NCBI RefSeq assembly: GCF_022669155.1
Contig: NZ_JALBVB010000040.1
Location: forward strand, 30,755-94,754
DNA length: 64,000 nt
Reading direction: 5' to 3'
Origin: Kineococcus sp. TRM81007
GTDB lineage: Bacteria > Actinomycetota > Actinomycetes > Actinomycetales > Kineococcaceae
In this document: positions 1 through 64,000 of the stretch, one piece after another
Numbering within the stretch: the stretch's first letter is position 1
Layout of the letters: each line of letters starts with the position of its first letter
Translations under genes and position numbers: made by a program
Notes under the pieces: model-generated
Seen by the model: the letters and a program-made list of their open reading frames with translations, nothing else
Told to the model about the DNA's origin: nothing
Databases searched by the model: none

Positions 1-28
1 CGGCGGGGGCGGGGGCGGGGGCGGGGCG
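1..28. repeat. G-rich low-complexity tract
   Basis: Short tandem run of a GGGGGC-like unit at the very start of the window. Positions 1-179 hold this tract and otherwise no gene I can support. The ribosome binding site of the first gene (GGAG, about 169-172) ends the stretch. Confidence 0.6.
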
Positions 29-179
29 CAGCCGTGCGTGGCACGTTTCACCGAACCGGTTCGGGGGCACCCCCTCGTACGTCGGGGCGACGGTCGGCGC
101 GCAGCTGCGCGGGCCGACGTGGAGCCGTCGCGGAGCCCCGGCGCGCGACCGGCCCACCCCCTCGCCCTGGAGATCCCAC

Positions 180-1583
180 GTGCCCGGCAGTCCACCGCCC
201 CCCGATCCCACCGCCGCGGACCGGGAGGTGAGGGCCTGCCCACCACCCCAGCGCGCCGGAGCGCCCGGCGCCCCCCGCCCCCGGGCCGACGAGGTGCCCG
301 ACCCCTCCACCGCGGTGGCCGACGCCGCCGCCGCGGACGTCGCCCCCTCCGCCGCGGGACCGGCAGCCCCGGAGGCGCTCGGCGAGCAGCGCCCCGCCCC
401 GCCCCGCACGTTCGGCCTGGTGGTGCTGCTGGGGTCGATGGCTGCGCTGGGCGCGATCAACACCGACCTGTACCTGCCGTCGCTGCCGCAGGTGGCCTCC
501 GACCTCGGGTCCACCGACTCCGCCGCCCAGCTGACCATCACCGTCGTCCTCGTCGGGATGGCGCTGGGCCAGCTCGTCGTCGGCCCCCTCAGCGACCGCT
601 ACGGCCGCCGCCCCCCGGTGGTGGTCGGGTTCTCCCTCTTCGTGGTGGCGTCGCTGCTGTGCACGGTGGCGCCGAGCATGCCGGTGCTCGTGGGGTCCCG
701 GTTCCTGCAGGGCCTGGGTGTCTCGGCGGGGGCGGTGACGGGCATGGCGGTGGTGCGCGACCTGTTCACCGGCTCCGCCGCCGCGCGGCTGATGTCGCGG
801 CTGGTGCTGGTCATCGGGGTGGCGCCGCTGTTCGCGCCGACGGTCGGCGGGGCCCTGGCCGGCGTCGCGGGGTGGCGGGCGGTGTTCGTGGTGCTGGCGG
901 TGGCCGGTGTCGTGCTGGTGCTGACCGTGCGCCGGCGGCTGCCGGAGACGCGCCCGGGCGGGGGCGACAGCGCCGGGCCGGGCGTGCGCGGAACCCTCGG
1001 GCAGGCGCTGCGCACCTACGCCCGGCTGCTGCGCGACCGCCGGTTCGTCGGGTTCGCCCTGCTGCCGGGCCTGGCGATGTCGGTGATCGTCTGCTACGTC
1101 TCCGTCTCGCCGTTCGTGCTCCAGGAGGTCCACGGGCTGTCCACCACGCAGTTCGCCCTGCTGTTCGCCCTCAACGGTGTCGCGCTCGTCGGCGGCACCC
1201 AGCTCAACGCCGCGCTGGTGTCGCGGTTCGCCCCGCTGGCGCTGCTGCGCGTCGGCGTGCCCCTGACCGCGGCGCTCGCGCTGGTCGTGCTCGCCGTGGC
1301 CCTCACCGGCGCCGGCGGCCTGGCCGGGCTGCTGGTGCCCCTGTGGTTCCTGCTGGGCAGCGGCGGGCTGGTCTCCCCGAACGCGGTCACCTGCGCGCTC
1401 GCCGAGCACGGCCGCACCGCCGGCAGCGCCGCCGCGCTCGTGACGGCGGCGCAGTTCGGCCTCGGCGGCGCGGTGGGCACCGTGGCGGGGGTGCTGGGCG
1501 GCGACGCGCGCGCCATGGCGACGGTGATGGTGGCGGCGGCGCTGGCGGCGTGCTGCTCGCTGCTGGTGGCGACGCGCACCTGA
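180..1583 (+). CDS. Bcr/CflA-type MFS drug exporter
   Basis: Predicted proton-driven multidrug exporter of the inner membrane, DHA1 Bcr/CflA subfamily. The 467-residue protein has an unusual proline/alanine-rich cytoplasmic leader of about 77 residues. The first membrane helix contains the subfamily phrase INTDLYLPSLP. MFS motif A (GPLSDRYGRRP) follows at about residue 134, and about 12 hydrophobic segments fit the family. The GTG start is preceded by GGAG with 7-nt spacing. The leader is longer than in most relatives, so a later start cannot be excluded. Substrate is unknown. Confidence 0.85.
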   Translation: MPGSPPPPDPTAADREVRACPPPQRAGAPGAPRPRADEVPDPSTAVADAAAADVAPSAAGPAAPEALGEQRPAPPRTFGLVVLLGSMAALGAINTDLYLPSLPQVASDLGSTDSAAQLTITVVLVGMALGQLVVGPLSDRYGRRPPVVVGFSLFVVASLLCTVAPSMPVLVGSRFLQGLGVSAGAVTGMAVVRDLFTGSAAARLMSRLVLVIGVAPLFAPTVGGALAGVAGWRAVFVVLAVAGVVLVLTVRRRLPETRPGGGDSAGPGVRGTLGQALRTYARLLRDRRFVGFALLPGLAMSVIVCYVSVSPFVLQEVHGLSTTQFALLFALNGVALVGGTQLNAALVSRFAPLALLRVGVPLTAALALVVLAVALTGAGGLAGLLVPLWFLLGSGGLVSPNAVTCALAEHGRTAGSAAALVTAAQFGLGGAVGTVAGVLGGDARAMATVMVAAALAACCSLLVATRT

Positions 1584-1624
1584 GCCGGGCGCCGGACGTC
1601 CCCGGCGGCTGGCACGATGGGCGG

Positions 1625-2491
1625 GTGAGCACCGAGGCCCAGCCGCTGCCCGTCGACGACGCGGCGGAGGGCGCCTTCGCCGCCTCCTGGCGCCTGGTGG
1701 CCACCGACCTCGACGGCACGATCGTCCCGCGCGAGCGACCCGTCTCGGCGCGCACCCTGGCGGCGTTCGCGTCGTGCGCGGCCGCCGGCATCCCCGTGGT
1801 GCCGGTGACGGGCCGCCCGCCGCGGTGGGTGACGCCCCTGGCGCGCGAGGCCGGCCTGGCCGGGCAGGTGGTGTGCGCGAACGGCGCCGTCGTCTACGAC
1901 CTGGACGCCGACCGGGTCGTGCGCCGCCACGCGTTGGACGTCGAGGTGGTGCTGGAGGTGGTGCAGCGGCTGCGCCCGCGGCTGCCCGGCATCGGCTTCG
2001 CGCTGGAGGCCGTGACCGGCTTCCGCCGCGAGGAGCGCTACGCCACGACCTTCGACACGGGCCTGGAGCACGGCGTCGGGCCGCTGGAGGAGCAGCTGGC
2101 GGACAGCCCGCCGGTCGTGAAGGTCCTCGCCAAGTGCCCGGGGGTCTCCAGCGACGAGATGCTCGAGGTGGCGCGGGACGCGGTGGGCGACCTGGTGGGG
2201 GTGACGCACTCCAACGCGGTGGACTCGCTCATCGAGGTCATGGCGCCGGGCGTCAGCAAGGCGAGCACCCTGGCCGAGGTGGCGCGCGGGCGCGGCGTGG
2301 GCCCGGAGGGCGTGGTGGCGTTCGGGGACATGCCCAACGACCTGGAGATGCTGCGCTGGGCGGGCCGCTCGTACGCGGTGGCGGACGGGCACCCGGACGC
2401 GGTGGCCGCCGCGGACGGCGTGGCGGGCGCCTGCGGGGACGACGGGGTCGCGGTGGTGCTGGAGCGGCTGCTCACCCGCCGTGCGGGGTGA
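1625..2491 (+). CDS. Cof-type HAD-superfamily hydrolase
   Basis: Predicted cytoplasmic phosphatase of the Cof/YbiV group, which dephosphorylates sugar phosphates, nucleotides or flavin precursors. In the 288-residue protein motif I is DLDGT near residue 27 with the nucleophile Asp. The Mg-binding motif GDMPND lies near residue 234, and the C2-type cap sits between them. It starts 41 nt after the MFS stop and is probably co-transcribed with it. The open frame extends far upstream, but only from GTG 1625 does the protein look real. The substrate cannot be read from sequence. Confidence 0.85.
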   Translation: MSTEAQPLPVDDAAEGAFAASWRLVATDLDGTIVPRERPVSARTLAAFASCAAAGIPVVPVTGRPPRWVTPLAREAGLAGQVVCANGAVVYDLDADRVVRRHALDVEVVLEVVQRLRPRLPGIGFALEAVTGFRREERYATTFDTGLEHGVGPLEEQLADSPPVVKVLAKCPGVSSDEMLEVARDAVGDLVGVTHSNAVDSLIEVMAPGVSKASTLAEVARGRGVGPEGVVAFGDMPNDLEMLRWAGRSYAVADGHPDAVAAADGVAGACGDDGVAVVLERLLTRRAG

Positions 2492-2732
2492 CGACCCCGA
2501 TCCCGCGCACGAGGACGGGCACGCCGTCCACCGTCTCGGGCAGCTCGGGGCGGTCCGCGTCGTCGGCGACGTTGACCCTCACCGCCCACGAGCGTTCCCA
2601 CTTCGTCAGGCCGATGCCGTTCACGCGCGCGTCACCGCCCACCATCTGACGGACGTGCGCCTTCGCGGCGCGCGCGGCACCGACCTCGCCCCGGGAAGAG
2701 GGGGCCACACCTGAGGTGTCACCTGGGCTCAC
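2472..2732 (-). CDS. Small conserved hypothetical protein coupled to a protease
   Basis: An 86-residue protein I cannot assign to a named family. A GTG start overlaps the stop of the upstream serine protease as GTGA, so the two are translationally coupled. The C-terminal half (GIGLTKWERSWAVRVNV and GVPVLVRGIGVV) looks like a compact beta-rich domain with an alternating hydrophobic pattern. A partner, inhibitor or detached domain of the protease is possible. It converges with the HAD gene, overlapping its 3' end by 20 bp. Confidence 0.6.
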   Translation of the reverse strand: MSPGDTSGVAPSSRGEVGAARAAKAHVRQMVGGDARVNGIGLTKWERSWAVRVNVADDADRPELPETVDGVPVLVRGIGVVTPHGG

Positions 2733-3715
2733 ACCACCAGTGTCGCACCGAGGGCGTCGAGCACAAGGCCGATCGGGTTGCAGAACGTCAGGCCCGCGCC
2801 GTTCGCGCCGCCGCGCTCGCTGCCGGCGAAGAGCAGCCCGATCGCCTGGCGGGTGTCGGGGCGGTACACCAGGGAGCCGGAGTCGCCGCCGGCGGAGAAC
2901 GCGCCGACGTCGCCGGTGACCTCCACCTGCCCCTCGAACGAGACCACGCCCACGGGGTACTCCACGGCCACGTCGTCCAGCTCGATGGCGCTGACGCGCC
3001 CGCGGGTCAGGCCGGTGGTGCGGCCCACCTTCTCCACGGCGACCTCGTCGTCGGCGTCGGTCCAGCCGGTCAGCCGGCCCACGGGGTAGACGGGTTCCCA
3101 GCCGGGGCCGCCGTCCTCGCCGAGGTCCTCCAGCAGGGCCAGGGCGGCGTCGACGGCGTTGCCGCCGCCGGCGTCGAGGGGGACGGCGCGCGCGAGGCGG
3201 CCGACGTGGTCGGTGTCGCGGCCGGCGTCGGAGGGCCCGGGCTGCAGGACGGGGTCGTCGAGGGCGGCCTGGTCGGAGTCGGCCAGGACGTGGTTGTTGG
3301 ACAGCGCGTACACGCCGTCGGAGCCGGTGACGGTGACGAACGCGCCGAGGGTGCCGGCGGTGACGTCGCGGTGCGCGATCGACAGGCCGGGGTGCAGGGG
3401 GCGCACGCGGCGGCGCAGCTCGGCGGCGGTCCAGGCCCGCCCCTCGGCGGGGGCGGTCAGGGCGCGCACGCGCCCGACGTCGCGCACGTCGAGCTCGGCG
3501 GCGGCGGCCGTGCCGGCCAGGGCGCGGGCCTGCCCCAGCAGGGCCTCGCCGCGCTCGCCGGAGTAGCGCACGGCCAGCCCGTAGCGGGGGCCGCCGGGGC
3601 CGTGGCCGAGCACGCTGATGCCGACGCCGGCGACGCCGCCGGGGACGGCCGAGGCCACCGCGACGGAGCGGGCCCGCAGCTGGGCCTTGAGCTCGCGAGC
3701 GTTGTCGATGTGCAC
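2729..3715 (-). CDS. Trypsin-like (S1-fold) serine protease
   Basis: The 328-residue protein carries a chymotrypsin-fold triad: His in NNHVLA near residue 140, Asp in NAVDAAL near 186, Ser in GGDSGS near 276. No signal peptide or membrane segment is visible, so it probably acts in the cytoplasm. About 130 N-terminal residues precede the His motif and could be a regulatory or pro-region. The GTG start follows AGGGGG at good distance; the much longer frame upstream lacks coding character. Specificity is unknown. Confidence 0.8.
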   Translation of the reverse strand: MHIDNARELKAQLRARSVAVASAVPGGVAGVGISVLGHGPGGPRYGLAVRYSGERGEALLGQARALAGTAAAAELDVRDVGRVRALTAPAEGRAWTAAELRRRVRPLHPGLSIAHRDVTAGTLGAFVTVTGSDGVYALSNNHVLADSDQAALDDPVLQPGPSDAGRDTDHVGRLARAVPLDAGGGNAVDAALALLEDLGEDGGPGWEPVYPVGRLTGWTDADDEVAVEKVGRTTGLTRGRVSAIELDDVAVEYPVGVVSFEGQVEVTGDVGAFSAGGDSGSLVYRPDTRQAIGLLFAGSERGGANGAGLTFCNPIGLVLDALGATLVV

Positions 3716-3874
3716 CGCTGGATCCCCCTGGTGAGCGTTCCGTGGTCTGACGGACACACTGTGGCAGGAAGCTCCGACACGGGACCCGACGTGGTCCAGC
3801 GGCTGCGGCGATGACTTCCCCGCGCCGGGCCGGTCCTCCCGGTGACGAGTCGTGACCGCACCCCAGGAGGTCCC

Positions 3875-4540
3875 GTGAACGCCCTGCTCCCGCCCACGAG
3901 GGTCGCCATGCTCCCCGACGTCGAAGCGGAGCGGCTGGAGCTGGCCGACGCCCTCGACGGCCTGGACGCCGAGCAGTGGCGGGCCCCCTCGCTGTGCCGG
4001 GGGTGGGCGGTGCGCGACGTCGTGGCCCACCTGACGCTGTCCACGCGCCAGACGGTGCCCGCCACGGCGTGGCGGGTGCTGCGCGCGCGCGGTTCCTTCG
4101 ACCGCGCCGAGGCCGGCTGGGCCCGTGAACAGGCCCGGCGGTACGCGCCGGCGGAGCTGGTGGGCCGGTTGCGCGCCACCGCCGGGTCGCAGCGGCGCCT
4201 GCGGATCAGCAGTCCGATGGACCCGTTGTGCGACGTGGTGGTGCACCGCCAGGACATCGCCCGCCCCCTGCGGCTGCACCTGCCCAGCGACCCGGCCCGG
4301 GTGGTGGCCGCGCTGCGCCACGCCTGGGTCAACCCCTTCTACGGGCGCCCGCAGCGCCGCTTCGCGGGCCTGCACCTGCAGGCCACCGACGCCGACTGGT
4401 CGGCCGGCGCGCGGGGCCCGCGGGTGCGTGCCCGCGCCGAGGACCTGCTGCTGGTGGCCACCGGCCGCCCCGCGGGCCTCGCCGGCCTCGAGGGCCCGGG
4501 TGCCGCCGAGGTCGCCGCCCGCCTGGGGTGGGAGCGGTGA
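3875..4540 (+). CDS. Maleylpyruvate isomerase-family mycothiol-dependent enzyme
   Basis: DinB/MDMPI-fold protein of 221 residues. The family hallmark is LCRGWAVRDVVAHL near residue 40, with the metal-binding His of the N-terminal helix bundle, and a later HRQDIARPL segment. Actinobacterial relatives use mycothiol as thiol cofactor in isomerisation or conjugation, but most are uncharacterised. GTG 3875 is chosen because AGGAGG ends 4 nt upstream; ATG 3908 is an alternative. It diverges from the protease gene across a roughly 160-bp gap. Confidence 0.8.
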   Translation: MNALLPPTRVAMLPDVEAERLELADALDGLDAEQWRAPSLCRGWAVRDVVAHLTLSTRQTVPATAWRVLRARGSFDRAEAGWAREQARRYAPAELVGRLRATAGSQRRLRISSPMDPLCDVVVHRQDIARPLRLHLPSDPARVVAALRHAWVNPFYGRPQRRFAGLHLQATDADWSAGARGPRVRARAEDLLLVATGRPAGLAGLEGPGAAEVAARLGWER

Positions 4541-4550
4541 GGCCGGGCGC

Positions 4551-4579
4551 CCGGCGCCCGGGTCCTCACCCGGGGCCGG
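4551..4579 (+). terminator. Possible hairpin terminator
   Basis: The stem CCCGGGT / ACCCGGG (4557-4563 and 4568-4574) with loop CCTC is flanked by a second pair of CCGG arms. It lies 11 nt after the MDMPI-type gene stop. There is no T-run, as is common in high-GC actinobacteria. Confidence 0.45.
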
Positions 4580-4644
4580 GTGCCGGCGGACGGTGCACGC
4601 GGGGACGGTCGACGTCACCGCCGACGGCTGAAGGGACGTGCACC

Positions 4645-5052
4645 GTGGGCGAGCACCGTGCGGAGGACCCGCCGGACGCCGGGGACCACCCCGACCCCAG
4701 GGCGCGCTACCGCACCCTTCCCGAGCCGGTCCGCGTCGAGGACGCGGTGGAGAGCCACGACCCCCTGCCGCCGGCACCCGACCCCGCCGAGGGCGGGGAC
4801 GCCAACCGCGCCGCCGTCCTCCGCTACCCCATCGGGGGGCAGGGCGCTGCCGGGTCGCCGGGTCGCCGGCCGCTCAGCGCAGGCCCGCGAGCTCCTCGGC
4901 GCGCACCACGGCCCGCTCCACCGCGTCCAGCGACCCTCCGCCGACGCGCACCATCGCGGCGGCCTCGGCGACCTGCGCGCACGCGGTGGCGGTGCGGGTC
5001 AGGCGCCGGTGCACCTCGGGGTGCCGGCCCTCGGGGCCGGCGGGGACGGTGA
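4645..5052 (+). CDS. Small hypothetical protein, uncertain C-terminus
   Basis: The GTG start follows GAAGGGA at about 8 nt. The first ~70 residues (for example RYRTLPEPVRVED and a DPAEGG segment ending in VLRYPI) read like a short conserved actinobacterial protein rich in Pro, Asp and Arg. The frame then runs about 180 nt into the convergent gene, where it becomes Arg/Pro-rich and looks like antisense translation. A real protein may therefore end near 4850, with the stop lost by an indel. No function is assigned. Confidence 0.4.
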   Translation: MGEHRAEDPPDAGDHPDPRARYRTLPEPVRVEDAVESHDPLPPAPDPAEGGDANRAAVLRYPIGGQGAAGSPGRRPLSAGPRAPRRAPRPAPPRPATLRRRAPSRRPRRPARTRWRCGSGAGAPRGAGPRGRRGR

Positions 5053-5284
5053 ACCCGTCCGAGGGCGCCTCGGCCTGCGCCCGCAGGGCGTTCGCGCGCG
5101 CGGCGCGGGCGACGAGGTCCACCCGGGGCAGGTAGGCCTCCAGCGCGGTGCGCTCGGGGCCGGGCGGGCAGCCGTCGACGACCTGCTCGACGCGGCGCAC
5201 CGCCCGGTCCACGGTGTGCTCGGCGCGCGCCCACACCCCCTGGCCCAGCGGGTCGGGGGTGCGGCGCCAGAACGCGAGCTTCAG
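4874..5284 (-). CDS. Hypothetical helical protein downstream of bpa
   Basis: A protein of about 136 residues beginning KLAFWRRTPDPLGQ, with helical, Arg/Ala-rich content and two Glu/Arg heptad-like stretches. I do not recognise the family. The frame is open far upstream, but the coding part begins just after the bpa stop. The only sensible start is a CTG at 5284, with GAGG about 11 nt upstream, inside a tight 10-nt spacing to bpa, so it is probably co-transcribed with the proteasome activator. The non-standard start lowers confidence. Confidence 0.55.
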   Translation of the reverse strand: MKLAFWRRTPDPLGQGVWARAEHTVDRAVRRVEQVVDGCPPGPERTALEAYLPRVDLVARAARANALRAQAEAPSDGFTVPAGPEGRHPEVHRRLTRTATACAQVAEAAAMVRVGGGSLDAVERAVVRAEELAGLR

Positions 5285-5294
5285 CGCCCTCGCC

Positions 5295-5900
5295 TCACAG
5301 GTACTGGCCGGTGCCGCCGGGCTGCACGCGCGGCATCCCGCCGCGCGCCTGCCCGGGAGCGGGGCCCGCCGGTCCGGCGCCCGGCAGCGACCGGCGCATC
5401 TCCTGCAGCTGCGCCTGGGCGGCCATCTGCTGGGCGACGAGCGCGGTCTGGATGCCGTGGAACAGGCCCTCCAGCCAGCCGACGAGCTGGGCCTGGGCGA
5501 TGCGCAGCTCGCTCTCGGAGGGCGCGGACCCCTCCGCGAAGGGCAGCGCGATGCGGCGCAGCTCCTCCACCAGGTCCGGGGCCAGCCCGTCCTCCAGCTC
5601 GGAGAGGGAGCGGTCGTGGATCTCGGCGAGGCGGTGCCTGCCGGCCTCGTCCAGCGGCGCGGAGCGCACCTCCTCCAGCAGCTGCTTGACCATGCTGCCG
5701 ATGCGCATGACCTTGGCGGGCTGGCTGACCAGGTCCGCCGGGCCGGGCTCGCCCTCCTCGGGCGGTTCGGCGATGCCCATGCCCTGCGGGGTGACGACGA
5801 CCACGCGCGGGTCGGCGCCGTCGGCGGGATCGCGCCGCACGTCCGGCGGCGTGGGGTCTTCCGGCGGCTGCTGGGGGTGCTGGGCGGGCTGCTCGGACAT
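5295..5900 (-). CDS. bpa: Bacterial proteasome activator (Bpa/PafE-type)
   Basis: ATP-independent ring activator of the actinobacterial 20S proteasome, related to Mycobacterium Rv3780. The 201-residue protein has a disordered Pro-rich N-terminus and a helical core (about residues 55-160, including AKVMRIGSMVKQLLEEV). It ends exactly in GQYL, the C-terminal peptide that docks into proteasome alpha-ring pockets in the known family. ATG 5900 follows a GGGGG tract; ATG 5909 would add three residues. No proteasome subunit gene is in the window. Confidence 0.92.
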   Translation of the reverse strand: MSEQPAQHPQQPPEDPTPPDVRRDPADGADPRVVVVTPQGMGIAEPPEEGEPGPADLVSQPAKVMRIGSMVKQLLEEVRSAPLDEAGRHRLAEIHDRSLSELEDGLAPDLVEELRRIALPFAEGSAPSESELRIAQAQLVGWLEGLFHGIQTALVAQQMAAQAQLQEMRRSLPGAGPAGPAPGQARGGMPRVQPGGTGQYL

Positions 5901-5916
5901 GGCCCCCATCCTGCCG

Positions 5917-6798
5917 TCAGCCCCGCGCGCGCACCTCCCGCGGGAGGGCGGCGGCGGCGAGCAGGACGGTGGCGGCCACGGCCAGGCCGGGGGCCGCCAC
6001 GGCCGCGCCCAGGCCGGCGCCGGGCCAGGCGTAGGCGGCGACGAGGGCGAGCGCGCAGGCGGCGGGCACGCCGGCGGCCAGGGCGGCGACGGCGCCGGGG
6101 CGCCCGCGCACCCACCGCCCGCGCCGGCCCCACGGCAGGGCCAGGGTGAGGGCGAGGACGGCGGTGCCGACGAGCGCGGAGGCCAGCGGGTCGCTGACGC
6201 GGTGCCACCCGTCGGCGACGACCATGGCGCCCATCGCGCCGGAGGCCAGGGCGCCCAGCGGTGCCAGCAGGAGCCGCCAGCGCGGCGGGGCGGCCACCAG
6301 CAGGCCGAGGCAGACGCCGAGCACGCCGGCGGTGTGGCCGCTGGGCAGGCTGTTGCCGCTGTTGGCGTAGGCGCTGATCAGGTCCGGGCGGTCCAGCAGG
6401 ACGAGCTTGAGCAGCTCGGTGAGGGCCAGGGTGCCGGCGGCGACGCCGAGGCCGAGCGCGGCGCGGCCGGGTGCGCGGCGCAGCAGCCCGGCGAGGGCGA
6501 CGAGCGCGGCACCGGCGAGCAGGTGGAGCGGTTCGAGGAGCCCGGCGAGGTCCAGCAGCCGCTCGGCCGGCGCGGGCAGCCCGGCGTCGGGGGAGGCGAG
6601 GGCGAGGCGGTGCACGGCGTCCTCGGCGGCCTGCCCGCGCTCGGTGCGCACGCACACGACGTACAGGACGGCGAGGGCGGCGGCGTGCACGAGGGCGGTC
6701 GCGGCGTAGCGGCCGAGGCCGCGGCGGCCGGGGCCGCGCAGGGTGGGCGCCGGGGCCGTGGGGGCGGTGCTGGACGTCACCTCCCCACTGTGCGGCAC
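5917..6798 (-). CDS. PAP2-superfamily membrane phosphatase
   Basis: Integral-membrane phosphatase acting on lipid phosphates such as phosphatidylglycerol phosphate or undecaprenyl pyrophosphate (family knowledge). The 293-residue protein has about seven hydrophobic segments. Conserved motifs are KLVLLDRP (K-x5-R-P, one residue shorter than canonical), SLPSGHT near residue 155, and WHRVSD with the catalytic His and Asp near 190. It lies directly upstream of bpa on the same strand. The precise substrate is unknown. Confidence 0.82.
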   Translation of the reverse strand: MPHSGEVTSSTAPTAPAPTLRGPGRRGLGRYAATALVHAAALAVLYVVCVRTERGQAAEDAVHRLALASPDAGLPAPAERLLDLAGLLEPLHLLAGAALVALAGLLRRAPGRAALGLGVAAGTLALTELLKLVLLDRPDLISAYANSGNSLPSGHTAGVLGVCLGLLVAAPPRWRLLLAPLGALASGAMGAMVVADGWHRVSDPLASALVGTAVLALTLALPWGRRGRWVRGRPGAVAALAAGVPAACALALVAAYAWPGAGLGAAVAAPGLAVAATVLLAAAALPREVRARG

Positions 6799-6864
6799 GC
6801 GCGCGCGGGGTGCGTCGCCGGAGCGTGCAGGGCCCGCGCGCGTCGTGCGGGGGAGCGGGGTGGA

Positions 6865-7797
6865 TCAGCGGGAGGCGCGCTCCAGCGCGGCCACCTCCTC
6901 GTCGGTCAGCTCCAGGTCGATCGAGGCCAGCAGGGGGGCGACCTGCTCGACGGTGCGGGCGCTGGCCAGGGGGGCGAGCACGGTGGGCTGGTGGCGCAGC
7001 CAGGCCAGCGCGACGGCGGCGACCTCGGCGCCGTGGGCGGCGGCGACCTCGTCGAGGGCGGTCAGGACCCGCTGCCCGCGGGGGGAGTCCAGGTGGGCGG
7101 AGGCCTTGGCGCTGCGGGCGCTGTCGGCGCTCTGCCCGGGGCGGTACTTGCCGGAGAGGAACCCGGAGGCGAGGGAGAAGTACGGGACCATCGCCAGGCC
7201 GTTGGCGGCGACGACGTCGGCGGGGCCGGACTCGTACTCCTGGCGGGCGACGAGGTTGTACTCGTTCTGCAGCGCGGTGTAGGCGGTGAAGCCCTCGCGG
7301 CGGGACGTCTCCAGCGCCTGCTCCAGGCGGGGGCCGGTGAAGTTGGAGGCGCCGAGGGCGCGGACCTTGCCGGCGGTGACGAGCTCCTCGAAGGCGCCGA
7401 GGGTCTCCTCCATCGGCGTGCCCTCGTCGTCGGCGTGCGCCCAGTACAGGTCGATCCGGTCGGTGCCGAGGCGCTGCAGGGAGGCGTCGACGGCCTTGCG
7501 GATCGTGCCGGCGGCCAGGCCCTCCAGGCCGGGGGCCTTGCCGACCTTGGTGGCGAGCACCACGGCGTCGCGCTTGCCGGACGCCGCGAACCAGCGGCCG
7601 AGGATGGTCTCGGAGATGCCGGCGCCGCCGTCGCTCCAGGCGGAGTAGACGTCGGCGGTGTCGATGAAGTCGCCGCCGCCGTCGACGAAGGCGTCGAGCA
7701 CGCGGTGCGACTCGGCCTCGTCGGAGGTCCAGCCGAAGGTGTTCCCGCCCAGGCACAGGGGGCGGACGTCGAGGTCGGAGGTTCCGATGCGGGTCAT
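6865..7797 (-). CDS. Aldo/keto reductase
   Basis: NADPH-dependent TIM-barrel oxidoreductase of 310 residues. The catalytic tetrad is visible: Asp and Tyr in DTADVYSA, Lys in TKVGK and His in WAHAD. The C-terminal cofactor-binding segment includes APLASARTVEQV. It resembles the YajO/Tas-like general stress AKRs. ATG 7797 has a GGGG tract just upstream. The gene diverges from the 7879 gene, leaving about 80 bp for both promoters. Substrate is unknown. Confidence 0.87.
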   Translation of the reverse strand: MTRIGTSDLDVRPLCLGGNTFGWTSDEAESHRVLDAFVDGGGDFIDTADVYSAWSDGGAGISETILGRWFAASGKRDAVVLATKVGKAPGLEGLAAGTIRKAVDASLQRLGTDRIDLYWAHADDEGTPMEETLGAFEELVTAGKVRALGASNFTGPRLEQALETSRREGFTAYTALQNEYNLVARQEYESGPADVVAANGLAMVPYFSLASGFLSGKYRPGQSADSARSAKASAHLDSPRGQRVLTALDEVAAAHGAEVAAVALAWLRHQPTVLAPLASARTVEQVAPLLASIDLELTDEEVAALERASR

Positions 7798-7878
7798 GCG
7801 CCCCAGCACAGCACTGCCGCGGCGGGACCGCTCGGCGTGCGTCCGCGCCGGGGATGCAGTGGAGTGGGTCGGGTGCAG

Positions 7879-8304
7879 ATGGGAGCCACCGCCGCCGAGT
7901 CCGTGAGCATCGAGGGCGCCGACGTCGTCCTGCGCGCCGAGGGGCGCGCCGAGGTGTACGACCTCGCCTACGTGCGGCTGATCGTCCCCTACCTCACGGG
8001 GGAGCGTTCCGTGGCGCCGATGCGGCTCGTGCACTTCCGCCCGGGGGTGAAGCCCTGGATCTGCCTCAGCGTCATCGACGACGACGGGTACGAGCCGGAC
8101 CTGTCCGGTGTGGCGATCTACTCCGGCCTGGGCAGCCACCGGGAGATGGGCCTGCACCTGAGCAGGGCCGAGGCGTGGCGCCTGGCCGAGGTGCTGCAGG
8201 GGTCCTCGTGCGCGCAGGACACCGGGGAGCTGGACGGGGAGCTGGGCGAGGAGGAGGGCGAGCAGGAGGGCGAGCAGGAGGGCGAGGAGGACCGGGCGGC
8301 CTGA
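7879..8304 (+). CDS. Hypothetical protein with acidic repeat tail
   Basis: A 141-residue protein. The first ~110 residues look like a compact globular domain (YDLAYVRLIVPYLTGE, then RLVHFRPGVKPWICLSV). A tail of repeated EGEQ-like units (about residues 120-138) follows, encoded by a near-perfect 12-bp direct repeat at about 8250-8290. I do not recognise the domain. An in-frame GTG at 7873 is an alternative start. Acidic tails of this kind often mark flexible interaction regions, but no function is assigned. Confidence 0.65.
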   Translation: MGATAAESVSIEGADVVLRAEGRAEVYDLAYVRLIVPYLTGERSVAPMRLVHFRPGVKPWICLSVIDDDGYEPDLSGVAIYSGLGSHREMGLHLSRAEAWRLAEVLQGSSCAQDTGELDGELGEEEGEQEGEQEGEEDRAA

Positions 8305-8372
8305 GGCGCGGCCCGGGGTCGCGCGTCCCGCCCCGCTCCGGGCGCCCGGACGGGTGGTCCCGACCCCTCCCT

Positions 8373-8394
8373 TGCATGCCGTGCGGGGCATGCA
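8373..8394. promoter_or_regulatory. Inverted repeat upstream of TetR gene
   Basis: Perfect 8-bp arms TGCATGCC / GGCATGCA with a 6-bp spacer, immediately 5' of a TTGACG hexamer (8396-8401). A likely second operator or regulator site for the tetR-exporter operon. Confidence 0.55.
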
Positions 8395-8395
8395 C

Positions 8396-8423
8396 TTGAC
8401 GCGGAGTTTGCACGGTGTGCAAA
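8396..8423 (+). promoter_or_regulatory. Promoter -35 and palindromic TetR operator
   Basis: The -35-like TTGACG (8396-8401) is followed by a perfect palindrome TTTGCAC-GGT-GTGCAAA (8407-8423). The palindrome fills the spacer and ends 8 nt before the GTG start at 8432. Binding here would block transcription, as expected for an autorepressing TetR protein. The short distance also suggests a leaderless or near-leaderless transcript. Confidence 0.7.
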
Positions 8424-8431
8424 GTGTTCGG

Positions 8432-10778
<2,347 letters not shown>

Positions 10779-10789
10779 CCGACGGCCCC

Positions 10790-12640
10790 TCAGGTCCCCG
10801 GCGCACCACCGCGGCCGGCGAGCTCCCGCACCGGGAGGTCGCCGGCCGCCACCGGTTCCCCGTACAGGAACCCCTGCGCCAGCACCGCCCCCAGCTCCTT
10901 CAGCACCTCCGCCTGGGCCGGGCGCTCCACGCCCTCCACGACGACGTCCAGGTCCAGGTCGCGCCCCAGCGCCAGCAGCGCCCGCAGGAACTGCTGCGAC
11001 CGCGGGCACACGTCCACGTCGGCGGTGAAGCCCCGGTCGATCTTCACCGAGCCCAGCGGGATCGAGCGCAGGTGCAGCAGCGAGGAGTACCCGGTCCCGA
11101 AGTCGTCCAGGGACAGCGCGAAACCCTCCTCGTGCAGCCGGCCGGTGACCTCCTGCGCCGCCGCCAGGTCGTGCAGCAGCGCGTCCTCGGTGATCTCCAG
11201 CACCAGCTGCTGCGGGCGCAGGCCGTGCCGGCGCACCCGGTCGCAGACGGACTGCGGGAAACCCGGGTCGGTGAGCACTTCCGGCGGCACGTTCACCCCC
11301 ACCCGCAGGCCCGGCGGGCCGGTGCGCGACCACCGCGCCAGCTGCTCGCACGCCTGCTCCAGCACGGCGCCGGTCAGCGCCGGCAGCAGGTTGCTGCGCG
11401 CCGCCAGGGGGACGAACACCTCCGGGGGCACCTGCTCGCCGGCGTGCTCCCAGCGCGCCAGGCACTCCACGCCCGTCAGCCGCCCCGTCGCCAGCTCCAC
11501 GACCGGCTGGAACACCGTGCGCACCTCCCCGCGCACCAGGGCGCGGCGCAGCGGGTCGCGCAGGTGCAGGTCGCGCACCTGCGGCAGCCGCATGCTCGGC
11601 CGGTACAGCGAGCAGCGGCCCTTGCCGGCGCGCTTGGCGGCGTCGAGGGCCACGTCGGCGTGGGCCAGCACCGCCGTCGGCGCGGGGGAGTCGTCCTCGG
11701 CGGAGACCTGCGCGACGCCGACGCTCACCCCCACCCCCACCTGCCTGCCGGCGAGGGTGAAGCGGTCCGCCACCACCGCCACGGCCCGCTCCGCCAGCGC
11801 CAGCACGTGCGGGTGCGGGTGGCCGCGCACCCCGTGCTCGACGAGCACCGCGAACTGGTCGCTGCCCAGCCGCGCGAGGGTGTCGCCGGTGCCGACGACC
11901 CCCCGCAGGCGTTCCGCCACCCGCGTCAGCAGCTCGTCGCCGCCACCGTGCCCGAGGGCGTCGTTGACGGCCCGGAAGTCGTCGATGTCGATGCTCAGCA
12001 CCGCCAGCGGGCGCCGGTCGCGCCGGTGCAGCTCCAGGGCGTGCGTGAGGCGGTCCAGGAACATCGCCCGGTTCGGCAGCCCCGTCAGGTCGTCGTGCAG
12101 GCCGCGCCAGCGCAGCGCCGCCTCCCGCTCGTCGGCCTCCTCCCGCAGCCGCTCCACGGTGAGGACCTGCCCCAGCAGGGTCGCCAGCACCTCCAGCACC
12201 GGCCCGTGGCGCTCCACCTCCGCCGGCTGCACGCGCGGGTCCAGCCCGCACAGCGTGCCGAACAGCCGGCCGTCGCCGCCGCGGATCGGCACCCCCACGT
12301 ACGCGCCGATCGGCAGCTCGCGGGCGATGCCCGCCGCCGCGTACTGCGGCACCGCCATCGCGTCCGGTGCGATGCCGGGCGCACCGCCGTCGACGACGTG
12401 CCGGCAGAACGAGTCCGACCACTCGTGCCAGTCCCCGGCGCGCTTGCCGTACACCGCGTCGCGCACGTGCAGGTAGACCTGGCGGCCGTCCACGCGGGAG
12501 GTGATGGACCAGAACCCCAGCGGCACGTGCTCCTGCAGGAAGTCCAGCACCTGCGTGCACGCCTCGCCGAACGTCATCGGGTGCGGCGGCAGGGCGAGAC
12601 CCGTCGGCACCCGCCCGGCGTCCGGTCCCGCGAAGCCCAC
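10790..12640 (-). CDS. GAF-GGDEF-EAL cyclic-di-GMP phosphodiesterase, degenerate GGDEF
   Basis: A 616-residue signalling protein. It has a GAF sensor (about residues 25-165), a GGDEF domain (about 185-335) in which the active-site loop reads GSDQF, and an EAL domain (about 365-600). The EAL domain keeps ECLAR, DDFGTGYSS, KIDR and VVEGVE. The altered GGDEF loop suggests a non-cyclase, perhaps GTP-sensing, domain, while the EAL residues support c-di-GMP hydrolysis. No membrane segment, so it is cytoplasmic. ATG at 12577 is an alternative start. Confidence 0.88.
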   Translation of the reverse strand: MGFAGPDAGRVPTGLALPPHPMTFGEACTQVLDFLQEHVPLGFWSITSRVDGRQVYLHVRDAVYGKRAGDWHEWSDSFCRHVVDGGAPGIAPDAMAVPQYAAAGIARELPIGAYVGVPIRGGDGRLFGTLCGLDPRVQPAEVERHGPVLEVLATLLGQVLTVERLREEADEREAALRWRGLHDDLTGLPNRAMFLDRLTHALELHRRDRRPLAVLSIDIDDFRAVNDALGHGGGDELLTRVAERLRGVVGTGDTLARLGSDQFAVLVEHGVRGHPHPHVLALAERAVAVVADRFTLAGRQVGVGVSVGVAQVSAEDDSPAPTAVLAHADVALDAAKRAGKGRCSLYRPSMRLPQVRDLHLRDPLRRALVRGEVRTVFQPVVELATGRLTGVECLARWEHAGEQVPPEVFVPLAARSNLLPALTGAVLEQACEQLARWSRTGPPGLRVGVNVPPEVLTDPGFPQSVCDRVRRHGLRPQQLVLEITEDALLHDLAAAQEVTGRLHEEGFALSLDDFGTGYSSLLHLRSIPLGSVKIDRGFTADVDVCPRSQQFLRALLALGRDLDLDVVVEGVERPAQAEVLKELGAVLAQGFLYGEPVAAGDLPVRELAGRGGAPGT

Positions 12641-12770
12641 GCCGCCCGCCTTCCGGTGAGTCCCGGGACGTCCGTGTCCCCCCGCCGCGGGTCAGGCTGC
12701 CACGGGTGCGCCCCCGCGGCACGGCGAGCCGTCCTGCCCCGTCCACCCACCCCACAGCCCGCACCCCCTG

Positions 12771-12826
12771 CCCCCGCCGTGATCTCGCACGAGTGGGTGT
12801 TCAACCGTGCAAGATCACGGTGGGGG
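12771..12826. terminator. Long palindromic hairpin (family copy 1)
   Basis: Arms CCGTGATCTCGCACG (12777-12791) and CGTGCAAGATCACGG (12806-12820) pair with a single mismatch around a 14-nt loop. Flanking CCCCC and GGGGG extend the stem. It sits just after the PH-like gene (minus strand) and before the GGDEF-EAL gene. The core GTGATC-TGC / GCAAGATCAC recurs in the hairpin at 19350-19397, so this is a repeat family that probably acts as a terminator. Confidence 0.65.
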
Positions 12827-12831
12827 TGGGG

Positions 12832-13236
12832 TCACGGCTCGGTGGTGCCGGGACCGCCGAGGCCGCCGGACTCGCGGCGGGCGTCGGCGACGGCACGGGC
12901 GAACCCCTCGGCGGCCTCCCGCCCGGCCGGCGTGGTGAACCGCAGCGGGCGCCCGTCGACCACGACCTCGACGCGCACGCCGCCTGCCCCGCCGAACCCG
13001 CGCCCCGGCCGGACCGCGACCTCCCCGACACCGCCCAGCGGCACGGACGCCGTGGACGGGCCGCCGAGCAGGCGCGGCTGCGTCAGCCACAACCGCTGCG
13101 CGCTCACCGCGAGCGCCCCCGCCCCGCCGAACCCCCCGAACGGCCCGGAGGTCACCGGCAGCACCGCGAGCGGCGTCTCGCCCCCCTGGGCCATCAGGCC
13201 GAGCAGGGACGCGTGGGCGGGGTCGTCGCTGAGCAC
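12832..13236 (-). CDS. PH-like-domain hypothetical protein
   Basis: A 134-residue protein with alternating beta-strand pattern and a C-terminal amphipathic helix (PAGREAAEGFARAVADARR), typical of bacterial PH-like or GRAM-like domains. The phrase GALAVSAQRLWLTQ matches the 'value-to-be-sensed' strand of such domains. No signal peptide. The GTG start at 13236 has no strong Shine-Dalgarno. Function is unknown; possibly a scaffold or membrane-association module. Confidence 0.55.
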   Translation of the reverse strand: MLSDDPAHASLLGLMAQGGETPLAVLPVTSGPFGGFGGAGALAVSAQRLWLTQPRLLGGPSTASVPLGGVGEVAVRPGRGFGGAGGVRVEVVVDGRPLRFTTPAGREAAEGFARAVADARRESGGLGGPGTTEP

Positions 13237-13305
13237 CGCACCGTCCTACCGGGTCGCGCCGTTCGCGCTCCACCGCGGGAGGCGGTGCGCCCGGTCGGTG
13301 AGGGC

Positions 13306-13965
13306 TCAGTCCTCGGTCCGCCGGCGGATGTGGTCGTCCATGTGGGGGACGGTGGACCGCAGGACCCCGCGCTCGGGCGCGAAGATCAGCCCCTTCTTGA
13401 TGAGCTCGTCGCGGGCGACGCTGAGGTCGCCCGGTCGCCTCCTCCGCAAGCGCGTCACGAGATCCGACACCTGGCTCTGCACCGGGTCCTGCGCCATCGC
13501 CCGCATCAGCTTCTTCTGGGCGGGGGTGGCGCGGTTCCAGCGGGAGTGGAAGAGGCTGTCGTCGAGGACGGCGGTCCCCAGGGCGACGGCGACGTCGGCG
13601 TCGCCGGCGGTGATCGTGTCCGGCCCGGGAGCTGCCCGCCACGCCTGGTCGCCGAAGACCTGGACGAAGTAGGGGTAGCCACCTGAGACCGTGACGAGCT
13701 TGTCGAGCGCTGCCGGCTCGTAACGGATGCCCTCCGGGCGGGCGGGCGGGCGGGCGGGTTCGGCGAGCGCGGTCCGCGCGTCCTCGGGGCGCAGTGCGCC
13801 GATCTCGACGAAGCGGAACCGCTCGGCGTAGGAACGGGCCTCCGCGAGCTTGGCCGGCACGTTGGGCAGGCCCGCTCCGTAGAGGTGGAACGGCCAGGTG
13901 TTCTGAGTGACTGATGCGTCGCGGCGAGGACTCACCGGCGGTGCCGGACCCGTCCGGTCCCGCAC
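13306..13965 (-). pseudogene. AAA-type ATPase, N-terminally truncated remnant
   Basis: The readable protein matches the C-terminal half of Orc/Cdc6-like actinobacterial AAA proteins. It keeps GAGLPNVPAKLAEARSYAERF, a sensor-like stretch, GGYPYFVQVFGDQAW and a winged-helix tail (DELIKKGLIFAPERG). No Walker A or B motif is present. The first ~28 residues before GAGLP look unrelated. Intact relatives are around 400 residues; this has 219. I infer a 5' deletion that removed the nucleotide-binding core. It might still be expressed, but ATPase activity is not expected. Confidence 0.7.
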
Positions 13966-13983
13966 CGCCCGAGCCGTCGCCCC

Positions 13984-14673
13984 TCACAGCAACCGCCGCG
14001 CCGCCGCCCACCGGGTCAGCTCGTGCCGGTTGGACAGCTGCAGCTTGCGCAGCACCGACGACACGTGCGTCTCCACCGTCTTCACGGAGATGAACAGCTC
14101 CTTCGCGACCTCCTTGTACGCGTACCCGCGGGCGATCAGGCGCATCACCTCCCGCTCGCGCGCCGAGAGCCGGTCCAGCTCGTCGTCGGCGGCGGCGACC
14201 TCCCCGGCGACCGCGCCGAACGCGTCGAGGACGAAACCCGCCAGGCGCGGGGAGAACACCGCGTCGCCGTCGGCGACGCGCCGCACCGCCGCGGCCAGCT
14301 CGTCCCCGCTGATGGACTTCGTGACGTAGCCGCGCGCGCCGCGACGGATGACGGCGATGACGTCGTCCGCGGCGTCGGACACGCTCAGGGCCAGGAACCG
14401 CACGGGGGCCTCGCCGCCGAGCAGGTCCGCGCAGTCCGCCAGCACCCGCACACCGCCGGAACCTGCCCCGGGGGCGGGCGCCTCCCCGGCCGCGGCGGGC
14501 AGGTGCACGTCCAGCAGCACCACGTCCGGCAGTTCCCGGCGCACCACCTCCACGGCGGAGGACGCGTCACCGGCCTCGCCGACGACCTCCACGTCCGCCG
14601 CCGCGGCCAGTTCCGCGCGCACCCCGCTGCGCACCATCCGGTGGTCGTCGACCACCACCACCCGCACCGTCAC
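13984..14673 (-). CDS. NarL/LuxR-family response regulator
   Basis: A 229-residue response regulator. The receiver domain has the acidic pair VVDDH, the phospho-acceptor Asp in VVLLDVHLP, a Ser switch in FLALSVSD, and Lys in VTKSIS. A Pro/Gly insertion of about 20 residues (AGEAPAPGAGSGG region) sits inside the receiver. The C-terminal LuxR HTH reads LSAREREVMRLIARGYAYKEV. GTG start overlaps the kinase stop (GTGA), so it is coupled with the kinase. A partner of the PspC-fused kinase. Confidence 0.9.
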   Translation of the reverse strand: MTVRVVVVDDHRMVRSGVRAELAAAADVEVVGEAGDASSAVEVVRRELPDVVLLDVHLPAAAGEAPAPGAGSGGVRVLADCADLLGGEAPVRFLALSVSDAADDVIAVIRRGARGYVTKSISGDELAAAVRRVADGDAVFSPRLAGFVLDAFGAVAGEVAAADDELDRLSAREREVMRLIARGYAYKEVAKELFISVKTVETHVSSVLRKLQLSNRHELTRWAAARRLL

Positions 14674-15932
14674 GACGCCGCCCCCTCCGCGGCCGGCGCG
14701 GGCAGCCGCAGCACCACCTCGGTGCCGCCGTCGGCGGGCCGGCGCACCGACGCGCTGCCACCGGCGCGCGCCATGCGGCCCAGGATCGACTCGCGCACCC
14801 CCAGGCGGTCCTGCGGCACCGCGTCCAGGTCGAAACCCGGCCCCCGGTCGCGCACGAACACCTCGAACGAGCGCCGGTCGCCGGAGCCGAGGGACTCCGC
14901 GTACAGGGACACGGTGCCGCCGGCGTGCCGGCCGGCGTTCAGCAGCGCCTCGCGCGCCGCCTGCGCCAGCGCGCTCGTGCCGCGGTCCAGCGCCAGGCCG
15001 TCCACGTCGCCGACGAGCACCACCTCCACGGTCGCGCCCGAGGCGTCCTCCACCTCCGCCGCGGCCGAGCGCAGCGCCGCGCCCAGGGTTCCGGCGGCGG
15101 TGCCGTGGTCGCCGTACAGCCACCGGCGCAGGTCGCGCTCCTGCGCGCGCGCCAGCCGCGCCACCTCCACCGCGTCGCCGCTGCGGCGCTGGATGAGCGC
15201 GAGGGTCTGCAGCACCGAGTCGTGCACGTGCGCGGCGAGCTCGGCACGCTCCTGCTCACGGGCCAGGGCGGCGCGCTCGGCGCCCAGGTCCTGCCACAGC
15301 CGCACCGCCCACGGCGCCAGCACCACCGCCACGCCCGCCAGCACCGCCAGCGCCCCCAGCACCGAACCGCCCAGCGCGGCGGCGTCCCCGCCCAGGACGA
15401 GGAGCAGCACCACGCCCAGCAGCACCAGGGACGTGCCGGCCGCGACCCGCAGCGCGGCGGTGCGCCCGTCGCCGGCGCCCGCCCAGCGGGCCCGGCGGGT
15501 GGCGTCGAGCTGGCTCCACGCCAGCACCACCCCGGCACCGACGACGAGCACCGGCAGCACCACCCGGGACGAGGCGTCCACCCCGCCGACCTGCAGCGCG
15601 GCGGCGGCGCCCGCGAGCACCAGGGCGGCGCCGACGAGGGCGTCGCGGTGCGCGAGCACCCACGCGGACGGGTCGGCGCGGCGACCACCGGTGCCCACGT
15701 CCCGCTCGTCGGGCACCAGGAACCAGTAGGCGGCGTAGAGGGCCACGCCCGTCCCGGCCAGCACCGCGAGCGCCAGGAACGCCACCCGCACCCGGTTCAC
15801 GGGAACGTCGAGGTGCGCGGCCAGGCCGGCCGCCACCCCGCCGGCGCGGCGACCGGTCGCGGGCCGCACCAGCCGGGTGCGGGAACCGGGCGGTGCCGCC
15901 GGTCCGGCGTCCGCCGTCGCGCTCGTGCTCAC
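14670..15932 (-). CDS. Sensor histidine kinase with N-terminal PspC domain
   Basis: A 420-residue HisKA_3-type kinase. An N-terminal PspC domain with membrane hairpin (about residues 20-75) is followed by further TM segments up to about residue 215. Then come the phospho-acceptor box (HVHDSVLQTLALIQ) and HATPase_c with an N-box-like EALLNAGRHA and DRGPGFDL. PspC kinases sense envelope stress in actinobacteria (family knowledge). It is divergent from two PspC genes that probably form its regulon. Confidence 0.9.
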   Translation of the reverse strand: MSTSATADAGPAAPPGSRTRLVRPATGRRAGGVAAGLAAHLDVPVNRVRVAFLALAVLAGTGVALYAAYWFLVPDERDVGTGGRRADPSAWVLAHRDALVGAALVLAGAAAALQVGGVDASSRVVLPVLVVGAGVVLAWSQLDATRRARWAGAGDGRTAALRVAAGTSLVLLGVVLLLVLGGDAAALGGSVLGALAVLAGVAVVLAPWAVRLWQDLGAERAALAREQERAELAAHVHDSVLQTLALIQRRSGDAVEVARLARAQERDLRRWLYGDHGTAAGTLGAALRSAAAEVEDASGATVEVVLVGDVDGLALDRGTSALAQAAREALLNAGRHAGGTVSLYAESLGSGDRRSFEVFVRDRGPGFDLDAVPQDRLGVRESILGRMARAGGSASVRRPADGGTEVVLRLPAPAAEGAAS

Positions 15933-15984
15933 GGGCCGATCGTGGCACGCCGCACCGTCCCCGGGGCACCTCCCCGGAGCCGGA

Positions 15985-16016
15985 TCAGGGTCCGCTCAGG
16001 GTTCACCCGGGGGAAC
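15985..16016. promoter_or_regulatory. Operator-like direct repeat and palindrome between PspC genes
   Basis: Two TCAGGGT copies (15985-15991, 15996-16002) are spaced 11 bp apart, one helical turn. The palindrome-like GTTCACCCGGGGGAAC (16001-16016) overlaps the second. They lie in the 126-bp gap between the PspC kinase and the divergent PspC genes. A plausible site for the NarL-type regulator encoded alongside. Confidence 0.5.
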
Positions 16017-16058
16017 ACCCGATGGTCCCCGGCACCCCGCGGCCGCCACCGTGGAGCC

Positions 16059-16463
16059 ATGACGAACACGGACGCGAACACCGACCCCACCGGCACCTCC
16101 CGCGAGCTGCCGCCCGCCGGTCCCCGCCCCGGTCCCGACCGGTTCTTCGACGGCGTGCGCCGCACCGGCCTGACCCGCGGCCACGACCGCTGGGTGGCCG
16201 GCGTGTGCGGCGGCGTCGCCCACCGCCTCGGCGTCAACCCCGCTGCCGTGCGGGTCGGCGTCGTGGTCCTCGCCCTCCTCGGCGGGCTCGGCGTGCTGCT
16301 GTACGGGCTGGCGTGGGCCGTCCTGCCGGACGCCACCGGCCGCATCGAGGCGCAGGCCGCGCACCGCGGCGACGTGTCCGCCTCCTTCGTCGCGGCCGTC
16401 GGCCTCGTCGTGCTGGACCTCATCGGCGGGGTGGGCCTCGGCCTGCCCTGGAACTGGGGCTGA
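16059..16463 (+). CDS. PspC-domain small membrane protein
   Basis: A 134-residue protein. A soluble N-terminal stretch of about 40 residues leads into a PspC domain (WVAGVCGGVAHRLGVNP) with a membrane hairpin (about residues 65-90: VVLALLGGLGVLLYGLAWAVLP). A second hydrophobic segment lies near the C-terminus. It shares strong similarity over the PspC part with the next gene and the kinase. Likely part of an envelope-stress module controlled by the divergent two-component system. Confidence 0.87.
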   Translation: MTNTDANTDPTGTSRELPPAGPRPGPDRFFDGVRRTGLTRGHDRWVAGVCGGVAHRLGVNPAAVRVGVVVLALLGGLGVLLYGLAWAVLPDATGRIEAQAAHRGDVSASFVAAVGLVVLDLIGGVGLGLPWNWG

Positions 16464-16500
16464 TCGCGGTGCCGCGGCGCCGACGGGCAGGCTGGTCCCC

Positions 16501-17952
16501 GTGAGCACCCCCGACCCCGGGCGCGGCGGTCAGCGCGACACCGGCAAGCTGGCCCGCGCCACCGAGCTCGTGCGCTCCTGGGGCGTCGTGCGCGGGCGGG
16601 ACCGCTGGTTCGCCGGCGTGTGCGGGGGCGTGGCCGCCCGCCTCGGCGTCGACCCGGTCCTCCTGCGCGGCCTCCTCGTCGCCCTCGTCCTCGTCGGCGG
16701 CCTCGGCCTGGCCCTGTACGGGATCGCGTGGGCCGTCCTGCCGGACGAGCGCGGCCGCGTCGAGCTGGAGGCCGCCGCTCGCGGCGACGTCTCCGGGGGT
16801 TTCGCCCTGTCCGCCGCCCTGGTGCTGCTGGACCTCGCCGTGGGCGGCCTGGCCGGCCCGGCGTTCGGCCCCCTCGGCGGGAACACCGGGTGGGGGTTCC
16901 TCGTCACGAGCCTCGTCGCGGCGCTGCTGTGGTGGTTGTTCCACGACCACCTCGTCGCGGCCTGGGCCCGGCGCCCGCAGCGGGAGGAGGCGCCCGCGCC
17001 CGCCCCGGAACCGGCGGCCGCGGCCGCGGCCACCGTCTCGCTGCGCAAGGCCCCGCCGCCCGGGCCGGTGGTGGAACCCGTGGAACCCGTGGGACCCGTC
17101 GCGGGTTTCGGCTCGGCCACGGAACGCAGCGCCGCCGCCCGCGAGAAGGCCCTCGCGGCCGTCGAGCGGCGCACCGCCGCCCGCGGCTCCGGCTCACCGC
17201 TGCTGACCACCGTCGCGCTCGGCGTCGCGATGCTCGCCGCCGGCGCCGTGGTCCTCGCCGACCTGCTCGTGGTGCTGCCCGCCCCGGCGCCGGTGCTCGC
17301 GCTGACCGCCGCGCTCGCGGTCGTCGGCGCCGGCGCGGTCGCCGCCGGGCTGGCCGGCCGGCGCACCGCGCTCGTCGGGTTCGGCGTGCCCCTGGCGGTG
17401 TGGACCGTGCTCGCCGGGACGCTGCCGCCCGTCGGCGGCTGGCAGTGGGATGCGAACAGCACGTGGACGCCGACGGCGGCCTCGGTGCGCGAGCAGGCCG
17501 CGTTCAGCTCCGCCGTCGGGCGGATGCGGGTGGACCCCTCCGGCCTCGTCCCCGCGGGGGGCGAGCCGGTGCCGGTCACCGCGACCCTGGCCGCCGGGCG
17601 GCTGGAGGTCGTCGTCCCCGAGGACCGCACCGTGCTGGTGGACGCGCGCGCCCTGGCGGGCAGCCTGCGATGGGACGCGGCCGGGGACGTGGCGCCGGTG
17701 GCCTCCGGTGACCGGGCGCTCGTGGCGACCGGCGCGAGCGGGGAGGGCACCGGCCGGGAGGGTGGCCTGGACACCCGCCTGGTCCTCGCCGCGGGGCCGG
17801 ACGCCGGGCGCGTCGCCGCCACCACCGAGGTCACCGGTGACGACGTGGCGGACTGGACGGTGCCGGACGGCGTCGCGGTCGTGCGGGCGGTCGTGTGGGG
17901 CGGGGAGGTCCGCGTCGGTGCGGACGGTTCCGAGCTGCTGGAGGGGTCGTGA
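16501..17952 (+). CDS. PspC-domain membrane protein with LiaF-like C-terminal domain
   Basis: A 483-residue protein. The PspC domain (about residues 25-85) is followed by a TM segment near 135, a Pro/Ala-rich cytoplasmic linker (about 160-235), two or three more TM segments (240-310) and a soluble C-terminal beta-rich domain (about 330-483). The last resembles the LiaF/toastrack region of envelope-stress proteins. It lies 37 nt downstream of the 16059 gene. The C-terminal assignment rests on pattern only. Confidence 0.82.
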   Translation: MSTPDPGRGGQRDTGKLARATELVRSWGVVRGRDRWFAGVCGGVAARLGVDPVLLRGLLVALVLVGGLGLALYGIAWAVLPDERGRVELEAAARGDVSGGFALSAALVLLDLAVGGLAGPAFGPLGGNTGWGFLVTSLVAALLWWLFHDHLVAAWARRPQREEAPAPAPEPAAAAAATVSLRKAPPPGPVVEPVEPVGPVAGFGSATERSAAAREKALAAVERRTAARGSGSPLLTTVALGVAMLAAGAVVLADLLVVLPAPAPVLALTAALAVVGAGAVAAGLAGRRTALVGFGVPLAVWTVLAGTLPPVGGWQWDANSTWTPTAASVREQAAFSSAVGRMRVDPSGLVPAGGEPVPVTATLAAGRLEVVVPEDRTVLVDARALAGSLRWDAAGDVAPVASGDRALVATGASGEGTGREGGLDTRLVLAAGPDAGRVAATTEVTGDDVADWTVPDGVAVVRAVVWGGEVRVGADGSELLEGS

Positions 17953-18197
17953 GCGACGAGCGGGACGAGCGCCCGGACGTGGCACCCGCCGAGCGGCGTG
18001 CGCTGGTGGAGGTGGGGGCCGTGGTGTGGGGCTTCGCGTTCCTCGCCGTGGCGACCGTCGTGGGGGTGCGCGCCCTCACCGGGGTGAGCTGGGCGTGGGG
18101 GTGGAACGTGGCGGGCGTGCTGCTGCTGGGTGGCCTGGCCACCGTCGCCGCCGGCCTGGCCACCGCAGGGCGCGCCCGTTCGCGCCGCCGTCGGTAA
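17949..18197 (+). CDS. Small two-TM membrane protein
   Basis: An 82-residue protein whose GTG overlaps the stop of the PspC/LiaF-like gene by 4 bp, so it is translationally coupled. A charged N-terminus is followed by two hydrophobic helices (about residues 22-42 and 50-72) and an Arg-rich tail, giving an N-in/C-in hairpin. No known domain. Position suggests an accessory subunit of the PspC stress module. Confidence 0.7.
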   Translation: MSDERDERPDVAPAERRALVEVGAVVWGFAFLAVATVVGVRALTGVSWAWGWNVAGVLLLGGLATVAAGLATAGRARSRRRR

Positions 18198-18207
18198 CGT
18201 CGTCCCC

Positions 18208-19314
18208 GTGACGCACCACGGCGCGGGGCACGAGGCGGGACGGGGCGAGGTCCGGGTCGAGCCGGAGTGGGGCCGCACGAGCGGCGGTGACCCCGTCGCG
18301 CGGTGGGTCCTGGACGACGGCGCGGTGCGGGTGGGGCTCGTGGAGCACGGCGCGCGCATCCAGTCGGTCCTGGCGCCCGACCGGGACGGCGTCCTGGGCG
18401 ACGTCGCCCTCGGGTTCGGCGAGCTCACCCCGTACGAGGGCAAGGGGCGTTCGTTCGGCGCGACGGTGGGTCGCTTCGCCAACCGCATCGCCGGCGGGGC
18501 GTTCACCCTCGACGGCCGCAGGTTCTCCATCCCGGCCACCGACCGCGGCAACGCGCTGCACGGCGGGACGGACCCCTACTCGCAGCGGGTGTGGACGGCG
18601 CACGAGGTGCCCGGCGCGTGCGGGGTGCGGTTCTCCCTGCTCAGCCCGGACGGGGACAACGGGTTCCCCGGGGCGCTGAGCGTGCACGTGCAGTACGTCC
18701 TGACCGGCGGGGTGCTGGCGGTGGAGACGTCCGCCACGACGGACGCGCCGACGGTCCTGAACCTCACCAACCACGCCTACTGGAACCTCGCCGGGGAGGG
18801 CAGCGGCACGGTGGAGGCGCACCTGCTGCAGGTGGACGCGGCGGCGTTCCTGCCGGTGGACCCCACCGGCGTGCCCACGGGGGAGCGGCGGGCGGTGGCC
18901 GGCACCCCGTTCGACTTCACGGAGGCGGTGCCCGTCGGGTACCGGCTGCGCGACGGGGAGGCGGCCGGCGACGAGCAGTTGGAGCGCGGCTCGGGCTTCG
19001 ACCACTGCTTCGTGCTGGCGGAGGTGCCCGGCGGGGAGCGGGAGGTGTCGCGCGCGGCGCGCGTGGAGGAGCCGGTGTCGGGGCGGACGCTGGAGGTGTG
19101 GACGGACCAGCCCGGTCTGCAGGTGTTCAGCGGCGGGACCCTCGCTGGCACCCTCACCGGCAAGGCGGGCGCCCCGTACGGCCCGCGCACCGGGCTCGCG
19201 CTGGAGCCGCAGGCGTTCCCCGACGCCCCCAACCACCCGGACTTCCCCACCACGGTGCTGCGCGAGGGCGACGAGTTCCTCTCCGTCACCGAGTTCCGCT
19301 TCGGCCTCGCCTGA
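18208..19314 (+). CDS. galM: Aldose 1-epimerase
   Basis: Mutarotase of 368 residues interconverting alpha and beta sugar anomers. Hallmarks are GRFANRIAGG, the catalytic His region (NHAYWNLAG near residue 190), FDHCF, and the catalytic Glu in GLALEPQAFPDAPN near residue 335. The GTG start is 11 nt after the previous stop. It is cytoplasmic, without a signal peptide. It could feed galactose or fucose anomers to catabolism, but is distant from the fucose locus. Its 3' end faces a long hairpin. Confidence 0.9.
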   Translation: MTHHGAGHEAGRGEVRVEPEWGRTSGGDPVARWVLDDGAVRVGLVEHGARIQSVLAPDRDGVLGDVALGFGELTPYEGKGRSFGATVGRFANRIAGGAFTLDGRRFSIPATDRGNALHGGTDPYSQRVWTAHEVPGACGVRFSLLSPDGDNGFPGALSVHVQYVLTGGVLAVETSATTDAPTVLNLTNHAYWNLAGEGSGTVEAHLLQVDAAAFLPVDPTGVPTGERRAVAGTPFDFTEAVPVGYRLRDGEAAGDEQLERGSGFDHCFVLAEVPGGEREVSRAARVEEPVSGRTLEVWTDQPGLQVFSGGTLAGTLTGKAGAPYGPRTGLALEPQAFPDAPNHPDFPTTVLREGDEFLSVTEFRFGLA

Positions 19315-19349
19315 CCCCGCACCCCCGCCCCACCACGGACCCCCACCCC

Positions 19350-19397
19350 CGCGGTGATCCTGCGTGTTTGAGCGCTCAAACATGCAAGATCACCGCG
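19350..19397. terminator. 48-bp near-perfect palindrome (family copy 2)
   Basis: Two 24-bp arms meet at AGC|GCT with only two non-Watson-Crick positions, one of which would be G-U in RNA. It lies between the convergent ends of galM and the SRPBCC gene, the place for a bidirectional terminator. The outer arm core (GTGATC-TGC / GCAAGATCAC) is shared with the hairpin at 12771-12826. Confidence 0.7.
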
Positions 19398-19510
19398 AGG
19401 TTTCGGGGGTGGAGCGGGGTGGAGCGGGGTGGGGCGGGGAGTGCGGGGTGGACGCGAGGACGCCCGGGACCCCTCGCGGGGCCCCGGGCGTCGTGCGCGT
19501 CGTCAGCGCG

Positions 19511-19969
19511 TCACTTGGGCGGGGTGACGTCCCCGCGCCAGGCGCCGCTCTCGGCGCCGCGGGTCTCGATGAACTCCTTGAAGCGCTTGAGGTCCGCCTT
19601 GATCTGGCGGTCGTCGGCGCCGACGGCGGCGCCGGCCTTCTCGACCAGGCCCTCGGCCTCCCAGTCCATCTGGACGGTGACCTTGGTCTTGTCGTCGGCG
19701 ATGCGGTGGAAGGTCACGACCCCGGCGTGGTCCTTGCCGTCCACGCTCTTCCACGCGACCCGCTCGTCGGGGTGCTGCTCGGTGATCTCGGTGTCGAACT
19801 CGCGCTCGACGCCGGCGACCTTCGTCTTCCAGTGGTTGCGGGTCTCGGTGATCTGGGTGATCTCCTCGACGCCCTTCATGAACTGCGGGAAGGACTCGAA
19901 CTGCGTCCACTGGTTGTACGCGGTGTGGACGGGGACGTCGACGTCGATGCTCTCGGTCACGCTGCTCAT
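19511..19969 (-). CDS. SRPBCC-fold (cyclase/dehydrase-like) protein
   Basis: A 152-residue START/SRPBCC domain protein of the type with VHTAYNQWTQFESFPQFM near the N-terminus and the central GVVTFHRIADDKTKVT strand. The fold has a hydrophobic cavity for lipids or aromatics. Related small proteins are widespread in stress-resistant actinobacteria without defined function. ATG 19969 is firmly set by AGGAGG with 9-nt spacing, one of the strongest ribosome binding sites in the window. Confidence 0.85.
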   Translation of the reverse strand: MSSVTESIDVDVPVHTAYNQWTQFESFPQFMKGVEEITQITETRNHWKTKVAGVEREFDTEITEQHPDERVAWKSVDGKDHAGVVTFHRIADDKTKVTVQMDWEAEGLVEKAGAAVGADDRQIKADLKRFKEFIETRGAESGAWRGDVTPPK

Positions 19970-20095
19970 GGAAGAACTCCTCCTGCGGCCCCCGGTGCTG
20001 GAGCCGCTCGTCGTCCTGGTACGTGCTGATCCCACTGTGCCCGCGCCGGGCGGGGCGTGCACCTCGGAGGTGGTGCCCGTGCGCGCCTGGCCGGC

Positions 20096-20446
20096 TCAGC
20101 TCCCCTTCAGGGGGTCGTTGCCCCAGTTCATGAGGGAGTAGCGCCACTTGGTGTCCGTGACGTCACCCTCGGGCCGTTGCGCGGAGTGCCGGTGGACGTA
20201 GCCGACGACCTTCTTCATGTGGGCGTAGTCGTCGTCGCCCAAGTCGGCCTCCTTCGCCCGGAGGATCTCCACGATCCGCCGGCCGGAGGCGTGCCCGACG
20301 GACTCGCCGCCGTCGCTCTGCCCCACCGACCTCGACTCGTCCGTCTCGAGCCACTGCTCCAGCTCCTTCGGCGTCATGTTGACCGCCTCGCCGAAGTCGC
20401 GGGCGATGCCGCGGCGGTCGTCGTCGCTGAGCGTCTGCTCCGCCAT
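20096..20446 (-). CDS. DUF3140-family small protein
   Basis: A 116-residue protein with the family pattern FGEAVNMTPKELEQWLETDES, a HASGRRIVEIL segment and GYVHRHSAQRP. The N-terminal part suggests a small helical DNA-binding-like fold, related in composition to the DUF3140/YjdC-type proteins of bacteria and fungi. Function is unknown. It lies 17 nt downstream of the radical SAM gene and may be co-transcribed with it. Confidence 0.8.
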   Translation of the reverse strand: MAEQTLSDDDRRGIARDFGEAVNMTPKELEQWLETDESRSVGQSDGGESVGHASGRRIVEILRAKEADLGDDDYAHMKKVVGYVHRHSAQRPEGDVTDTKWRYSLMNWGNDPLKGS

Positions 20447-20463
20447 GCGATCAGCGTGTCGCG

Positions 20464-21528
20464 TCAGAAGGCGTAGCGCACGTCGAGGTAGGGGGCGCGC
20501 TCGGCGATGAGGTCGAGCAGTTGCCGCACGTACCGGCCCTTGTCGCCGGTGCGGTACCGGACGTTCACCCCACCGCCCTCGGAACGTTTGCGCTCCTGCA
20601 TCGACGGCCGCCACAGCAGGTCCTCCGCCTTGGGGTGCCAGCCGAGGTTGACCTCGTGCAGCTGCTCGTTGTGGGTCAGGAAGATCACCTCGGCGGCGAG
20701 CTGGCGCTTGGTGGCCTCGTTCGTGGCGTCGCCGAGCTGGTCCAGCAGTCGCGCCCACTGCTGCAGCCACCCGTCGGTGACGACGACGGGGGAGAGGTTC
20801 ACGTGCACCTCGTAGCCGGCAGCGGTGAAGTCGTCCAGCGCCGCCAGCCGGGCGGCGACGGGGCTGGTGCGCACGTCGAGGACCTTCGCGACCTCCTCCG
20901 GCATGAGGGAGAACCGCACCCGGGTGCGCCCGCGCGGGTCCAGCTCGAGCAGGCGCCGGTTGACGTGCTTGGTCGCGAACGACGCCTTCGCGGTGGGCAG
21001 GTCGCGGAACAGGGCGACGAGGTCGTCGACGTTGCCGGAGACCTCCGCGTCCACGGAGCAGTCGCTGTTCTCGCCGACGTCGTACACCCAGGAGTGCGGG
21101 TCCACCTGGTTCGGTTCCGCCTTGTCGCCCTGCCGGGCGACGTGGCGGCGCAGGTACCTGGTGATCTGCTCGATGTTCGCGAACACCGTGATCGGGTTGC
21201 TGTACCCCTTGCGGCGCGGGACGTAGCAGTAGGCGCACGCCATGGCGCAGCCGTTCGCGGTGGAGGGGGCGATGAAGTCCGCGGAGCGGCCGTTGGGGCG
21301 TGCGCTCAGCGACTTCTTCACCCCCAGCACGAGCGCCTCGCGCTTGATCCGCACCCAGCGCGCCACGTTCGTCTCGTCGCCGTGCAGCTCGGGGATGTTC
21401 CAGTGGCTGGCGACCTCCACGCGGGTGGCGTCCGGCCACCTGTCCAGGACCTCTCGACCGCGGGGCAGCTCCGCCGCGGCCCGTTCGTAGTAGATCCTCG
21501 TGACGTCCACCAGCCGCTGCTCCCGCAC
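20464..21528 (-). CDS. Spore photoproduct lyase-family radical SAM protein
   Basis: A 354-residue enzyme with the [4Fe-4S]/SAM motif CAMACAYC near residue 97 and the family phrases SHWNIPELHG, NGRSADFIAPSTANG and GENSDCSVDAE. It closely follows the actinobacterial SPL branch. Characterised SPL enzymes repair spore photoproduct thymine lesions; the role in non-endospore formers is unproven. GTG 21528 has only a weak ribosome site; GTG 21510, preceded by GGGAG, may be the true start. It diverges from the SDR-recQ pair. Confidence 0.87.
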   Translation of the reverse strand: MREQRLVDVTRIYYERAAAELPRGREVLDRWPDATRVEVASHWNIPELHGDETNVARWVRIKREALVLGVKKSLSARPNGRSADFIAPSTANGCAMACAYCYVPRRKGYSNPITVFANIEQITRYLRRHVARQGDKAEPNQVDPHSWVYDVGENSDCSVDAEVSGNVDDLVALFRDLPTAKASFATKHVNRRLLELDPRGRTRVRFSLMPEEVAKVLDVRTSPVAARLAALDDFTAAGYEVHVNLSPVVVTDGWLQQWARLLDQLGDATNEATKRQLAAEVIFLTHNEQLHEVNLGWHPKAEDLLWRPSMQERKRSEGGGVNVRYRTGDKGRYVRQLLDLIAERAPYLDVRYAF

Positions 21529-21613
21529 ACCCGCAGTGTGCCGGTCGCCCCCGACACCGGCGCGCTCGGCGCTCGCCGCGCGGGCCGCCGCGACGCTGCC
21601 TAGCGTGGGGTCC

Positions 21614-22507
21614 GTGAGCGACCAGTACACCTTCCAGAACCCGGTGACGCAGTACCGCACGGAGGGCTTCGAGCCCCAGCCGCAGGAGGGTCCCGGCCTG
21701 GCGAGCGAGCAGGGCCCGGCCCCCGACCACGGCGAGTCCACCTACCGCGGCACCGGCCGCCTGGCCGGCCGCAAGGCGCTGGTCACCGGTGCCGACTCCG
21801 GCATCGGCCGCGCCGCGACGATCGCGTTCGCCCGCGAGGGCGCTGACGTCGTGCTCAACTACCTGCCCGAGGAGCAGCAGGACGCCGAGCAGGTCGCGCA
21901 GCTCGTGCGCGACGCCGGCCGCAAGGCCGTGCTGGCTCCCGGTGACCTGACCGACGAGGCGTTCGCCCGCTCCCTGGTGCGCACCACCGTCGACGAGCTG
22001 GGCGGCGTCGACCTCATCGCGAACGTCGCCGGCAAGCAGCAGCACGTCGAGGACGTCGCCGACCTCACCTCGGCGCAGTTCGACGAGACGGTGCGCACGA
22101 ACCTGAACGCGCTGTTCTGGATCGTGCAGGAGGCGGTGCCGCACCTGCCGCCGGGCTCCGCGGTCGTCAACACCTCCTCCGTGCAGGGCTACCAGCCGTC
22201 CCCGAACCTCGTGGACTACGCCACGACGAAGTCCGGGATCATCGCCATGTCCAAGGCGCTGGCGCAGCAGCTGGCCCCGAAGGGGATCCGCGTCAACGTG
22301 GTCGCCCCCGGCCCGGTGTGGACGCCGCTGCAGATCGCGGGCGGGCAGCCGGACGAGGCGATGCCGGAGTTCGGGCAGTCGACGCCCATCGGTCGCGCCG
22401 CGCAGCCCGCCGAGCTGGCTCCCGCGTACGTCTTCCTCGCCTCCCCGGAGTCCAGCTACGTGGTGGGCGAGGTGCTCAACGTCAACGGGGGGATGCCGAC
22501 GCCGTGA
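21614..22507 (+). CDS. YghA-like short-chain dehydrogenase/reductase
   Basis: NAD(P)-dependent oxidoreductase of 297 residues with the extended N-terminus typical of the YghA/GS39 group ([15 protein letters not shown]-type leader). The Rossmann motif [11 protein letters not shown] lies near residue 62, the N-V-A-G motif near 142, and the catalytic Ser/Tyr/Lys in SSVQGY...DYATTKSG near 185-205. The stop overlaps the recQ start by 4 bp. Members are often osmotic or oxidative stress induced. Substrate is unknown. Confidence 0.88.
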
Positions 22508-24150
22508 GCGGTGGCGGTGACCGGCGCGCCGAGCTGCTGCGCACCGCGCGCGAGGCGTTCGGGTACCGGGAGCTGCGCCCCGGGCAGGCCGAGGCGATGG
22601 AGGCGGTGCTGGCCGGGCGTGACGTCCTGGCCGTCATGCCCACCGGTGCGGGCAAGTCGGCGATCCACCAGGTGCCGGCGCTGCTGCTGGACGGCCCCGT
22701 CGTCGTGGTGTCCCCGCTCATCGCCCTGCAGCGCGACCAGGTGGACGGCTTGCGCGAGGACGCGCGCCGCGGCGGCGCGGTGATGCTGAACTCCCAGCTG
22801 CCGGCGTCCGCCTGGCGCGAGGCGAGGGAGTCGCTGCGCACCGGGGACGTGCGGTTCGTGTTCCTCGCCCCCGAGCAGCTGGCGCGCGACGAGGTGATCG
22901 ACGAGCTCGCGGAGCTCCGGCCCCGCCTGCTGGTGGTGGACGAGGCGCACTGCGTGTCCTCCTGGGGCCACGACTTCCGTCCGCAGTACCTGCGGCTGGG
23001 GTCGGCCGCCGAGCGGCTGGGCCGCCCGCAGGTGGTGGCCCTGACGGCCACCGCCAGCCCGCAGGTGCGCGCCGAGGTGCTGGAGCAGCTGCGGCTGCGC
23101 GACCCGCTGGTGCTCGTGGAGGGTTTCGACCGCCCCGAGATCGACCTGCAGGTGCGCCGGTACTCCGACGCGGGCCGCCAGCGCGCCGGGGTGCTGGACT
23201 CGGTGACCGCGACGGACGGTGCCGTCATCGTCTACGTGGCGCGGCGCCGCGACGCGGAGGAACTGGCCTCGGAACTGCGCGAGGCGGGCCGGGCGGCGGA
23301 CTTCTACCACGCGGGCCGCAAGCGCGCCGACCGAGACCGGGTGCTGCGCGAGTTCGTCGACGGCGCCCTGGACGTGGTGGTCGCCACGAACGCGTTCGGC
23401 ATGGGGATCGACAAGCCCGACGTGCGCGCGGTCGTGCACGCCCACGTCCCGGACTCCCTGGACAGCTACTACCAGGAGATCGGTCGTGCCGCCCGCGACG
23501 GGCAGCCGGCTCGCGCGGTCCTGCACCACCGGCCCGAAGACCTGGGTCTGCGGACGTTCTTCACCTCCGGCGTCGCCAGGGCCGAACCGCTGCGGGAGGT
23601 CGCCGCGGCGGTGCGCGCCCACGACGGACCCGTGGGACCCACGGAGCTGCGCCGGGAGCTGGGCACCACCGCCACCCGCCTGGCGGGTGTGGTGAACCTC
23701 CTGCAGGAGGTGGGCGCCGTCCACGAGGACGAGCGCGGCCGGTTGCTCGCCGCCCCCGGTGGGCCTGGACCCGCGGACGCGGCGGCGGCCGCCGTGGAGC
23801 TGTCGGAGCGGCAGCGTTCCGTGGAGCGGTCCCGGCTGGAGATGATGCGCACGTACGCGGAGACCACCGCGTGCCGCCGGCAGTTCCTCCTCGGGTACTT
23901 CGGCGAGGAGCTGGACCAGCCGTGCGGGCACTGCGACACCTGCCGCGCGGGAACCGCGCAGGAGCACAGCGACACCGGTAGCGACGAGCCGTTCCCCGTG
24001 GGCTCCACCGTGCAGCACCCGGAGTGGGGTGCGGGGCAGGTGATGCACTACGAGGAGGACCGCGTCACCGTGCTGTTCGAGGCCGTGGGTTACCGCGCCC
24101 TCGCCCTCGGCCTCGTGGAGGAGCGCGACCTGTTGCGGCCGGCGAGCTGA
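22504..24150 (+). CDS. recQ: RecQ-family ATP-dependent DNA helicase
   Basis: A 548-residue 3'-5' helicase. Walker A is [18 protein letters not shown] near residue 45, motif II is [17 protein letters not shown] near 148, and motif VI is [16 protein letters not shown] zinc-binding RecQ-C-terminal Cys set ([12 protein letters not shown]...CGHCDTC) is followed by an extra ~50-residue beta-rich domain ([23 protein letters not shown]). HRDC is absent. It is translationally coupled to the upstream SDR gene (GTGA). It acts in recombination repair. Confidence 0.93.
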
Positions 24151-24163
24151 ACCCGCCGGCCGC
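24135..24163. terminator. Perfect 10-bp stem between convergent genes
   Basis: GCGGCCGGCG / CGCCGGCCGC with a 9-nt loop spans the recQ stop codon and lies 7 nt before the end of the siderophore-binding gene on the other strand. A likely bidirectional terminator. Confidence 0.6.
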
Positions 24164-24169
24164 GGCGTC

Positions 24170-25180
24170 TCACAGCTCGGCGGGCACCGTGGCGGGGTCG
24201 CCGTCGCTCGCGGCGGCGAGCTGCGGCACGGCCAGCTCGACCGCGTACGGCAGCGACAGCGGGCTGGCGAACCCCAGGGCGCCGGCGAAGTCCCCGGCGA
24301 AGTCACCCACGTAGACGGTGCGGTTCTCGGTGACGACCGGCAGGGCCGCGGCCAGCGGGTTCGCGGCGAACTCCTCGCGGGTGGCGCCCAGGACGACGAG
24401 CACGTCGGTGTCGAGCAGGGACACCTGCTCGGCGCTGACCTCGCCGGTGGTGCCGGAGGCGGTGAACCCCAGGTCGGTGAAGAACCGGCCGCGCGGGTCG
24501 GAGGAGTCCAGCGCGTAGTAGCCGGAGTCGAGCACGAGCACCACGCTGATGGTGCGCTCGGCGAACTCGGGGTGCGCGTCGCGGGCCGCGGCGATCTTTC
24601 CCTCCACCTCGGCGGTGAGCGCCTCGGCCTCCTCGGACTTGCCCAGGGCGGTGCCGGTGGCGGCGAGCTGCTCCTGCCAGGTGGCGGTGGAGCCGCCCTC
24701 CGGCGACATCTCCAGGTCCCCGACAGTGGGGGCGACGCCGGACAGCTGCTGGTAGAGGCCCTCGGTGAGGAACGCGTACGTGCCCACGACGAGGTCGGGC
24801 GACAGCGCGGCGATGGCCTCCACGCTGAGCTCCGTCGAGCCCACCAGCGGCAGCGGCTCGGCGGGCAGCAGGTCCTGCGCCCACGGGCGGGTGGAGGCGT
24901 CGTAGCCCAGGTTCTCGCGCACGCCGACGGGGGTGACCCCGAGGGCGAGGACGAAGTCCTGGTCGTTGAAGCCGACGGTCACCACCCGCTGCGGCTCCTC
25001 CTCGATCGTGGTGCTGCCGAAGGCGTGCTCCACGGTGGCGGGGAACGCCCCGGTGTCCGCGCTGCCGGTCGCGGGGGCGGCCGCCGCGTCGCCGCCCTCG
25101 TCGCCGTCCCCGCACGCTGCGGTGGCGGCCAGCACCCCGGCGGTGGTGAGGGCGGTCGTCAGCAGGGTGCGGCGGCGCAT
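24170..25180 (-). CDS. Iron-siderophore ABC transporter substrate-binding lipoprotein
   Basis: A 336-residue periplasmic-binding-type protein of the FepB/FhuD class III fold. The signal peptide has a twin-Arg-like MRRRTLLTT, and the lipobox Cys in AATAAC (about residue 23) gives membrane anchoring. The core has PQRVVTVGFNDQDFVLALGV and LSPDLVVGTYAF. ATG 25180 is preceded by GGAG. An IdeR/DmdR-like box lies 49 bp upstream, indicating iron repression. No permease or ATPase genes are adjacent, so it works with a transporter encoded elsewhere. Confidence 0.9.
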   Translation of the reverse strand: MRRRTLLTTALTTAGVLAATAACGDGDEGGDAAAAPATGSADTGAFPATVEHAFGSTTIEEEPQRVVTVGFNDQDFVLALGVTPVGVRENLGYDASTRPWAQDLLPAEPLPLVGSTELSVEAIAALSPDLVVGTYAFLTEGLYQQLSGVAPTVGDLEMSPEGGSTATWQEQLAATGTALGKSEEAEALTAEVEGKIAAARDAHPEFAERTISVVLVLDSGYYALDSSDPRGRFFTDLGFTASGTTGEVSAEQVSLLDTDVLVVLGATREEFAANPLAAALPVVTENRTVYVGDFAGDFAGALGFASPLSLPYAVELAVPQLAAASDGDPATVPAEL

Positions 25181-25228
25181 GCGGAGCTCCAGGGTCGTGG
25201 TGGTGGCCGCGAGGATCCCGCGACGCGG

Positions 25229-25247
25229 TGAGGATAGCCTCCCCTGA
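25229..25247. promoter_or_regulatory. IdeR/DmdR-type iron box
   Basis: Reading on the minus strand, TCAGGGGAGGCTATCCTCA matches 14 of 19 positions of the recalled IdeR/DmdR consensus TTAGGTTAGSCTAACCTAA, including the AG-S-CT centre and both AGG/CCT half sites. It lies just upstream of the siderophore-binding lipoprotein gene. Confidence 0.72.
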
Positions 25248-25281
25248 GCAGGGGCGGCCAGGGCTCCGGGTCGCGCCGCGC

Positions 25282-27657
25282 TCAGACGCCGACGTACGCC
25301 GCCAGGTGCTCGCCGGTCAGGGTGGAGCGGGCGGCGACGAGCTCGGCGGGCGTGCCCTCGAAGACGACCCGGCCGCCGTCGTGGCCCGCCCCGGGGCCGA
25401 GGTCGATGATCCGGTCGGCGTGCGCGATGACCGCCTGGTGGTGCTCGATGACGACGACCGACGTGCCCGCGTCCACGAGCCGGTCCAGCAGGCCGAGCAG
25501 CTGCTCGACGTCGGCGAGGTGCAGCCCGGTGGTCGGCTCGTCGAGGACGTAGACACCGCCCTCCTGGCCCATGTGCGTGGCCAGCTTCAGCCGCTGCCGC
25601 TCGCCGCCGGACAGCGTGGTGAGCGGCTGGCCGAGGGTGAGGTAGCCGAGCCCGACGTCGGCGAGCCGACCCAGGACGGCGTGCGCGGCCGGGATGCGCG
25701 CCTCCCCGGCGCCGAAGAACTCCCCGGCCTCGGCCACCGTCATCGCGAGCACCTCGCTGATGTCGCGCCCGGCGAGGCGGTGCTCCAGGACCGCGGCCTG
25801 GAACCGCTTGCCCTCGCAGTCCTCGCAGGTGGTCGCGACGCCGGCCATCACCCCCAGGTCGGTGTAGACGACGCCGGCGCCGCCGCAGGTGGGGCAGGCG
25901 CCCTCGGAGTTCGCGCTGAACAGCGCGGGCTTGACGCCGTTGGCCTTCGCGAACGCCTTGCGGACCGGCTCGAGCAGCCCGGTGTACGTGGCGGGGTTGC
26001 TGCGGCGCGAGCCGCGGATGGCGCCCTGGTCGACCACGACCACCCCGTCGCGCCCGGCGATCGACCCGTGCACGAGCGAGCTCTTGCCCGAGCCCGCCAC
26101 CCCGGTGACGACGACCAGCACCCCGAGCGGGACGTCGACGTCGACGCCCTTCAGGTTGTGGGTGCTCGCACCGCGGACCTCCAGCACGCCGGTGGGTTCC
26201 CGCACCGTCTCCTTCAGGCGCGTGCGGTCGTCGAGGTGACGGCCGGTCGTCGTGCCGCTGGCCCGCAACCCCTCCACGGTGCCCTCGAAGCACACGGTGC
26301 CACCGGCCGTCCCGGCGCCGGGACCGAGGTCGACCACGTGGTCGGCGATCGCGATCGCCTCGGGCTTGTGCTCCACGACGAGCACGGTGTTGCCCTTGTC
26401 CCGCAGCCGCAGCAGCAGGTCGTTCATCCGCGCCACGTCGTGCGGGTGCAGCCCGATCGTCGGTTCGTCGAAGACGTAGGTGACGTCGGTGAGCGCCGAG
26501 CCGAGGTGGCGGATCATCTTGGTGCGTTGCGCCTCACCGCCCGACAGCGTGCCCGACGGGCGGTCGAGCGAGAGGTACCCCAGGCCGATCTCCGTGAACG
26601 AGTCGAGCAGGTGCCGCAGCCCCGCCAGCAGCGGCGCCACCGAGGGCTCGTCGAGCTCGCCGACCCACCGGGCCGCGTCGCTGATCTGCATCGCGCAGAC
26701 GTCGGCGATGTTCTTCCCGGCGATCCGCGACGAGCGCGCCTCGGGGGCGAGCCGGGTGCCGTCGCACTCGGGGCACGTCTGGAACGTCACCGCCCGCTCC
26801 ACGAAGCGGCGGACGTGCGGCTGCAGCGCGTCCACGTCCTTGGAGAGCACGGACTTCCGGATCTTGGGGATCACGCCCTCGTAGGTGAGGTTGACGCCCT
26901 CGACCTTGACCTTGGTCGGTTCCTTGTGGAGCAGGTCGTGCAGCTCCCTCTTCGTGTACTTCCCGATCGGCTTGCCCAGGTCGAGCCCGATGCCCTGGAA
27001 GAGGCGGCCGTACCAGCCGTCCATGCTGTAACCGGGGACCAGGAGCGCGCCCTCGCTCAGGGACCTGGTCGCGTCGTACAGCGCCGCGCGGTCGATGTCG
27101 TTGACCGTGCCCGCGCCCTCGCACCGCGGGCACATGCCGCCCAGGCGGCTGAACGTCGCCTTCTCCGCCTTGGTGCGCTCGCCGCGCTGGACCGTGATCG
27201 CGCCGCTGGCCCGCACCGAGGGGACGTTGAAGGAGAACGCCCCGGGGCCGCCGATGCGCGGCGTGCCGAGCCGGCTGAACAGGATGCGCAGCATCGCGTG
27301 GGCGTCCGTGGCGGTGCCGACGGTGGAGCGCGGGTTGGCGCCCATCCGCTCCTGGTCCACGACGATGGCCGTCGTCAGCCCGTCGAGCACGTCGACCTCG
27401 GGCCGCGACAGCGCCGGCATGAAACCCTGCACGAACGTGCTGTACGTCTCGTTGATGAGCCGCTGCGACTCCGCGGCGATGGTCCCGAACACCAGCGAGC
27501 TCTTGCCGGAACCGGAGACCCCGGTGAACACCGTCAGCCGGCGCTTGGGGATCTCGACGCTGACGTCCTTGAGGTTGTTCTCGCGTGCCCCGTGCACGCG
27601 GATCAGGTCGTGGCCGTCCGCGGGGTGCTGCGCACCCGTCCCCGTGCTCTCGCCCAC
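25282..27657 (-). CDS. UvrA-like ABC ATPase (DrrC/excinuclease-paralogue type)
   Basis: A 791-residue UvrA-related protein, shorter than canonical UvrA (about 950). It has two ABC modules with Walker A GVSGSGKSS and GVAGSGKSS, signatures LSGGEAQR and LSGGERQR, and several CxxC zinc pairs (CPRCEGAG, CPECDGTR, CPTCGGAG, CEDCEGKR). It matches the class that lacks much of the UvrB-binding region and is linked to intercalating drug resistance (DrrC) or damage tolerance. GTG 27657 begins the conserved part; the frame extends to 27810 but would overlap the divergent promoter. Confidence 0.9.
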   Translation of the reverse strand: MGESTGTGAQHPADGHDLIRVHGARENNLKDVSVEIPKRRLTVFTGVSGSGKSSLVFGTIAAESQRLINETYSTFVQGFMPALSRPEVDVLDGLTTAIVVDQERMGANPRSTVGTATDAHAMLRILFSRLGTPRIGGPGAFSFNVPSVRASGAITVQRGERTKAEKATFSRLGGMCPRCEGAGTVNDIDRAALYDATRSLSEGALLVPGYSMDGWYGRLFQGIGLDLGKPIGKYTKRELHDLLHKEPTKVKVEGVNLTYEGVIPKIRKSVLSKDVDALQPHVRRFVERAVTFQTCPECDGTRLAPEARSSRIAGKNIADVCAMQISDAARWVGELDEPSVAPLLAGLRHLLDSFTEIGLGYLSLDRPSGTLSGGEAQRTKMIRHLGSALTDVTYVFDEPTIGLHPHDVARMNDLLLRLRDKGNTVLVVEHKPEAIAIADHVVDLGPGAGTAGGTVCFEGTVEGLRASGTTTGRHLDDRTRLKETVREPTGVLEVRGASTHNLKGVDVDVPLGVLVVVTGVAGSGKSSLVHGSIAGRDGVVVVDQGAIRGSRRSNPATYTGLLEPVRKAFAKANGVKPALFSANSEGACPTCGGAGVVYTDLGVMAGVATTCEDCEGKRFQAAVLEHRLAGRDISEVLAMTVAEAGEFFGAGEARIPAAHAVLGRLADVGLGYLTLGQPLTTLSGGERQRLKLATHMGQEGGVYVLDEPTTGLHLADVEQLLGLLDRLVDAGTSVVVIEHHQAVIAHADRIIDLGPGAGHDGGRVVFEGTPAELVAARSTLTGEHLAAYVGV

Positions 27658-27681
27658 CGGTCGTCTCCGTCCACGGCTCAG

Positions 27682-27698
27682 CGCACCTCTGCGGTGCG
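27682..27698. promoter_or_regulatory. Inverted repeat in divergent intergenic region
   Basis: CGCACC-TCTGC-GGTGCG, with perfect 6-bp arms, sits 25 bp upstream of the UvrA-like gene and 105 bp upstream of the SRPBCC gene. A candidate shared operator; no regulator is identified. Confidence 0.35.
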
Positions 27699-27802
27699 AG
27701 CGGTCCGACTGCCGACGAGGGTGATCGTGCCACGCGGCGGCGGCGTTGCCGAGACCCTCGGGGCTCTGGCTCCACCCCGTGCCGTCGTGCCACCCTCGTG
27801 CG

Positions 27803-28207
27803 GTGACCACCGGATCGCAGCACCTGAGCGTGCACGTCGACCGGCCGGCCGGGCAGGTCTACGCCTTCGCCCGCGACCCGGCGAACCTGACGCGGTGGTC
27901 CTCCGGCGTGGGCACCTCGGTGGTGCACGAGGACGGCGAGTGGTTCGTCCTCGCACCGCAGGGCCGGGCGCGGATCAGGTTCGCCCCGCTCAACGAGTTC
28001 GGCGTGCTCGACCACGACGTGCTGACACCGTCCGGTGAGGAGGTCCACGTGCCGCTGCGGGTCATCGCCGACGGCGACGGGTGCGAGGTGGTGTTCACGC
28101 TGCGCCGCTCGCCCGGCACGAGCGACGCGGACCTCGAGCGGGACGCCGCCCTCGTGACCGAGGACCTCGCCCGCCTGAAGCGGGTCGTGGAGGCCGCACC
28201 GGTGTGA
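27803..28207 (+). CDS. SRPBCC-family protein
   Basis: A 134-residue START-like domain protein. It begins HLSVHVDRPAGQVYAFARDPANLTRW, characteristic of small polyketide cyclase/SRPBCC proteins, and ends in the C-terminal helix DLARLKRVVEA. It probably binds a hydrophobic ligand in the cytoplasm. GTG 27803 lacks a strong ribosome site. It diverges from the UvrA-like gene, separated by 145 bp. Confidence 0.8.
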   Translation: MTTGSQHLSVHVDRPAGQVYAFARDPANLTRWSSGVGTSVVHEDGEWFVLAPQGRARIRFAPLNEFGVLDHDVLTPSGEEVHVPLRVIADGDGCEVVFTLRRSPGTSDADLERDAALVTEDLARLKRVVEAAPV

Positions 28208-28294
28208 ACACCGGCGCGCGACGCCCCCGGACCGCGGGACCGGGTGCCGTCGCAGCGATGAGTCCACCGGCGCTCGCGGGTCGCCGCCGCGTAC

Positions 28295-28834
28295 GTGGGG
28301 ACCGACGCCCTCCTGCTCGGCCGGCGGGCGTACGACATCTTCGCCGCCCACTGGCCGCACCAGCGGGGCGGTGGGATCGCCGCGCTCTTCAACCGCGTCC
28401 CGAAGTACGTGGCCTCCCGCGGCAGGCCGGACCTGTCGTGGGCCGGCTCCACCCAGCTGGGCCCCGACCTCCCCGGCGCGGTGCGCCGGGTCCGTGACCG
28501 GCACGAGCACGTGAAGGTCGTCGGGAGCCTGGACCTGGTGCAGACACTGCTGCGCGAGAAGCTCTTCGACCGTCTGGACCTGCGGGTGCACCCGATCGTG
28601 CTCGGTGCGGGGAAGAAGGTGTTCGGCGGTGGTGCGGTGCCCACGAACCTCACGCTCCTCGAACTCCCGGTCGCCGGCCCGAGGGGCACCGTGCACCTTC
28701 GCTACGCGCTGGCCGACGGCGAACCCGCCACGGGGGACATGAGCGCACCCGATCGCGGTGCCGGGAACGGCGGTCGACCCGCCCCCAGCCCGTCGCGACC
28801 GCACACCGTGGTCAGCTCCTGGCCCACTCCATGA
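28295..28834 (+). pseudogene. RibD/DHFR-like reductase, N-terminal truncation
   Basis: The sequence matches the C-terminal two thirds of the dihydrofolate-reductase-like RibD-C family: ALLLGRRAYDIFAAHWP, VKVVGSLDLVQTLLREKLFD, HPIVLGAGKKVFGG. The usual beginning (a VVSTFVTLDG-type strand plus about 60 residues before the G-R-x-A/T-Y motif) is missing. The 87 bp upstream do not encode it in any frame. It lacks most of the NADPH site, so is probably inactive. The final ~35 residues are unlike the family and overlap the convergent gene. Confidence 0.72.
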
Positions 28835-30002
28835 CCGGTCCGCGGTGCACGACGGCGTAGACACGGTCACGCAACTGGTTGGCCTCCTCATCGGTCGAGG
28901 TGGCACCCAGGGGGCGCAGCACCAGGCGCAGCAGCACGTTGACCTGCCCGGGCCGGGTTCCCAGCCGTTCCCGCGCCGCCGGCGGGAGGTCTTCATGCCG
29001 GGTGGTGGCCAGGACGCTGACGGATTCCAGGTCCTCGGCGGCGGCCCCCAGCGCCGAGCGCACCGCGTCGCCGAGCAGTTCGGCATCGACGTCGTCACCG
29101 GTGACGATGGACAGGTCCCGGCGCACCGGTGGCTGGGAGGACACCGGCCGCCACGGGGACAGGTCCAGCAGTTGCCCCGCGAGGCGCGGATCGTTCGAGC
29201 GCAGAACGCGGATGTCGTCGATGCCCTTGCGCAGCATCAGAGCCCGGTCCAAGCCCATGCCCAGCGCCAGGCCGCCGACGCGGGCCGGGTCCAGGCCTGC
29301 GCCGGTCAGGACGTGCTCGGCGATCAGACCGCACTCGGCCAGCTCCACCCACCCCGCGGGGGTGCGCACGTCCACCTGCATCCCGGCGCGGGTGTAGGGG
29401 TGCACCGCGGCGGTGGTGCGCCACTGCGCCCCCGGGAGCACGGCCTGCACGAGCAGAGCGATCATCTGCTGCATCTGGCCCGGCCCGGGCAGCGACGTGG
29501 GACCGGCGTCCGGGTCGTCGTCTGCGGTGATGACGATGCGCCACAGGTCCACCTGGTGCGGGGTGCCCACGTGCAGGCGGTCGATGCTGTCGCGGCGGTG
29601 GACCACCCCTGGCAGCGCCAGCAGCACGTCGAGCCCGTTCAGTCCGTCTCCCGCACCACCGCCGGCTCGGAGCCTGGCGGCGAGCTGTCGAAGGACCGGC
29701 GGGATGCCGGCACTGGTGTGGCTGCGCAGCATGACGCTCTCGCCGACGTAGCGGCTGTAGCGGGCATCGCGGGTGACGTCCCCGTGCGCGTAGCCCAGGC
29801 GGTCGTAGTTGTCCTCCACCGCCACCAGCGGATGCAGGTGGCGCAGGTCCAGGGCGCAGCCCCACGTGCGGGTGAGGGCGCTGAGCACGTCCTCGAGCAG
29901 CAGTTGCATCGCGTGCGGGCCCTGGGCGGGATCGGTGAGGTCGCGCAGTTCGAGTGCCGCGAGCAGGTCTCGGGCGGGCAGCGGAGAAGGTGAGGTGTTC
30001 AC
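28812..30002 (-). CDS. Stand-alone PheS-like class II synthetase with FDX-ACB domain
   Basis: A 396-residue protein related to the phenylalanyl-tRNA synthetase alpha chain. Motif 1 region has MLRSHTSAGIPPVLR near residue 92. Motif 2 has VVHRRDSIDRLHVGTPHQ near 134, and a further segment reads HPYTRAGMQVDV. Motif 3 is LGMGLDRALMLRKGIDDIR near 249. Residues ~295-392 form a ferredoxin-fold anticodon-binding domain (VRRDLSIV...TDEEANQLRDRV) normally at the C-end of PheT. The single-chain layout is like mitochondrial PheRS. Pocket positions differ (HPY where PheS has FPF), so a different amino acid is likely. I recall a 'PheS-related mystery ligase' family name but cannot verify it. GTG with AAGGA upstream. 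Confidence 0.85.
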   Translation of the reverse strand: MNTSPSPLPARDLLAALELRDLTDPAQGPHAMQLLLEDVLSALTRTWGCALDLRHLHPLVAVEDNYDRLGYAHGDVTRDARYSRYVGESVMLRSHTSAGIPPVLRQLAARLRAGGGAGDGLNGLDVLLALPGVVHRRDSIDRLHVGTPHQVDLWRIVITADDDPDAGPTSLPGPGQMQQMIALLVQAVLPGAQWRTTAAVHPYTRAGMQVDVRTPAGWVELAECGLIAEHVLTGAGLDPARVGGLALGMGLDRALMLRKGIDDIRVLRSNDPRLAGQLLDLSPWRPVSSQPPVRRDLSIVTGDDVDAELLGDAVRSALGAAAEDLESVSVLATTRHEDLPPAARERLGTRPGQVNVLLRLVLRPLGATSTDEEANQLRDRVYAVVHRGPVMEWARS

Positions 30003-30089
30003 GGGCGTTCCTTCGTGTGGTCGGTCCGGTGGGCGACACCCCCGGCCGACGGCCCCGTGATGGGCTACCGGCAGACCTCGGTGCCCTCA

Positions 30090-30106
30090 CGGCTGCTCAG
30101 CAGCCG
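30090..30106. promoter_or_regulatory. Perfect 17-bp palindrome upstream of the PheS-like gene
   Basis: CGGCTGCT-C-AGCAGCCG. It lies about 90 bp 5' of the PheS-like gene and downstream of the frameshifted gene at 30305. It could be an operator or the terminator of the upstream remnant. The 302 bp between 30003 and 30304 otherwise show no gene. Confidence 0.45.
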
Positions 30107-30304
30107 GGGGCGAGCAAAGGAGGTCGTGAGCCGAAGCACACCTCCACGGTAGCGCGCCCGGTCCCCACCGTCATCCACGTACGGACCACCTCGGTGTCGA
30201 CCGCGATCGACACGACCGTGAACCGCGGGTGCGACTGGCAGGAGGGGGTTGGGGAGGGCCCGCGGTGCAGGCCCGGTTTGGTGCTTCGGTGAGCAGGCCG
30301 GTGG

Positions 30305-30855
30305 TCAGGCGCTGCTGGTGTCCAGGTCCGGGCCGTAGGCGGTCGCCAGGTACTCGCGGGTGTGCCGTGCCGCACCGGTTCGGCGTCGTAGACCTCCCGA
30401 GCGGTACCGGTCGGTTCACGGAACCAGTCGATGCGCGGTCCCTCGAGTGGCGTGACCCAGGCCCGAACCAGCGACTCCGTGGTCTGCGCCGCGCGCGTCG
30501 GGTCGGTCCTCACCGCGACTTCACGGGTGGTGATCCAGCTGACGACATCGACGATCGTGATGCCGGGAAGCACGTCCTCCTGCTCGGGGGCGATCAGCAG
30601 GCTGTGCATCACCTGGCCGGCGACGAGTGCACCGTCGTCGAGGTGTTGCGCGAAGTCGTCCCAGTCCATGTCGACCAGGGTCAGGTTGTTCTCCGCCACC
30701 CACAAGCAGTGCTGCCGCCACTCGCATCTACCGCCGCCGGCGCCCTGAACCTTCGAGCAGTAGCAGCAGTTCCGCAGAGGACGAGGCGGTCGGGTCGGCG
30801 ACGACGATCAGGTCGTCGTCGTCGTCGTCGGCTGCTGCGGCGGTGAGCTGCTGTG
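30305..30855 (-). pseudogene. Frameshifted hypothetical gene remnant
   Basis: Three segments with strong G/C third positions are in different minus-strand frames. The first has six Asp codons then LIVVADPTASSSAELLLLLEG (about 30855-30731). The second runs from CEWRQHCLWVAENNLTLVDMD to about 30370 (ending GTAREVYDAEPVRHG). The third is TREYLATAYGPDLD ending at a TGA at 30305-30307. Joining needs two frame changes, near 30735 and near 30366. No start codon is found for the first segment. Family not recognised. Confidence 0.6.
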
Positions 30856-31105
30856 GGGAGGTGTTGGACCGCTGCTCGCCACCGACCCCGAGGTCTGGGG
30901 GTCCGGTGCAGGGCGGGCACTGCTCGAGCACGTGCGGGAGCACGCCTGCCGGGCGAGGTTCCGTCGCGGTGAGCTGTGGGTGATCGCTGACAACGTGCGA
31001 GCGATCAGCGCCTACGAGCGTGCAGGCTGGGTGGACGCCGGCGCCATCGAGGTGCGCGGGTCAGCGGGGCGTCCCGAGCGTCGTTTCGTCCGGGACTTCG
31101 GCTGA
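30842..31105 (+). pseudogene. GNAT acetyltransferase C-terminal remnant
   Basis: The plus-strand reading ends in the GNAT signature: GSGAGRALLEHVREHA (acetyl-CoA loop) and ELWVIADNVRAISAYERAGW, stop at 31103. The N-terminal half is absent and no start codon exists between the nearest upstream stop (30761) and this segment. It meets the convergent remnant of the 30305 gene near 30850, suggesting a deletion junction between two old genes. Confidence 0.7.
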
Positions 31106-31331
31106 TCACGTCCGTGAGGTCCAGGACGCCGGCTCGTCGGCCACAGCGTCTGCGGACGTCCACGACAGCGCCGGACGAGTGCGTAGCGGCTCGTCGGTTC
31201 CGCTCACCGGCGGACTCGGCAGTGCGTTTGACGTGAGCAGCTCGCTGGCGCAGCAACCGGCGCAGGTAGGGAACCAGCACCAGGTGGGCGATGGCCTCGC
31301 CCAGGGGGCCGGCGGGCGCGGTGATGCTCAT
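31005..31331 (-). CDS. Doubtful small Arg-rich protein
   Basis: ATG 31331 is preceded by GGAGG at 9 nt. The first ~50 residues (MSITAPAGPLGEAIAHLVLVPYL and an Arg-rich helix) look protein-like. The distal part becomes Arg-rich and is antisense to the GNAT remnant. A short real peptide with a lost stop is possible; nothing about function can be said. Confidence 0.3.
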   Translation of the reverse strand: MSITAPAGPLGEAIAHLVLVPYLRRLLRQRAAHVKRTAESAGERNRRAATHSSGAVVDVRRRCGRRAGVLDLTDVISRSPGRNDARDAPLTRAPRWRRRPPSLHARRR

Positions 31332-31498
31332 GCGGTCGGTCCTCCGGGTGCCGCCGGCGCCTGCGTCGTCGGGTCACGTGTCAAGCAGGACTGAGCGGTC
31401 TCGGCCGACCGTGATCGCGCGTGGTCGGCGTCGGGCGCGCGCACCGAGGTGGCCGGAAAGCACTGGCGCTCACCGGTTGCCTGGATAGCGTCGAGGAC

Positions 31499-31810
31499 GT
31501 GCCGGAGCCTCCACCGCAGCAGCCCGAGAACGACGCCCGTCAGCCCTTCCGCCTCGTGGTGGACGTCCTGGCCACCCCCGAACAGGTGCAGGAGCTGCAG
31601 GAGGTGATCGGTGAGGCGCTGTGCGCGGCGCCGGGTGAGCACCCCGGTCCGTGCCGCACCGCCTGGTCGATCGCGTACGTCGGTGGCGGTGCCGACGACC
31701 TGGACGGCTCGTACGGCCTGGACCAGCAGGAGGCGGCCTTCATCCGTGAGCACCTGGCGCAGGTGCCGGTGTGGCCGCGAGCGGAGGTCGACCGCGACCT
31801 GGGGCTGTGA
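31499..31810 (+). CDS. Small hypothetical protein
   Basis: A 103-residue protein starting at GTG 31499 with a Pro-rich leader (VPEPPPQQPEND). A compact domain follows (FRLVVDVLATPEQVQELQEVIGEAL, then CRTAWSIAYVGGG), with an even alternation of strands and helix. No family recognised. A TAGCGT -10-like box lies a few bases upstream, so a leaderless transcript is possible. It sits alone between remnants in the accessory stretch. Confidence 0.55.
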   Translation: MPEPPPQQPENDARQPFRLVVDVLATPEQVQELQEVIGEALCAAPGEHPGPCRTAWSIAYVGGGADDLDGSYGLDQQEAAFIREHLAQVPVWPRAEVDRDLGL

Positions 31811-31918
31811 CCCGGTCCCGCCTTTGATCGCGCCCCCGGTGCGGCAGGAGCGTGCGGTGTGAGTCTTCGCCGGGGTCAGTGGCCAGCGTTTCCGGGCAGG
31901 GCGAGGGGGAGGGTGTGC

Positions 31919-32479
31919 TCAGGGGTGGCTGGCCGGGTGGCCGTGGGAATCGGGTAGCGAGGGCCAGCGGGTGGCGGCCCAGGCGGACCAGGTGGCGTAC
32001 CCGGTCGGAGGTGGGGGCACCGGATCGCCTCGGAGCTCATCGGCGGTCGGCTCCTGGAAGCTCTCACGCCAGCCCTGGAGGTCCTCAGCGCTGATCTCGA
32101 ACGTCTGCTCGGGTGTGCGGGCGAACCGCTGCCGGATCCGGGTGAGTTGCGTCTCGACGTCCAGGGGCAGGTACTCGATGCGGCAGTCGGCTCCGGCTGC
32201 GGTGAACAACCAGCGCAGGGCCGAGCGCTCATCGCGCCCCCACAGTCCGAAGTCGACGACCACGTCGAGCCCTCCTCCGGCCACCTGCAGGGCCGTCCAC
32301 AACAGCCGTCCTTCCAGGACGTCTCGCTTGCCGCCGGCATCGGGCTCGCCGAAGAGGGGGATCATCCACTCATCCGGTGTCAGGCGCAGCGCCTGCTGCT
32401 GCTGCTCCAACTGTCGCGCCCGGACCGTCTTGCCCGCACCCGGAAGCCCCACCATCAGGATCACTGTGGCTCTGCTCAA
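31919..32479 (-). CDS. P-loop kinase-like ATPase (AAA_33/zeta-like)
   Basis: A 186-residue protein starting at TTG 32479, chosen because GGAGGT lies 8 nt upstream. Walker A GLPGAGKT (residues 11-18) is followed by LTPDEWMIPLFGE, an acidic substrate-side segment, and DVVVDFGLWGRDER, which is the Asp-containing Walker B-like strand of the AAA_33 group. A LID-like Arg pair follows at RQRFARTPE. Relatives include phosphotransferases of small molecules and zeta toxins. No antitoxin is adjacent, so a metabolic or resistance kinase is more likely. Confidence 0.78.
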   Translation of the reverse strand: MSRATVILMVGLPGAGKTVRARQLEQQQQALRLTPDEWMIPLFGEPDAGGKRDVLEGRLLWTALQVAGGGLDVVVDFGLWGRDERSALRWLFTAAGADCRIEYLPLDVETQLTRIRQRFARTPEQTFEISAEDLQGWRESFQEPTADELRGDPVPPPPTGYATWSAWAATRWPSLPDSHGHPASHP

Positions 32480-32703
32480 GGCTCTCGACCTCCAGGGGAC
32501 CTCGATGACGACGGAGCCGATCAGTCGCGCTCCTGGTGCTGGAACTGCGCGATGAGCAGCCCTCAGCCGACCTCTGCAACGGCTTCCGAACCTGCGCGGA
32601 CGAGAGAACCCACCGGATCGACACGGCCGCGACGCGGATCTTCGACGGGTGCGCTGCAGTTCGACGTCGGCTTCCGGGTTCCCGGGTCCCTTGCGCCTTC
32701 CGT

Positions 32704-33138
32704 TCAGCCGTGGCTGTCCGAGGACGCCGCCGTCGCCGTGGAGACGTGAGGCGCGTAGGAGGCGTCGGGTTCGATGGGGGTGATGACGTCGACCAGGACG
32801 CCGTCGGGGGCGGCGACGATGAAGTGCCGCTGTCCGAAGGGTTCTGAACGCAGGGGCAGCACCGCTCGCAGGGGGCCGTCGAGGACCAGGCGGCGGTACT
32901 GCTCGTCGACGTCGTCGACCTCGAGGTTGATCAGCAGGGCGGCGGTGGGCTGCCGGTGGCCGGCCGGGACGGTGTCGTGCTCGGCGGCGACGATGCCCAG
33001 TTCCCACTGCTGGCGGCGCAGGCTGACGTACCAGCCGGAGTCGAAGGTGGTGGCGAAGCCGAACTGGGTGCGCCAGAAGTCGGCGGCGGCGGCCACGTCG
33101 GCGCTGAGCACGACGGGGTAGACGCTGGTCAGCTGCAC
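32704..33138 (-). CDS. VOC/glyoxalase-fold protein
   Basis: A 144-residue VOC-superfamily protein beginning QLTSVYPVVLSADVAAAADFW. It has two beta-alpha-beta-beta-beta modules (EVDDVDEQYRRLV and HFIVAAPDGVLVDVI). Metal ligands typical of glyoxalases are only partly conserved, so it may sequester or modify a small toxic compound, as bleomycin-resistance proteins do. GTG 33138 has AGGAG at 6 nt. It diverges from a TetR gene with an AT-rich operator between, probably its repressor. Confidence 0.82.
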   Translation of the reverse strand: MQLTSVYPVVLSADVAAAADFWRTQFGFATTFDSGWYVSLRRQQWELGIVAAEHDTVPAGHRQPTAALLINLEVDDVDEQYRRLVLDGPLRAVLPLRSEPFGQRHFIVAAPDGVLVDVITPIEPDASYAPHVSTATAASSDSHG

Positions 33139-33198
33139 GTTCTGCTCCTCGAGGAAGGTGTCAGGACTCCCGTGGGGTGCGCGGGCGCTGCTACGTTC

Positions 33199-33219
33199 AC
33201 ATACGAACAGTCTGTATGT
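33199..33219. promoter_or_regulatory. TetR-type operator between VOC and tetR genes
   Basis: ACATAC (33199-33204) and GTATGT (33214-33219) are inverted half sites; 9-bp arms match at 7 positions around a 3-bp centre. The site lies in a locally AT-rich island within the 124-bp divergent gap, where it could control both genes. Confidence 0.65.
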
Positions 33220-33262
33220 AAATGGGTGGCGGCAGTCGACCACCCCGCGAGGGAGGAGACCG

Positions 33263-33952
33263 GTGGCACGAAACACCAAGGAGCAGAGCGCGGCCACGGC
33301 CGCTGCGGTGCTGGGCGCGGCGCGCGAGCTGTACAGCTGCCGCGGTTACGTCGACGTCGCCGTGGAGGAGGTGGCCACTGCTGCAGGGGTGACCCGGGGA
33401 GCGGTGTACCACCACTTCGGCAGCCGGCAGGGGTTGTTCACCGCGGTGCTGGAGCAGGTGCAGCAGCAGGTGGCTGAACAGGTGCAGCACGCGGCGCAGG
33501 CGGCCGGCGAGGACGCCTGGGAGCAGCTGGTCGCCGGTTGCCGCGCGTTCCTGACCGCCAGCACGCAGGCGGGCGTGCGCCGGTTGCTGCTGGTGGAGGC
33601 ACCGGCGGTGCTGGGCTGGGCGCGCTGGCGTGAGCTGGATGCGCGCCACTCCCGGCGGCTGCTGCACGAGGGGGTGCGTGAGTTGCTGGGTGCTGGGCGG
33701 TTGCGCACCGGGCCCGGGATCGGGGTTGAAGCGGGCGCGGTGGTCGCGGTGCTCTCCGGTGCCATGGACGAGGCCGCGTCGTGGGCTGCGAGCAGTCCCG
33801 ACCCGCAGGCTGCTGCGGAGCAGGCGTGGCAGGTGCTGCACCTGCTGCTCGGTGCACTGCGTGCCGACGCGCCGGCTGCGGGCGCTGGGCCTGGAGACCC
33901 GAGCAGCCCCGGATCGACCGGGCCCGTCATCGGGAGCCGGTCGGGGCCGTAG
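33263..33952 (+). CDS. TetR-family transcriptional regulator
   Basis: A 229-residue regulator. The N-terminal HTH has the phrase VEEVATAAGVTRGAVYHHF near residue 35, and the C-terminal domain matches the TetR group with VRRLLLVEAPAVLGWARWRELD. A Pro/Gly/Ser-rich tail of about 25 residues is unusual. GTG 33263 follows GGGAGGAG. Probably represses itself and the divergent VOC gene through the 33199-33219 site. Confidence 0.88.
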   Translation: MARNTKEQSAATAAAVLGAARELYSCRGYVDVAVEEVATAAGVTRGAVYHHFGSRQGLFTAVLEQVQQQVAEQVQHAAQAAGEDAWEQLVAGCRAFLTASTQAGVRRLLLVEAPAVLGWARWRELDARHSRRLLHEGVRELLGAGRLRTGPGIGVEAGAVVAVLSGAMDEAASWAASSPDPQAAAEQAWQVLHLLLGALRADAPAAGAGPGDPSSPGSTGPVIGSRSGP

Positions 33953-34143
33953 GGGAAGGGAGACCACCGGCTGCGCCGGTTCCAGCGTCTGAGCCACGTG
34001 GCGATCGGCCCTCCCCGGGGGGCTTCCGACCTGACCGGGAGCCCTCGACGATGGATCACGCACGCGCAGGACGGCGTGGTGAGCGGTCGCCGCGGAGTCC
34101 GTCGATCGTGGTGTCCGAACCACGCCGTCGATAGGTTCAGGGC

Positions 34144-34518
34144 ATGCCCGACCTCGGTCTCGAACGACTCCTCTCCATCGAGCGGCGCGGCTGGGACTCG
34201 CTCTGCCGCTCCGAGGGCGGCACCTTCTACGGCCGGCTCATGACGCCGGACGCGCTCATGGTCCTGCCGAACGGCGTGGTGATGGACCGCGACACCATCG
34301 CCGGTTCTCTCGACGGCGCCCCGCCCTGGACGTCCTACGAGCTGGAGGACGCTCGGGTCGTCCCGGTGAGCGACCGTTCGGCTGCCCTCGTCTACACGGC
34401 GACTGCCACCCGGGAAGGCGACGCGGCTCCGTTCACGGCACTCATGGCCAGCGTCTACTGCCTCCTCGGCGAGGAGATCCGCCTGGCGCTCTACCAGCAG
34501 ACCACCATCACGCACTAG
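34144..34518 (+). CDS. NTF2-like (SnoaL/DUF4440) protein
   Basis: A 124-residue cone-shaped NTF2-fold protein. It shows LLSIERRGWDSLCRSEGGTFY, MTPDALMVLPNG and the C-terminal strand RLALYQQTTIT, typical of the DUF4440 family. Members are small enzymes or ligand binders without uniform function. ATG 34144 is 2 nt after a GGTTCAGGGC stretch with weak ribosome site. Confidence 0.82.
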   Translation: MPDLGLERLLSIERRGWDSLCRSEGGTFYGRLMTPDALMVLPNGVVMDRDTIAGSLDGAPPWTSYELEDARVVPVSDRSAALVYTATATREGDAAPFTALMASVYCLLGEEIRLALYQQTTITH

Positions 34519-34723
34519 GAACGTGCGGGATCCGCCACGACGGGGCGAGTGGCGCACGGTGCGCCGACGGTGCGGGCGAAGGTGGCCACCGGCACCAGGG
34601 CCAGGGCGCGGCGACTGGTGCGCGTGGCCAGCCAGGCCGGCAGCGGCTGCTGGCGCTCGTTCCGCACCTGCGCTTGCGTCGTTGCGCGCTGCCTCGACCA
34701 GTGCGGGTGTTGGAGGTGTTCAC
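34515..34723 (-). pseudogene. Frameshifted small gene downstream of XRE regulator
   Basis: The GTG at 34723 overlaps the corrected stop of the XRE gene (GTGA). The first ~13 codons (MNTSNTRTGRGSA) are in one frame. The remainder, with strong G/C third positions (QQPLPAWLATRTSRRALALV, stop at 34515), is in another. One indel near 34685 restores a protein of about 69 residues with a hydrophobic centre. Family unknown. Confidence 0.5.
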
Positions 34724-35027
34724 GAGTTCGCTCCTGCCGTCGAGGGCGTCGCGGTGGTCGTCGCGGGTGTGGCGTACAGCTGCGTCGACATGGGCGGGAA
34801 GGGGGTCGGGGAGAAGATCGCCTCGACCGGCAGGCCGAAGTGGCCGGCCAGCGCAGGGCCAGTTCCACGGAGGGGCCGTAGTCGCCGCGCTCGAGGAAGC
34901 CGACGGTCTGGACGTTGATGCCCACCGCTTCGGCCAGTTGGCGGCGACTGATGCCCCGCTCGGCGCGCAGCACCGCGAGGCGGTTGTGCAGCTGCCCGGC
35001 GTCCGGCGCCCCCTTGCCCTTGCTCAC
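34720..35027 (-). pseudogene. XRE-family HTH regulator with single-base frameshift
   Basis: From GTG 35027 (GGAGG just upstream) the protein has an XRE HTH: LAVLRAERGISRRQLAEAVG, VQTVGFLERGDYGPSVELAL. After codon ~59 the frame fails. A one-base insertion at 34850/34851 recovers the usual continuation (GHFGLPVEAIFSPTPFPPMS) and a TGA at 34720. Without correction the frame runs on as Arg-rich nonsense to 34515. Could be a true mutation or a sequencing indel. Confidence 0.72.
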
Positions 35028-35037
35028 CACCCCTCCA

Positions 35038-35057
35038 GTGCTGCGTAAACGCAACAC
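35038..35057. promoter_or_regulatory. Palindrome upstream of XRE gene
   Basis: GTG-C-TGCGT-AA-ACGCA-A-CAC. The 12-bp core TGCGTAAACGCA is perfectly palindromic around AA, and the outer GTG/CAC extends it. It lies 11 bp before the regulator start, as expected for an autoregulatory XRE operator. Confidence 0.55.
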
Positions 35058-35274
35058 TCGGTGCAGGGGTGGCGACGCGAGCTGTGGGAGAGGGGTTTCC
35101 ACGGCCGACGAAGCCCGGCAGTCGGGACGCACGCCAGGTGTTCGCTGCTCGGTGGTCCGTTGGTGCGCGCCGTGCCCGGCTCGCGCTGGGGCATCGGCGA
35201 GACCAGGTGGCCGCCGGCCATCCGTGATCGCGCGCGTCCGGTGCGCCGTGAGCGTGCGGTCGTGCTCCGAGTGG

Positions 35275-36042
35275 CTATGACGCTGCCTGTGGTCGTGCCT
35301 CGAGCCGGTCGTCGGCTCTGACGGCGTCGATCAGGGCGCGGGGCCCGGCCACGACGGTGCAGTCGGCGTCGAGGTCGGTCAGCACCAGCCAGGAGCGCTC
35401 GACCGGCCACAGCGCGGTGGGGCCGTGACGTTCGAACCAGTGACGGTCCTGGTAGCGCCAGGTGCGTCCCAGCGTGCGCACCGCGGCCAGCGGGCCGGCC
35501 AGCAGCAGGCACGTGCGCAGCAGCTGCACGCGGGGTGCGGCGGTGAGCACCTCTGCGGTGAAGGCCGGCTCCTGCGGAGGCCCGGTGTGGTGCGGGTCGC
35601 CGTAGAAGCCGACGTGCGCTCCGCCGCGCACCCAGGGCAGGTCCTCGGCGACGGCGAGCAGGCACGCGGCGCCGGAGCCGGAGCCGGACCAGAGCGTCAG
35701 GTGGCTCAGCAGCGCGTCCCAGCCGGGCTCGCCCAGTTCGCCGAGCTCGGGTGCGCCGCCGGGCCAGCCGCTGCGGGTGCTGCGGCGGGTGTGCACGGCG
35801 CCGGAGACCTCATCCCAGGTGCTGTGCGGGTGCAGCCCGTGGCCGGTGCGCGCGGCCACCTGCGCCCAGGTGACGGGCTGGCCGTCGGTGTCGCTGGCCG
35901 GGTGCAGCAGCCGGGCGGTGGCCGCGAACTCCTCGACCGTGCCACCACCAGGGGTGAAGAGGTCCGGGGGCACGGCGTCGCTCGACCAGATGGCGTCGGG
36001 GACGGTGCTGGGGCGGGCTGGCCGCAACTGCTGGGGGCTCAC
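35275..36042 (-). CDS. Hypothetical protein, unknown family
   Basis: A 255-residue protein, GTG start overlapping no neighbour. It is Trp-rich, with segments TWAQVAARTGHGLHPHSTWDEV, LLSHLTLWSGSGSGAACLLAVAEDLPWVRGG and ERSWLVLTDLDADCTVVAG. The last strand ends in AGPRALIDAVRAD, reminiscent of proteins that sense charge or ligand at the C-terminus. No signal peptide or membrane segment. I do not recognise the family. GC3 is normal, so it is likely a real gene. Confidence 0.7.
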   Translation of the reverse strand: MSPQQLRPARPSTVPDAIWSSDAVPPDLFTPGGGTVEEFAATARLLHPASDTDGQPVTWAQVAARTGHGLHPHSTWDEVSGAVHTRRSTRSGWPGGAPELGELGEPGWDALLSHLTLWSGSGSGAACLLAVAEDLPWVRGGAHVGFYGDPHHTGPPQEPAFTAEVLTAAPRVQLLRTCLLLAGPLAAVRTLGRTWRYQDRHWFERHGPTALWPVERSWLVLTDLDADCTVVAGPRALIDAVRADDRLEARPQAAS

Positions 36043-36182
36043 CGGGCCAGTGTGAGGCGGTCGATGCTCCGTCCTCCGCAGCCTGACATCGACACGAGCG
36101 TGCGCCAGCGCCCGTTCACGATCGCGCCCGGAGGGGGCGGCGGTCTCCAGCCGCGAGCGCGTGGTGGGCCGCGGTGTCGCGC

Positions 36183-37133
36183 CTACCGGGGACTGCTGAC
36201 GTCGGTCCCGTGCTCCTCGAGGATCGCGTCGAGGACGCGCCGGGCTGCAGTCGACTCCTCGTCGTCCCGGTCGACGGTCCGGGCGCAGGTGGCCAGGGTC
36301 TTCCACAGCGCCCAGCCCCGCCCTCGCGCCCAGGTGGCCTCGTCGACGGCCAGCCGGTCCCGGAAGGCTCGCCGGCCCGTGGCGTCCAGCAGCGTCCACG
36401 CTCCCGCCAGGTCGCACGCGGGGTCTCCGACACCGCAGGTGCCGAAGTCGATGACGGCCGCCAGTCGTCCGTCGTCGAGCAGCAGGTTGCCGGCGGCGAC
36501 GTCACCGTGGAACCAGACCGGGACTCGGTCCCAGCGTGCGTCCAGAGCCGTCGCCCAGACCTCGCGGGCCAGCTCGGCGTCGATGCGGCCGTGCAACGCC
36601 TCCAGCGCGGTCCGGGTCGTCGCGTCGTAGGTGCGCAGGGTGCCGCCGCGGAACCAGTTGTGCGTTCCCGGCGGTGGTCCGTCGGTGGGGTCGACTCGTT
36701 GCAGGGCGGTGAGGAAGTCGGCGAGGTCGAGGGCGAAGCGGACCGGGTCGGCGATGCCGCCGGTGAGGTTCTCCGCGGTCACCGGTTCCCCGTCGAGCCA
36801 GCGGTAGACCGACCAGGCGAAGGGGTAGTCCGCGCTGGGCCGGCCCTTGCCCAGTGGGGTGGGGATGGGAAGCGGCAGCTGCGCGGCGAGCCGGGGAAGC
36901 CAGCGGTGCTCCTTGTCCACCGCCGGGGCGTACTCAGCGGCGGCGGGCAGGCGCACCGACATGCGCGAGCCGAGGTGGAACGTCCAGTTGTCCCAGCCGC
37001 CGTCGGCCACCGCGCGGACCGGGAGGTCGGACCACTGGGGGAACTGCTCGGCGATGAGCTGCTGCACCAGGTCGGCGCTGACGGTGATGCGGGTGGGGAC
37101 AGGTCCGAGGTCGTGCCCGCTGCTCACGCGCAT
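36183..37133 (-). CDS. APH-family phosphotransferase
   Basis: A 316-residue aminoglycoside-phosphotransferase-fold kinase. The catalytic loop is WFHGDVAAGNLLLDDG near residue 205, with Asp base and Asn. The DFG-equivalent AVIDFGTCGVGDPACDLA follows near 225. The N-terminal lobe has GGWDNWTFHLGSRMSVRLP. It matches the subgroup of small-molecule kinases often annotated as aminoglycoside phosphotransferase, but the substrate is not established. ATG 37133 and GTG 37127 are alternative starts. Confidence 0.82.
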   Translation of the reverse strand: MRVSSGHDLGPVPTRITVSADLVQQLIAEQFPQWSDLPVRAVADGGWDNWTFHLGSRMSVRLPAAAEYAPAVDKEHRWLPRLAAQLPLPIPTPLGKGRPSADYPFAWSVYRWLDGEPVTAENLTGGIADPVRFALDLADFLTALQRVDPTDGPPPGTHNWFRGGTLRTYDATTRTALEALHGRIDAELAREVWATALDARWDRVPVWFHGDVAAGNLLLDDGRLAAVIDFGTCGVGDPACDLAGAWTLLDATGRRAFRDRLAVDEATWARGRGWALWKTLATCARTVDRDDEESTAARRVLDAILEEHGTDVSSPR

Positions 37134-37405
37134 CGGGTCGGAGTGCTCACGACTACCGGTGTGGCGGTGTCCTCGCGCGCTGCCCGGCCTGCTTCTCCAT
37201 CGTCGACCACGAGGCCAGGCTGGCAGATCGGGCCTGCTGCGCTCAGCCGCGTTCAGTGGAGTCCACCAGAGTGGTGTGCGGAGGGGCGGGACTGCTGCAT
37301 CGACCGGTGACGACCTGACCCGCCCCAGCCGACGACGTGGAGGTCGCACCGCACACGGCCCGGGGTCCTCGGCACCGGCTTCGCCGGCACCTATCCGCGA
37401 ACCGC

Positions 37406-37419
37406 TATGCTGATGCATG
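37406..37419 (+). promoter_or_regulatory. -10 box of a leaderless promoter
   Basis: TATGCT (37406-37411) ends 5 nt before ATG 37417 and no Shine-Dalgarno is present, so the EamA mRNA is probably leaderless. No convincing -35 is seen at the usual distance. Confidence 0.5.
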
Positions 37420-38367
37420 ACAGAACCCAGTAGCACTACCGCCGCGGAACCCGCTGTGCTACCCACCCGACCGTCCGGCGGCCCGAGCGCGAAGGCCCTC
37501 CCCGCCGCGGCCGGACCGCTGCTGGGCCTCCTCGGCGTCGTGGTGTTCTCCTTCACGCTGCCGTTCACCCGCATCGCCGTGCGGACCCTCGACCCGCTCT
37601 TCGTCGGAGCGGGCCGCGCCGTCGTCGCCGGCGTGCTCGCCGCTGCGGTGCTCGCCGCCACCCGCGCGCCCCGCCCGCCGCTGCGGCTGGTGCCGCGACT
37701 GCTGCTCGTCGTCGTCGGAGTCGTCGCCGGTTTCCCCCTGCTGACGAGCGCCGCGCTGCGCGAGGTGCCCGCCGCGCACGGCGCCGTCGTCGTCGGCGTC
37801 CTGCCCGCGGCCACCGCCGTCGCGGTCGTCCTGCGCACCCGCGAACGCCCCGGCACCGGTTTCTGGGCCGCGAGCGCCGCCGGGCTGGCGGCGGTCGTGG
37901 CGTTCGTCGCGCTCAGCGGCGGCGGTCTGGGGGACGTGGGTGCGGGGGACGCGCTCCTGCTGGCGGCCGTCGTCCTCGCGGCGCTCGGTTACGCGGAGGG
38001 CGGCCTGCTGTCCCGGGAACTCGGTGCCTGGCAGACGATCTGCTGGGCGCTCGTGCTGGCCCTGCCCCTGATGGCCGCGATCACCGTCGCCTCCGCCTCC
38101 GGTCAGCGCCCGAGCGCGGGGTGGGCGGGCTGGCTGTCGTTCGGCTACCTCGCGGTGTTCAGCATGTTCCTGGGGTTCTTCGCCTGGTACCGGGGGCTGG
38201 CGATCGGGCCGATGACGCGCGTCAGCCAGGTGCAGCTCGTGCAGTCGGTGCTGACGATCGCCTGGTGCGCGCTGCTGTTCGGCGAGCACGTGGACGCCGC
38301 CGTGGTGGTGGCGGCCGCCGTGGTGCTGGTGTGCGCCGCGGCGGCGGTGCGCGCCCGGGTGCGCTGA
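37417..38367 (+). CDS. EamA/DMT-superfamily transporter
   Basis: A 316-residue inner-membrane permease with about ten hydrophobic helices in two EamA repeats. It has a short hydrophilic N-terminus, GPLLGLLGVVVFSFTLPFTRIAV, and the second-repeat phrase GYLAVFSMFLGFFAWYRGLA, typical of metabolite exporters of the drug/metabolite group. Possible cargo: amino acids or cofactors; not deducible. It ends 27 nt before the convergent HD-domain gene. Confidence 0.88.
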   Translation: MTEPSSTTAAEPAVLPTRPSGGPSAKALPAAAGPLLGLLGVVVFSFTLPFTRIAVRTLDPLFVGAGRAVVAGVLAAAVLAATRAPRPPLRLVPRLLLVVVGVVAGFPLLTSAALREVPAAHGAVVVGVLPAATAVAVVLRTRERPGTGFWAASAAGLAAVVAFVALSGGGLGDVGAGDALLLAAVVLAALGYAEGGLLSRELGAWQTICWALVLALPLMAAITVASASGQRPSAGWAGWLSFGYLAVFSMFLGFFAWYRGLAIGPMTRVSQVQLVQSVLTIAWCALLFGEHVDAAVVVAAAVVLVCAAAAVRARVR

Positions 38368-38393
38368 ACGGGGCGTGCCCGGCGCCGCCCGGG

Positions 38394-39062
38394 TCAGCGC
38401 GGCGGGCGTTCCCCGTCCGGTGCGCTCGCCGGCGCGGGGACCGCGCCCGCGCGTCGCAGCCGGTCCTGCGTGCGGCGCACCGCCCCGCGCACGTACGGCC
38501 CGCGCAGGTGGTGGCACCGGGCGTTCGGGCTGTCCGGGCCGTGCCGGCGCAGCACGTCCGCCAGGCGCTCCTCGACGTCGACGACCTCCCCGTCCGCGGA
38601 GACGGTCTGGTCCGCCCACGTCAGCGCGTCGGCGATCGCCCCCGCGAGGGCGCGCGGGTCGTCGTGCGCGGACAGGGCTCCGGTGAGCCCGCGCACCTGG
38701 GCGGCGAAGCGGGCGCCGGAGTGGTGGGCGACGAGCGAGGCGAGCAGCCGCGGCCACCCGGCTCCCCGCAGGTGGTCGGCGCCGTCGAGGGGGTGGAAGC
38801 CGACGGCGCGCAGGTCCGGGGCGTAACCGACGTCGTGCAGCCACGCGGCCGCCACGAGGACGGGGCGGTCCTGCGGGGCGACGGCGCCCGCACCGGCGGC
38901 GGCGCGGGCGGCCACGGCGCGGGTGTGCTCCCAGCGCGGGTGCAGGTCCTCCAGCAGCTCCCGTGCGAGCCGTTCGGCCGCGGCGACGAGGTCGCCCCCG
39001 GGGTGCGTCGCGAGGCCCCCGGCGGGGGGCGGGACGGTGGCCAGAGCGTGGTCTCCACTCAT
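38394..39062 (-). CDS. HD-domain phosphohydrolase-like protein
   Basis: A 222-residue protein. The HD motif is visible: His in WEHTRAVAARA near residue 45, HD in AAWLHDVGYAPDLR near 74, and a downstream His-His in VAHHSGARFAA. Metal-binding residues are conserved, so a phosphodiesterase or nucleotidase reaction is likely, but the substrate is unknown. ATG 39062 lacks a clear Shine-Dalgarno. The C-terminal part (about 180-222) is Arg/Pro-rich. Confidence 0.82.
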   Translation of the reverse strand: MSGDHALATVPPPAGGLATHPGGDLVAAAERLARELLEDLHPRWEHTRAVAARAAAGAGAVAPQDRPVLVAAAWLHDVGYAPDLRAVGFHPLDGADHLRGAGWPRLLASLVAHHSGARFAAQVRGLTGALSAHDDPRALAGAIADALTWADQTVSADGEVVDVEERLADVLRRHGPDSPNARCHHLRGPYVRGAVRRTQDRLRRAGAVPAPASAPDGERPPR

Positions 39063-39172
39063 GGCGGGAACGGTACGGGGTGCGCCCGCGCGCCGGGAGG
39101 GTCCCAGGTCCATCCCCCCCGCGCGGGTGCACCCCGTGCAGCCGGGCGGTCGCGCTGCGCGACGGCGGCCGG

Positions 39173-40144
39173 TCAGCGCCCCAGCAGGTCGCCCAGCCAC
39201 GCCAGCTGCCGGCGCCAGTGGTGCACCTGGCCACCCTCGTGGTCGTTGAACCGGTACACGTCCAGCTCGGCGGGGCCGCCGTAGGCGCGGTGCGCGGCGT
39301 ACACCGTGGACGGCGGGCACACCCGGTCCATCAGCGCCACGGAGAACAGCGCGGGGGCGCTCGCCCACGGCGCCAGGTGGGCGACGTCGAAGTGGTCCAG
39401 GGTGGCCAGCGCCCGATCGGCCTGGTCGCGGTGCACCGACAGGTACCGGGTGATCTCCAGGTAGGGGTCGAGCCCGCACACCTCGACGGCGCGGCGCAGA
39501 TGGCTCATGAACGGCACGTCGGTCAGCACCGCGCGCACGTCGGGCACCAGGGAACCGGCCGCGAGGGCGAGCGCGCCGCCCTGGCTGGCGCCGGCGACGA
39601 CCACGGCGTCCGCCTGCACGCCGGGCAGGGCCCGGGCGGCCTCCACGGCGCGCGCGGCGTCGGTGTAGACGCGGCGGTAGTAGTACTCCTCCGGGTCGAG
39701 GATGCCGCGGGTGGTGAACCCGGGGGTGGCGGGCCCGGAACCGTGCGGGTCGGGGGTGTGCCCGCCGCCGCCCCACACCGAGCCCTGCCCGCGGGTGTCC
39801 ACCACCAGGTGGGCGTACCCCGCGCTGGCCCAGGTGAGCCGTTCCTCCGGCAGGCCGCGCCCGCCGCCGTAGCCGACGAACTCCACGACGACCGGCAGGG
39901 GGCCGTCCGCGCCGGTCGGGCGCACCAGCCAGGCGCGGACCCGGTCGCCGCCGTAGCCGGCGAACGACACGTCCCAGTGCGCCAAGGTCATCAGATGAGT
40001 GGGGGTCTCGGTGAGCTCCAGGTCCAGGGGGAGCGCACGGGCCGCCGCGAGGGTGCGGTCCCAGAACCCGCGCAGCCCGGGAGGCGGGGTGAAGCTCGGT
40101 TCATAAGCTTCGAGGTCGGCCTGGGTCATCTCGGACAGGGGCAC
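39173..40144 (-). CDS. Acetyl xylan esterase/cephalosporin-C deacetylase-family hydrolase
   Basis: A 323-residue AXE1-family serine esterase without signal peptide, so cytoplasmic. It has the family start MTQADLEAYEPSFTPPPGL, the oxyanion GYGGGRGLP region, nucleophile Ser in AGASQGGALALAAG near residue 185, Asp in ALMDRVCPPSTVY and His in NDHEGGQVHH. GTG 40144 has GGAGG upstream. Divergent from the fucose operon across 187 bp, it probably removes acetyl groups from imported fucosylated oligosaccharides. Confidence 0.9.
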   Translation of the reverse strand: MPLSEMTQADLEAYEPSFTPPPGLRGFWDRTLAAARALPLDLELTETPTHLMTLAHWDVSFAGYGGDRVRAWLVRPTGADGPLPVVVEFVGYGGGRGLPEERLTWASAGYAHLVVDTRGQGSVWGGGGHTPDPHGSGPATPGFTTRGILDPEEYYYRRVYTDAARAVEAARALPGVQADAVVVAGASQGGALALAAGSLVPDVRAVLTDVPFMSHLRRAVEVCGLDPYLEITRYLSVHRDQADRALATLDHFDVAHLAPWASAPALFSVALMDRVCPPSTVYAAHRAYGGPAELDVYRFNDHEGGQVHHWRRQLAWLGDLLGR

Positions 40145-40201
40145 GGCGGGTCTCCTCCGGCGGGTGACCACCGGGGCGACAGCGTCCCGGTGGTGACGGA
40201 T

Positions 40202-40222
40202 TCATCAGATGACATCTTGACG
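40202..40222. promoter_or_regulatory. Palindrome and -35 between esterase and fucose operon
   Basis: TCATC-A-GATGA (40202-40212) is a perfect 11-bp inverted repeat, followed by TTGACG (40217-40222), a good -35. Position fits joint control of the esterase and the nine-gene run. No regulator gene is encoded in the locus; the binding protein is unknown. Confidence 0.5.
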
Positions 40223-40331
40223 CATGTGCGCGTCCGGGGGCATCCTCCTCCTACCGGTCACCGGCGGCGGACCTCCGTCGCGAGACGTCGAGGCCGCACC
40301 CCGACGCGGTGGTGCGCGCAGAGGAGACACG

Positions 40332-41648
40332 ATGATGTGGACCACCCGGACGAGCCCCGCCGCGCCCCGCGCGGGCCGGGCCGCCGCCCTGCTGTGCACC
40401 GTCGGCCTGCTGGCCGCCTGCGGCGGCGGTGGCGGTGACGCCGCGGCGGGCGGTGGCGACGACCCCATCCAGTTCTGGGGGTGGGTCCCCGGCCTGGAGG
40501 AGCAGGTCGCGCAGTGGAACACCGAGAACCCCGACACTCCGGTGGAGTTCCACCGCATGACCGGCGACGACGGCAAGAAGGTGGAGGCCGCCGTGGACGC
40601 CGGCGCCGGCCCCGACATCGTGCAGCTGTCCACTCACGACCTGCCCGACTACGTCATCAACGACCGGGTGCAGCCCATCACCGAGTTCGTCGCCGACACC
40701 GAGGACCTCTACACCCCGTCCTCGTGGCAGTCGGTGACGCTGGCCGGGGAGGTGTACGGCGTCCCCCAGGGCAGCGGGCCCACCGCGATGATGTACCGCG
40801 CGGACGTCTTCGAGAAGCACGGCATCGCCGTGCCCACCACGTGGGACGAGTACGAGCAGGCCGCCGCCGCGCTGCACGCCGCGGACCCGAACGTCTACAT
40901 CGCCGGGTTCTCGCCCAGCGAGATCGGCCAGTGGACGCAGGACGTCTCCCAGGCCGGCGGCACCTACTTCGGCATCGAGGGCGACGCCTGGAGCGTCCAG
41001 GTCGACAGCCCCGAGAGCCGCCGGGTCGCCGAGCGCTGGCAGCGGCTGCTGGACGCCGGCCTGGTGAAGACCACCCAGATGTGGACACCGGAGTACTGGG
41101 CGTCGGTCAACGCCGGGGAGATCGCCACCATCACGTACGCCGCCTGGTTCCCGGTGCAGCTGCAGGAGAACGTCGCCGACCAGGCGGGCCTGTGGCGCGT
41201 CGCGCCGCAGCCCACCTACGACGGCACCTCGGTCGCCGGGGACTCCGGCGGCGCGGCCGACGTGGTGCTCGCCGGCGCCGACGACCTGGAGGGTGCCGCG
41301 GAGTTCCTCACCTGGATCAACAGCGACCCCGAGCAGGTCGAGCACCTCATCTCCGTCGGCGGCATCTTCCCCACCGCCCTGGTCGGTTTCGAGTCCGAGG
41401 CGCTGGCCGAGGAGATGCCGTACTTCGGCGGGCAGCGCATCTACGACGTGTTCCGCCAGGCCGCCGAGGTCGTCCCGCCGACCTGGACCGACGGCCCCGC
41501 CAACGGTCAGGTCGACGCCGACATCACCGACGGGTTCGGCGCGGTCGCCACCGGGTCCAGCACCTTCGCCCAGGTGCTCGCCGAGGCCGACGCCGCCGCC
41601 ACCGACCGGCTCACCGACATGGGCCTCGACGTGGTCGACCCCTCGTGA
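40332..41648 (+). CDS. CUT1 sugar ABC transporter substrate-binding lipoprotein
   Basis: A 438-residue extracellular solute-binding protein family 1 member. The signal peptide ends at the lipobox LLAAC, with the Cys near residue 30. The mature domain has QFWGWVPGLEEQVAQWN, YRADVFEKHGI and TTWDEYEQAA, typical of oligosaccharide binders. ATG 40332 follows GAGGAG. It heads the locus and overlaps the first permease (GTGA). Ligand is inferred from context to be fucose or fuco-oligosaccharides. Confidence 0.92.
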   Translation: MMWTTRTSPAAPRAGRAAALLCTVGLLAACGGGGGDAAAGGGDDPIQFWGWVPGLEEQVAQWNTENPDTPVEFHRMTGDDGKKVEAAVDAGAGPDIVQLSTHDLPDYVINDRVQPITEFVADTEDLYTPSSWQSVTLAGEVYGVPQGSGPTAMMYRADVFEKHGIAVPTTWDEYEQAAAALHAADPNVYIAGFSPSEIGQWTQDVSQAGGTYFGIEGDAWSVQVDSPESRRVAERWQRLLDAGLVKTTQMWTPEYWASVNAGEIATITYAAWFPVQLQENVADQAGLWRVAPQPTYDGTSVAGDSGGAADVVLAGADDLEGAAEFLTWINSDPEQVEHLISVGGIFPTALVGFESEALAEEMPYFGGQRIYDVFRQAAEVVPPTWTDGPANGQVDADITDGFGAVATGSSTFAQVLAEADAAATDRLTDMGLDVVDPS

Positions 41649-42598
41649 GCGTCGTGCCCCTGCCGGCCCGCCGCGCCGCGGGCCGCCGGCCCGCGGCGCG
41701 CCGCACCGGCGGCCGGCACGTGGCCCCGTACGCGTTCGCCGCGCCGTTCGTGGTGCTGTTCCTGGTGTTCCTCGTCGCCCCCATCGTGCTGGCGCTGTGG
41801 CAGAGCATGTTCCGGCAGCGCGCCGCCGGCGGGTTGGGCTTCGGCGGCACCCGCCAGCGCGAGTTCGCCGGTCTGGGCAACTACGTGACGGCGCTGACCG
41901 ACACGGGGTTCACCTCCGGGTTCGCCCGCGTCCTGCTGTACGGGGCCGTGCAGGTCCCGGTGATGCTGGTCCTGGCCCTCGTGCTGGCCCTGCTCTTCGA
42001 CTCCGCGGCGGTGCGCTTCGGGCGGTTCTTCCAGGCCGCGGTGTTCGTGCCGTACGCCGTCCCCGGCGTCATCGCGGCCCTGCTGTGGGGGTTCCTGTAC
42101 CAGCCGGGCGTCAGCCCGATCGTGGGCGGGTTGACCTCGCTGGGCGTGGACGTGGACCTGCTCGCCCCCGGGACGGTGCTGTGGTCGCTGGCGAACATCG
42201 CGCTGTGGTCGAACACCGGCATCAACGTCGTCATCCTGTACGCCGCGCTGCAGTCGGTGCCCGCGGAGGTGGGCGAGGCGGCCCGGGTGGACGGGGCGAG
42301 CGAGGTGCGGGTCGCGCTGAGCATCAAGCTGCCGATGATCCTGCCCGCCCTGCTGCTCACCACGCTGTCGTCGATCATCGGCACGCTGCAGCTGTTCAGC
42401 GAACCCAACGTGCTGCGCACCATCACCTCGAACATCACCAGCGACTACACGCCCAACATGGCGATCTACACGACCTCCACGGAGGCGCAGGACCCGCACC
42501 TGGCCGCGGCCATGGCCGTCCTGCTGGGCGTGTCCACGCTCGTGCTGTCGCTGGTCGTGCTGCGCATCTCGAACCGCAGGAACGGAGCACTGGCGTGA
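41645..42598 (+). CDS. CUT1 sugar ABC permease (MalF-type)
   Basis: A 317-residue permease with six TM segments and a cytoplasmic N-terminal Arg-rich segment of about 25 residues. The EAA loop reads EVGEAARVDGASEVRVALSI near residue 215. The GTG start overlaps the binding-protein stop by 4 bp. Pairs with the next gene. No ATPase is in the locus, as usual where a shared MsiK-type ATPase serves several CUT1 importers. Confidence 0.92.
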   Translation: MSVVPLPARRAAGRRPAARRTGGRHVAPYAFAAPFVVLFLVFLVAPIVLALWQSMFRQRAAGGLGFGGTRQREFAGLGNYVTALTDTGFTSGFARVLLYGAVQVPVMLVLALVLALLFDSAAVRFGRFFQAAVFVPYAVPGVIAALLWGFLYQPGVSPIVGGLTSLGVDVDLLAPGTVLWSLANIALWSNTGINVVILYAALQSVPAEVGEAARVDGASEVRVALSIKLPMILPALLLTTLSSIIGTLQLFSEPNVLRTITSNITSDYTPNMAIYTTSTEAQDPHLAAAMAVLLGVSTLVLSLVVLRISNRRNGALA

Positions 42599-43542
42599 GC
42601 ACCAGCACCCGCACCGGGCCGGGGGCGACACCCGGGGCACCGGCGCCGGCCCCCGCCGCCACCGGTCGCGCCCGCCGCCGCACGGCCACCAGCGCGGGGG
42701 AGCGGCACTCCACCGCCGTGCGGGTCCTGGCCACCGGTGCCGTCGCCGTGGCGACGGTGTACTTCCTGATGCCGGTGTGGTGGATGGTCGTGGCCGCCAC
42801 CAAGTCCAGCACCTCGCTGTTCACCACCCCCGGTTTCTCCTTCGCCGACCCCCAGCTGCTGCAGAACCTTCGGGAGTTGTCCACCTACGACGACGGCATC
42901 TTCTGGCGCTGGGTCCTGAACACCGTCGTGTACTCCGTCGTCGGGTCCGTGCTGACCGTCCTGGTGTGCGCCGCGTGCGGGTACGCGCTGGCCATGTTCG
43001 AGTTCCGCGGCCGCAAGGTGCTGCTGGGCGCGGTGCTGGCGAGCATGCTGGTGCCCGGCACCGTCCTGGCGCAGCCGACGTACCTGCTCGTCGTGGAGCT
43101 CGGCCTGAACAACACCTACGCGGGCGTGCTGCTGCCCTCGATGGTGTACCCCTTCGGGGTCCTGCTGTGCACCGTGTTCGCCCGCTCCTCGATCCCCGTG
43201 GAGCTGCTCGAGGCCGCCCGCCTAGACGGCGCCGGGGAGCTGCGCATCTTCGTGGCCGTCGGCCTGCGGCTGATGACGACCGGGCTGGTCACGGTCCTGC
43301 TGTTCGCGTTCCTGGGCAGCTGGAACAACTACCTGCTGCCGCTGATGGTCCTGACCGACGCCGAGTTGATGCCGCTGACGGTCGGCCTGACCGGCTGGAG
43401 CCAGGCGTCCATCACCATCCCCGGCCTGCAGGTCCTCGTGGTGGCCGGCTCCCTGGTGTCCGTGGTGCCCGTCATCGGCGTGTTCATCGCCCTGCAGCGG
43501 TACTGGCGCTCCGGCCTGACGGCCGGCGGCGTGCGGTTCTGA
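42595..43542 (+). CDS. CUT1 sugar ABC permease (MalG-type)
   Basis: A 315-residue permease. The cytoplasmic N-terminus of about 40 residues is Thr/Ala/Pro-rich. The EAA loop PVELLEAARLDGAGELRIFV lies near residue 210, and six TM segments fit. The GTG start overlaps the MalF-type gene (GTGA). The C-terminal QRYWRSGLTAGGVRF is the standard ending of MalG-type subunits. Confidence 0.92.
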   Translation: MSTSTRTGPGATPGAPAPAPAATGRARRRTATSAGERHSTAVRVLATGAVAVATVYFLMPVWWMVVAATKSSTSLFTTPGFSFADPQLLQNLRELSTYDDGIFWRWVLNTVVYSVVGSVLTVLVCAACGYALAMFEFRGRKVLLGAVLASMLVPGTVLAQPTYLLVVELGLNNTYAGVLLPSMVYPFGVLLCTVFARSSIPVELLEAARLDGAGELRIFVAVGLRLMTTGLVTVLLFAFLGSWNNYLLPLMVLTDAELMPLTVGLTGWSQASITIPGLQVLVVAGSLVSVVPVIGVFIALQRYWRSGLTAGGVRF

Positions 43543-43543
43543 C

Positions 43544-46036
43544 GTGGCCGTCGAACCCGTCCTGCGCTTCCCCGCGCCCGCCGGCACCTGGGTGGAGGCC
43601 CTGCCCGTGGGGAACGGGCGCCTGGGCGCGATGTGCTGGGGCGCCGCCGACGGCGAGCGGCTGTCCCTGAACGACGACCGCGCCTGGTCCGGCCCCGTCG
43701 GGGGGCCGGTCCACGAGGTCCCCGCCGGCCACGTCGGCACCGTCGAGCGCGCCCGTGGAGCCGTGCTGGCCGGGGACCACCGCCTCGCCGAGGAACTGCT
43801 GACCCCCGTCGTGGTCCCGCACACCCAGGCGTACCTGCCGCTGGGTGACCTGCGCGTGACGTGCGACCCGCTGCCCGTGTCGCGGTTCGATCGCGGCCTG
43901 GACATGCCCACCGGGACGGCGTGGGTGCGCCGCGAGCACCCCCACGGCGGCTCCGTGCACCAGGAGACGCTCGTCAGCGCCCCCGCCGGGGTCCTGCTGC
44001 ACCGCCTGCTCGCCACCGGCACGACCGTGGACGTCACCGTCGCCCTCACCTCCCCGCTGCGGGTGCGCAGCGGCGCCGCCTCCGGTGCGGGTGAGGGCGG
44101 CGCGGAGCTGGAGGCCGTGCTGGAGCTGCCGGTCGACGTGCGGCCCTGGAGCCCGGACGGGCGCGACGAGCCCGTCACCTGGGCGGCGGACGGCGCGGCG
44201 GCCCGCTGCGCGGCCGTCGTGCTGCGGGTGCGCACCGACGGCACCGTGCTGCCGGCGGGCCCGGGCGCGGCGCTGCGGGTGCTGGGGGCCCGCACCCTCG
44301 AGGTCCTGCTGGCCACCGAGGTCAGCGACACCCCCGGCGGCCCGTGCGCCGGTGAGCGGGAGGCCGTGCGCACCGCCCGCGCCCGCGTCGCCGCCGCGGC
44401 CGCCACCGGCTCGGAGGAGCTGCTGCGCGCGCACCGCGCCGACCTGTCGCCCTGGTGGGGCGAGGTCCACCTGGACCTGGGCGGCGCGGTGCCGGCGGGG
44501 ACGAGCACCGGCGAGCTGCTGCGCCGGGCCGTGGACGACGACGGTTCCCGGCGCGCCCTCGTGGAGCTGGCCGTGGCCCACGCCCGGTACCTGCTGCTGG
44601 CCGGGTCCCGCCCCGGAACGCACCCGCTGACCCTGCAGGGCATCTGGAACGCGGAGCTGCAGCCGCCGTGGAGCAGCAACTACACGACGAACATCAACCT
44701 GCAGATGGCGTACTGGCCCGTGGAGGTGTGGGGGCTGGCGCCGCTGCACGAGCCGCTGCTGGCCTTCGTGCGGCGCCTGGCCTCCGCCGGGGAGGACACC
44801 GCGCGGCGCGCGTACGGCGCCGGCGGGTGGGTGGCGCACCACAACAGCGACGTGTGGGCCACCACCGGCACCGCCGGGGGCGGCTGGGCGCGGCCGGAGT
44901 GGTCGGCGTGGCCGTACGGCGGGGCGTGGCTGGCCACCCACCTGCACGAGCACGCCCGGTTCGCCGCCGACCCGCCCGCCGCTGCCCGCGCGGCGCTGCC
45001 CGCCGTGGCCGGTGCCGCCCGGTTCGCCCTGGACCGCCTGGTGCGGCTGCCCGACGGCGAGCTGGGCACCGCCCCCTCGACCTCGCCCGAGAACCGCTTC
45101 CTGGACAGCGAGGGCGAATCCCGCCCCGCCGCGGTGAGCAGCACCTGCGACCTGGCGCTGACCGCCGCGGTGCTGCGCGCGCTGCTGGACCTCACCACCA
45201 CCGCCGGGAGGGCCGGCGACGGGACGGGCGACGGGACCGGCGACGAGGAGCTGCTGCAGCGGGCCCGCACCGCGCTGGCGGAACTGCCCGCACCGCGCAC
45301 GGGTGCGCGCGGGGAACTGCTGGAGTGGCGCGAGGAGTTGCCCGAAGCCGAACCGGAGCACCGGCACACCTCCCACCTCGTCGGCCTGTTCCCGCTGGAC
45401 CTGGTCGACGTCCGCTCCGACCCGGCGACGGCCGCCGCCGCGGCGCGCACCCTGGAGCTGCGCGGGGAGGAGTCCACCGGCTGGGCGCTGGCCTGGCGCG
45501 CGTGCCTGTGGGCTCGGCTGGGGCGCGGTGACCGGGTGGGCGAGACGCTGCGGCGCTGCCTGCGCCCGGTGCCCGAGGACGCCGCCGCCGGCGACCAGGC
45601 CGGTGGGCTGTACCCGAACCTGTTCTCCGCGCACCCGCCGTTCCAGCTGGACGGCAACAGCGGCCTGGCCGCCGCGGTCGCCGAGGCCCTGGTGCAGTCC
45701 GGCGACGAGGTGGTGCGGCTGCTGCCCGCCCTGCCGCCGGACTGGCCCGACGGCTCCGTGCGCGGCCTGCGCACCCGCGCCGGTGTGAGCGTGGAGCTGA
45801 CCTGGCGCGCCGGCCGGCCCGTGCGCGCGGTGCTCACGGCGCTGCGGGCCGCGCACGTCACCGTCCACGCCGGGCCGCCCGGCGACGACACGACCCCGGG
45901 GGTGTTCCGGCTGGCCGCCGGCGAGCGCGCCGAGGTGCCCGTGGGCCCCCGGAACCCCGAGAACCCGATGAACCCGATGAACCCGGTGAACCCGATGAAC
46001 CCGATGGACCCGAAGGACGAGGAGCAGCCGACGTGA
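43544..46036 (+). CDS. GH95 alpha-L-fucosidase
   Basis: An 830-residue glycoside hydrolase of family 95, which hydrolyses alpha-1,2-linked L-fucose with inversion. N-terminal phrases EALPVGNGRLGAMCWG and LNDDRAWSGP. The catalytic (alpha/alpha)6 barrel contains THPLTLQGIWNAELQPPW and NYTTNINLQMAYWPVE near residue 380, the asparagine-rich site of the family, with SLGRPEWSAWP-like and STSPENRF segments. No signal peptide, so cytoplasmic. The C-terminus ends in NPM repeats encoded by 9-bp units. GTG 43544 is 1 nt after the permease stop. Confidence 0.92.
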   Translation: MAVEPVLRFPAPAGTWVEALPVGNGRLGAMCWGAADGERLSLNDDRAWSGPVGGPVHEVPAGHVGTVERARGAVLAGDHRLAEELLTPVVVPHTQAYLPLGDLRVTCDPLPVSRFDRGLDMPTGTAWVRREHPHGGSVHQETLVSAPAGVLLHRLLATGTTVDVTVALTSPLRVRSGAASGAGEGGAELEAVLELPVDVRPWSPDGRDEPVTWAADGAAARCAAVVLRVRTDGTVLPAGPGAALRVLGARTLEVLLATEVSDTPGGPCAGEREAVRTARARVAAAAATGSEELLRAHRADLSPWWGEVHLDLGGAVPAGTSTGELLRRAVDDDGSRRALVELAVAHARYLLLAGSRPGTHPLTLQGIWNAELQPPWSSNYTTNINLQMAYWPVEVWGLAPLHEPLLAFVRRLASAGEDTARRAYGAGGWVAHHNSDVWATTGTAGGGWARPEWSAWPYGGAWLATHLHEHARFAADPPAAARAALPAVAGAARFALDRLVRLPDGELGTAPSTSPENRFLDSEGESRPAAVSSTCDLALTAAVLRALLDLTTTAGRAGDGTGDGTGDEELLQRARTALAELPAPRTGARGELLEWREELPEAEPEHRHTSHLVGLFPLDLVDVRSDPATAAAAARTLELRGEESTGWALAWRACLWARLGRGDRVGETLRRCLRPVPEDAAAGDQAGGLYPNLFSAHPPFQLDGNSGLAAAVAEALVQSGDEVVRLLPALPPDWPDGSVRGLRTRAGVSVELTWRAGRPVRAVLTALRAAHVTVHAGPPGDDTTPGVFRLAAGERAEVPVGPRNPENPMNPMNPVNPMNPMDPKDEEQPT
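45962..46014 (+). repeat. 9-bp tandem repeat at 3' end of GH95 gene
   Basis: Five to six copies of AACCCGATG (two variants) encode Asn-Pro-Met units. It is an in-frame minisatellite, prone to length change; the resulting tail is probably a flexible extension. Confidence 0.85.
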
Positions 46037-46884
46037 AGCTCATGCGCGTGGGGGAGGTGGGCCGCGAGCGCCCGCTGGCCCTGCTGGACGACGGTTCCGG
46101 TGCCGACCTCACCGGTGTGCTGGACCCGCACCGGCCCTGGTCGGCCGAGGACCTGCGGTCGGCCGCCGCTGCGGTGGAGCGCGGGGGCCTGCCCCGGGTC
46201 GACCCGGCCGGGCTGCGGGTGGGGTCCCCCCTGCCGCGCCCGGTGACCATCGTGTGCGTGGGCCTGAACTACCGCGACCACGCCGCCGAGACCGGGTCCC
46301 CGCTGCCCGCCGAGCCGATCCTGTTCCTGAAGTCCCCGGCCACCGTGGTGGGGCCCGGCGACGAGGTGCTGGTGCCGCGCGGCAGCGTGAAGACCGACTA
46401 CGAGGTCGAGCTCGGCGTCGTCATCGGCCGCCGGGCGCGCTACCTGGAGACCGCGGAGGAGGGGCTGGCGCACGTCGCCGGGTACGTCGTCTCGCACGAC
46501 GTGTCCGAGCGGGAGTTCCAGCTCGAGCGCGGTGGCCAGTGGGACAAGGGCAAGAACTGCGAGACGTTCAACCCGCTGGGGCCCTGGTTCGTCACCGCCG
46601 ACGAGGTGCCCGACCCGCAGGCCCTCGGCCTGCGCCTGTGGGTGGACGGGGAGCTGCGCCAGGACGGCACCACCGCCGACATGGTGTTCGGCGTCGGTGA
46701 GCTCGTCGCGTACATCAGCAGGTTCATGGTGCTGGAGCCCGGGGACGTCGTGAACACCGGGACCCCGGCCGGCGTCGCGCTGGGCCGCCCCGACCCCAAG
46801 CCGTACCTGCGCGCCGGTCAGGTCGTCGAGCTCGAGATCGACGGCCTGGGCCGGATGCGCCACCCCGTGGGAGCCGCCCGATGA
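46033..46884 (+). CDS. 2,4-diketo-3-deoxy-L-fuconate hydrolase (FAH family)
   Basis: A 283-residue fumarylacetoacetate hydrolase-fold enzyme. Metal-binding core: [15 protein letters not shown] near residue 74, [15 protein letters not shown] near 119, and [20 protein letters not shown] near 155; the C-terminal [11 protein letters not shown] is conserved. In this context it catalyses the last step, splitting 2,4-diketo-3-deoxy-L-fuconate to pyruvate and L-lactate. Start GTG 46033 overlaps the GH95 stop and the next gene's ATG overlaps its stop. Confidence 0.9.
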
Positions 46885-48245
46885 GCACGTTCACCCGCTT
46901 CGAGACGCACGACGTGCGGTTCCCCACCTCCCGGCACCTCGACGGTTCCGACGCGATGAACCCGGACCCGGACTACTCGGCGGCGTACCTCGTCCTGGGC
47001 ACCGACGACGCCGACGGTCTGGAGGGCCACGGCTTCGCCTTCACCATCGGGCGCGGCAACGACGTGCAGGTCGCCGCGATCCGGGCGCTGGCCGATCACG
47101 TGCTGGGCCGCGACGTGGAGGAGGTCCTCGGCGACATGGGCGCCACCTGGCGCTCCTTCGCCGACGACTCGCAGCTGCGCTGGCTGGGGCCGGAGAAGGG
47201 CGTCATGCACATGGCGGTCTCCGCGGTCGTCAACGCCCTGTGGGACCTGAGGGCCAAGCGCGCCGGGCTGCCGCTGTGGGACCTGCTGGCGCGGATGAGC
47301 CCGGCGGAGCTCGTCTCCCTGGTGGACTTCCGCTACCTCACCGACGCGCTCACGCCCGCCGAGGCGCTCCAGCTGCTCACCGACGCCGAGCCCGGCCGGG
47401 CCGCCCGCCGCGAGGAGCTGCTGCGCACCGGGTACCCGGCCTACACCACGACCCCCGGCTGGCTGGGGTACTCCGACGACAAGCTCGTGTCGCTGTCCCG
47501 GCAGGCCGTGGCGGAGGGTTTCACCCAGATCAAGCTGAAGGTGGGTGCCGACCTGGCCGACGACGTGCGCCGGCTGCGGCTGGCCCGCGAGGCCGTCGGC
47601 ACGGACGTGCGCATCGCCGTGGACGCCAACCAGCGCTGGGACGTCGCCGAGGCGGTCGAGTGGATCGGCGCGCTGGCCCCGTTCGACCCGTGGTGGATCG
47701 AGGAACCCACCAGCCCCGACGACGTGCTGGGGCACGCCGCGATCCGCCGCGCCGTGGCGCCGGTGAAGATCGCCACCGGCGAGCACGTCCAGAACCGCAT
47801 CGTCTTCAAGCAGATGCTGCAGGCCGGTTCCCTGGACGTCCTGCAGATCGACGCCGCCCGGGTCGCCGGCGTCAACGAGAACGTCGCGATCCTGCTGCTC
47901 GCCGCGAAGTTCGGGGTGCCGGTGTGCCCGCACGCCGGTGGCGTGGGGTTGTGCGAGCTCGTGCAGCACCTGTCGATGTTCGACTACGTGGCGCTCTCGG
48001 GGACCACCGGCGACCGGGTCGTGGAGTACGTCGACCACCTGCACGAGCACTTCGTTCACCCCGTGCAGGTGGTCGGCGGGCGGTACCGGACGCCGCTGGC
48101 ACCGGGTTTCTCCGCCGAGCTGGTGCCGGGGACCCTGCAGCGGTTCGCGTTCCCCGGAGGCCCCGAGTGGCGCGGCGAGGCCGTGCCGGAACCGCCGGGT
48201 GCACCGGTGCTGGAGGACGCCCCGGCGGGCGCGGTGCTCGCGTGA
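46881..48245 (+). CDS. L-fuconate dehydratase (enolase superfamily)
   Basis: A 454-residue mandelate-racemase/enolase superfamily dehydratase converting L-fuconate to 2-keto-3-deoxy-L-fuconate. It begins [22 protein letters not shown], the FucD leader with substrate contacts. The general base Lys lies in [10 protein letters not shown]; Mg ligands are in [17 protein letters not shown] and IATGEHVQN near residue 295; and the catalytic His is in [14 protein letters not shown]. Length matches FucD. ATG overlaps the upstream stop. Confidence 0.93.
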
Positions 48246-48994
48246 GCGGGCCGTTCGCGGGGTGCCGCGCCCTGGTCACCGGGGGTTCCTCCGGGATCGG
48301 TGCCGCCACCGCCCGGCGCCTGCTCGCCGACGGGGCGGCCGTCGCCGTGCTGGACCTGGACCCGTCCGCCGCGCCCGCCGGCACCGTCGCCCTGGCCGCC
48401 GACGTCGGCGACGACGCGTCCGTGCGCGCCGCCGTCGCCGAGGCCGCCGGGGCCCTCGGCGGTCTCGACGTCCTGGTCAACAACGCGGGGATCGGTGCCC
48501 GCGGCACCGTGGAGGACGGCGACGACGAGCAGTGGCACCGCGTCCTGGACGTCAACGTCCTCGGTGTGGTGCGCACGACGCGGGCCGCCCTGCCGCACCT
48601 GCGCCGCTCCGGCCGCGCCTCGATCGTCAACACCTCCTCCATCGCCGCGTGGGCGGGGCTGCCTCAGCGCGCGCTGTACTCGGCGTCCAAGGGCGCCGTG
48701 CAGGCGTTGACGCTGGCGATGGCCGCCGACCACCTCGCCGAGGGGATCCGCGTGAACTGCGTGGACCCCGGCACGGTGGACACCCCGTGGGTGCAGCGGC
48801 TGCTGGACGCCGCCGACGACCCGGACGCCGAGCGCGCCCGCCTCGCCGCCCGCCAGCCCACCGGGCGCCTGGTCACGCCCGAGGAGGTCGCGCACGCCAT
48901 CGCCTCCCTCGCCGACCCGCGCTGCGGCGCCACCGGCACCGCGCTGGCCGTCGACGGCGGGATGCACTCGCTGCGCCTGCCCGCCAAGGTGTGA
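48242..48994 (+). CDS. SDR, probable 2-keto-3-deoxy-L-fuconate dehydrogenase
   Basis: A 250-residue NAD-dependent short-chain dehydrogenase. Rossmann [14 protein letters not shown] near residue 14, NNAG near 80, catalytic Ser in NTSSIAAW and Tyr-x3-Lys in YSASKGA near 145, C-terminal TALAVDGG. In this operon it would oxidise 2-keto-3-deoxy-L-fuconate at C4 to the diketo compound. The GTG start overlaps the dehydratase stop. Assignment to this step rests on gene order, since the AKR is the better candidate for fucose itself. Confidence 0.87.
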
Positions 48995-48996
48995 GG

Positions 48997-50022
48997 GTGC
49001 GCACCGCAGCCCTGGGCAGGACCGGTCTCGACGTCCCCGTGGTCGGCTTCGGGTGCGCGCCGCTGGGGAACCTGTACGCGCCGGTCCACGAGGCGCAGGC
49101 GCGAGCCGCGCTGGAGGCGGCGTGGGAGGGCGGCCTGCGGTACTACGACACCGCCCCCTACTACGGCCTGGGTCTGTCCGAGCGGCGCCTGGGCGCGTTC
49201 CTGCGCGACGTGCCGCGCGAGGAGCTCGTCCTGCAGACCAAGGTGGGCCGGCTGCTGCGCCCGCGCCGCGGTGAACCCGTGCACCACCCGCACGGTTTCG
49301 CCGTCCCGGGCGACGTGGACCCGGTGTGGGACTTCTCCGCCGAGGGGGTGCGGCGCAGCCTGGACGAGAGCCTGGAGCGACTCGGGCTGGACCGCGTCGA
49401 CGTGGTCCTCGTGCACGACCCGGACGAGTTCGAGGACGAGGCGCGCCGCGGCGCCCTGCCGGAACTGCTGCGGCTGCGCGAGCAGGGCGTCGTGCGCGCC
49501 GTCGGGGTGGGGATGAACCAGGCGGCGATGCCCACCCGCTTCCTGGCCGAGTTCGACCTCGACGTGGTGCTGCTCGCCGGCCGCTACAACCTCGTGGAGC
49601 AGGACGCGCTGGACGACCTGCTGCCCGCGGCGCGGCGCGCCGGGGCGGCCGTCGTCCTCGGCGGCGTGTTCGGTTCCGGGCTGCTGGCCGCCGACGCCCC
49701 GGCCCCGGGCGCGACGTACTCCTACGCGCCCGCGCCGCCGGACGTGCTGGCGCGGGCGCAGCGGCTGGCGTCGCTCGCCGCCGAGCACGGCGTGCCGCTG
49801 CCCGCGGTGGCGGTGCAGGCCGTCCTCGCCCACCCCGCCGTGGCCGCCGTGCTGCTCGGCATGCGCAGCGAGCAGGAGGTGCGCGCGGACGTCGCCCTGC
49901 CGGACGTGCCGGTTCCCGCCGCGTTCTGGGCGGCGCTGCGCGCGGAGGGACTGGTGCGCGCCGACGCGCCCCTGCCCGCAGAGCCGCTGCCCGGAGAACC
50001 GCTGCCCGGCGAACCCCGGTGA
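48997..50022 (+). CDS. Aldo/keto reductase, probable L-fucose dehydrogenase
   Basis: A 341-residue AKR of the D-threo-aldose/L-fucose 1-dehydrogenase type. It has the N-terminal VVGFGCAPLGNLYAPV, catalytic DTAPYYGLGLSERRLG with the Asp/Tyr, LQTKVGRLL with the Lys and VVLVHDPDEFEDEA with the His. It oxidises L-fucose to L-fucono-lactone with NAD(P). Start GTG 48997 lies 2 nt after the SDR stop. The C-terminus carries a Pro/Glu/Leu repeat (PLPGEPLPGEP). Confidence 0.88.
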   Translation: MRTAALGRTGLDVPVVGFGCAPLGNLYAPVHEAQARAALEAAWEGGLRYYDTAPYYGLGLSERRLGAFLRDVPREELVLQTKVGRLLRPRRGEPVHHPHGFAVPGDVDPVWDFSAEGVRRSLDESLERLGLDRVDVVLVHDPDEFEDEARRGALPELLRLREQGVVRAVGVGMNQAAMPTRFLAEFDLDVVLLAGRYNLVEQDALDDLLPAARRAGAAVVLGGVFGSGLLAADAPAPGATYSYAPAPPDVLARAQRLASLAAEHGVPLPAVAVQAVLAHPAVAAVLLGMRSEQEVRADVALPDVPVPAAFWAALRAEGLVRADAPLPAEPLPGEPLPGEPR

Positions 50023-50888
50023 ACCCGGCGGGGATCGTCGACGCCCACCACCACCTGTGGGACCCGGCGCGCCGGCGCTACCCGTGGATGCAGCGCCCCG
50101 GCCTGGAACCGCTGCACCGGCCGTTCGGGCCGGCGGACCTGGCGCGGGAGGCGGCCGCGGCGGGGGTGAGCGCCACGGTGCTCGTGCAGACCGTCGCCGA
50201 GACCGCCGAGACGCGGGAGTTCCTGTCCGCGGCGACGGCGTCCGACGGGCTCGTCGCCGCCGTCGTCGGCTGGGTGGACCTGCGCGGTGCGGCGGTCGCC
50301 GACGAGGTGGCGGAACTGCGTGCCGCCCCCGGCGGAGGGCTGTTGCGCGGCGTGCGGCACCAGGTGGAGGACGAACCCGACCCGGACTGGCTGCTCCGGG
50401 CGGACGTGCGCCGCGGTGCCACCGCCGTCGCGGACGCCGGCCTCGTGCACGACCTGCTGGTGCGCCCGGACCAGCTGCCCGCCGCAACAGACCTGGTCCG
50501 CGCGTTGCCGTCGGCGGTGTTCGTGCTGGACCACGCGGCCAAGCCCCCGCTGGACCCCGACGGACTGGCGGTGTGGCGCGAGCGCGTCACCGACCTCGCC
50601 CGCTGCGGCGACGTGTTCTGCAAGGTGTCGGGGTTGTTCACGCTCCTGCCCCCCGGGGGCGGTGACGACCTGCTCGAACCCGTCGTGCGGCACCTGCTGG
50701 AGGTGTTCGGCCCCCGGCGGCTGGTGTTCGGCACCGACTGGCCGGTCAGCACCCTCGCCGGCGGCTACGGCGACGTGGTGCGGCGCACCACCGCGCTGCT
50801 GCGGGACCTCTCCGGGGCCGAACGCGACGCCGTGCTCGCCGGCACCGCCCGGTCGCTCTACGGGGTCCCCGGCCCGGCCGCGGGCTGA
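50019..50888 (+). CDS. L-fucono-1,5-lactonase (amidohydrolase family)
   Basis: A 289-residue metal-dependent TIM-barrel hydrolase. The HxH motif is DAHHHLWDPARRRYPW near residue 8; the family phrases VLVQTVAE, WVDLRG and VLDHAAKPPL, and the terminal metal-ligand segment VFGTDWPVSTL near 238, are all present. It hydrolyses L-fucono-lactone to L-fuconate in this pathway. GTG overlaps the AKR stop (GTGA). It closes the run of nine same-strand genes. Confidence 0.88.
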   Translation: MNPAGIVDAHHHLWDPARRRYPWMQRPGLEPLHRPFGPADLAREAAAAGVSATVLVQTVAETAETREFLSAATASDGLVAAVVGWVDLRGAAVADEVAELRAAPGGGLLRGVRHQVEDEPDPDWLLRADVRRGATAVADAGLVHDLLVRPDQLPAATDLVRALPSAVFVLDHAAKPPLDPDGLAVWRERVTDLARCGDVFCKVSGLFTLLPPGGGDDLLEPVVRHLLEVFGPRRLVFGTDWPVSTLAGGYGDVVRRTTALLRDLSGAERDAVLAGTARSLYGVPGPAAG

Positions 50889-50908
50889 GACCCGAGGCCG
50901 GGAACCCG

Positions 50909-51262
50909 TCAGCGGTCGACGACGAGGACGGTGTTGCCGTCCGGGTCCGCGACGGTGACGAACAGGCACGTCCCCGGGTCGCCCTGGACCGGGGAGCAGG
51001 GCGCCCCCGAGCGCAGGGACTCCTCGCGGAACACCGCCACGTCCTCGACCCGGAAGCTCACCGGCGCCCACGCCAGGCCCGGGCGCACCGGGATCCCGCT
51101 GGCGGGACCCATCAGGGTCAGCTGCCGCCCGTCGCGGTCCCGCAGCACCGCGGCGTGCTCCTGCACGTCGGTGCTCTCGAGGCCGAAACGGCTGCCGTAC
51201 CAGGCGGCGGCAGCGGCGGTGTCGTTCACCGGCAGGAAGCTGGAAGCCAGGGTCGCGATCAT
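50909..51262 (-). CDS. VOC-family protein
   Basis: A 117-residue VOC-fold protein. It shows ASSFLPVNDTAAAAAWY, two halves joined at VSFRVEDVAVFREE and the end motif TVADPDGNTVLVVD, typical of single-domain glyoxalase/bleomycin-resistance proteins. Metal ligands are incomplete, so the catalytic role is uncertain. It converges on the fucose operon and ends 20 nt after the lactonase stop. Confidence 0.85.
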   Translation of the reverse strand: MIATLASSFLPVNDTAAAAAWYGSRFGLESTDVQEHAAVLRDRDGRQLTLMGPASGIPVRPGLAWAPVSFRVEDVAVFREESLRSGAPCSPVQGDPGTCLFVTVADPDGNTVLVVDR

Positions 51263-51400
51263 GTGGGCACCGTAGGGGAACCCCCCCGACAGGGCCGCCG
51301 GAGGCGCTGAGCCCGATGTCAGCAGCGACCGAACGCCACTGAGCGCCCCTGCTGCGAGGCCGGGTGCGTGCCGGCAGGAACAGGTGCCGAGCGGGTGGTT

Positions 51401-51680
51401 TCAGGTGCCGGGGCGGCGCAGCAGGGCGTTGGGAACGACGCTGAAGGCCGGGTGCTGGTCGGTGGCCGGCACGGACAGGGTGCTCTCCCCGGCGGCGACG
51501 GCGGTGCTGGCCCAGTGGCTGCCCGCGTTGCTCAGCCACTCCAGGTGCACATCACCACCGTCGGCCAGGTAGGCCTCCAGCAGCACGGGCAGCTGGGCGC
51601 GGCGGTACTGGCCACGCTTGTCGTTCATCTCGGCCAGGGTGTTGCCCGGTGACCACACCTCCACTACGGCGTCGGGCACG
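51401..51680 (-). pseudogene. Uma2-family endonuclease, C-terminal fragment
   Basis: The minus-strand segment reads VPDAVVEVWSPGNTLAEMND followed by KRGQYRRAQLPVLLEAYLAD and the tail ending PNALLRRPGT. This is the C-terminal half of a Uma2 (DUF820, PD-(D/E)XK-like) protein, including the PDxVVEV core strand. The usual N-terminal ~100 residues are missing and coding character ends near 51680, where an unrelated plus-strand gene begins. No start codon gives a complete protein. Confidence 0.68.
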
Positions 51681-51685
51681 CCGCG

Positions 51686-52114
51686 GTGGACCTCGTCGGT
51701 GGCCTCGTGGCGCAGACGGCGGCGACGCTCACCACCCAGGGGTTGCGCGCCGCCATCGCCGCCGCCCGCACCGAGCGTCCCGGTGGCGACCGCCTCGACG
51801 AGGACCGCATCGAGGTCCTGGAGGACGAGACGTCCACCGCCCTCGCCACGGCGCTGCTGCTCGGGCAGGCCGAGCGCGCGCTCGGTGAGCGGCGCAACGC
51901 CCACGTCACCGCAACCGTGAGCCCGCTCCTGGACGACGCGCTCATCGCCCTCACCGACGCCGGTCCCGGCGTGCACCCGGACGAGGCCCTCAAGCGGCTG
52001 GGTGAAGTCGCCCGGTGCTTCTCCGGCCAGCCGCTCTTCGTCACGGTCGACGAGTTCGACGCCTGGATGGCCGACCCGGTGGCATCGCTGACGATGAACC
52101 CCAACTGGCACTGA
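51686..52114 (+). CDS. Hypothetical protein at a recombination junction
   Basis: A 142-residue protein with good third-position G/C. Helical N-terminal region (TQGLRAAIAAARTERPGGDR), an acidic centre, and a C-terminal stretch LFVTVDEFDAWMADPVASL. It begins within a few bases of the truncated Uma2 end, so its true 5' end could have been lost. I do not recognise the family. Located 131 bp upstream of the TerD-nuclease gene, so possibly related to that system. Confidence 0.5.
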   Translation: MDLVGGLVAQTAATLTTQGLRAAIAAARTERPGGDRLDEDRIEVLEDETSTALATALLLGQAERALGERRNAHVTATVSPLLDDALIALTDAGPGVHPDEALKRLGEVARCFSGQPLFVTVDEFDAWMADPVASLTMNPNWH

Positions 52115-52244
52115 CGCCAGGTCCACGCGTGCTCCACCACCCGAACGGGAGCGGGTCGGCAGGCCGGGAGAGGGCGGAGGGGTTCGGGCTGGTTCGCTGC
52201 GGGAACCGACGGTGCCGGGTGAGACTGGGCACGTGGAGGAGATG

Positions 52245-54524
52245 ATGCTGTCTCGGGGCGCGAACCGGGCGCTGCCGCCGCAAGCCCGCCGTCTGCGCGC
52301 GGTGCTCAGCTGGGACGAGAGCGAGGACGGCGTCGCGGACATCGACGCCTCCGCGCTGCTGCTGAGCGCCGACCGCCGGGTGCTCAGTGATGAGCACTTC
52401 GTCTTCTACAACCAGACCGCCTCACCGGACGGGGCGGTGCGGCACCTGGGGCGCACCAGCACCGAGGGCGGTGCCGCCGAGTGCGTCGGCATCGACCTGG
52501 ACGAGGTCGGTGACGACGCCAGCTTCGTCGTGCTGGTCGCCAGCGTCTCCGACGGCACCTTCGGGCAGGTGCCGGGCCTGCGGCTGGTGCTCAGCGCCGG
52601 CGGGGAAGCGCTCGCGCACGTGCAGGCGGGTGAGGCCGGCGGCGAGACCGTGCTCGTGCTGGCTGAGCTGTACCGGCGAGGAGGGGACTGGAAGGTGCGC
52701 GCCGTCGGGCAGGGCTGGGACAGCGGCCTGGCAGGGCTGGCCCAGGACTTCGGCGTCGACGTGGCCGACAGCGATGACGAGGACACCGGCGACGGCATCG
52801 GGCAGGTGCCGCTCGAGCAGGCACGACTCCAGCAGGGCGGTGCGTCCGCGGAGATGCGTGTGCAGGACGTCGCGGTCGATGAGGACGATGACCTCATCGA
52901 GGTGGTCGAGCCCGACGAGGACCGCCAGGAGGAGCCGGTTGCCTCTCCGGGCGCGGCGGGTGCGCCGAGCGCCGCAGGTGCCAGCACTGACCCGGCCGGC
53001 AGCACCGACCCGGCCGACCCCGCCGACGATGCCGGCCCCGTCGCGCCGGTCGCAGCGTCTCCTCCGGTCACCGCGAGGAGTTCGGCCGCGGTCAAGGGGG
53101 TGCGTACGCGCAAGACCAAGGCGGCCCGTGCGGTGGTGCCGGTGGTGCCGGCGTTGCGGTTGCGCATGGACGAGTCCTGGCAGAGCGCGCGGGTGTTCTC
53201 CATCTCCGGGGTGGGAAGCGGGGAGGAGCAGGAGAAGCGCGCCACCTCCGCGCTGCTGGCCACGATGATGGGGGTGCGGGCCTTCGCGCGCGGGCTGACC
53301 GGCCATTTCGACGCTCCCGGCGGAGCGGTAGAGACCTACCTGGAGACCCCGTTCACGCTGGGCGAGGCCACCGTGATCCCCGACGGGGTGATCCGCATCG
53401 CACGCGCCGGGCGGGAGTGGACCGGGTTGGTGGAGGTCAAGACCGGTGACGGGCAGTTGCGCCGGGCGCAGGTGGAGAACTACCTCGACGTCGCCCGCGA
53501 GCAGGGCTTCGACGCGGTGATCACCATCTCCAACGAGATCGCTCCCGGTGCCGGTGAACACCCGGTGGAGGTGGACCGGCGCAAGCTGCGCGGCAAGGTC
53601 GCCTTGTTCCACCTGTCGTGGGCCGAGGTGGTGCACGAGGCGCAGATGACGCTGAGCCACCGCGGGGTCGGTGATGCGCTGCAAGCGTGGCTGCTGGCCG
53701 AGCTGATCCGTTACCTGCAGCACCCCCGCTCGGGAGCGGCGGGTTTCGAGGACATGGGGCCGGCGTGGGTGGGCGTGCGTGAGGCGGTCGCGGCCGGCAC
53801 GCTGCGCGCCAGCGATCGCAAGGCACCGGCGGTGGCCGAGTCGTGGATCCGCCTGGTGCGGCAGCTGCGCCTTCGCCTGACCGCGGAACTGGGGGTCTCG
53901 GTGGTGCACGTGCTGCCGCGCAGGATCGCCACCGACCCGGCCGCGCGCCTGAAGGCCACCACCGCACAGCTGGCGGAGAGCGGACAGCTGGAGGCCACCC
54001 TGCGGGTGCCCGGGGCAGCAGGTCCGGTCGGCATCGTGGCGGACCTGCGCACCGCACGGGTGCGCACGTCCGTGCGGCTGTCCGCCCCGCAGGAAGGTGG
54101 TGGGCAACGGCGCGTGAGCTGGCTGCTGCGCCAGTTGAAGGACGCCCCCGCCGACCTGCTGATCGAGACGCACTTCACCGGGCGGGCCGAGAGCACCTGC
54201 GAGCAGTTGCGCGACGTGCGTGATTCCCCCGGGATGCTGCTGCCCGACCGGAGCGCCGAGGTCGGTGCGTTCACGTTGACGCGCACCACGACGATGGGCA
54301 CCAAGCGCTCGGGGGTGAAGGGGGCGTTCATCCCCTCGGTCACCGAGGCCCTGGAGGACTTCTACCGCAGTGTCGTCCAACCGTTGCGCGCGTGGGTGCC
54401 GCCGGCGCCCAAGCTGCCCGACGAGGCCACCGGCATGCCCCCTGCGGATGCGGAGATCGACAGCCCGGCCCGCGAAGACGACGCAGGCGGTGACGAGGCG
54501 AGCCTCAGCGCTCCGACCCGTTGA
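52245..54524 (+). CDS. TerD-domain protein with PD-(D/E)XK nuclease-like domain
   Basis: A 759-residue protein. The N-terminal TerD domain (residues ~1-165) has MLSRGANRALPPQ, SWDESEDGVADIDASALLL, HFVFYNQTASPDGAVRHLG and ETVLVLAELYRRGGDWKVRAVG, i.e. the Ca-binding stress fold. An acidic/Pro/Ala linker (~180-300) follows. The next domain holds VIPDGVI (D380) and GLVEVKTGDGQL (E397, K399), then a helix (RRAQVENYLDVAREQG): a PD-(D/E)XK signature. A C-terminal ~300-residue region is unassigned. ATG 52245 has GGAGG at 5 nt. Probably acts on nucleic acid under stress or attack. Confidence 0.85.
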   Translation: MLSRGANRALPPQARRLRAVLSWDESEDGVADIDASALLLSADRRVLSDEHFVFYNQTASPDGAVRHLGRTSTEGGAAECVGIDLDEVGDDASFVVLVASVSDGTFGQVPGLRLVLSAGGEALAHVQAGEAGGETVLVLAELYRRGGDWKVRAVGQGWDSGLAGLAQDFGVDVADSDDEDTGDGIGQVPLEQARLQQGGASAEMRVQDVAVDEDDDLIEVVEPDEDRQEEPVASPGAAGAPSAAGASTDPAGSTDPADPADDAGPVAPVAASPPVTARSSAAVKGVRTRKTKAARAVVPVVPALRLRMDESWQSARVFSISGVGSGEEQEKRATSALLATMMGVRAFARGLTGHFDAPGGAVETYLETPFTLGEATVIPDGVIRIARAGREWTGLVEVKTGDGQLRRAQVENYLDVAREQGFDAVITISNEIAPGAGEHPVEVDRRKLRGKVALFHLSWAEVVHEAQMTLSHRGVGDALQAWLLAELIRYLQHPRSGAAGFEDMGPAWVGVREAVAAGTLRASDRKAPAVAESWIRLVRQLRLRLTAELGVSVVHVLPRRIATDPAARLKATTAQLAESGQLEATLRVPGAAGPVGIVADLRTARVRTSVRLSAPQEGGGQRRVSWLLRQLKDAPADLLIETHFTGRAESTCEQLRDVRDSPGMLLPDRSAEVGAFTLTRTTTMGTKRSGVKGAFIPSVTEALEDFYRSVVQPLRAWVPPAPKLPDEATGMPPADAEIDSPAREDDAGGDEASLSAPTR

Positions 54525-54726
54525 GGCGTCCTCCCGGTCAGGGTCGGGCGCCGGGGGAGGGTGGGGAACGGACCGGTGGCACTGCATCGCGCAGCGGTCC
54601 CGTCAGGCCCGTCGAACGCTTCTCGGCACGATCGTGGATCCCGACGACGATCAGGCTGCGCCCCCGCAGGTCTGAAGGGTCGCGAAACCGGTACCGCCGA
54701 CGCCGTGAGGACGGCACGCTGGCCGG

Positions 54727-56043
54727 GTGCTCAGCGACGCTCGGATGCGGGAGGTGGCGCAGCGGCTGCTCCGCGTGCCCGGGATCGAGGCGGTGACGCT
54801 CGGCGGCAGCCGCGCCCGCGGCGAGCACTCCCCGGGCTCCGACGTCGACCTGGGGCTGTACTACCGCCCGCCGCTGGACGTGGCGGCGCTCGGCCGTCTC
54901 GCCCGCGAGGTCGCCGGGCCGCACGCGCGGGTCACCGCACCCGGTGGCTGGGGGCCGTGGGTGGACGGCGGTGGCTGGCTGAGCGTCGACGGCACCGCCG
55001 TGGACTGGATCTACCGCGACCTGGACCGGGTGCAGCGCAGCTGGCGCCAGGCTCAGGAGGGTGGACTCACCTGGCACGTGCAGACCGGGCACCCGCTGGG
55101 TTTCCCGGGTTTCGCGTACGCCGGGGAGGCGGCCTCGGCCGTCGTCCTCGCCGACTCCACCGGTGAGCTGACGGCCCTGCACCGCGCCGCGCAGGCGTAC
55201 CCGCCGCGGCTGCGCGAGGCGGTGGTCGCCTCGCTGGGGGAGGCCGCCTTCCTCATCGGCGGCGCCCGCAAGGCCGCGCCGCGCGGTGACACCGCCTACG
55301 TGGCCGGTTGCCTGTTCCGGGCCCTGCTGCTGTGCGCGCACGCCCTGCACGCCCACGCCGGCCGGTGGGTCGTCAACGAGAAGGGTGCCGTGGCGGCCGC
55401 CGGGCGGCTGCCCGGGGCGCCCGAGCGGTTCGCCGAGCGGGTCGACGCGGCCCTCACCTCCCTCGGCGGCGGGCCGGCGGGCCTGGTGGCGGCCCTCGAC
55501 GCCGCCCAGCGGATCGTGGACGACACCGGGCGCTGCTGCCGCAACGGTCCGGACGCCGTGCAGCGGGCGAGCGTGGAGCAGTGGCCGGTGGTGAGAGGGG
55601 TCCGGTTGCGGGCGCTGGCCGACGCGCCGCAGGCGTTCGGCTCCACGCTGGCGCGCGAGGAGGTTCTCGACGACGGGACCTGGCGCCGGCGGGTGGAGGA
55701 CGGCGACTGGTTCCTGGCGTGGTCCGCGGGGCGCGCGGTGGGAGTGGCGGCCCTGGTGCCGGTCGAGTCGGTGCCCCCGGCGGGCGAGCGTGAACTCGTC
55801 TCGGTGTGGGTGGACCCCGGCCACCGCGGCGGCGGGACGGCCGGCCGGCTCGTGGAGGCCGCCTGCGACCGGGCCGCCGCGCAGGGAGCGGCGACGGTGA
55901 GCCTGTGGGTGGCCGACGGCAACCCGCGGGCCCGGCGGTTCTACGAGCGGCTCGGTTTCCGTCCCACGGGGGAGCGCAAACCCTTGCCACGTTCCCCGGA
56001 CGTCGGTGAGGAACGACTGCGGCGCGCCGCCGCACCCGGGTGA
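54727..56043 (+). CDS. Nucleotidyltransferase-GNAT fusion protein
   Basis: A 438-residue fusion. The N-terminal pol-beta-type nucleotidyltransferase has GGSRARGEHSPGSDVDL (residues 26-42, metal Asp39 and Asp41) and a helical C-terminal substrate region to about 270. From residue ~276, a complete GNAT domain follows (RLRALADAPQAFGSTLAREE, acetyl-CoA loop VDPGHRGGGTAGRLVEAA, terminal NPRARRFYERLGF). The join is in frame without a linker. Each half alone is common; small-molecule or antibiotic modification is plausible. The stop overlaps the next gene's GTG. Confidence 0.83.
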   Translation: MLSDARMREVAQRLLRVPGIEAVTLGGSRARGEHSPGSDVDLGLYYRPPLDVAALGRLAREVAGPHARVTAPGGWGPWVDGGGWLSVDGTAVDWIYRDLDRVQRSWRQAQEGGLTWHVQTGHPLGFPGFAYAGEAASAVVLADSTGELTALHRAAQAYPPRLREAVVASLGEAAFLIGGARKAAPRGDTAYVAGCLFRALLLCAHALHAHAGRWVVNEKGAVAAAGRLPGAPERFAERVDAALTSLGGGPAGLVAALDAAQRIVDDTGRCCRNGPDAVQRASVEQWPVVRGVRLRALADAPQAFGSTLAREEVLDDGTWRRRVEDGDWFLAWSAGRAVGVAALVPVESVPPAGERELVSVWVDPGHRGGGTAGRLVEAACDRAAAQGAATVSLWVADGNPRARRFYERLGFRPTGERKPLPRSPDVGEERLRRAAAPG

Positions 56044-57011
56044 TCTCCCCGGCGGGAACCCGCCGCTCGCAGCCGCCCCACCGCCGTGGCAACCTGCCGC
56101 GCGTGCCGCAGCACCCCGTGCCCCGCGCCGCCGCGCCCCTCCGCCTGCCGGAGCGCCGGCCCGCCCACCTGGCCCGCAGCGGCTTCTTCGACCCCGCCCA
56201 CCCCGAACGCCCCTGGACCGGGGAGCTGAACCTGCACCGGTACCTCGTGGGAGGCGACCCCGCCCGCGAGCGCTTCCGCCTCGGGGGCCCCGTGGGCTAC
56301 TGGGACGCGCGCCTGGGCCCGGTCGTCGTCCCCGCCGACCCCGCCGGGTTCTCCACCGACCTGACGTCCGTGCCGCCGGTGCTGCGCTGGCTCGTGCCCA
56401 CCACGGGCCGGCACCTGCCGGCCGCCCTCGTCCACGACGGCCTCGTCGCCGGCTCCGACGGGCCACCCTCCTACCTCGCCGTCCGCCCCGTGGACCGCGT
56501 CGCCGCCGACCGGCTGTTCCGCCGTGCGCTGCGGGACCTCGGCGTCGCGCCGCTGCGCCGGGAGCTCATGTGGGCGGGGGTGTCCGTCGTCACCGCGCTG
56601 ACCGGGCCGCTGCGCAGCACCTGGCGGGCGTGGGTGGCCGCCGCGGTCACGGCCGCGCTCGTCCTCGTCGTCGGCACCCTGGCCGTCGTGGACCTGCTCG
56701 ACCTCGCCCGCGCCCTGCCCTGGATGGGGGCGCGGCCGTGGTGGGCGGAACTGCTCACCGGCGCGATCGCCGCGCTGACCCTCCCGCTGCTCGCCGCGCC
56801 CCTGTGGGGCCGGCGGTGGCGCGCCGGCGCCGTGGCCGGGGTGGCCACCGCCGCCCTGCTGCCCGTCACCGTGGCCGTGCTGCTGGCCTCGGCGTGCTTC
56901 GCCGCCGCGGACGCGCTGGCCGGCGGGAGCCCCCGGCGCGCTGCGCGCTGGGGAGGCCTCGCGGTCGCCCTCGCCGGGGTCGTCACCGCTGTCGCCGTGC
57001 TGGCCCGGTGA
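56040..57011 (+). CDS. DUF1353 domain membrane protein
   Basis: A 323-residue protein. A DUF1353 module (about residues 95-175) has FSTDLTSVPPVLRWLVP and LPAALVHDGLVAG. Three or four TM segments (from about 200 to 320) follow, an uncommon combination. DUF1353 is often seen in phage-tail/baseplate proteins, so the module may act as an adapter; function unproven. GTG 56040 overlaps the previous stop, but GTG 56103 closer to the DUF may be the real start. Confidence 0.75.
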   Translation: MISPAGTRRSQPPHRRGNLPRVPQHPVPRAAAPLRLPERRPAHLARSGFFDPAHPERPWTGELNLHRYLVGGDPARERFRLGGPVGYWDARLGPVVVPADPAGFSTDLTSVPPVLRWLVPTTGRHLPAALVHDGLVAGSDGPPSYLAVRPVDRVAADRLFRRALRDLGVAPLRRELMWAGVSVVTALTGPLRSTWRAWVAAAVTAALVLVVGTLAVVDLLDLARALPWMGARPWWAELLTGAIAALTLPLLAAPLWGRRWRAGAVAGVATAALLPVTVAVLLASACFAAADALAGGSPRRAARWGGLAVALAGVVTAVAVLAR

Positions 57012-57024
57012 CGGGGCCGGCCGG

Positions 57025-57771
57025 TCAGCTCTCCCCGTCCGTCCCGTCCGGTGCGCCGCTGCCGCCGGGGCCGGCCACGAAGTCCTCCACCTCGAGCAGG
57101 TGGTTGCCCATCCGCAGCCGCGCCCGGTCCGGGTCGCGTTCCTGCACCGCCCGCAGGATCGCCCGGTGCTCCTGGAGCGTGCGGTCCAGCGCACCCTCCT
57201 CGGCGATCGCCCGCCACACGCGGGCCCGCGCCGTCCGCCCGGCGAACGCGTGCACGAGCGAGGCGAGCACCGGGTTCCCGCTGGCGGTGGCCACCAGGTC
57301 GTGGAACCGGATGTCGGCCTCCACGAACGCGTGCGGGTCCGTCGTGCCCCGCGCGGCCTCCGTCGACTCCTCCAGCGCCGCCCGCAACCCCGCCAGGTGC
57401 TCGTCGTCGGCGTGCAGCGCGGCCAGACCCGCGGCCTCCGTCTCCAGCAGGCGCCGCACCGCGTGCAGCGCCTGCGCGCCCGGCGGCTGCTGCAGGTCCA
57501 CCAGGAACGCCATCGGCGTCGTCAGCAGCGAGGAGTCCAGGGCCGTCACGTAGGTGCCCGCGCCCTGGCGCGACTCCAGCACACCCATGAGCGACAGCGC
57601 CCGCACCGCCTCGCGCAGCGGCCCGCGCGAGACGCCGAGCTCGCGCGCCAGGTCGGCCTCCACCGGCAGCTTCTGGTTCGGTCGCAGCGCGCCCTCGGCG
57701 AGCATCCGCTTGATGCCCTCGACGACGACGTCGGTCTGCGAGCGCCCTGCGGACCGGTCCGCGTCGGCCAC
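57025..57771 (-). CDS. GntR/FadR-type (FCD) transcriptional regulator
   Basis: A 248-residue regulator. The winged HTH has PVEADLARELGVSRGPLREAVRALS near residue 40. The C-terminal FCD ligand-binding domain has conserved metal-site residues (DIRFHDLVATASGNPVL near 150 and LQEHRAILRAV near 200). GTG 57771 follows GGGAGGGG. It diverges from a DUF418 gene with a striking inverted repeat between. Ligand unknown; sugar acids are typical for the class. Confidence 0.9.
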   Translation of the reverse strand: MADADRSAGRSQTDVVVEGIKRMLAEGALRPNQKLPVEADLARELGVSRGPLREAVRALSLMGVLESRQGAGTYVTALDSSLLTTPMAFLVDLQQPPGAQALHAVRRLLETEAAGLAALHADDEHLAGLRAALEESTEAARGTTDPHAFVEADIRFHDLVATASGNPVLASLVHAFAGRTARARVWRAIAEEGALDRTLQEHRAILRAVQERDPDRARLRMGNHLLEVEDFVAGPGGSGAPDGTDGES

Positions 57772-57786
57772 GTGCCCCTCCCACCG

Positions 57787-57833
57787 TCTCCCCGGGGCCT
57801 GCGAGCGTAGTGCGCCCGCGGGCCCCGGGGAGA
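57787..57833. promoter_or_regulatory. 13-bp inverted repeat upstream of gntR and DUF418 genes
   Basis: TCTCCCCGGGGCC (57787-57799) and GGCCCCGGGGAGA (57821-57833) are perfect 13-bp arms separated by 21 bp. The region lies wholly within the divergent gap, close to the gntR start, so it is a candidate operator or a stable hairpin on the GntR transcript. Confidence 0.55.
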
Positions 57834-57955
57834 GTCTTCCGGCGACGTCGTCACCCCGTGCGCGCGCCCCGCCCGGCCGGCTGCTCCGGTCGGAGTACGC
57901 CGCGCTGCTCCATCGGGCGGACGACGCGACGCGGAGCCGCCGGGAGGCTCGGGGC

Positions 57956-59224
57956 GTGACTGCGACGACACGCTCCAGCGGCCTCGACGTCGCCCGGGGA
58001 CTGGCGATCCTGGGGACCTTCGCGACGAACGTCTGGCTCTTCACCCACCCCGACGGCCTGCTGGGCACGCTGCTCGAACCCGCGGCGGGCGGCACCGCCG
58101 AAGCGCTCGCGCAGGCGCTGCCCCTGGGCAAGTCCCTGGCGCTGCTCAGCCTGCTGTTCGGGGTGGGGCTCGAGCTGCAGCGTCGCTCGGTGCAGCGCCG
58201 GGGCGGGGACTGGAACCGCGTGCACCGCGTCCGCGCGCTCGTGCTCCTCTGCGAGGCGACGCTGCACTTCCTGCTCGTCGCCGAGTTCGACGTCCTCATG
58301 GGCTACGCGGTGGCGGCGCTGGTGGCCGGGCCGGTGCTGCTGGGCGCCGACCGCCGGCGCCGCCGGTTCGTCGTGGTCCTGCTCAGCACCCACGCGCTCG
58401 CCCTCGCCGCGCTCACCGCGCTGCTGGCCACCGCTGCGGCCGGGACCGGCGGCGGCGCGCTGCACACCCCGTACGCCACCGGGTCGGCGTGGGACCTGGT
58501 GCTGTTCCGGGTGCAGAACCTCGTGGTGTTCCGGGCCGAGCCCGTGGGCCTGCTGCTGCTGACGACGGCGTCGTTCCTGCTGGGCGCCGGGCTGGTGCGG
58601 GCGGGTCTGCTGGAGCGCGAGGGCGGCCGGCGGCTGCGCCACCGGCTGATCGCGCTGGGCGCGGTCGGCGTCCTCGCCGAGGCGGTGCTCCTGGTGGCCG
58701 GTGGTGCCCACGCGGTCCTGCTGACCCGCTACGGCTCCGCAGTGCTGGTGGGTCTCGGCCTGCTCGGCCTCGTCGTGCAGGTGCAGGGCGGTCGCGACCG
58801 GCCGCGGTGGCTGGGCCGGCGCCTGGCGGAGGTCGGCCGCGCGGCGCTGAGCTGCTACGTGCTGCAGAACGTCCTGGCCTCCGCGCTCTGCTACGGCTGG
58901 GGGCTGGGACTGGCCGCGACGGTCCCGGACTCCCACCGGGCCGCCCTGACGGCAGGCACCTACCTCGTCGTCGCCGCCGCGGTCGTGGCCGTCGCGCACC
59001 TGCTCGCCCGCACCGGGCGGCGGGGCCCGCTGGAGGCCCTCAGCACCCGTGCGCAGCGGGCGCTGCTCACCCCGCGCGGGCGGGTCCCGGTCGCGGCGCG
59101 GGGGACAGCGCCCGTCGCGCTCGCGGACCGGTCCCGGCGGGCTCAGGCCGGGCACACCCCGGTGTCGGTGCCGTCGTCCTCCACGCGCCCGGCGAACTCC
59201 TCGGAGTCCAGCTCCGGCTCGTAG
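57956..59224 (+). CDS. DUF418-family membrane protein (copy 1)
   Basis: A 422-residue integral membrane protein with about ten TM segments. It has the DUF418 start (SSGLDVARGLAILGTFATNVW), GKSLALLSLLFGVGLELQRR and a terminal AQRALLTPRGRV-like stretch. GTG 57956 has GGAGG at 9 nt. The last ~27 codons are antisense to the convergent epimerase gene, an 82-bp overlap. Family function unknown; probably transport or envelope. Confidence 0.82.
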   Translation: MTATTRSSGLDVARGLAILGTFATNVWLFTHPDGLLGTLLEPAAGGTAEALAQALPLGKSLALLSLLFGVGLELQRRSVQRRGGDWNRVHRVRALVLLCEATLHFLLVAEFDVLMGYAVAALVAGPVLLGADRRRRRFVVVLLSTHALALAALTALLATAAAGTGGGALHTPYATGSAWDLVLFRVQNLVVFRAEPVGLLLLTTASFLLGAGLVRAGLLEREGGRRLRHRLIALGAVGVLAEAVLLVAGGAHAVLLTRYGSAVLVGLGLLGLVVQVQGGRDRPRWLGRRLAEVGRAALSCYVLQNVLASALCYGWGLGLAATVPDSHRAALTAGTYLVVAAAVVAVAHLLARTGRRGPLEALSTRAQRALLTPRGRVPVAARGTAPVALADRSRRAQAGHTPVSVPSSSTRPANSSESSSGS

Positions 59225-59889
59225 CCCAGGCCCGTGCGCGCCGCGGTGAGGTCCCAGTGCCGCCGGGTGTTCCCCGACACCGCGGGGAACACCCCGTGGT
59301 GCACGTCGGCGTCCAGGGCGCGCACCACGAGCTGCCGCAGGTCCGCCGGACCCAGCCAGCTCGCCAGCTGCGAGCGCTTCACCGGTTCGGGCACCGTCGC
59401 GCCCAGCCGCAACCCCACCGTGCTCACGGGCCCGCGCCGGGACGCCACCTGCGCGACCGCCTCGTCGAACACCTTCGTCGCCCCGTACGGGCAGCACGCC
59501 CGCGGCGCCCACGCCGCGTCCACCGGGACCCGCCCGTCCGCCTCGTGCGCGCCCATCGCGTGCACGGAACTGGCGAACACCACCCGCCGCACCCCGGCCC
59601 GCTCCGCCGCCGCGAGCAGCGCTGCGAAACCCTCCACGTTGGGCCCGCGCAGCTCCTCCCACGGCGCCGACGGGTCGGGGTTCCCGGCCAGGTGCACCAC
59701 CGCACCCACGCCGTCCAGGGCCCGCTCCAGCGCGGCCGGGTCGGTCAGCTCCCCGGTCACCACCTCGGCGTCCGGGTGGTCCGCCGCCTCCCGGTCGAAC
59801 AACCGCGACGGCCGGCCCGCCAGGCCGGGCAGCAGCTGCCCGGCGACGCTGCCCGCCGCCCCCGTCACCAGCACCCGTTCCGAGTTCAC
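59143..59889 (-). CDS. NAD-dependent epimerase/dehydratase
   Basis: A 248-residue extended-SDR protein. Rossmann ERVLVTGAAGSVAGQLLPGL near residue 5, DxVVHLAG-type VGAVVHLAGNPDPSAPWEE near 62, and Ser with PYGATKVFDEA (Tyr-x3-Lys) near 135. It may act on a nucleotide sugar or a uronate; the shorter than usual length suggests uronate dehydrogenase-like. GTG 59889. Its 3' end overlaps the DUF418 gene by 82 bp. Confidence 0.83.
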   Translation of the reverse strand: MNSERVLVTGAAGSVAGQLLPGLAGRPSRLFDREAADHPDAEVVTGELTDPAALERALDGVGAVVHLAGNPDPSAPWEELRGPNVEGFAALLAAAERAGVRRVVFASSVHAMGAHEADGRVPVDAAWAPRACCPYGATKVFDEAVAQVASRRGPVSTVGLRLGATVPEPVKRSQLASWLGPADLRQLVVRALDADVHHGVFPAVSGNTRRHWDLTAARTGLGYEPELDSEEFAGRVEDDGTDTGVCPA

Positions 59890-59982
59890 GACGGCACTCT
59901 GCCGCAGCGCGCCCGGGTCCGCCCTCCGGTGCGCGTCACAGCGACGACCGGCGGACGCGACCCCGCGCCGGCGCTCACCACG

Positions 59983-61182
59983 ATGGTGGGCGTGCACACG
60001 ACGCCCGGCGCGGTACCGGTGCCCGCACCGCGCGGCACCGTCCTGTCCGAGCGCGTGCCCGGCCCCGACCTGGCCCGCGGGGCGCTGCTGCTGTTCATCT
60101 GCCTGGCCAACGTCCACTTCCTGCTGCACTCGCGCGCCACCGGGGTGCGCGGGTACCCGGCCGCGGAGACCCTGTCCGCGCTGGACCGGGTCGTCACCGT
60201 GCTGCAGACCAGCTTCGTCGACGCCCGGTCCTTCCCGATGTTCTCGATGCTCGTCGGGTACGGAACGTGGCAGCTGGTGCGCTGCCGCGTGCGGGACGGC
60301 GCCCCGCGCCGCTCGGTGCGGCGCCTGCTGCGCCGGCGCGGGTGGGCCCTGCTGCTCATCGGCGCCCTGCACGGGATCCTCCTCTTCCCCGCCGACATCG
60401 CCGCCACCTACGGGCTGCTGCTCGTGCTCCTCGCCGCAGTGCTGGCGGCCCCGGGCACCCGCGCTCTCGTCGTGCTCGCGGTGACCGGCACGTTCCTCGT
60501 CGCCGCGGCCGGGCTGGCGGAGGGCCTGCCCGAGGCGGGCGCGCCGCTGATCTCCCCGGGGGAGGAGTCGCCGCTGTCGGCGCTGCTGTTCCGCACGGGC
60601 GAGTGGGTGTTCGTCACCGTGGCCCAGCCGCTGGGGGTGCTCGGTGCGCTGGCCCTGGGCGCGCTCGCCGCGCGCCGCGGGCTGCTCGACGACCCCGCGC
60701 GGCACCGGCGCACCCTGCTGCTCGTGGCCGCCGCCGGGCTCCCCGCGGCCGCGCTCGGCGGGCTGCCGCTGGCGCTCGTCACCGCCGGTGCCTGGGACGC
60801 GGGCACCACCGGCACCGTGCTGGCCGCCGGGCTGCACTCGCTGACCGGCTACGCCGGCGGCGCCGCCTACGCGGCCCTCGCCGGGCTGGTCGTGACGCGC
60901 ACCGCCGCCCGGGGCGGCGCGCTGCCCACCCCCGTGCGCTGGGTGGTGGCGCTGGGGCGGCGCTCCCTGTCCGGGTACCTCGGGCACTCGATGGTGTTCG
61001 CCGCGCTGCTGCCCGCCTCCACCCTCGGTCTCGGCGCCGAGCTGGGCGTCGCGCAGGCCTCCGCGCTCGCCGTGGTCACGTGGGTGCTGCTCCTGCTCGG
61101 CGCGGTGCTGCTGGAGCGCGCCGGCGCCCGCGGGCCCGCGGAGGTGCTGCTGCGCCGCCTCACCTACGGCCGTCCTCGCTGA
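59983..61182 (+). CDS. DUF418-family membrane protein (tandem copy A)
   Basis: A 399-residue membrane protein with about ten hydrophobic segments, beginning ERVPGPDLARGALLLFICL and containing FVDARSFPMFSMLVGYGTW, RRGLLDDPARHRRTLL and GRRSLSGYLGHSMVFAALLP. It is a tandem duplicate of the 61281 gene: blocks such as DLARGALLLFICLANVH are identical at nucleotide level apart from scattered third-position changes. ATG 59983 or GTG 59992 may start. Promoter-proximal sequence is also shared. Confidence 0.82.
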   Translation: MVGVHTTPGAVPVPAPRGTVLSERVPGPDLARGALLLFICLANVHFLLHSRATGVRGYPAAETLSALDRVVTVLQTSFVDARSFPMFSMLVGYGTWQLVRCRVRDGAPRRSVRRLLRRRGWALLLIGALHGILLFPADIAATYGLLLVLLAAVLAAPGTRALVVLAVTGTFLVAAAGLAEGLPEAGAPLISPGEESPLSALLFRTGEWVFVTVAQPLGVLGALALGALAARRGLLDDPARHRRTLLLVAAAGLPAAALGGLPLALVTAGAWDAGTTGTVLAAGLHSLTGYAGGAAYAALAGLVVTRTAARGGALPTPVRWVVALGRRSLSGYLGHSMVFAALLPASTLGLGAELGVAQASALAVVTWVLLLLGAVLLERAGARGPAEVLLRRLTYGRPR

Positions 61183-61280
61183 GGCGCTGAGCCGGTCCCC
61201 GGGCGGGTCCGCCCTGCGGCGCCCACCGCGCCGACGACCGGCGGACGCGCCCGCCGGGGTGGTCTCACCACGATGACGTC

Positions 61281-62468
61281 GTGACCCCCGCTCCGACCCC
61301 CGCACCGCCGCGCGCCACGGCCCTGTCCGAGCGCGTGCCCGCCCCCGACCTGGCCCGCGGGGCGCTGCTGCTGTTCATCTGCCTGGCCAACGTCCACGTG
61401 CACCTGCACGCGCGCCCACCCGGGCAGCTCGGCTACCCCGCCGCCGGCAGCCTGTCGCAGTGGGACCGGGTGGTGACCGTCCTGCAGGCCACCCTCGTGG
61501 ACGCCCGCTCCTTCCCGATGTTCTCCGTGCTCGTCGGCTACGGCACCTGGCAGCTGGTGCGCCGCCACCTGGACGCCGGCGCGACGCACCCGCAGGTCCG
61601 CCGGTCGGTGCGCCGCCGCGGCTGGGCGCTGCTGCTCATCGGCGTCCTGCACGGCGTGCTGCTGTTCTCCGGCGACATCCTCGGCACCTACGGGCTCCTG
61701 CTCGTCCTGCTCGCCGGGGCACTGGCCTCGCCGCGCACGCGCGGCCTGGTCGTGCTCGCCGTCACCGGGACCGTGCTGGTCGGTGCGTTCGGTGCCCTCG
61801 CCGCGGTGCCGCTGCCGGACGACGTGCAGGGTTTCGCGGACTCCCACGCCCGCCAGAGCGCCGCCGGGGCGGTGGCGATGCGCGTCGCCGAGTGGGTGCC
61901 GGGCACCCTCACCGGGCCGCTGGTGGTGTTCGGCGCGGTCGCGGTGGGGGCGATCGCCGCCCGCCGCGGGGTTCTCGACGACCCGGCCCGGCACCGGCGC
62001 ACCCTGCTGGTCGCTGGCGTCGGCGGGGTCCTGCTCGCCGCCCTCGGCGGTCTGCCCCTCGCCCTGGTCACCGTCGGCGCCTGGGAACCCGGCAGCACTA
62101 CCGTCGCGGTCGCCGGGACGGTGCACGCGGTCACCGGGTACGCCGGTGGCGTCGGCTACGCGGCCCTGGCCGGGCTCGTCGTGGCCGCCGCGGCCCGGCG
62201 CGGAGGGCTCGCCGCACCGGGCCGCGCCCTGGTCGCCCTGGGGCGGCGCTCGCTGTCCGGCTACCTGGGGCACTCGGTCGTGTTCGCCGCGCTGCTGCCC
62301 GCCTCCACCCTCGGGCTCGGTGCCGAGCTGGGTGTCGCGCAGGCGTCGGCGCTCGCCGTGGCGACGTGGCTGCTGCTGCTCCTCGGCGCGGCACTGCTGG
62401 AGCGCACCGGGGGCCGCGGGCCCGCCGAGGTGCTGCTGCGCCGCCTCACCTACGGCCGCCGCCGCTGA
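61281..62468 (+). CDS. DUF418-family membrane protein (tandem copy B)
   Basis: A 395-residue DUF418 protein, paralogue of the adjacent 59983 gene. It shares ERVPAPDLARGALLLFICL, SFPMFSVLVGYGTWQLVR, RRGVLDDPARHRRTLLV and GRRSLSGYLGHSVVFAALLP. The linker between TM blocks differs most (residues ~165-205). The 5' region retains CGACGACCGGCGGACGCG at about 61230, also found before copy A. The pair probably arose by recent tandem duplication. Confidence 0.85.
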   Translation: MTPAPTPAPPRATALSERVPAPDLARGALLLFICLANVHVHLHARPPGQLGYPAAGSLSQWDRVVTVLQATLVDARSFPMFSVLVGYGTWQLVRRHLDAGATHPQVRRSVRRRGWALLLIGVLHGVLLFSGDILGTYGLLLVLLAGALASPRTRGLVVLAVTGTVLVGAFGALAAVPLPDDVQGFADSHARQSAAGAVAMRVAEWVPGTLTGPLVVFGAVAVGAIAARRGVLDDPARHRRTLLVAGVGGVLLAALGGLPLALVTVGAWEPGSTTVAVAGTVHAVTGYAGGVGYAALAGLVVAAAARRGGLAAPGRALVALGRRSLSGYLGHSVVFAALLPASTLGLGAELGVAQASALAVATWLLLLLGAALLERTGGRGPAEVLLRRLTYGRRR

Positions 62469-62511
62469 ACCCCGGCTCGCGCCGCGGCCCGGCACACCCG
62501 ACAGTGGGCGG

Positions 62512-63321
62512 GTGCCGGAGGGGGACAGCGTCTACCGGGTGGCGCGCACCCTGGACACCCGGTTGCGCGGCACCACGGTGCGCGCCGCCGACCTGCGCGT
62601 GCCCCGGCACGCCACCGCGGACCTCACCGGCGCCCGCGTCCTGGGCACGGTCCCGCGCGGCAAGCACCTGCTGACCCGCTTCGACCTCGACGGTTCCGCG
62701 CTGACCCTGCACACCCACCTGCGCATGGACGGCTCCTGGACCGTCCTGGCCCCCGGCAAGGTGCTGCCGCGCCGGCTGGCGCCGGACGTGCGGGTGCTGC
62801 TGCGCACCACCGGACCCACCGCGGCCGGGCTGAAGCTGGGCGTGGTGGAACTGCTGCCCACGGCCGAGGAGCACACCGCCGTCGGGCACCTCGGCCCCGA
62901 CCTCCTCGACACGGGCGCCCCCCTCGACGAGGTCGTCGCGGGGGCGGTGCGCAACCTCGCGCGGGAACCGCAGCGGCCGCTGGCCGCGGCCCTGCTGGAC
63001 CAGCGGGTCCTGGCGGGGCTGGGGAACCTGTGGGTGAACGAGCTGTGCTTCCTTCGCGGGCACCTGCCCACCCGCCCCACCGGCGAGGTGGACCTCGAAC
63101 CCCTCGTGCGCCTGGCGGTGAAGCTGCTGCGGTTCTCCGTGGCCCCGCACGGCGCCCACCAGGTCACCACGGGCGACACCCGCCCCGGCCGGCAGCACTG
63201 GGTGTACGGGCGGGCCGGGCAGCCGTGCCTGCGGTGCGGGACGCCGATCGAGGTCAGCGCCGAGGTTCCCGGGGACGCCGAGCGGCGCCGCACGTGGTGG
63301 TGCCCGCACTGCCAGTCGTGA
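62512..63321 (+). CDS. Fpg/Nei-family DNA glycosylase (endonuclease VIII-like)
   Basis: A 269-residue base-excision repair enzyme. The mature N-terminus is Pro-Glu-Gly-Asp (PEGDSVYRVA), with Pro the Schiff-base nucleophile and Glu next. H2TH domain includes LLDQRVLAGLGNLWVNELCF near residue 165. The zinc finger is CLRCGTPIEV...CPHC at the C-terminus. This is the actinobacterial Nei2-type length. GTG 62512. It removes oxidised pyrimidines (family knowledge). Confidence 0.92.
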   Translation: MPEGDSVYRVARTLDTRLRGTTVRAADLRVPRHATADLTGARVLGTVPRGKHLLTRFDLDGSALTLHTHLRMDGSWTVLAPGKVLPRRLAPDVRVLLRTTGPTAAGLKLGVVELLPTAEEHTAVGHLGPDLLDTGAPLDEVVAGAVRNLAREPQRPLAAALLDQRVLAGLGNLWVNELCFLRGHLPTRPTGEVDLEPLVRLAVKLLRFSVAPHGAHQVTTGDTRPGRQHWVYGRAGQPCLRCGTPIEVSAEVPGDAERRRTWWCPHCQS

Positions 63322-63342
63322 GCGCGCGGGACGCCGCGGCGC

Positions 63343-64000
63343 TCAGCCGGCGCTGGTTCCCAGCGGGGCGGGGTCGGTGAACGCGACGGCGCCGTCGTCG
63401 CCGACGCGGGCGCGCACGACGCTGCCGTAACCCTCCTCGACGAGCTTGTCGAACAGCGGCTGCATCCGCTTGGCCTGCTTCACCAGCGCCACCCGGTACC
63501 CCTCGGCGGCCATCTCGCGCTGCCGGCGCACCAGGTCCCCGGCGGGTACGTCCGCCGCGTGCACCAGCGCCACCGCGCGGGAGGCGTCGTCCTCGAGGTG
63601 CACGTGGTCGGCGATGCGCTCGAAACCGATGGAGAACCCGCAGGCGGGCAGGTCCCTGCCGCTGAAGCGGCCCACCATCCGGTCGTAGCGACCGCCACCC
63701 GCGATGGACGACCCCGAGCCCGACAGGGCCATCTCGAAGATGGGGCCGGTGTAGTACCCCATGCCGCGCACGAGGCTGACGTCGAACACCACGGGCAGTT
63801 CCGGCGCCGACACCGCCAGCGCCGCACCGATCTCCCCGAGGCGCTGCACCGCTTGCGCAGGCACCGCGTCCGGCAGCGCCGCGGCCAGCGCAGCGGGGTC
63901 CGACAGGGTGGTGACCGTCAGCAGCTCACCGAGCGCGGACTCCAGGTTCGCGACGTGCCCGTCGGCGAAGCCCTTCCCGCGCAGCTCGGCCATCACGCCG
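63343..64000 (-). CDS. HisS-like class II synthetase, partial (window edge)
   Basis: The C-terminal 219 residues or so of a histidyl-tRNA synthetase-like protein; the frame is open at 64000, so the N-terminus lies outside. Visible: RGMGYYTGPIFEM (histidine-loop, where HisS normally has RGLDYYTG), GGGRYDRMVG, and motif 3 SIGFERIAD. The Gly in place of Asp at the histidine-binding loop suggests a non-canonical role, such as a HisZ-like subunit or a paralogue. Lies 21 nt after the Nei-like gene, convergent. Confidence 0.8.
   Translation of the reverse strand, partial: GVMAELRGKGFADGHVANLESALGELLTVTTLSDPAALAAALPDAVPAQAVQRLGEIGAALAVSAPELPVVFDVSLVRGMGYYTGPIFEMALSGSGSSIAGGGRYDRMVGRFSGRDLPACGFSIGFERIADHVHLEDDASRAVALVHAADVPAGDLVRRQREMAAEGYRVALVKQAKRMQPLFDKLVEEGYGSVVRARVGDDGAVAFTDPAPLGTSAG

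Follow-up and report, generated by a model that had tools for sequence, protein, structure and literature searches.

A phenylalanine-codon leader precedes srmL, a gene of bacteria and huge phages that likely encodes an auxiliary single-chain phenylalanyl-tRNA synthetase

Introduction

In Escherichia coli, the phenylalanyl-tRNA synthetase (PheRS) gene pheST lies behind an attenuator in which the Phe codons of the leader peptide pheM exert the control. A 2024 catalogue of synthetases distinguishes three PheRS types, PheRS-A, PheRS-B, and PheRS-M, and for the one-chain type gives human mitochondrial FARS2 as its example (PMC11580382). Auxiliary synthetases under leader control have been described in actinomycetes: as far as PMC4787780, citing Vecchione and Sello (2010), relates, trpRS1 of Streptomyces encodes an indolmycin-resistant TrpRS and is regulated by ribosome-mediated attenuation. 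A survey of actinobacterial amino-acid leaders (PMC1262725) carries no report of a leader for srmL, and the NCBIfam entry for the SrmL family (NF051887) gives no substrate, tRNA, or regulation. Our literature search for SrmL or "mystery ligase" found no relevant paper, and searches for monomeric bacterial PheRS and for phage-encoded PheRS, conducted largely outside subscription journals, found nothing.

Here we analyse the srmL locus in a 64,000-nucleotide stretch of the genome of Kineococcus sp. TRM81007 (contig NZ_JALBVB010000040.1, positions 30,755 to 94,754), referred to below as the window, together with its relatives in other bacteria, plasmids, and huge phages.

Results

SrmL is an additional PheS-related protein beside the ordinary PheRS

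The srmL reading frame is intact and represents a genuine gene (Table 1). In an hmmscan search the best family was NF051887, "PheS-related mystery ligase SrmL" (7.5e-151, 502 bits; curated cutoff 300 bits), which is the named family of PheS-related ligases to which the initial annotation had alluded. The protein scored below the cutoffs for mitochondrial PheRS (TIGR00469, 92 bits against 258.35) and bacterial PheS (TIGR00468, 72.5 bits against 237.45), and by these cutoffs it is a SrmL member outside both families. Pfam tRNA-synt_2d (PF01409) matched at 3e-22, and FDX-ACB (PF03147) gave 23.2 bits, under the Pfam cutoff of 31.1. The genome of the window also encodes an ordinary PheS and an adjoining PheT, so srmL is an extra gene. 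An ordinary PheS was likewise present in all 14 SrmL genomes searched, which indicates that srmL is dispensable for growth and which we count against the explanation favoured below.

Table 1. Features of the srmL locus, in window coordinates or SrmL residue numbers
Feature	Position	Strand	Basis or remark
srmL	28812..30002	minus	396 aa, start GTG, without internal stop; NF051887, 502 bits
Class II PheRS-type catalytic core	about residues 28-285 of SrmL		PF01409
C-terminal FDX-ACB domain	about residues 288-388 of SrmL		weak PF03147 match and AF2 model
Amino-acid pocket and motif 3 region	29141..29402	minus	family-invariant residues; alignment with own PheS and mitochondrial PheRS
Parts of the pocket	H201-P-Y203-T204; A222-E223-C224-G225; A246-L-G-M-G...R253		PheRS has FPF-V/T at the first and GGCG at the second
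Whole leader element	30000..30139	minus	covariance model R1, 88.9 bits
Leader ORF, 24 aa	30065..30139	minus	(V/M)LRLTTSFARPRLLSSREGTEVCR; GTG start, TAG stop; conserved F-x-x-P uORF
Invariant Phe codon (TTT) of the leader	30116..30118	minus	69 leaders
-10 hexamer TACCGT	30146..30151	minus	6 nt before the leader start codon
Segment 1	30102..30109	minus	CCCCGGCT; pairs with segment 4 or segment 2
Segment 2	30086..30095	minus	local partner of segment 1 (1:2 helix)
Segment 4	30040..30047	minus	GGCCGGGG; long-range partner of segment 1 (1:4 helix)

The predicted fold is that of mitochondrial PheRS

An AF2 model of the window protein, built from 23 relatives, reached a pLDDT of 91. Its best structural match was human mitochondrial PheRS, which outscored all alpha subunits and aligned with SrmL residues 1-393, the ACB domain included (Z 36, rmsd 3.0, 352-353 residues, 22% identity). 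This whole-chain superposition, which the initial annotation had proposed as a check, agrees with its description of a PheS core joined to an FDX-ACB domain in a single chain, as in mitochondrial PheRS. The class II motifs that it had listed (RSHTS, VVHRRD...HQ, and GMGLDR...GIDDIR) can all be read in the window ORF, as can the pocket strings HPYT and AECGLI. A loss of motif residues on careful alignment had been named as a possible objection; in the 23 aligned relatives the catalytic and pocket residues H201, Y203, T204, E220, E223, C224, G225, Q150, R136, and R253 are invariant, as is the class II catalytic arginine R137. The arginines of motifs 2 and 3, the amino-group glutamine Q150, and A246 of the PheRS active site are retained, and none of the class II catalytic residues that were checked varies among actinobacteria, Myxococcota, and phages.

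Pocket residues are compatible with phenylalanine, and the anticodon site is altered

From the HPY and AECGLI strings it had been proposed that the enzyme probably activates something other than phenylalanine. Human cytosolic PheRS, which is Phe-specific, has NPYTEPS and GNSG where bacterial PheRS has FPFT...GGCG and SrmL has HPYT...AECG. This is a precedent for polar residues replacing the first Phe and the Gly, and the SrmL pocket is thus no argument against phenylalanine. Together with the Phe-linked regulation described below, it speaks against the earlier proposal. In the alignment SrmL also has D152 where PheRS has Glu, a position that we take to be E220 in the numbering of Thermus PheRS.

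In Thermus thermophilus, residues D729, Y731, and S742 of PheT read G34 (PMC9976931). At these places the bacterial SrmL proteins have A/S332, T334, and N355, whereas the PheT of the window's own genome retains D, Y, and S; an aromatic residue near the Y731 place is kept in three of the four phage members read. Since the residues that read G34 are not conserved, SrmL may read its tRNA differently from bacterial PheRS, and the altered site, as judged from the alignment, is the strongest remaining doubt about the substrate.

A short open reading frame with an invariant Phe codon precedes srmL

Directly upstream of srmL lies a leader of its own that had been missed in the initial annotation and is described here for the first time. 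A short F-x-x-P ORF precedes every srmL examined in detail. We read 69 leaders, from Actinomycetota, Myxococcota, and two plasmids, with two further Myxococcota loci left out; these loci are related, and the counts are therefore not independent, but they span many genera, two phyla, and a gammaproteobacterial plasmid. The Phe codon is invariant (69/69) and stands six bases ahead of a CCC segment. It is TTT (UUU) in 65 leaders, although TTT accounts for only 92 of the 4656 Phe codons (about 2%) in neighbourhood genes; the other four leaders use TTC, so the amino acid itself is what is kept. The residue before the Phe varies (Arg, Ser, Trp, Leu, or Gly), and the Phe sits at a variable distance of 3-10 residues from the leader start. 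In the loci L014-L026, except in the Geodermatophilus and f26 groups, the Phe codon is mostly preceded by CGA, a rare codon that makes up 3% of Arg codons near srmL; a slow CGA-UUU pair may have been selected. A macrolide-type +X(+) arrest motif was considered and rejected, as it is not conserved.

Of 43 leaders, 40 have a TANNNT hexamer 6-9 nt, typically about 6-7 nt, upstream of the leader start, where shuffling would give 2.1. With a -10 hexamer so near the start, the transcript that carries the leader ORF is probably leaderless, and the spacing suggests that this probably holds for srmL leaders as a rule. In the eight genomes where the covariance model R1 scores, it finds a single site per genome, before srmL, and in the window's own genome this is likewise the only match; two divergent genomes gave no match. 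A search of Rfam found no known RNA family in the leader.

The leader RNA has mutually exclusive pairings

The CCCC segment that follows the Phe codon by six bases finds its partner in a GGGG segment located some 60-70 nt downstream. In this 1:4 helix 95.4% of cells are paired, against at most 67% for slid partners, and the compensatory changes include C-G to G-C and G-C to A-U. The 1:2 helix is 88% paired, also with compensatory changes. Both helices share segment 1 and are therefore mutually exclusive, with covariation in each. In many clades a segment at the leader stop, complementary to the Shine-Dalgarno sequence (anti-SD), pairs with the srmL SD. When own-species duplexes were compared with cross-species ones, they were better than in 5000 of 5000 permutations for the 1:4, 1:2, and SD:anti-SD pairings, a result somewhat inflated by the relatedness of the loci.

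Folding with the ribosome placed at different positions was computed for actinobacterial and Myxococcota loci. Opening of the SD was predicted to be easier with the ribosome near the Phe codon than downstream, with a mean contrast of 1.78 kcal/mol against 0.44 for shuffled spacers; the cost was lower near Phe in 24 of 30 loci (p 0.002, uncorrected for kinship). A strong switch at the ribosome-binding site (RBS) is predicted for Nocardia, Pseudonocardia, Arthrobacter, and some Myxococcota loci. This folding gives no such effect for Lentzea, for Saccharothrix, or for the window's own clade, in which the anti-SD is weak and the RBS opens to nearly the same degree wherever the ribosome stands. Once the ribosome has reached the leader stop codon, the predicted fold looks ON again; this, and the missing switch in Lentzea and the window's clade, count against the favoured explanation.

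The Azotobacter plasmid leader ends in an intrinsic terminator. Here, a ribosome that is absent or upstream of Phe is predicted to leave the 1:4 and 2:3 fold (antiterminator), with a terminator probability near 0; once the A-site is at or past the Phe codon, the terminator probability rises to about 0.95-0.96 and stays there until close to the leader stop. The best reading of the direction, drawn from these models, is that a stall at the Phe codon would turn srmL on. This gammaproteobacterial leader (Azotobacter chroococcum plasmid, locus L107, 5767-5914), with its terminator and U-tract, is probably the easiest natural system in which to test the switch.

Distribution, genomic neighbours, and mobile copies

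A genome scan yielded 42 relatives, mostly in Actinomycetota and some in Myxococcota. Counting matches over the NCBI cutoff, 25 of the 394 genomes of the class had SrmL, and every one of the 20 genomes drawn from a single family (f26) was among them. It was present in 2 of 11 genomes of the window's own genus (that of the window and one other) and in 28 of 146 Myxococcota-centred genomes. In the tree the window gene groups with Geodermatophilus and with the copy from the same genus (99/98). The genes from phages make up a single clade (100/99), whose nearest relative is the Azotobacter plasmid gene (90/84).

Plasmid copies were found in Glutamicibacter and Azotobacter, and a remnant cut by an insertion sequence was found in Corynebacterium; phage and plasmid members scored 416-524 bits against NF051887. 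On plasmid pGnB68 of Glutamicibacter nicotianae (L106, 4275-7056), intact srmL and its leader lie directly downstream of the chloramphenicol-efflux gene cmx. The remnant on C. diphtheriae FRC0402_p2 (L108, 4260-5675), interrupted by an IS-type transposase, lies between erm(X) and tet(65).

In the window, srmL is flanked by a RibD_C-type gene, an SRPBCC-type gene, an ABC/UvrA-like ATPase, an AAA_33 kinase, and others. The small kinase is of the AAA_33 or zeta-toxin-like kind (31919-32500, minus strand), and the large ATPase, of the drug-resistance type, is two genes downstream of srmL (25282-27810, minus strand). Neighbouring genes are conserved only within a genus or family, in line with the earlier remark that srmL has no obvious partner, and for this reason a neighbourhood survey was rejected as a route to function. 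The only tRNA genes near bacterial srmL were tRNA-Arg genes, in three close Pseudonocardia, and they say little about function.

Some huge-phage srmL copies lie beside tRNA-Phe genes or behind a predicted Phe attenuator

Five huge-phage records (415-635 kb) carry srmL, scoring 416-443 bits, and in each contig srmL is the only full PF01409 match. A profile scan had added one of the phage copies; scans with single phage proteins added none. These contigs hold 49-71 tRNA genes each (four records counted) and several class II synthetases.

In one phage (L110), srmL is directly flanked by tRNA-Phe(GAA) on both sides, and these two are the only tRNA-Phe genes among the 17 tRNA genes of the stretch. 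In a second (L112) a tRNA-Phe gene lies within 0.2 kb of srmL, and in a third (L149) srmL follows a HisRS-like gene and is near a SerRS gene with four tRNA-Ser genes, which adjoin the SerRS. The HisRS/HisZ-like gene directly upstream (4348-4983) is a 211-aa fragment, shorter than any full HisRS. The surroundings of srmL in phage L111 showed nothing comparable.

In the phage LR745206, srmL is preceded by an ORF, MNTNTTFNFFFSHKMV, with four Phe codons, followed by a strong terminator. For the nascent RNA, the predicted antiterminator probability is 0.97-0.99 while the A-site occupies codons 6-11, the part of the ORF that contains the four Phe codons; at positions earlier than codon 6 or later than codon 13 it is near 0. 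A simple thermodynamic scan of the full-length leader always gave the terminator, as expected for kinetic attenuation. By these models the leader would be a Phe attenuator of the textbook kind, and its sequence is unrelated to that of the bacterial leader. The Phe codon of the bacterial leaders, the four-Phe attenuator of this phage, and the tRNA-Phe genes beside phage srmL all make the regulation point to phenylalanine.

Discussion

We consider it likely that SrmL is an auxiliary single-chain PheRS of bacteria and huge phages, gated by the supply of Phe-tRNA, and that its substrates are, with good probability, Phe and tRNA-Phe. The enzyme would activate phenylalanine and charge tRNA-Phe without a beta subunit, being built like mitochondrial PheRS, and the short ORF of its leader, usually a leaderless one, would control its expression. 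With Phe-tRNA plentiful, ribosomes would not halt at the rare UUU codon and would move on into RNA segment 1; with this segment occupied, the message would settle in an OFF fold in which the start region is occluded in actinobacteria or the intrinsic terminator forms in the Azotobacter plasmid copy. With Phe-tRNA scarce, a ribosome would wait at UUU and leave segment 1 free for segment 4; segments 2 and 3 would form a second helix, and SrmL would be made. The gene is probably carried as a spare copy that is switched on when loaded Phe-tRNA runs short; candidate reasons for keeping it beside PheST are such shortage, drug tolerance, and, in phages, takeover of translation. Counted against this explanation is the single Phe codon of the bacterial leaders, which sets them apart from known Phe attenuators.

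A refinement with the same chemistry holds that SrmL is a drug-tolerant second PheRS, kept against a natural PheRS inhibitor or another block in soil that empties Phe-tRNA. We regard it as a tentative possibility, in which the leader might sense the block by analogy with the indolmycin-resistant TrpRS1 of Streptomyces. It would fit the patchy spread in the class and genus, a normal PheS always alongside, a pocket of another type than that of bacterial PheRS, and the mobile copies beside cmx and, as a remnant, between erm(X) and tet(65), although these plasmid neighbours may be a matter of hitch-hiking. No PheRS inhibitor or producer cluster was seen near any copy, and the presence of srmL in every f26 genome drawn looks like housekeeping. 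The plasmid copies near ribosome-drug resistance genes, together with the invariance of both F and P, might also suggest that the leader, in place of sensing Phe-tRNA, encodes a peptide that arrests the ribosome in dependence on a drug or ligand, through an F-x-x-P arrest motif. We consider this improbable: a Phe only 3-10 residues from the start is too close and too variable for most arrest peptides, the P is explained by the pairing of its CCC codon, and the phage leader has Phe codons without F-x-x-P.

It also seems unlikely, if somewhat less so, that SrmL activates another amino acid or charges another acceptor, with the Phe codon coupling it only to Phe or to the general status of translation. 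The invariant H201, Y203, and E223, where bacterial PheRS has F, F, and G, the replacement of E by D152, the changed G34-reading residues, and the substrate left open by the NCBI curators are in keeping with this idea, but a Phe-specific enzyme provides the NPY/GNSG precedent, Phe-codon control occurs in two unrelated leader designs, and phage srmL has tRNA-Phe genes beside it and synthetase clusters around it. The polar pocket and the changed G34 site would be compatible, too, with an inducible recoding enzyme that puts a non-Phe amino acid on tRNA-Phe or on a tRNA whose anticodon is read differently, which strikes us as very unlikely; by this route, cells starved of Phe-tRNA would keep translating UUU and UUC codons by tolerated miscoding. 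Just as little probability attaches to a non-catalytic regulator or tRNA-binding paralogue that reports uncharged tRNA-Phe. Class II synthetase paralogues with such roles exist (HisZ), and an ordinary PheS is always present; against it stand the invariant catalytic residues in actinobacteria, Myxococcota, and phages, the anticodon-binding fold that is kept, and the lack of a conserved partner gene.

If SrmL is indeed an auxiliary PheRS, its one-chain form, carried by free-living bacteria, by plasmids, and by huge phages, would constitute a fourth PheRS type, and a family left as a mystery by its curators would gain a function. It would further offer a compact single-gene PheRS for genetic-code work and a handle on how mitochondrial PheRS arose. 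The leader, as a putative dedicated Phe-tRNA sensor with one rare UUU that occurs once per genome, makes the proposed role of SrmL directly testable, and should the drug-tolerance refinement hold, it would matter for PheRS-directed antibiotics.

Among described systems, Streptomyces trpRS1, as far as the citing account goes, resembles srmL as an auxiliary synthetase gene under leader-peptide control in an actinomycete; srmL differs from it in amino acid, class, and leader, and any drug link of srmL is hypothetical. With E. coli pheST, srmL shares Phe codons in a leader ORF before a PheRS gene, or a putative one, and the LR745206 leader would be of this classical type, whereas the bacterial srmL leaders have a single rare UUU, are probably leaderless in most cases, and are predicted to work chiefly through the ribosome-binding site, the Azotobacter copy alone having a terminator. 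Bacterial PheS (TIGR00468) shares class II motifs 1-3 and the core fold with SrmL (Z up to 26); SrmL, judging from its domain content, would need no beta subunit to supply the ACB domain. The closest likeness is to mitochondrial PheRS (PheRS-M, FARS2; PDB 3cmq and 3tup), which is likewise one chain with a PheS-type core and a C-terminal FDX-ACB domain, whereas SrmL is encoded by bacteria, plasmids, and phages behind a leader of its own, has HPY/ECG where mitochondrial PheRS has FPF/GCG, and carries about 10 extra residues in its ACB domain.

Follow-up and report, generated by a model that had tools for sequence, protein, structure and literature searches.

A Solitary Actinobacterial Gene Joining a TerD Domain to a Probable PD-(D/E)XK Nuclease and a YbjN-Like Domain

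The Locus and Its Gene

The window analyzed here is the whole stretch of 64,000 nucleotides from Kineococcus sp. TRM81007, and the gene under study encodes a protein of 759 amino acids, whose reading frame has a GC content of 0.76, 0.53 and 0.90 at the three codon positions, the pattern of a genuine high-GC gene. An N-terminal TerD domain is followed by an Ala/Asp/Val/Pro-rich linker with a net charge of -14 by composition, which is presumably disordered, and by a single conserved module (residues ~308-735) that comprises the predicted nuclease and a YbjN-like domain. The features of the gene, all on the plus strand, are the following:

52245-54524, plus strand: TerD / PD-(D/E)XK / YbjN-fold gene (759 amino acids; ATG at 52245, stop ending at 54524)
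52248-52751, plus strand: TerD domain, residues 2-169 (Pfam PF02342; alignment with canonical TerD)
52764-53165, plus strand: linker, residues 174-307 (composition; outside the conserved module)
53190-53714, plus strand: predicted PD-(D/E)XK nuclease domain, about residues 316-490 (AlphaFold2 model, structure matches, weak profile matches)
53343-53345, plus strand: E367, Glu terminating the first core strand; invariant (112/112)
53382-53384, plus strand: D380 of the PD motif (112/112)
53433-53441, plus strand: E397-V-K399, the (D/E)XK motif (E and K 112/112)
53469-53483, plus strand: Q409-xxx-Y413, the QxxxY motif, on the helix that follows the catalytic strand (112/112; model helix 100-113)
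53739-54401, plus strand: C-terminal domain with a modelled YbjN fold (AlphaFold2 pLDDT 91; Foldseek top match YbjN; VIA-align rows)

The first-pass annotation, made from the sequence without database searches, had described a complete TerD domain followed by a large part without assignment, and this description stands. Pfam recognizes TerD alone in the protein (PF02342, residues 2-169, E 2.8e-38, 131.7 bits against a cut-off of 25.3, profile positions 5-187 of 187), solved TerD structures match residues 2-173 (3ibz, E 3.7e-31), and neither NCBIfam nor PADLOC gives a match to the 759-residue chain. The final ~300 residues, considered unassignable, are in fact a folded domain of ~240 residues (pLDDT 91) and a short tail.

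On one side, the neighbors in the window are genes for an enolase-family protein, an SDR, an aldo/keto reductase (we take these two assignments from a reading of the translations), an amidohydrolase and a VOC protein, after which comes a scar that contains two further features:

about 51470-51724, minus strand: Uma2-type remnant (Pfam Uma2, E 2.9e-5, below the cut-off, profile positions 82-160 of 172)
51692-52108, plus strand: remnant of a ~534-residue gene, its last ~135 residues (142-residue open reading frame 51686-52114; homology to the whole gene of relatives)

Both had been noticed before and are present as described, but they had been misread as an unknown gene and a truncated Uma2 gene, whereas both are gene remnants: the 142-residue frame corresponds to the C-terminal quarter of the ~534-residue gene, with 63% identity over 139 amino acids. 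The region 51401-52114 as a whole is a probable deletion scar, in which the front parts of both genes would have been lost and the remnants abut at ~51.7 kb. The Uma2-type remnant is not part of the system, and the remnant of the ~534-residue gene probably plays no part in the function here.

In one congener (G009) the ~534-residue gene is whole; it and a gene for a 363-residue glycine-zipper protein are neighbors of the TerD-nuclease gene and divergent from it. The two genes (L130:11261-13953) overlap by stop and start and encode the 363-residue glycine-zipper coiled-coil protein and a protein of 534 residues; in the N-terminal region of the latter, a D...QAK stretch recalls a nuclease. Several members of the genus carry the 534-residue gene, as do distant actinobacteria, and genomes that lack the module are among them.

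Beyond the TerD-nuclease gene lie a nucleotidyltransferase-GNAT gene, a DUF1353 gene and a GntR/FCD regulator. The first of these (54727-56043) encodes a 438-residue fusion of an N-terminal nucleotidyltransferase, with a weak PADLOC match to PDC-S09, and a C-terminal GNAT acetyltransferase. The defense or genome-maintenance island proposed for this locus is not borne out by its surroundings, which give weak PADLOC matches at best and consist of a run of catabolic genes, of regulators and of what is probably a deletion scar.

The Nuclease Domain

The proposal that TerD is fused here to a PD-(D/E)XK nuclease survives the two checks that the first-pass annotation had named as able to refute it, one on the predicted fold and one on the conservation of the motif. 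D380, E397 and K399 are found at the positions originally given and are identical in all 112 aligned modules, where E367, P379, Q409, Y413, N430 and H456 are invariant as well; since the three catalytic residues are accompanied in 112/112 by E367, P379, Q409 and Y413, the motif cannot be put down to chance. Over the module, relatives are 44-78% identical to the 759-residue protein.

An AlphaFold2 model of the module, built on 26 aligned sequences (pLDDT 88, pTM 0.84), and its structural matches place a nuclease fold around residues 370-430. In model numbering, a first helix is succeeded by strand 54-59 (then E367), strand 74-80 (with D380 just before it), strand 83-91 (with E397 inside and K399 just after it), helix 100-113 (Q409 and Y413) and strand 117-122; this modelled alpha-beta-beta-beta-alpha-beta topology is that of the PD-(D/E)XK core. 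Searched with Foldseek, the model retrieves first the restriction enzymes EcoT38I and MspJI (E 0.0024 and 0.01), and VIA-align returns AF1548 (Z 8.8), FokI (7.6), Can2 (7.2), Card1 (7.1) and McrC (6.5), these scores, like those of the C-terminal domain below, being moderate. Weak Pfam matches among the relatives include VRR_NUC, TnsA-N and Tox-REase-7, all three members of the PD-(D/E)XK superfamily. No named Pfam family was accepted for the nuclease, as the best candidate, VRR_NUC, was matched by 8 of 26 relatives with E 0.0026, which is not significant.

Sequence, conservation, modelled fold and weak profile matches all point to a likely PD-(D/E)XK nuclease, with which the superfamily shares the core fold and the E...PD...ExK...QxxxY residues. 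The domain is probably a metal-dependent DNA nuclease, and we regard it as highly probable that it cuts nucleic acid. Unlike Can2 and Card1, which carry a CARF domain, the TerD-nuclease protein has none, and in contrast to FokI it contains no known DNA-recognition domain. Catalytically inactive members of the PD-(D/E)XK superfamily exist, and a dead scaffold for DNA binding or complex assembly might be imagined here as well; against such a scaffold, which we hold to be very improbable, stands the identity of the four canonical catalytic residues, together with the Q and the Y, in every one of the 112 modules.

The YbjN-Like Domain

Folded alone with AlphaFold2 from 74 sequences, residues 478-734 gave a confident model (pLDDT 91), for which Escherichia coli YbjN was the first Foldseek match (E 0.024, probability 0.92). 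The head of the VIA-align list is formed by 2plg, YbjN, Spa15, YktB (2a8e), AmyR, 3cxj, ExsC and SchA (Z 5.2-7.0). All of the first 10 rows are structures of the YbjN family, type III chaperones or small uncharacterized proteins of similar size, and SycE is also among the top rows (range Z 4.8-7.0); the tool warns that values such as the top Z of 7.0 may reflect merely a common arrangement. The model of the whole module matched the same YbjN/chaperone group, with Z up to 8.1. At the level of models, and with moderate Z scores, the C-terminal domain resembles YbjN and type III chaperones in fold, the difference being that here it is fused behind a nuclease. No link between the domain and YbjN was found at the level of sequence, either by hmmscan of the 74 members or by a profile search of solved structures. 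Among YbjN-type proteins, the relative DR1245 partners the SSB-like protein DdrB in DNA processing in Deinococcus (PMC3575483), and YbjN-type "TY-chaperones" occur in conflict systems (PMC9503650).

The Fused TerD Domain

The 62 aligned fused TerD domains retain the core of the family (VFYNQ, GE.YRR, WK.RA.GQG). The loop GDNRTGEG[ED]GDDE of canonical TerD from the same genome is replaced by LGRTSTEGGAAEC in the fused TerD, and the corresponding acidic loop, GDN..GEG(D/E)GDDE, is absent from the consensus of the 62 domains. We take this loop to be the calcium-holding site of canonical TerD. TerD has been reported to bind Ca2+ (PMC8123226), and calcium sensing had been attributed to the fused domain by the first-pass annotation; because the acidic loop is missing, both here and in the 62-domain consensus, this attribution is lowered, while the identity of the domain as TerD is unaffected. 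The fused TerD, which is full-length but differs from the canonical TerD of Ter systems in lacking the loop and in carrying a nuclease, would, judging from its sequence, more likely serve for docking or for binding a signal than for sensing calcium. We also would like to point out a 629-residue open frame elsewhere in the genome (G000:C18:53617-54681) in which two TerD domains stand in tandem; the acidic loop is likewise missing from the first.

Distribution and Relation to Ter Genes

Within the genus, 3 of 11 genomes carry the module in full. It is matched in 45 of 296 genomes of the class, with a long match in 40, and in 17 of 296 genomes of a phylum-wide sample that includes partly the same genomes as the class set. 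Named genome contigs yielded 311 loci, of which the best 80 were kept; by title all of these 80 are Actinomycetota, and they include Blastococcus, Klenkia, Cellulomonas, Sanguibacter, Pseudonocardia, Nocardia, Rhodococcus, Micromonospora, Actinoplanes, Nocardioides and others. In nearly all genomes bearing it the module is single-copy. The nuclease-YbjN module makes up an actinobacterial family of its own, absent from Pfam, NCBIfam and PADLOC, none of whose families reaches the cut-off. Part of the C-terminal domain is found again, in broken form, elsewhere in the same genome (G000:C43:157588-158061; L131:7614-8058, minus strand); this second copy covers residues ~491-615 and 633-660 at 89-95% nucleotide identity, with a 53-base gap, and looks like the pseudogene fragment of a close duplicate.

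TerD is absent from 21 of the 40 class genomes with a long match, and there the module forms a stand-alone reading frame. At least four TerD genes are present in 18 genomes, and the module frame is of fusion length in 17 of these, TerD having been verified in 9 of the 17 and the remaining 8, all Streptomyces, having been judged by the length of the frame. In the tree of the module, stand-alone and fused forms are separated by one well supported branch, bar three Nocardia/Rhodococcus records within the fused clade: L083 and L098 carry TerD immediately upstream, in a frame that is broken, and L070 is without detectable TerD. If these three are counted as fused, the unrooted tree requires one label change, with which a single gain and a single loss of TerD would both be compatible. 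This distribution and the split in the tree make the nuclease-YbjN pair the invariable part of the protein, TerD being an addition that accompanies possession of a Ter system. The stand-alone form shows that the core function does not need TerD, which counts against a Ter-coupled reading of the protein.

In the Kineococcus genome itself, a canonical TerD-TerC-TerD set lies on contig C55, whereas the TerD-nuclease gene, on contig C39, is outside any TerB/TerC/TerD cluster; TerB, too, is encoded in this genome, and no match to a TerF-type vWA protein was found in it. The components of Ter systems are thus located elsewhere in the genome, the TerD-nuclease gene standing apart from the ter operon. 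In Klenkia (locus L054) the gene is directly followed by two genes of TerD size, and TerC and TerD are also found among the near genes of fused loci.

Genomic Context in Relatives

A comparison of 15 representative loci against 80 revealed no broadly conserved neighbor within 8 kb, and flanks often differ between congeners that share the gene (Actinoplanes, Pseudonocardia, many Rhodococcus). A fixed operon partner was therefore not accepted: recurrent pairs, among them that of G009, exist but are rare. One such pair, a 366-residue glycine-zipper coiled-coil protein and a 413-residue protein (L141:5366-7704 and L145:5367-7705 on Rhodococcus plasmids; L095:9305-11016), is encoded directly upstream of the gene on two Rhodococcus plasmids, with a related pair directly downstream in R. 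yunnanensis; it has no clear homology to the pair of G009. In relatives the TerD-nuclease gene is carried on large plasmids, of Rhodococcus and Streptomyces, in whose records such proteins are labelled just "TerD family protein." A phage or viral origin was rejected, as phage records match the TerD part alone and no relative of the module was detected in viral contigs with a single-sequence query, which finds close relatives only.

The defense setting that is lacking at the locus in the window is met in some relatives and plasmids, where the gene does lie among defense genes. For the 94 nearest genes of 24 fused loci, PADLOC gave 26 matching families, against 2 for 81 distal genes, in counts for which members are not named and several families may match one gene; the families near fused loci include mad2, mad3, mad8, AriA, PDC-S01, HNH and ZorD. 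We consider this difference a hint. Most loci are without a recognized defense neighbor, and for the protein itself there is no PADLOC model, the relatives giving one match (E 0.05, in 1 of 26).

A CBASS operon (SMODS, E1/ThiF, JAB, DUF6602) is located within ~6.5 kb of the gene on the Rhodococcus plasmids pLP337 (L141:1458-5315) and pRZP3 (L140:11035-14886), and a SIR2 gene is near it on one plasmid. CBASS as an obligate partner was rejected, since the operon was seen on these two plasmids alone, the comparison with other loci having revealed no further case. These neighbors hint at shared use and bear on the idea of an abortive-infection effector, in which a Ter or second-messenger signal would lead to degradation of the cell's own DNA and so stop phage spread, as with Can2. 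The signal-gated nucleases Can2 and Card1 are among the structural matches, and a nucleotide-like signal has been proposed as a ligand of TerD (PMC7159879, PMC7824862). However, the CBASS operon brings its own candidate effector, DUF6602, and the protein has no CARF or SAVED ligand-binding domain, and we judge this kind of effector to be quite unlikely.

Proposed Role

Our preferred reading, to which we assign a probability of about 0.55, is that the protein is a solitary Ter-coupled DNA nuclease acting in stress and in conflict with phages or mobile elements. The PD-(D/E)XK core, with its complete metal-binding active site (E367, D380, E397, K399 and QxxxY), would cut DNA. The YbjN/chaperone-like domain would probably dimerize and bind a peptide or a partner, serving target recognition or self-inhibition. 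In ter-rich hosts TerD, on its acidic flexible linker, may be a plug-in with a regulatory task, bringing the nuclease to the TerD/TerC complexes of the cell or reading their signal, whereby the nuclease would be active only under stress or infection. Cutting of foreign DNA and self-destruction would both be compatible with the sequence.

Alternatively, the protein could be a repair or genome-maintenance nuclease that acts under oxidative or radiation stress, its YbjN-like domain recruiting a single-strand binding or repair protein. Such a role would accord with the invariant QxxxY-type motif, with the partnership of DR1245 and DdrB noted above, with the nearly constant single copy and the presence of the module in TerD-less genomes, and with the nature of TerD proteins as general stress proteins. 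A housekeeping enzyme is nevertheless ill-matched by the patchy occurrence (in the genus and the class alike), the location on plasmids and the shifting neighborhoods, and no repair genes were seen among the neighbors. On the first three of these grounds the balance tips somewhat towards a role in conflict with phages or mobile DNA, and housekeeping repair appears rather unlikely.

TerD, PD-(D/E)XK and YbjN-like domains are all known, as is, from work cited in PMC3710099, a link between TerD and DNA-cutting systems. The TerD-dependent anti-phage loci with McrBC-like restriction of Anantharaman, Iyer and Aravind (cited in PMC3710099) combine, as far as that citation describes them, TerD with DNA-cutting enzymes, as is the case here, with the difference that the present combination is a single polypeptide encoded by a solitary gene. 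No paper describing a TerD-nuclease fusion was found, which is weak evidence of absence, and an earlier mention is possible.

Ter genes protect against tellurite, colicins and phages by a mechanism that has long been unclear. TerD joined to an apparently active nuclease offers a concrete biochemical output, from which one may ask what TerD senses and what the nuclease cuts, and the TerD-less nuclease of TerD-less genomes is a natural control for the contribution of TerD. Tentatively, and with some doubt, one may go further and imagine that the module founds an actinobacteria-wide group of single-gene immune nucleases, with the TerD fusion as a direct DNA-cutting output of Ter and TerD as an exchangeable sensor that ter-rich genomes gained or that disappeared along with the ter genes. 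The fusion may be one means by which the poorly understood Ter stress and anti-phage system cuts DNA.
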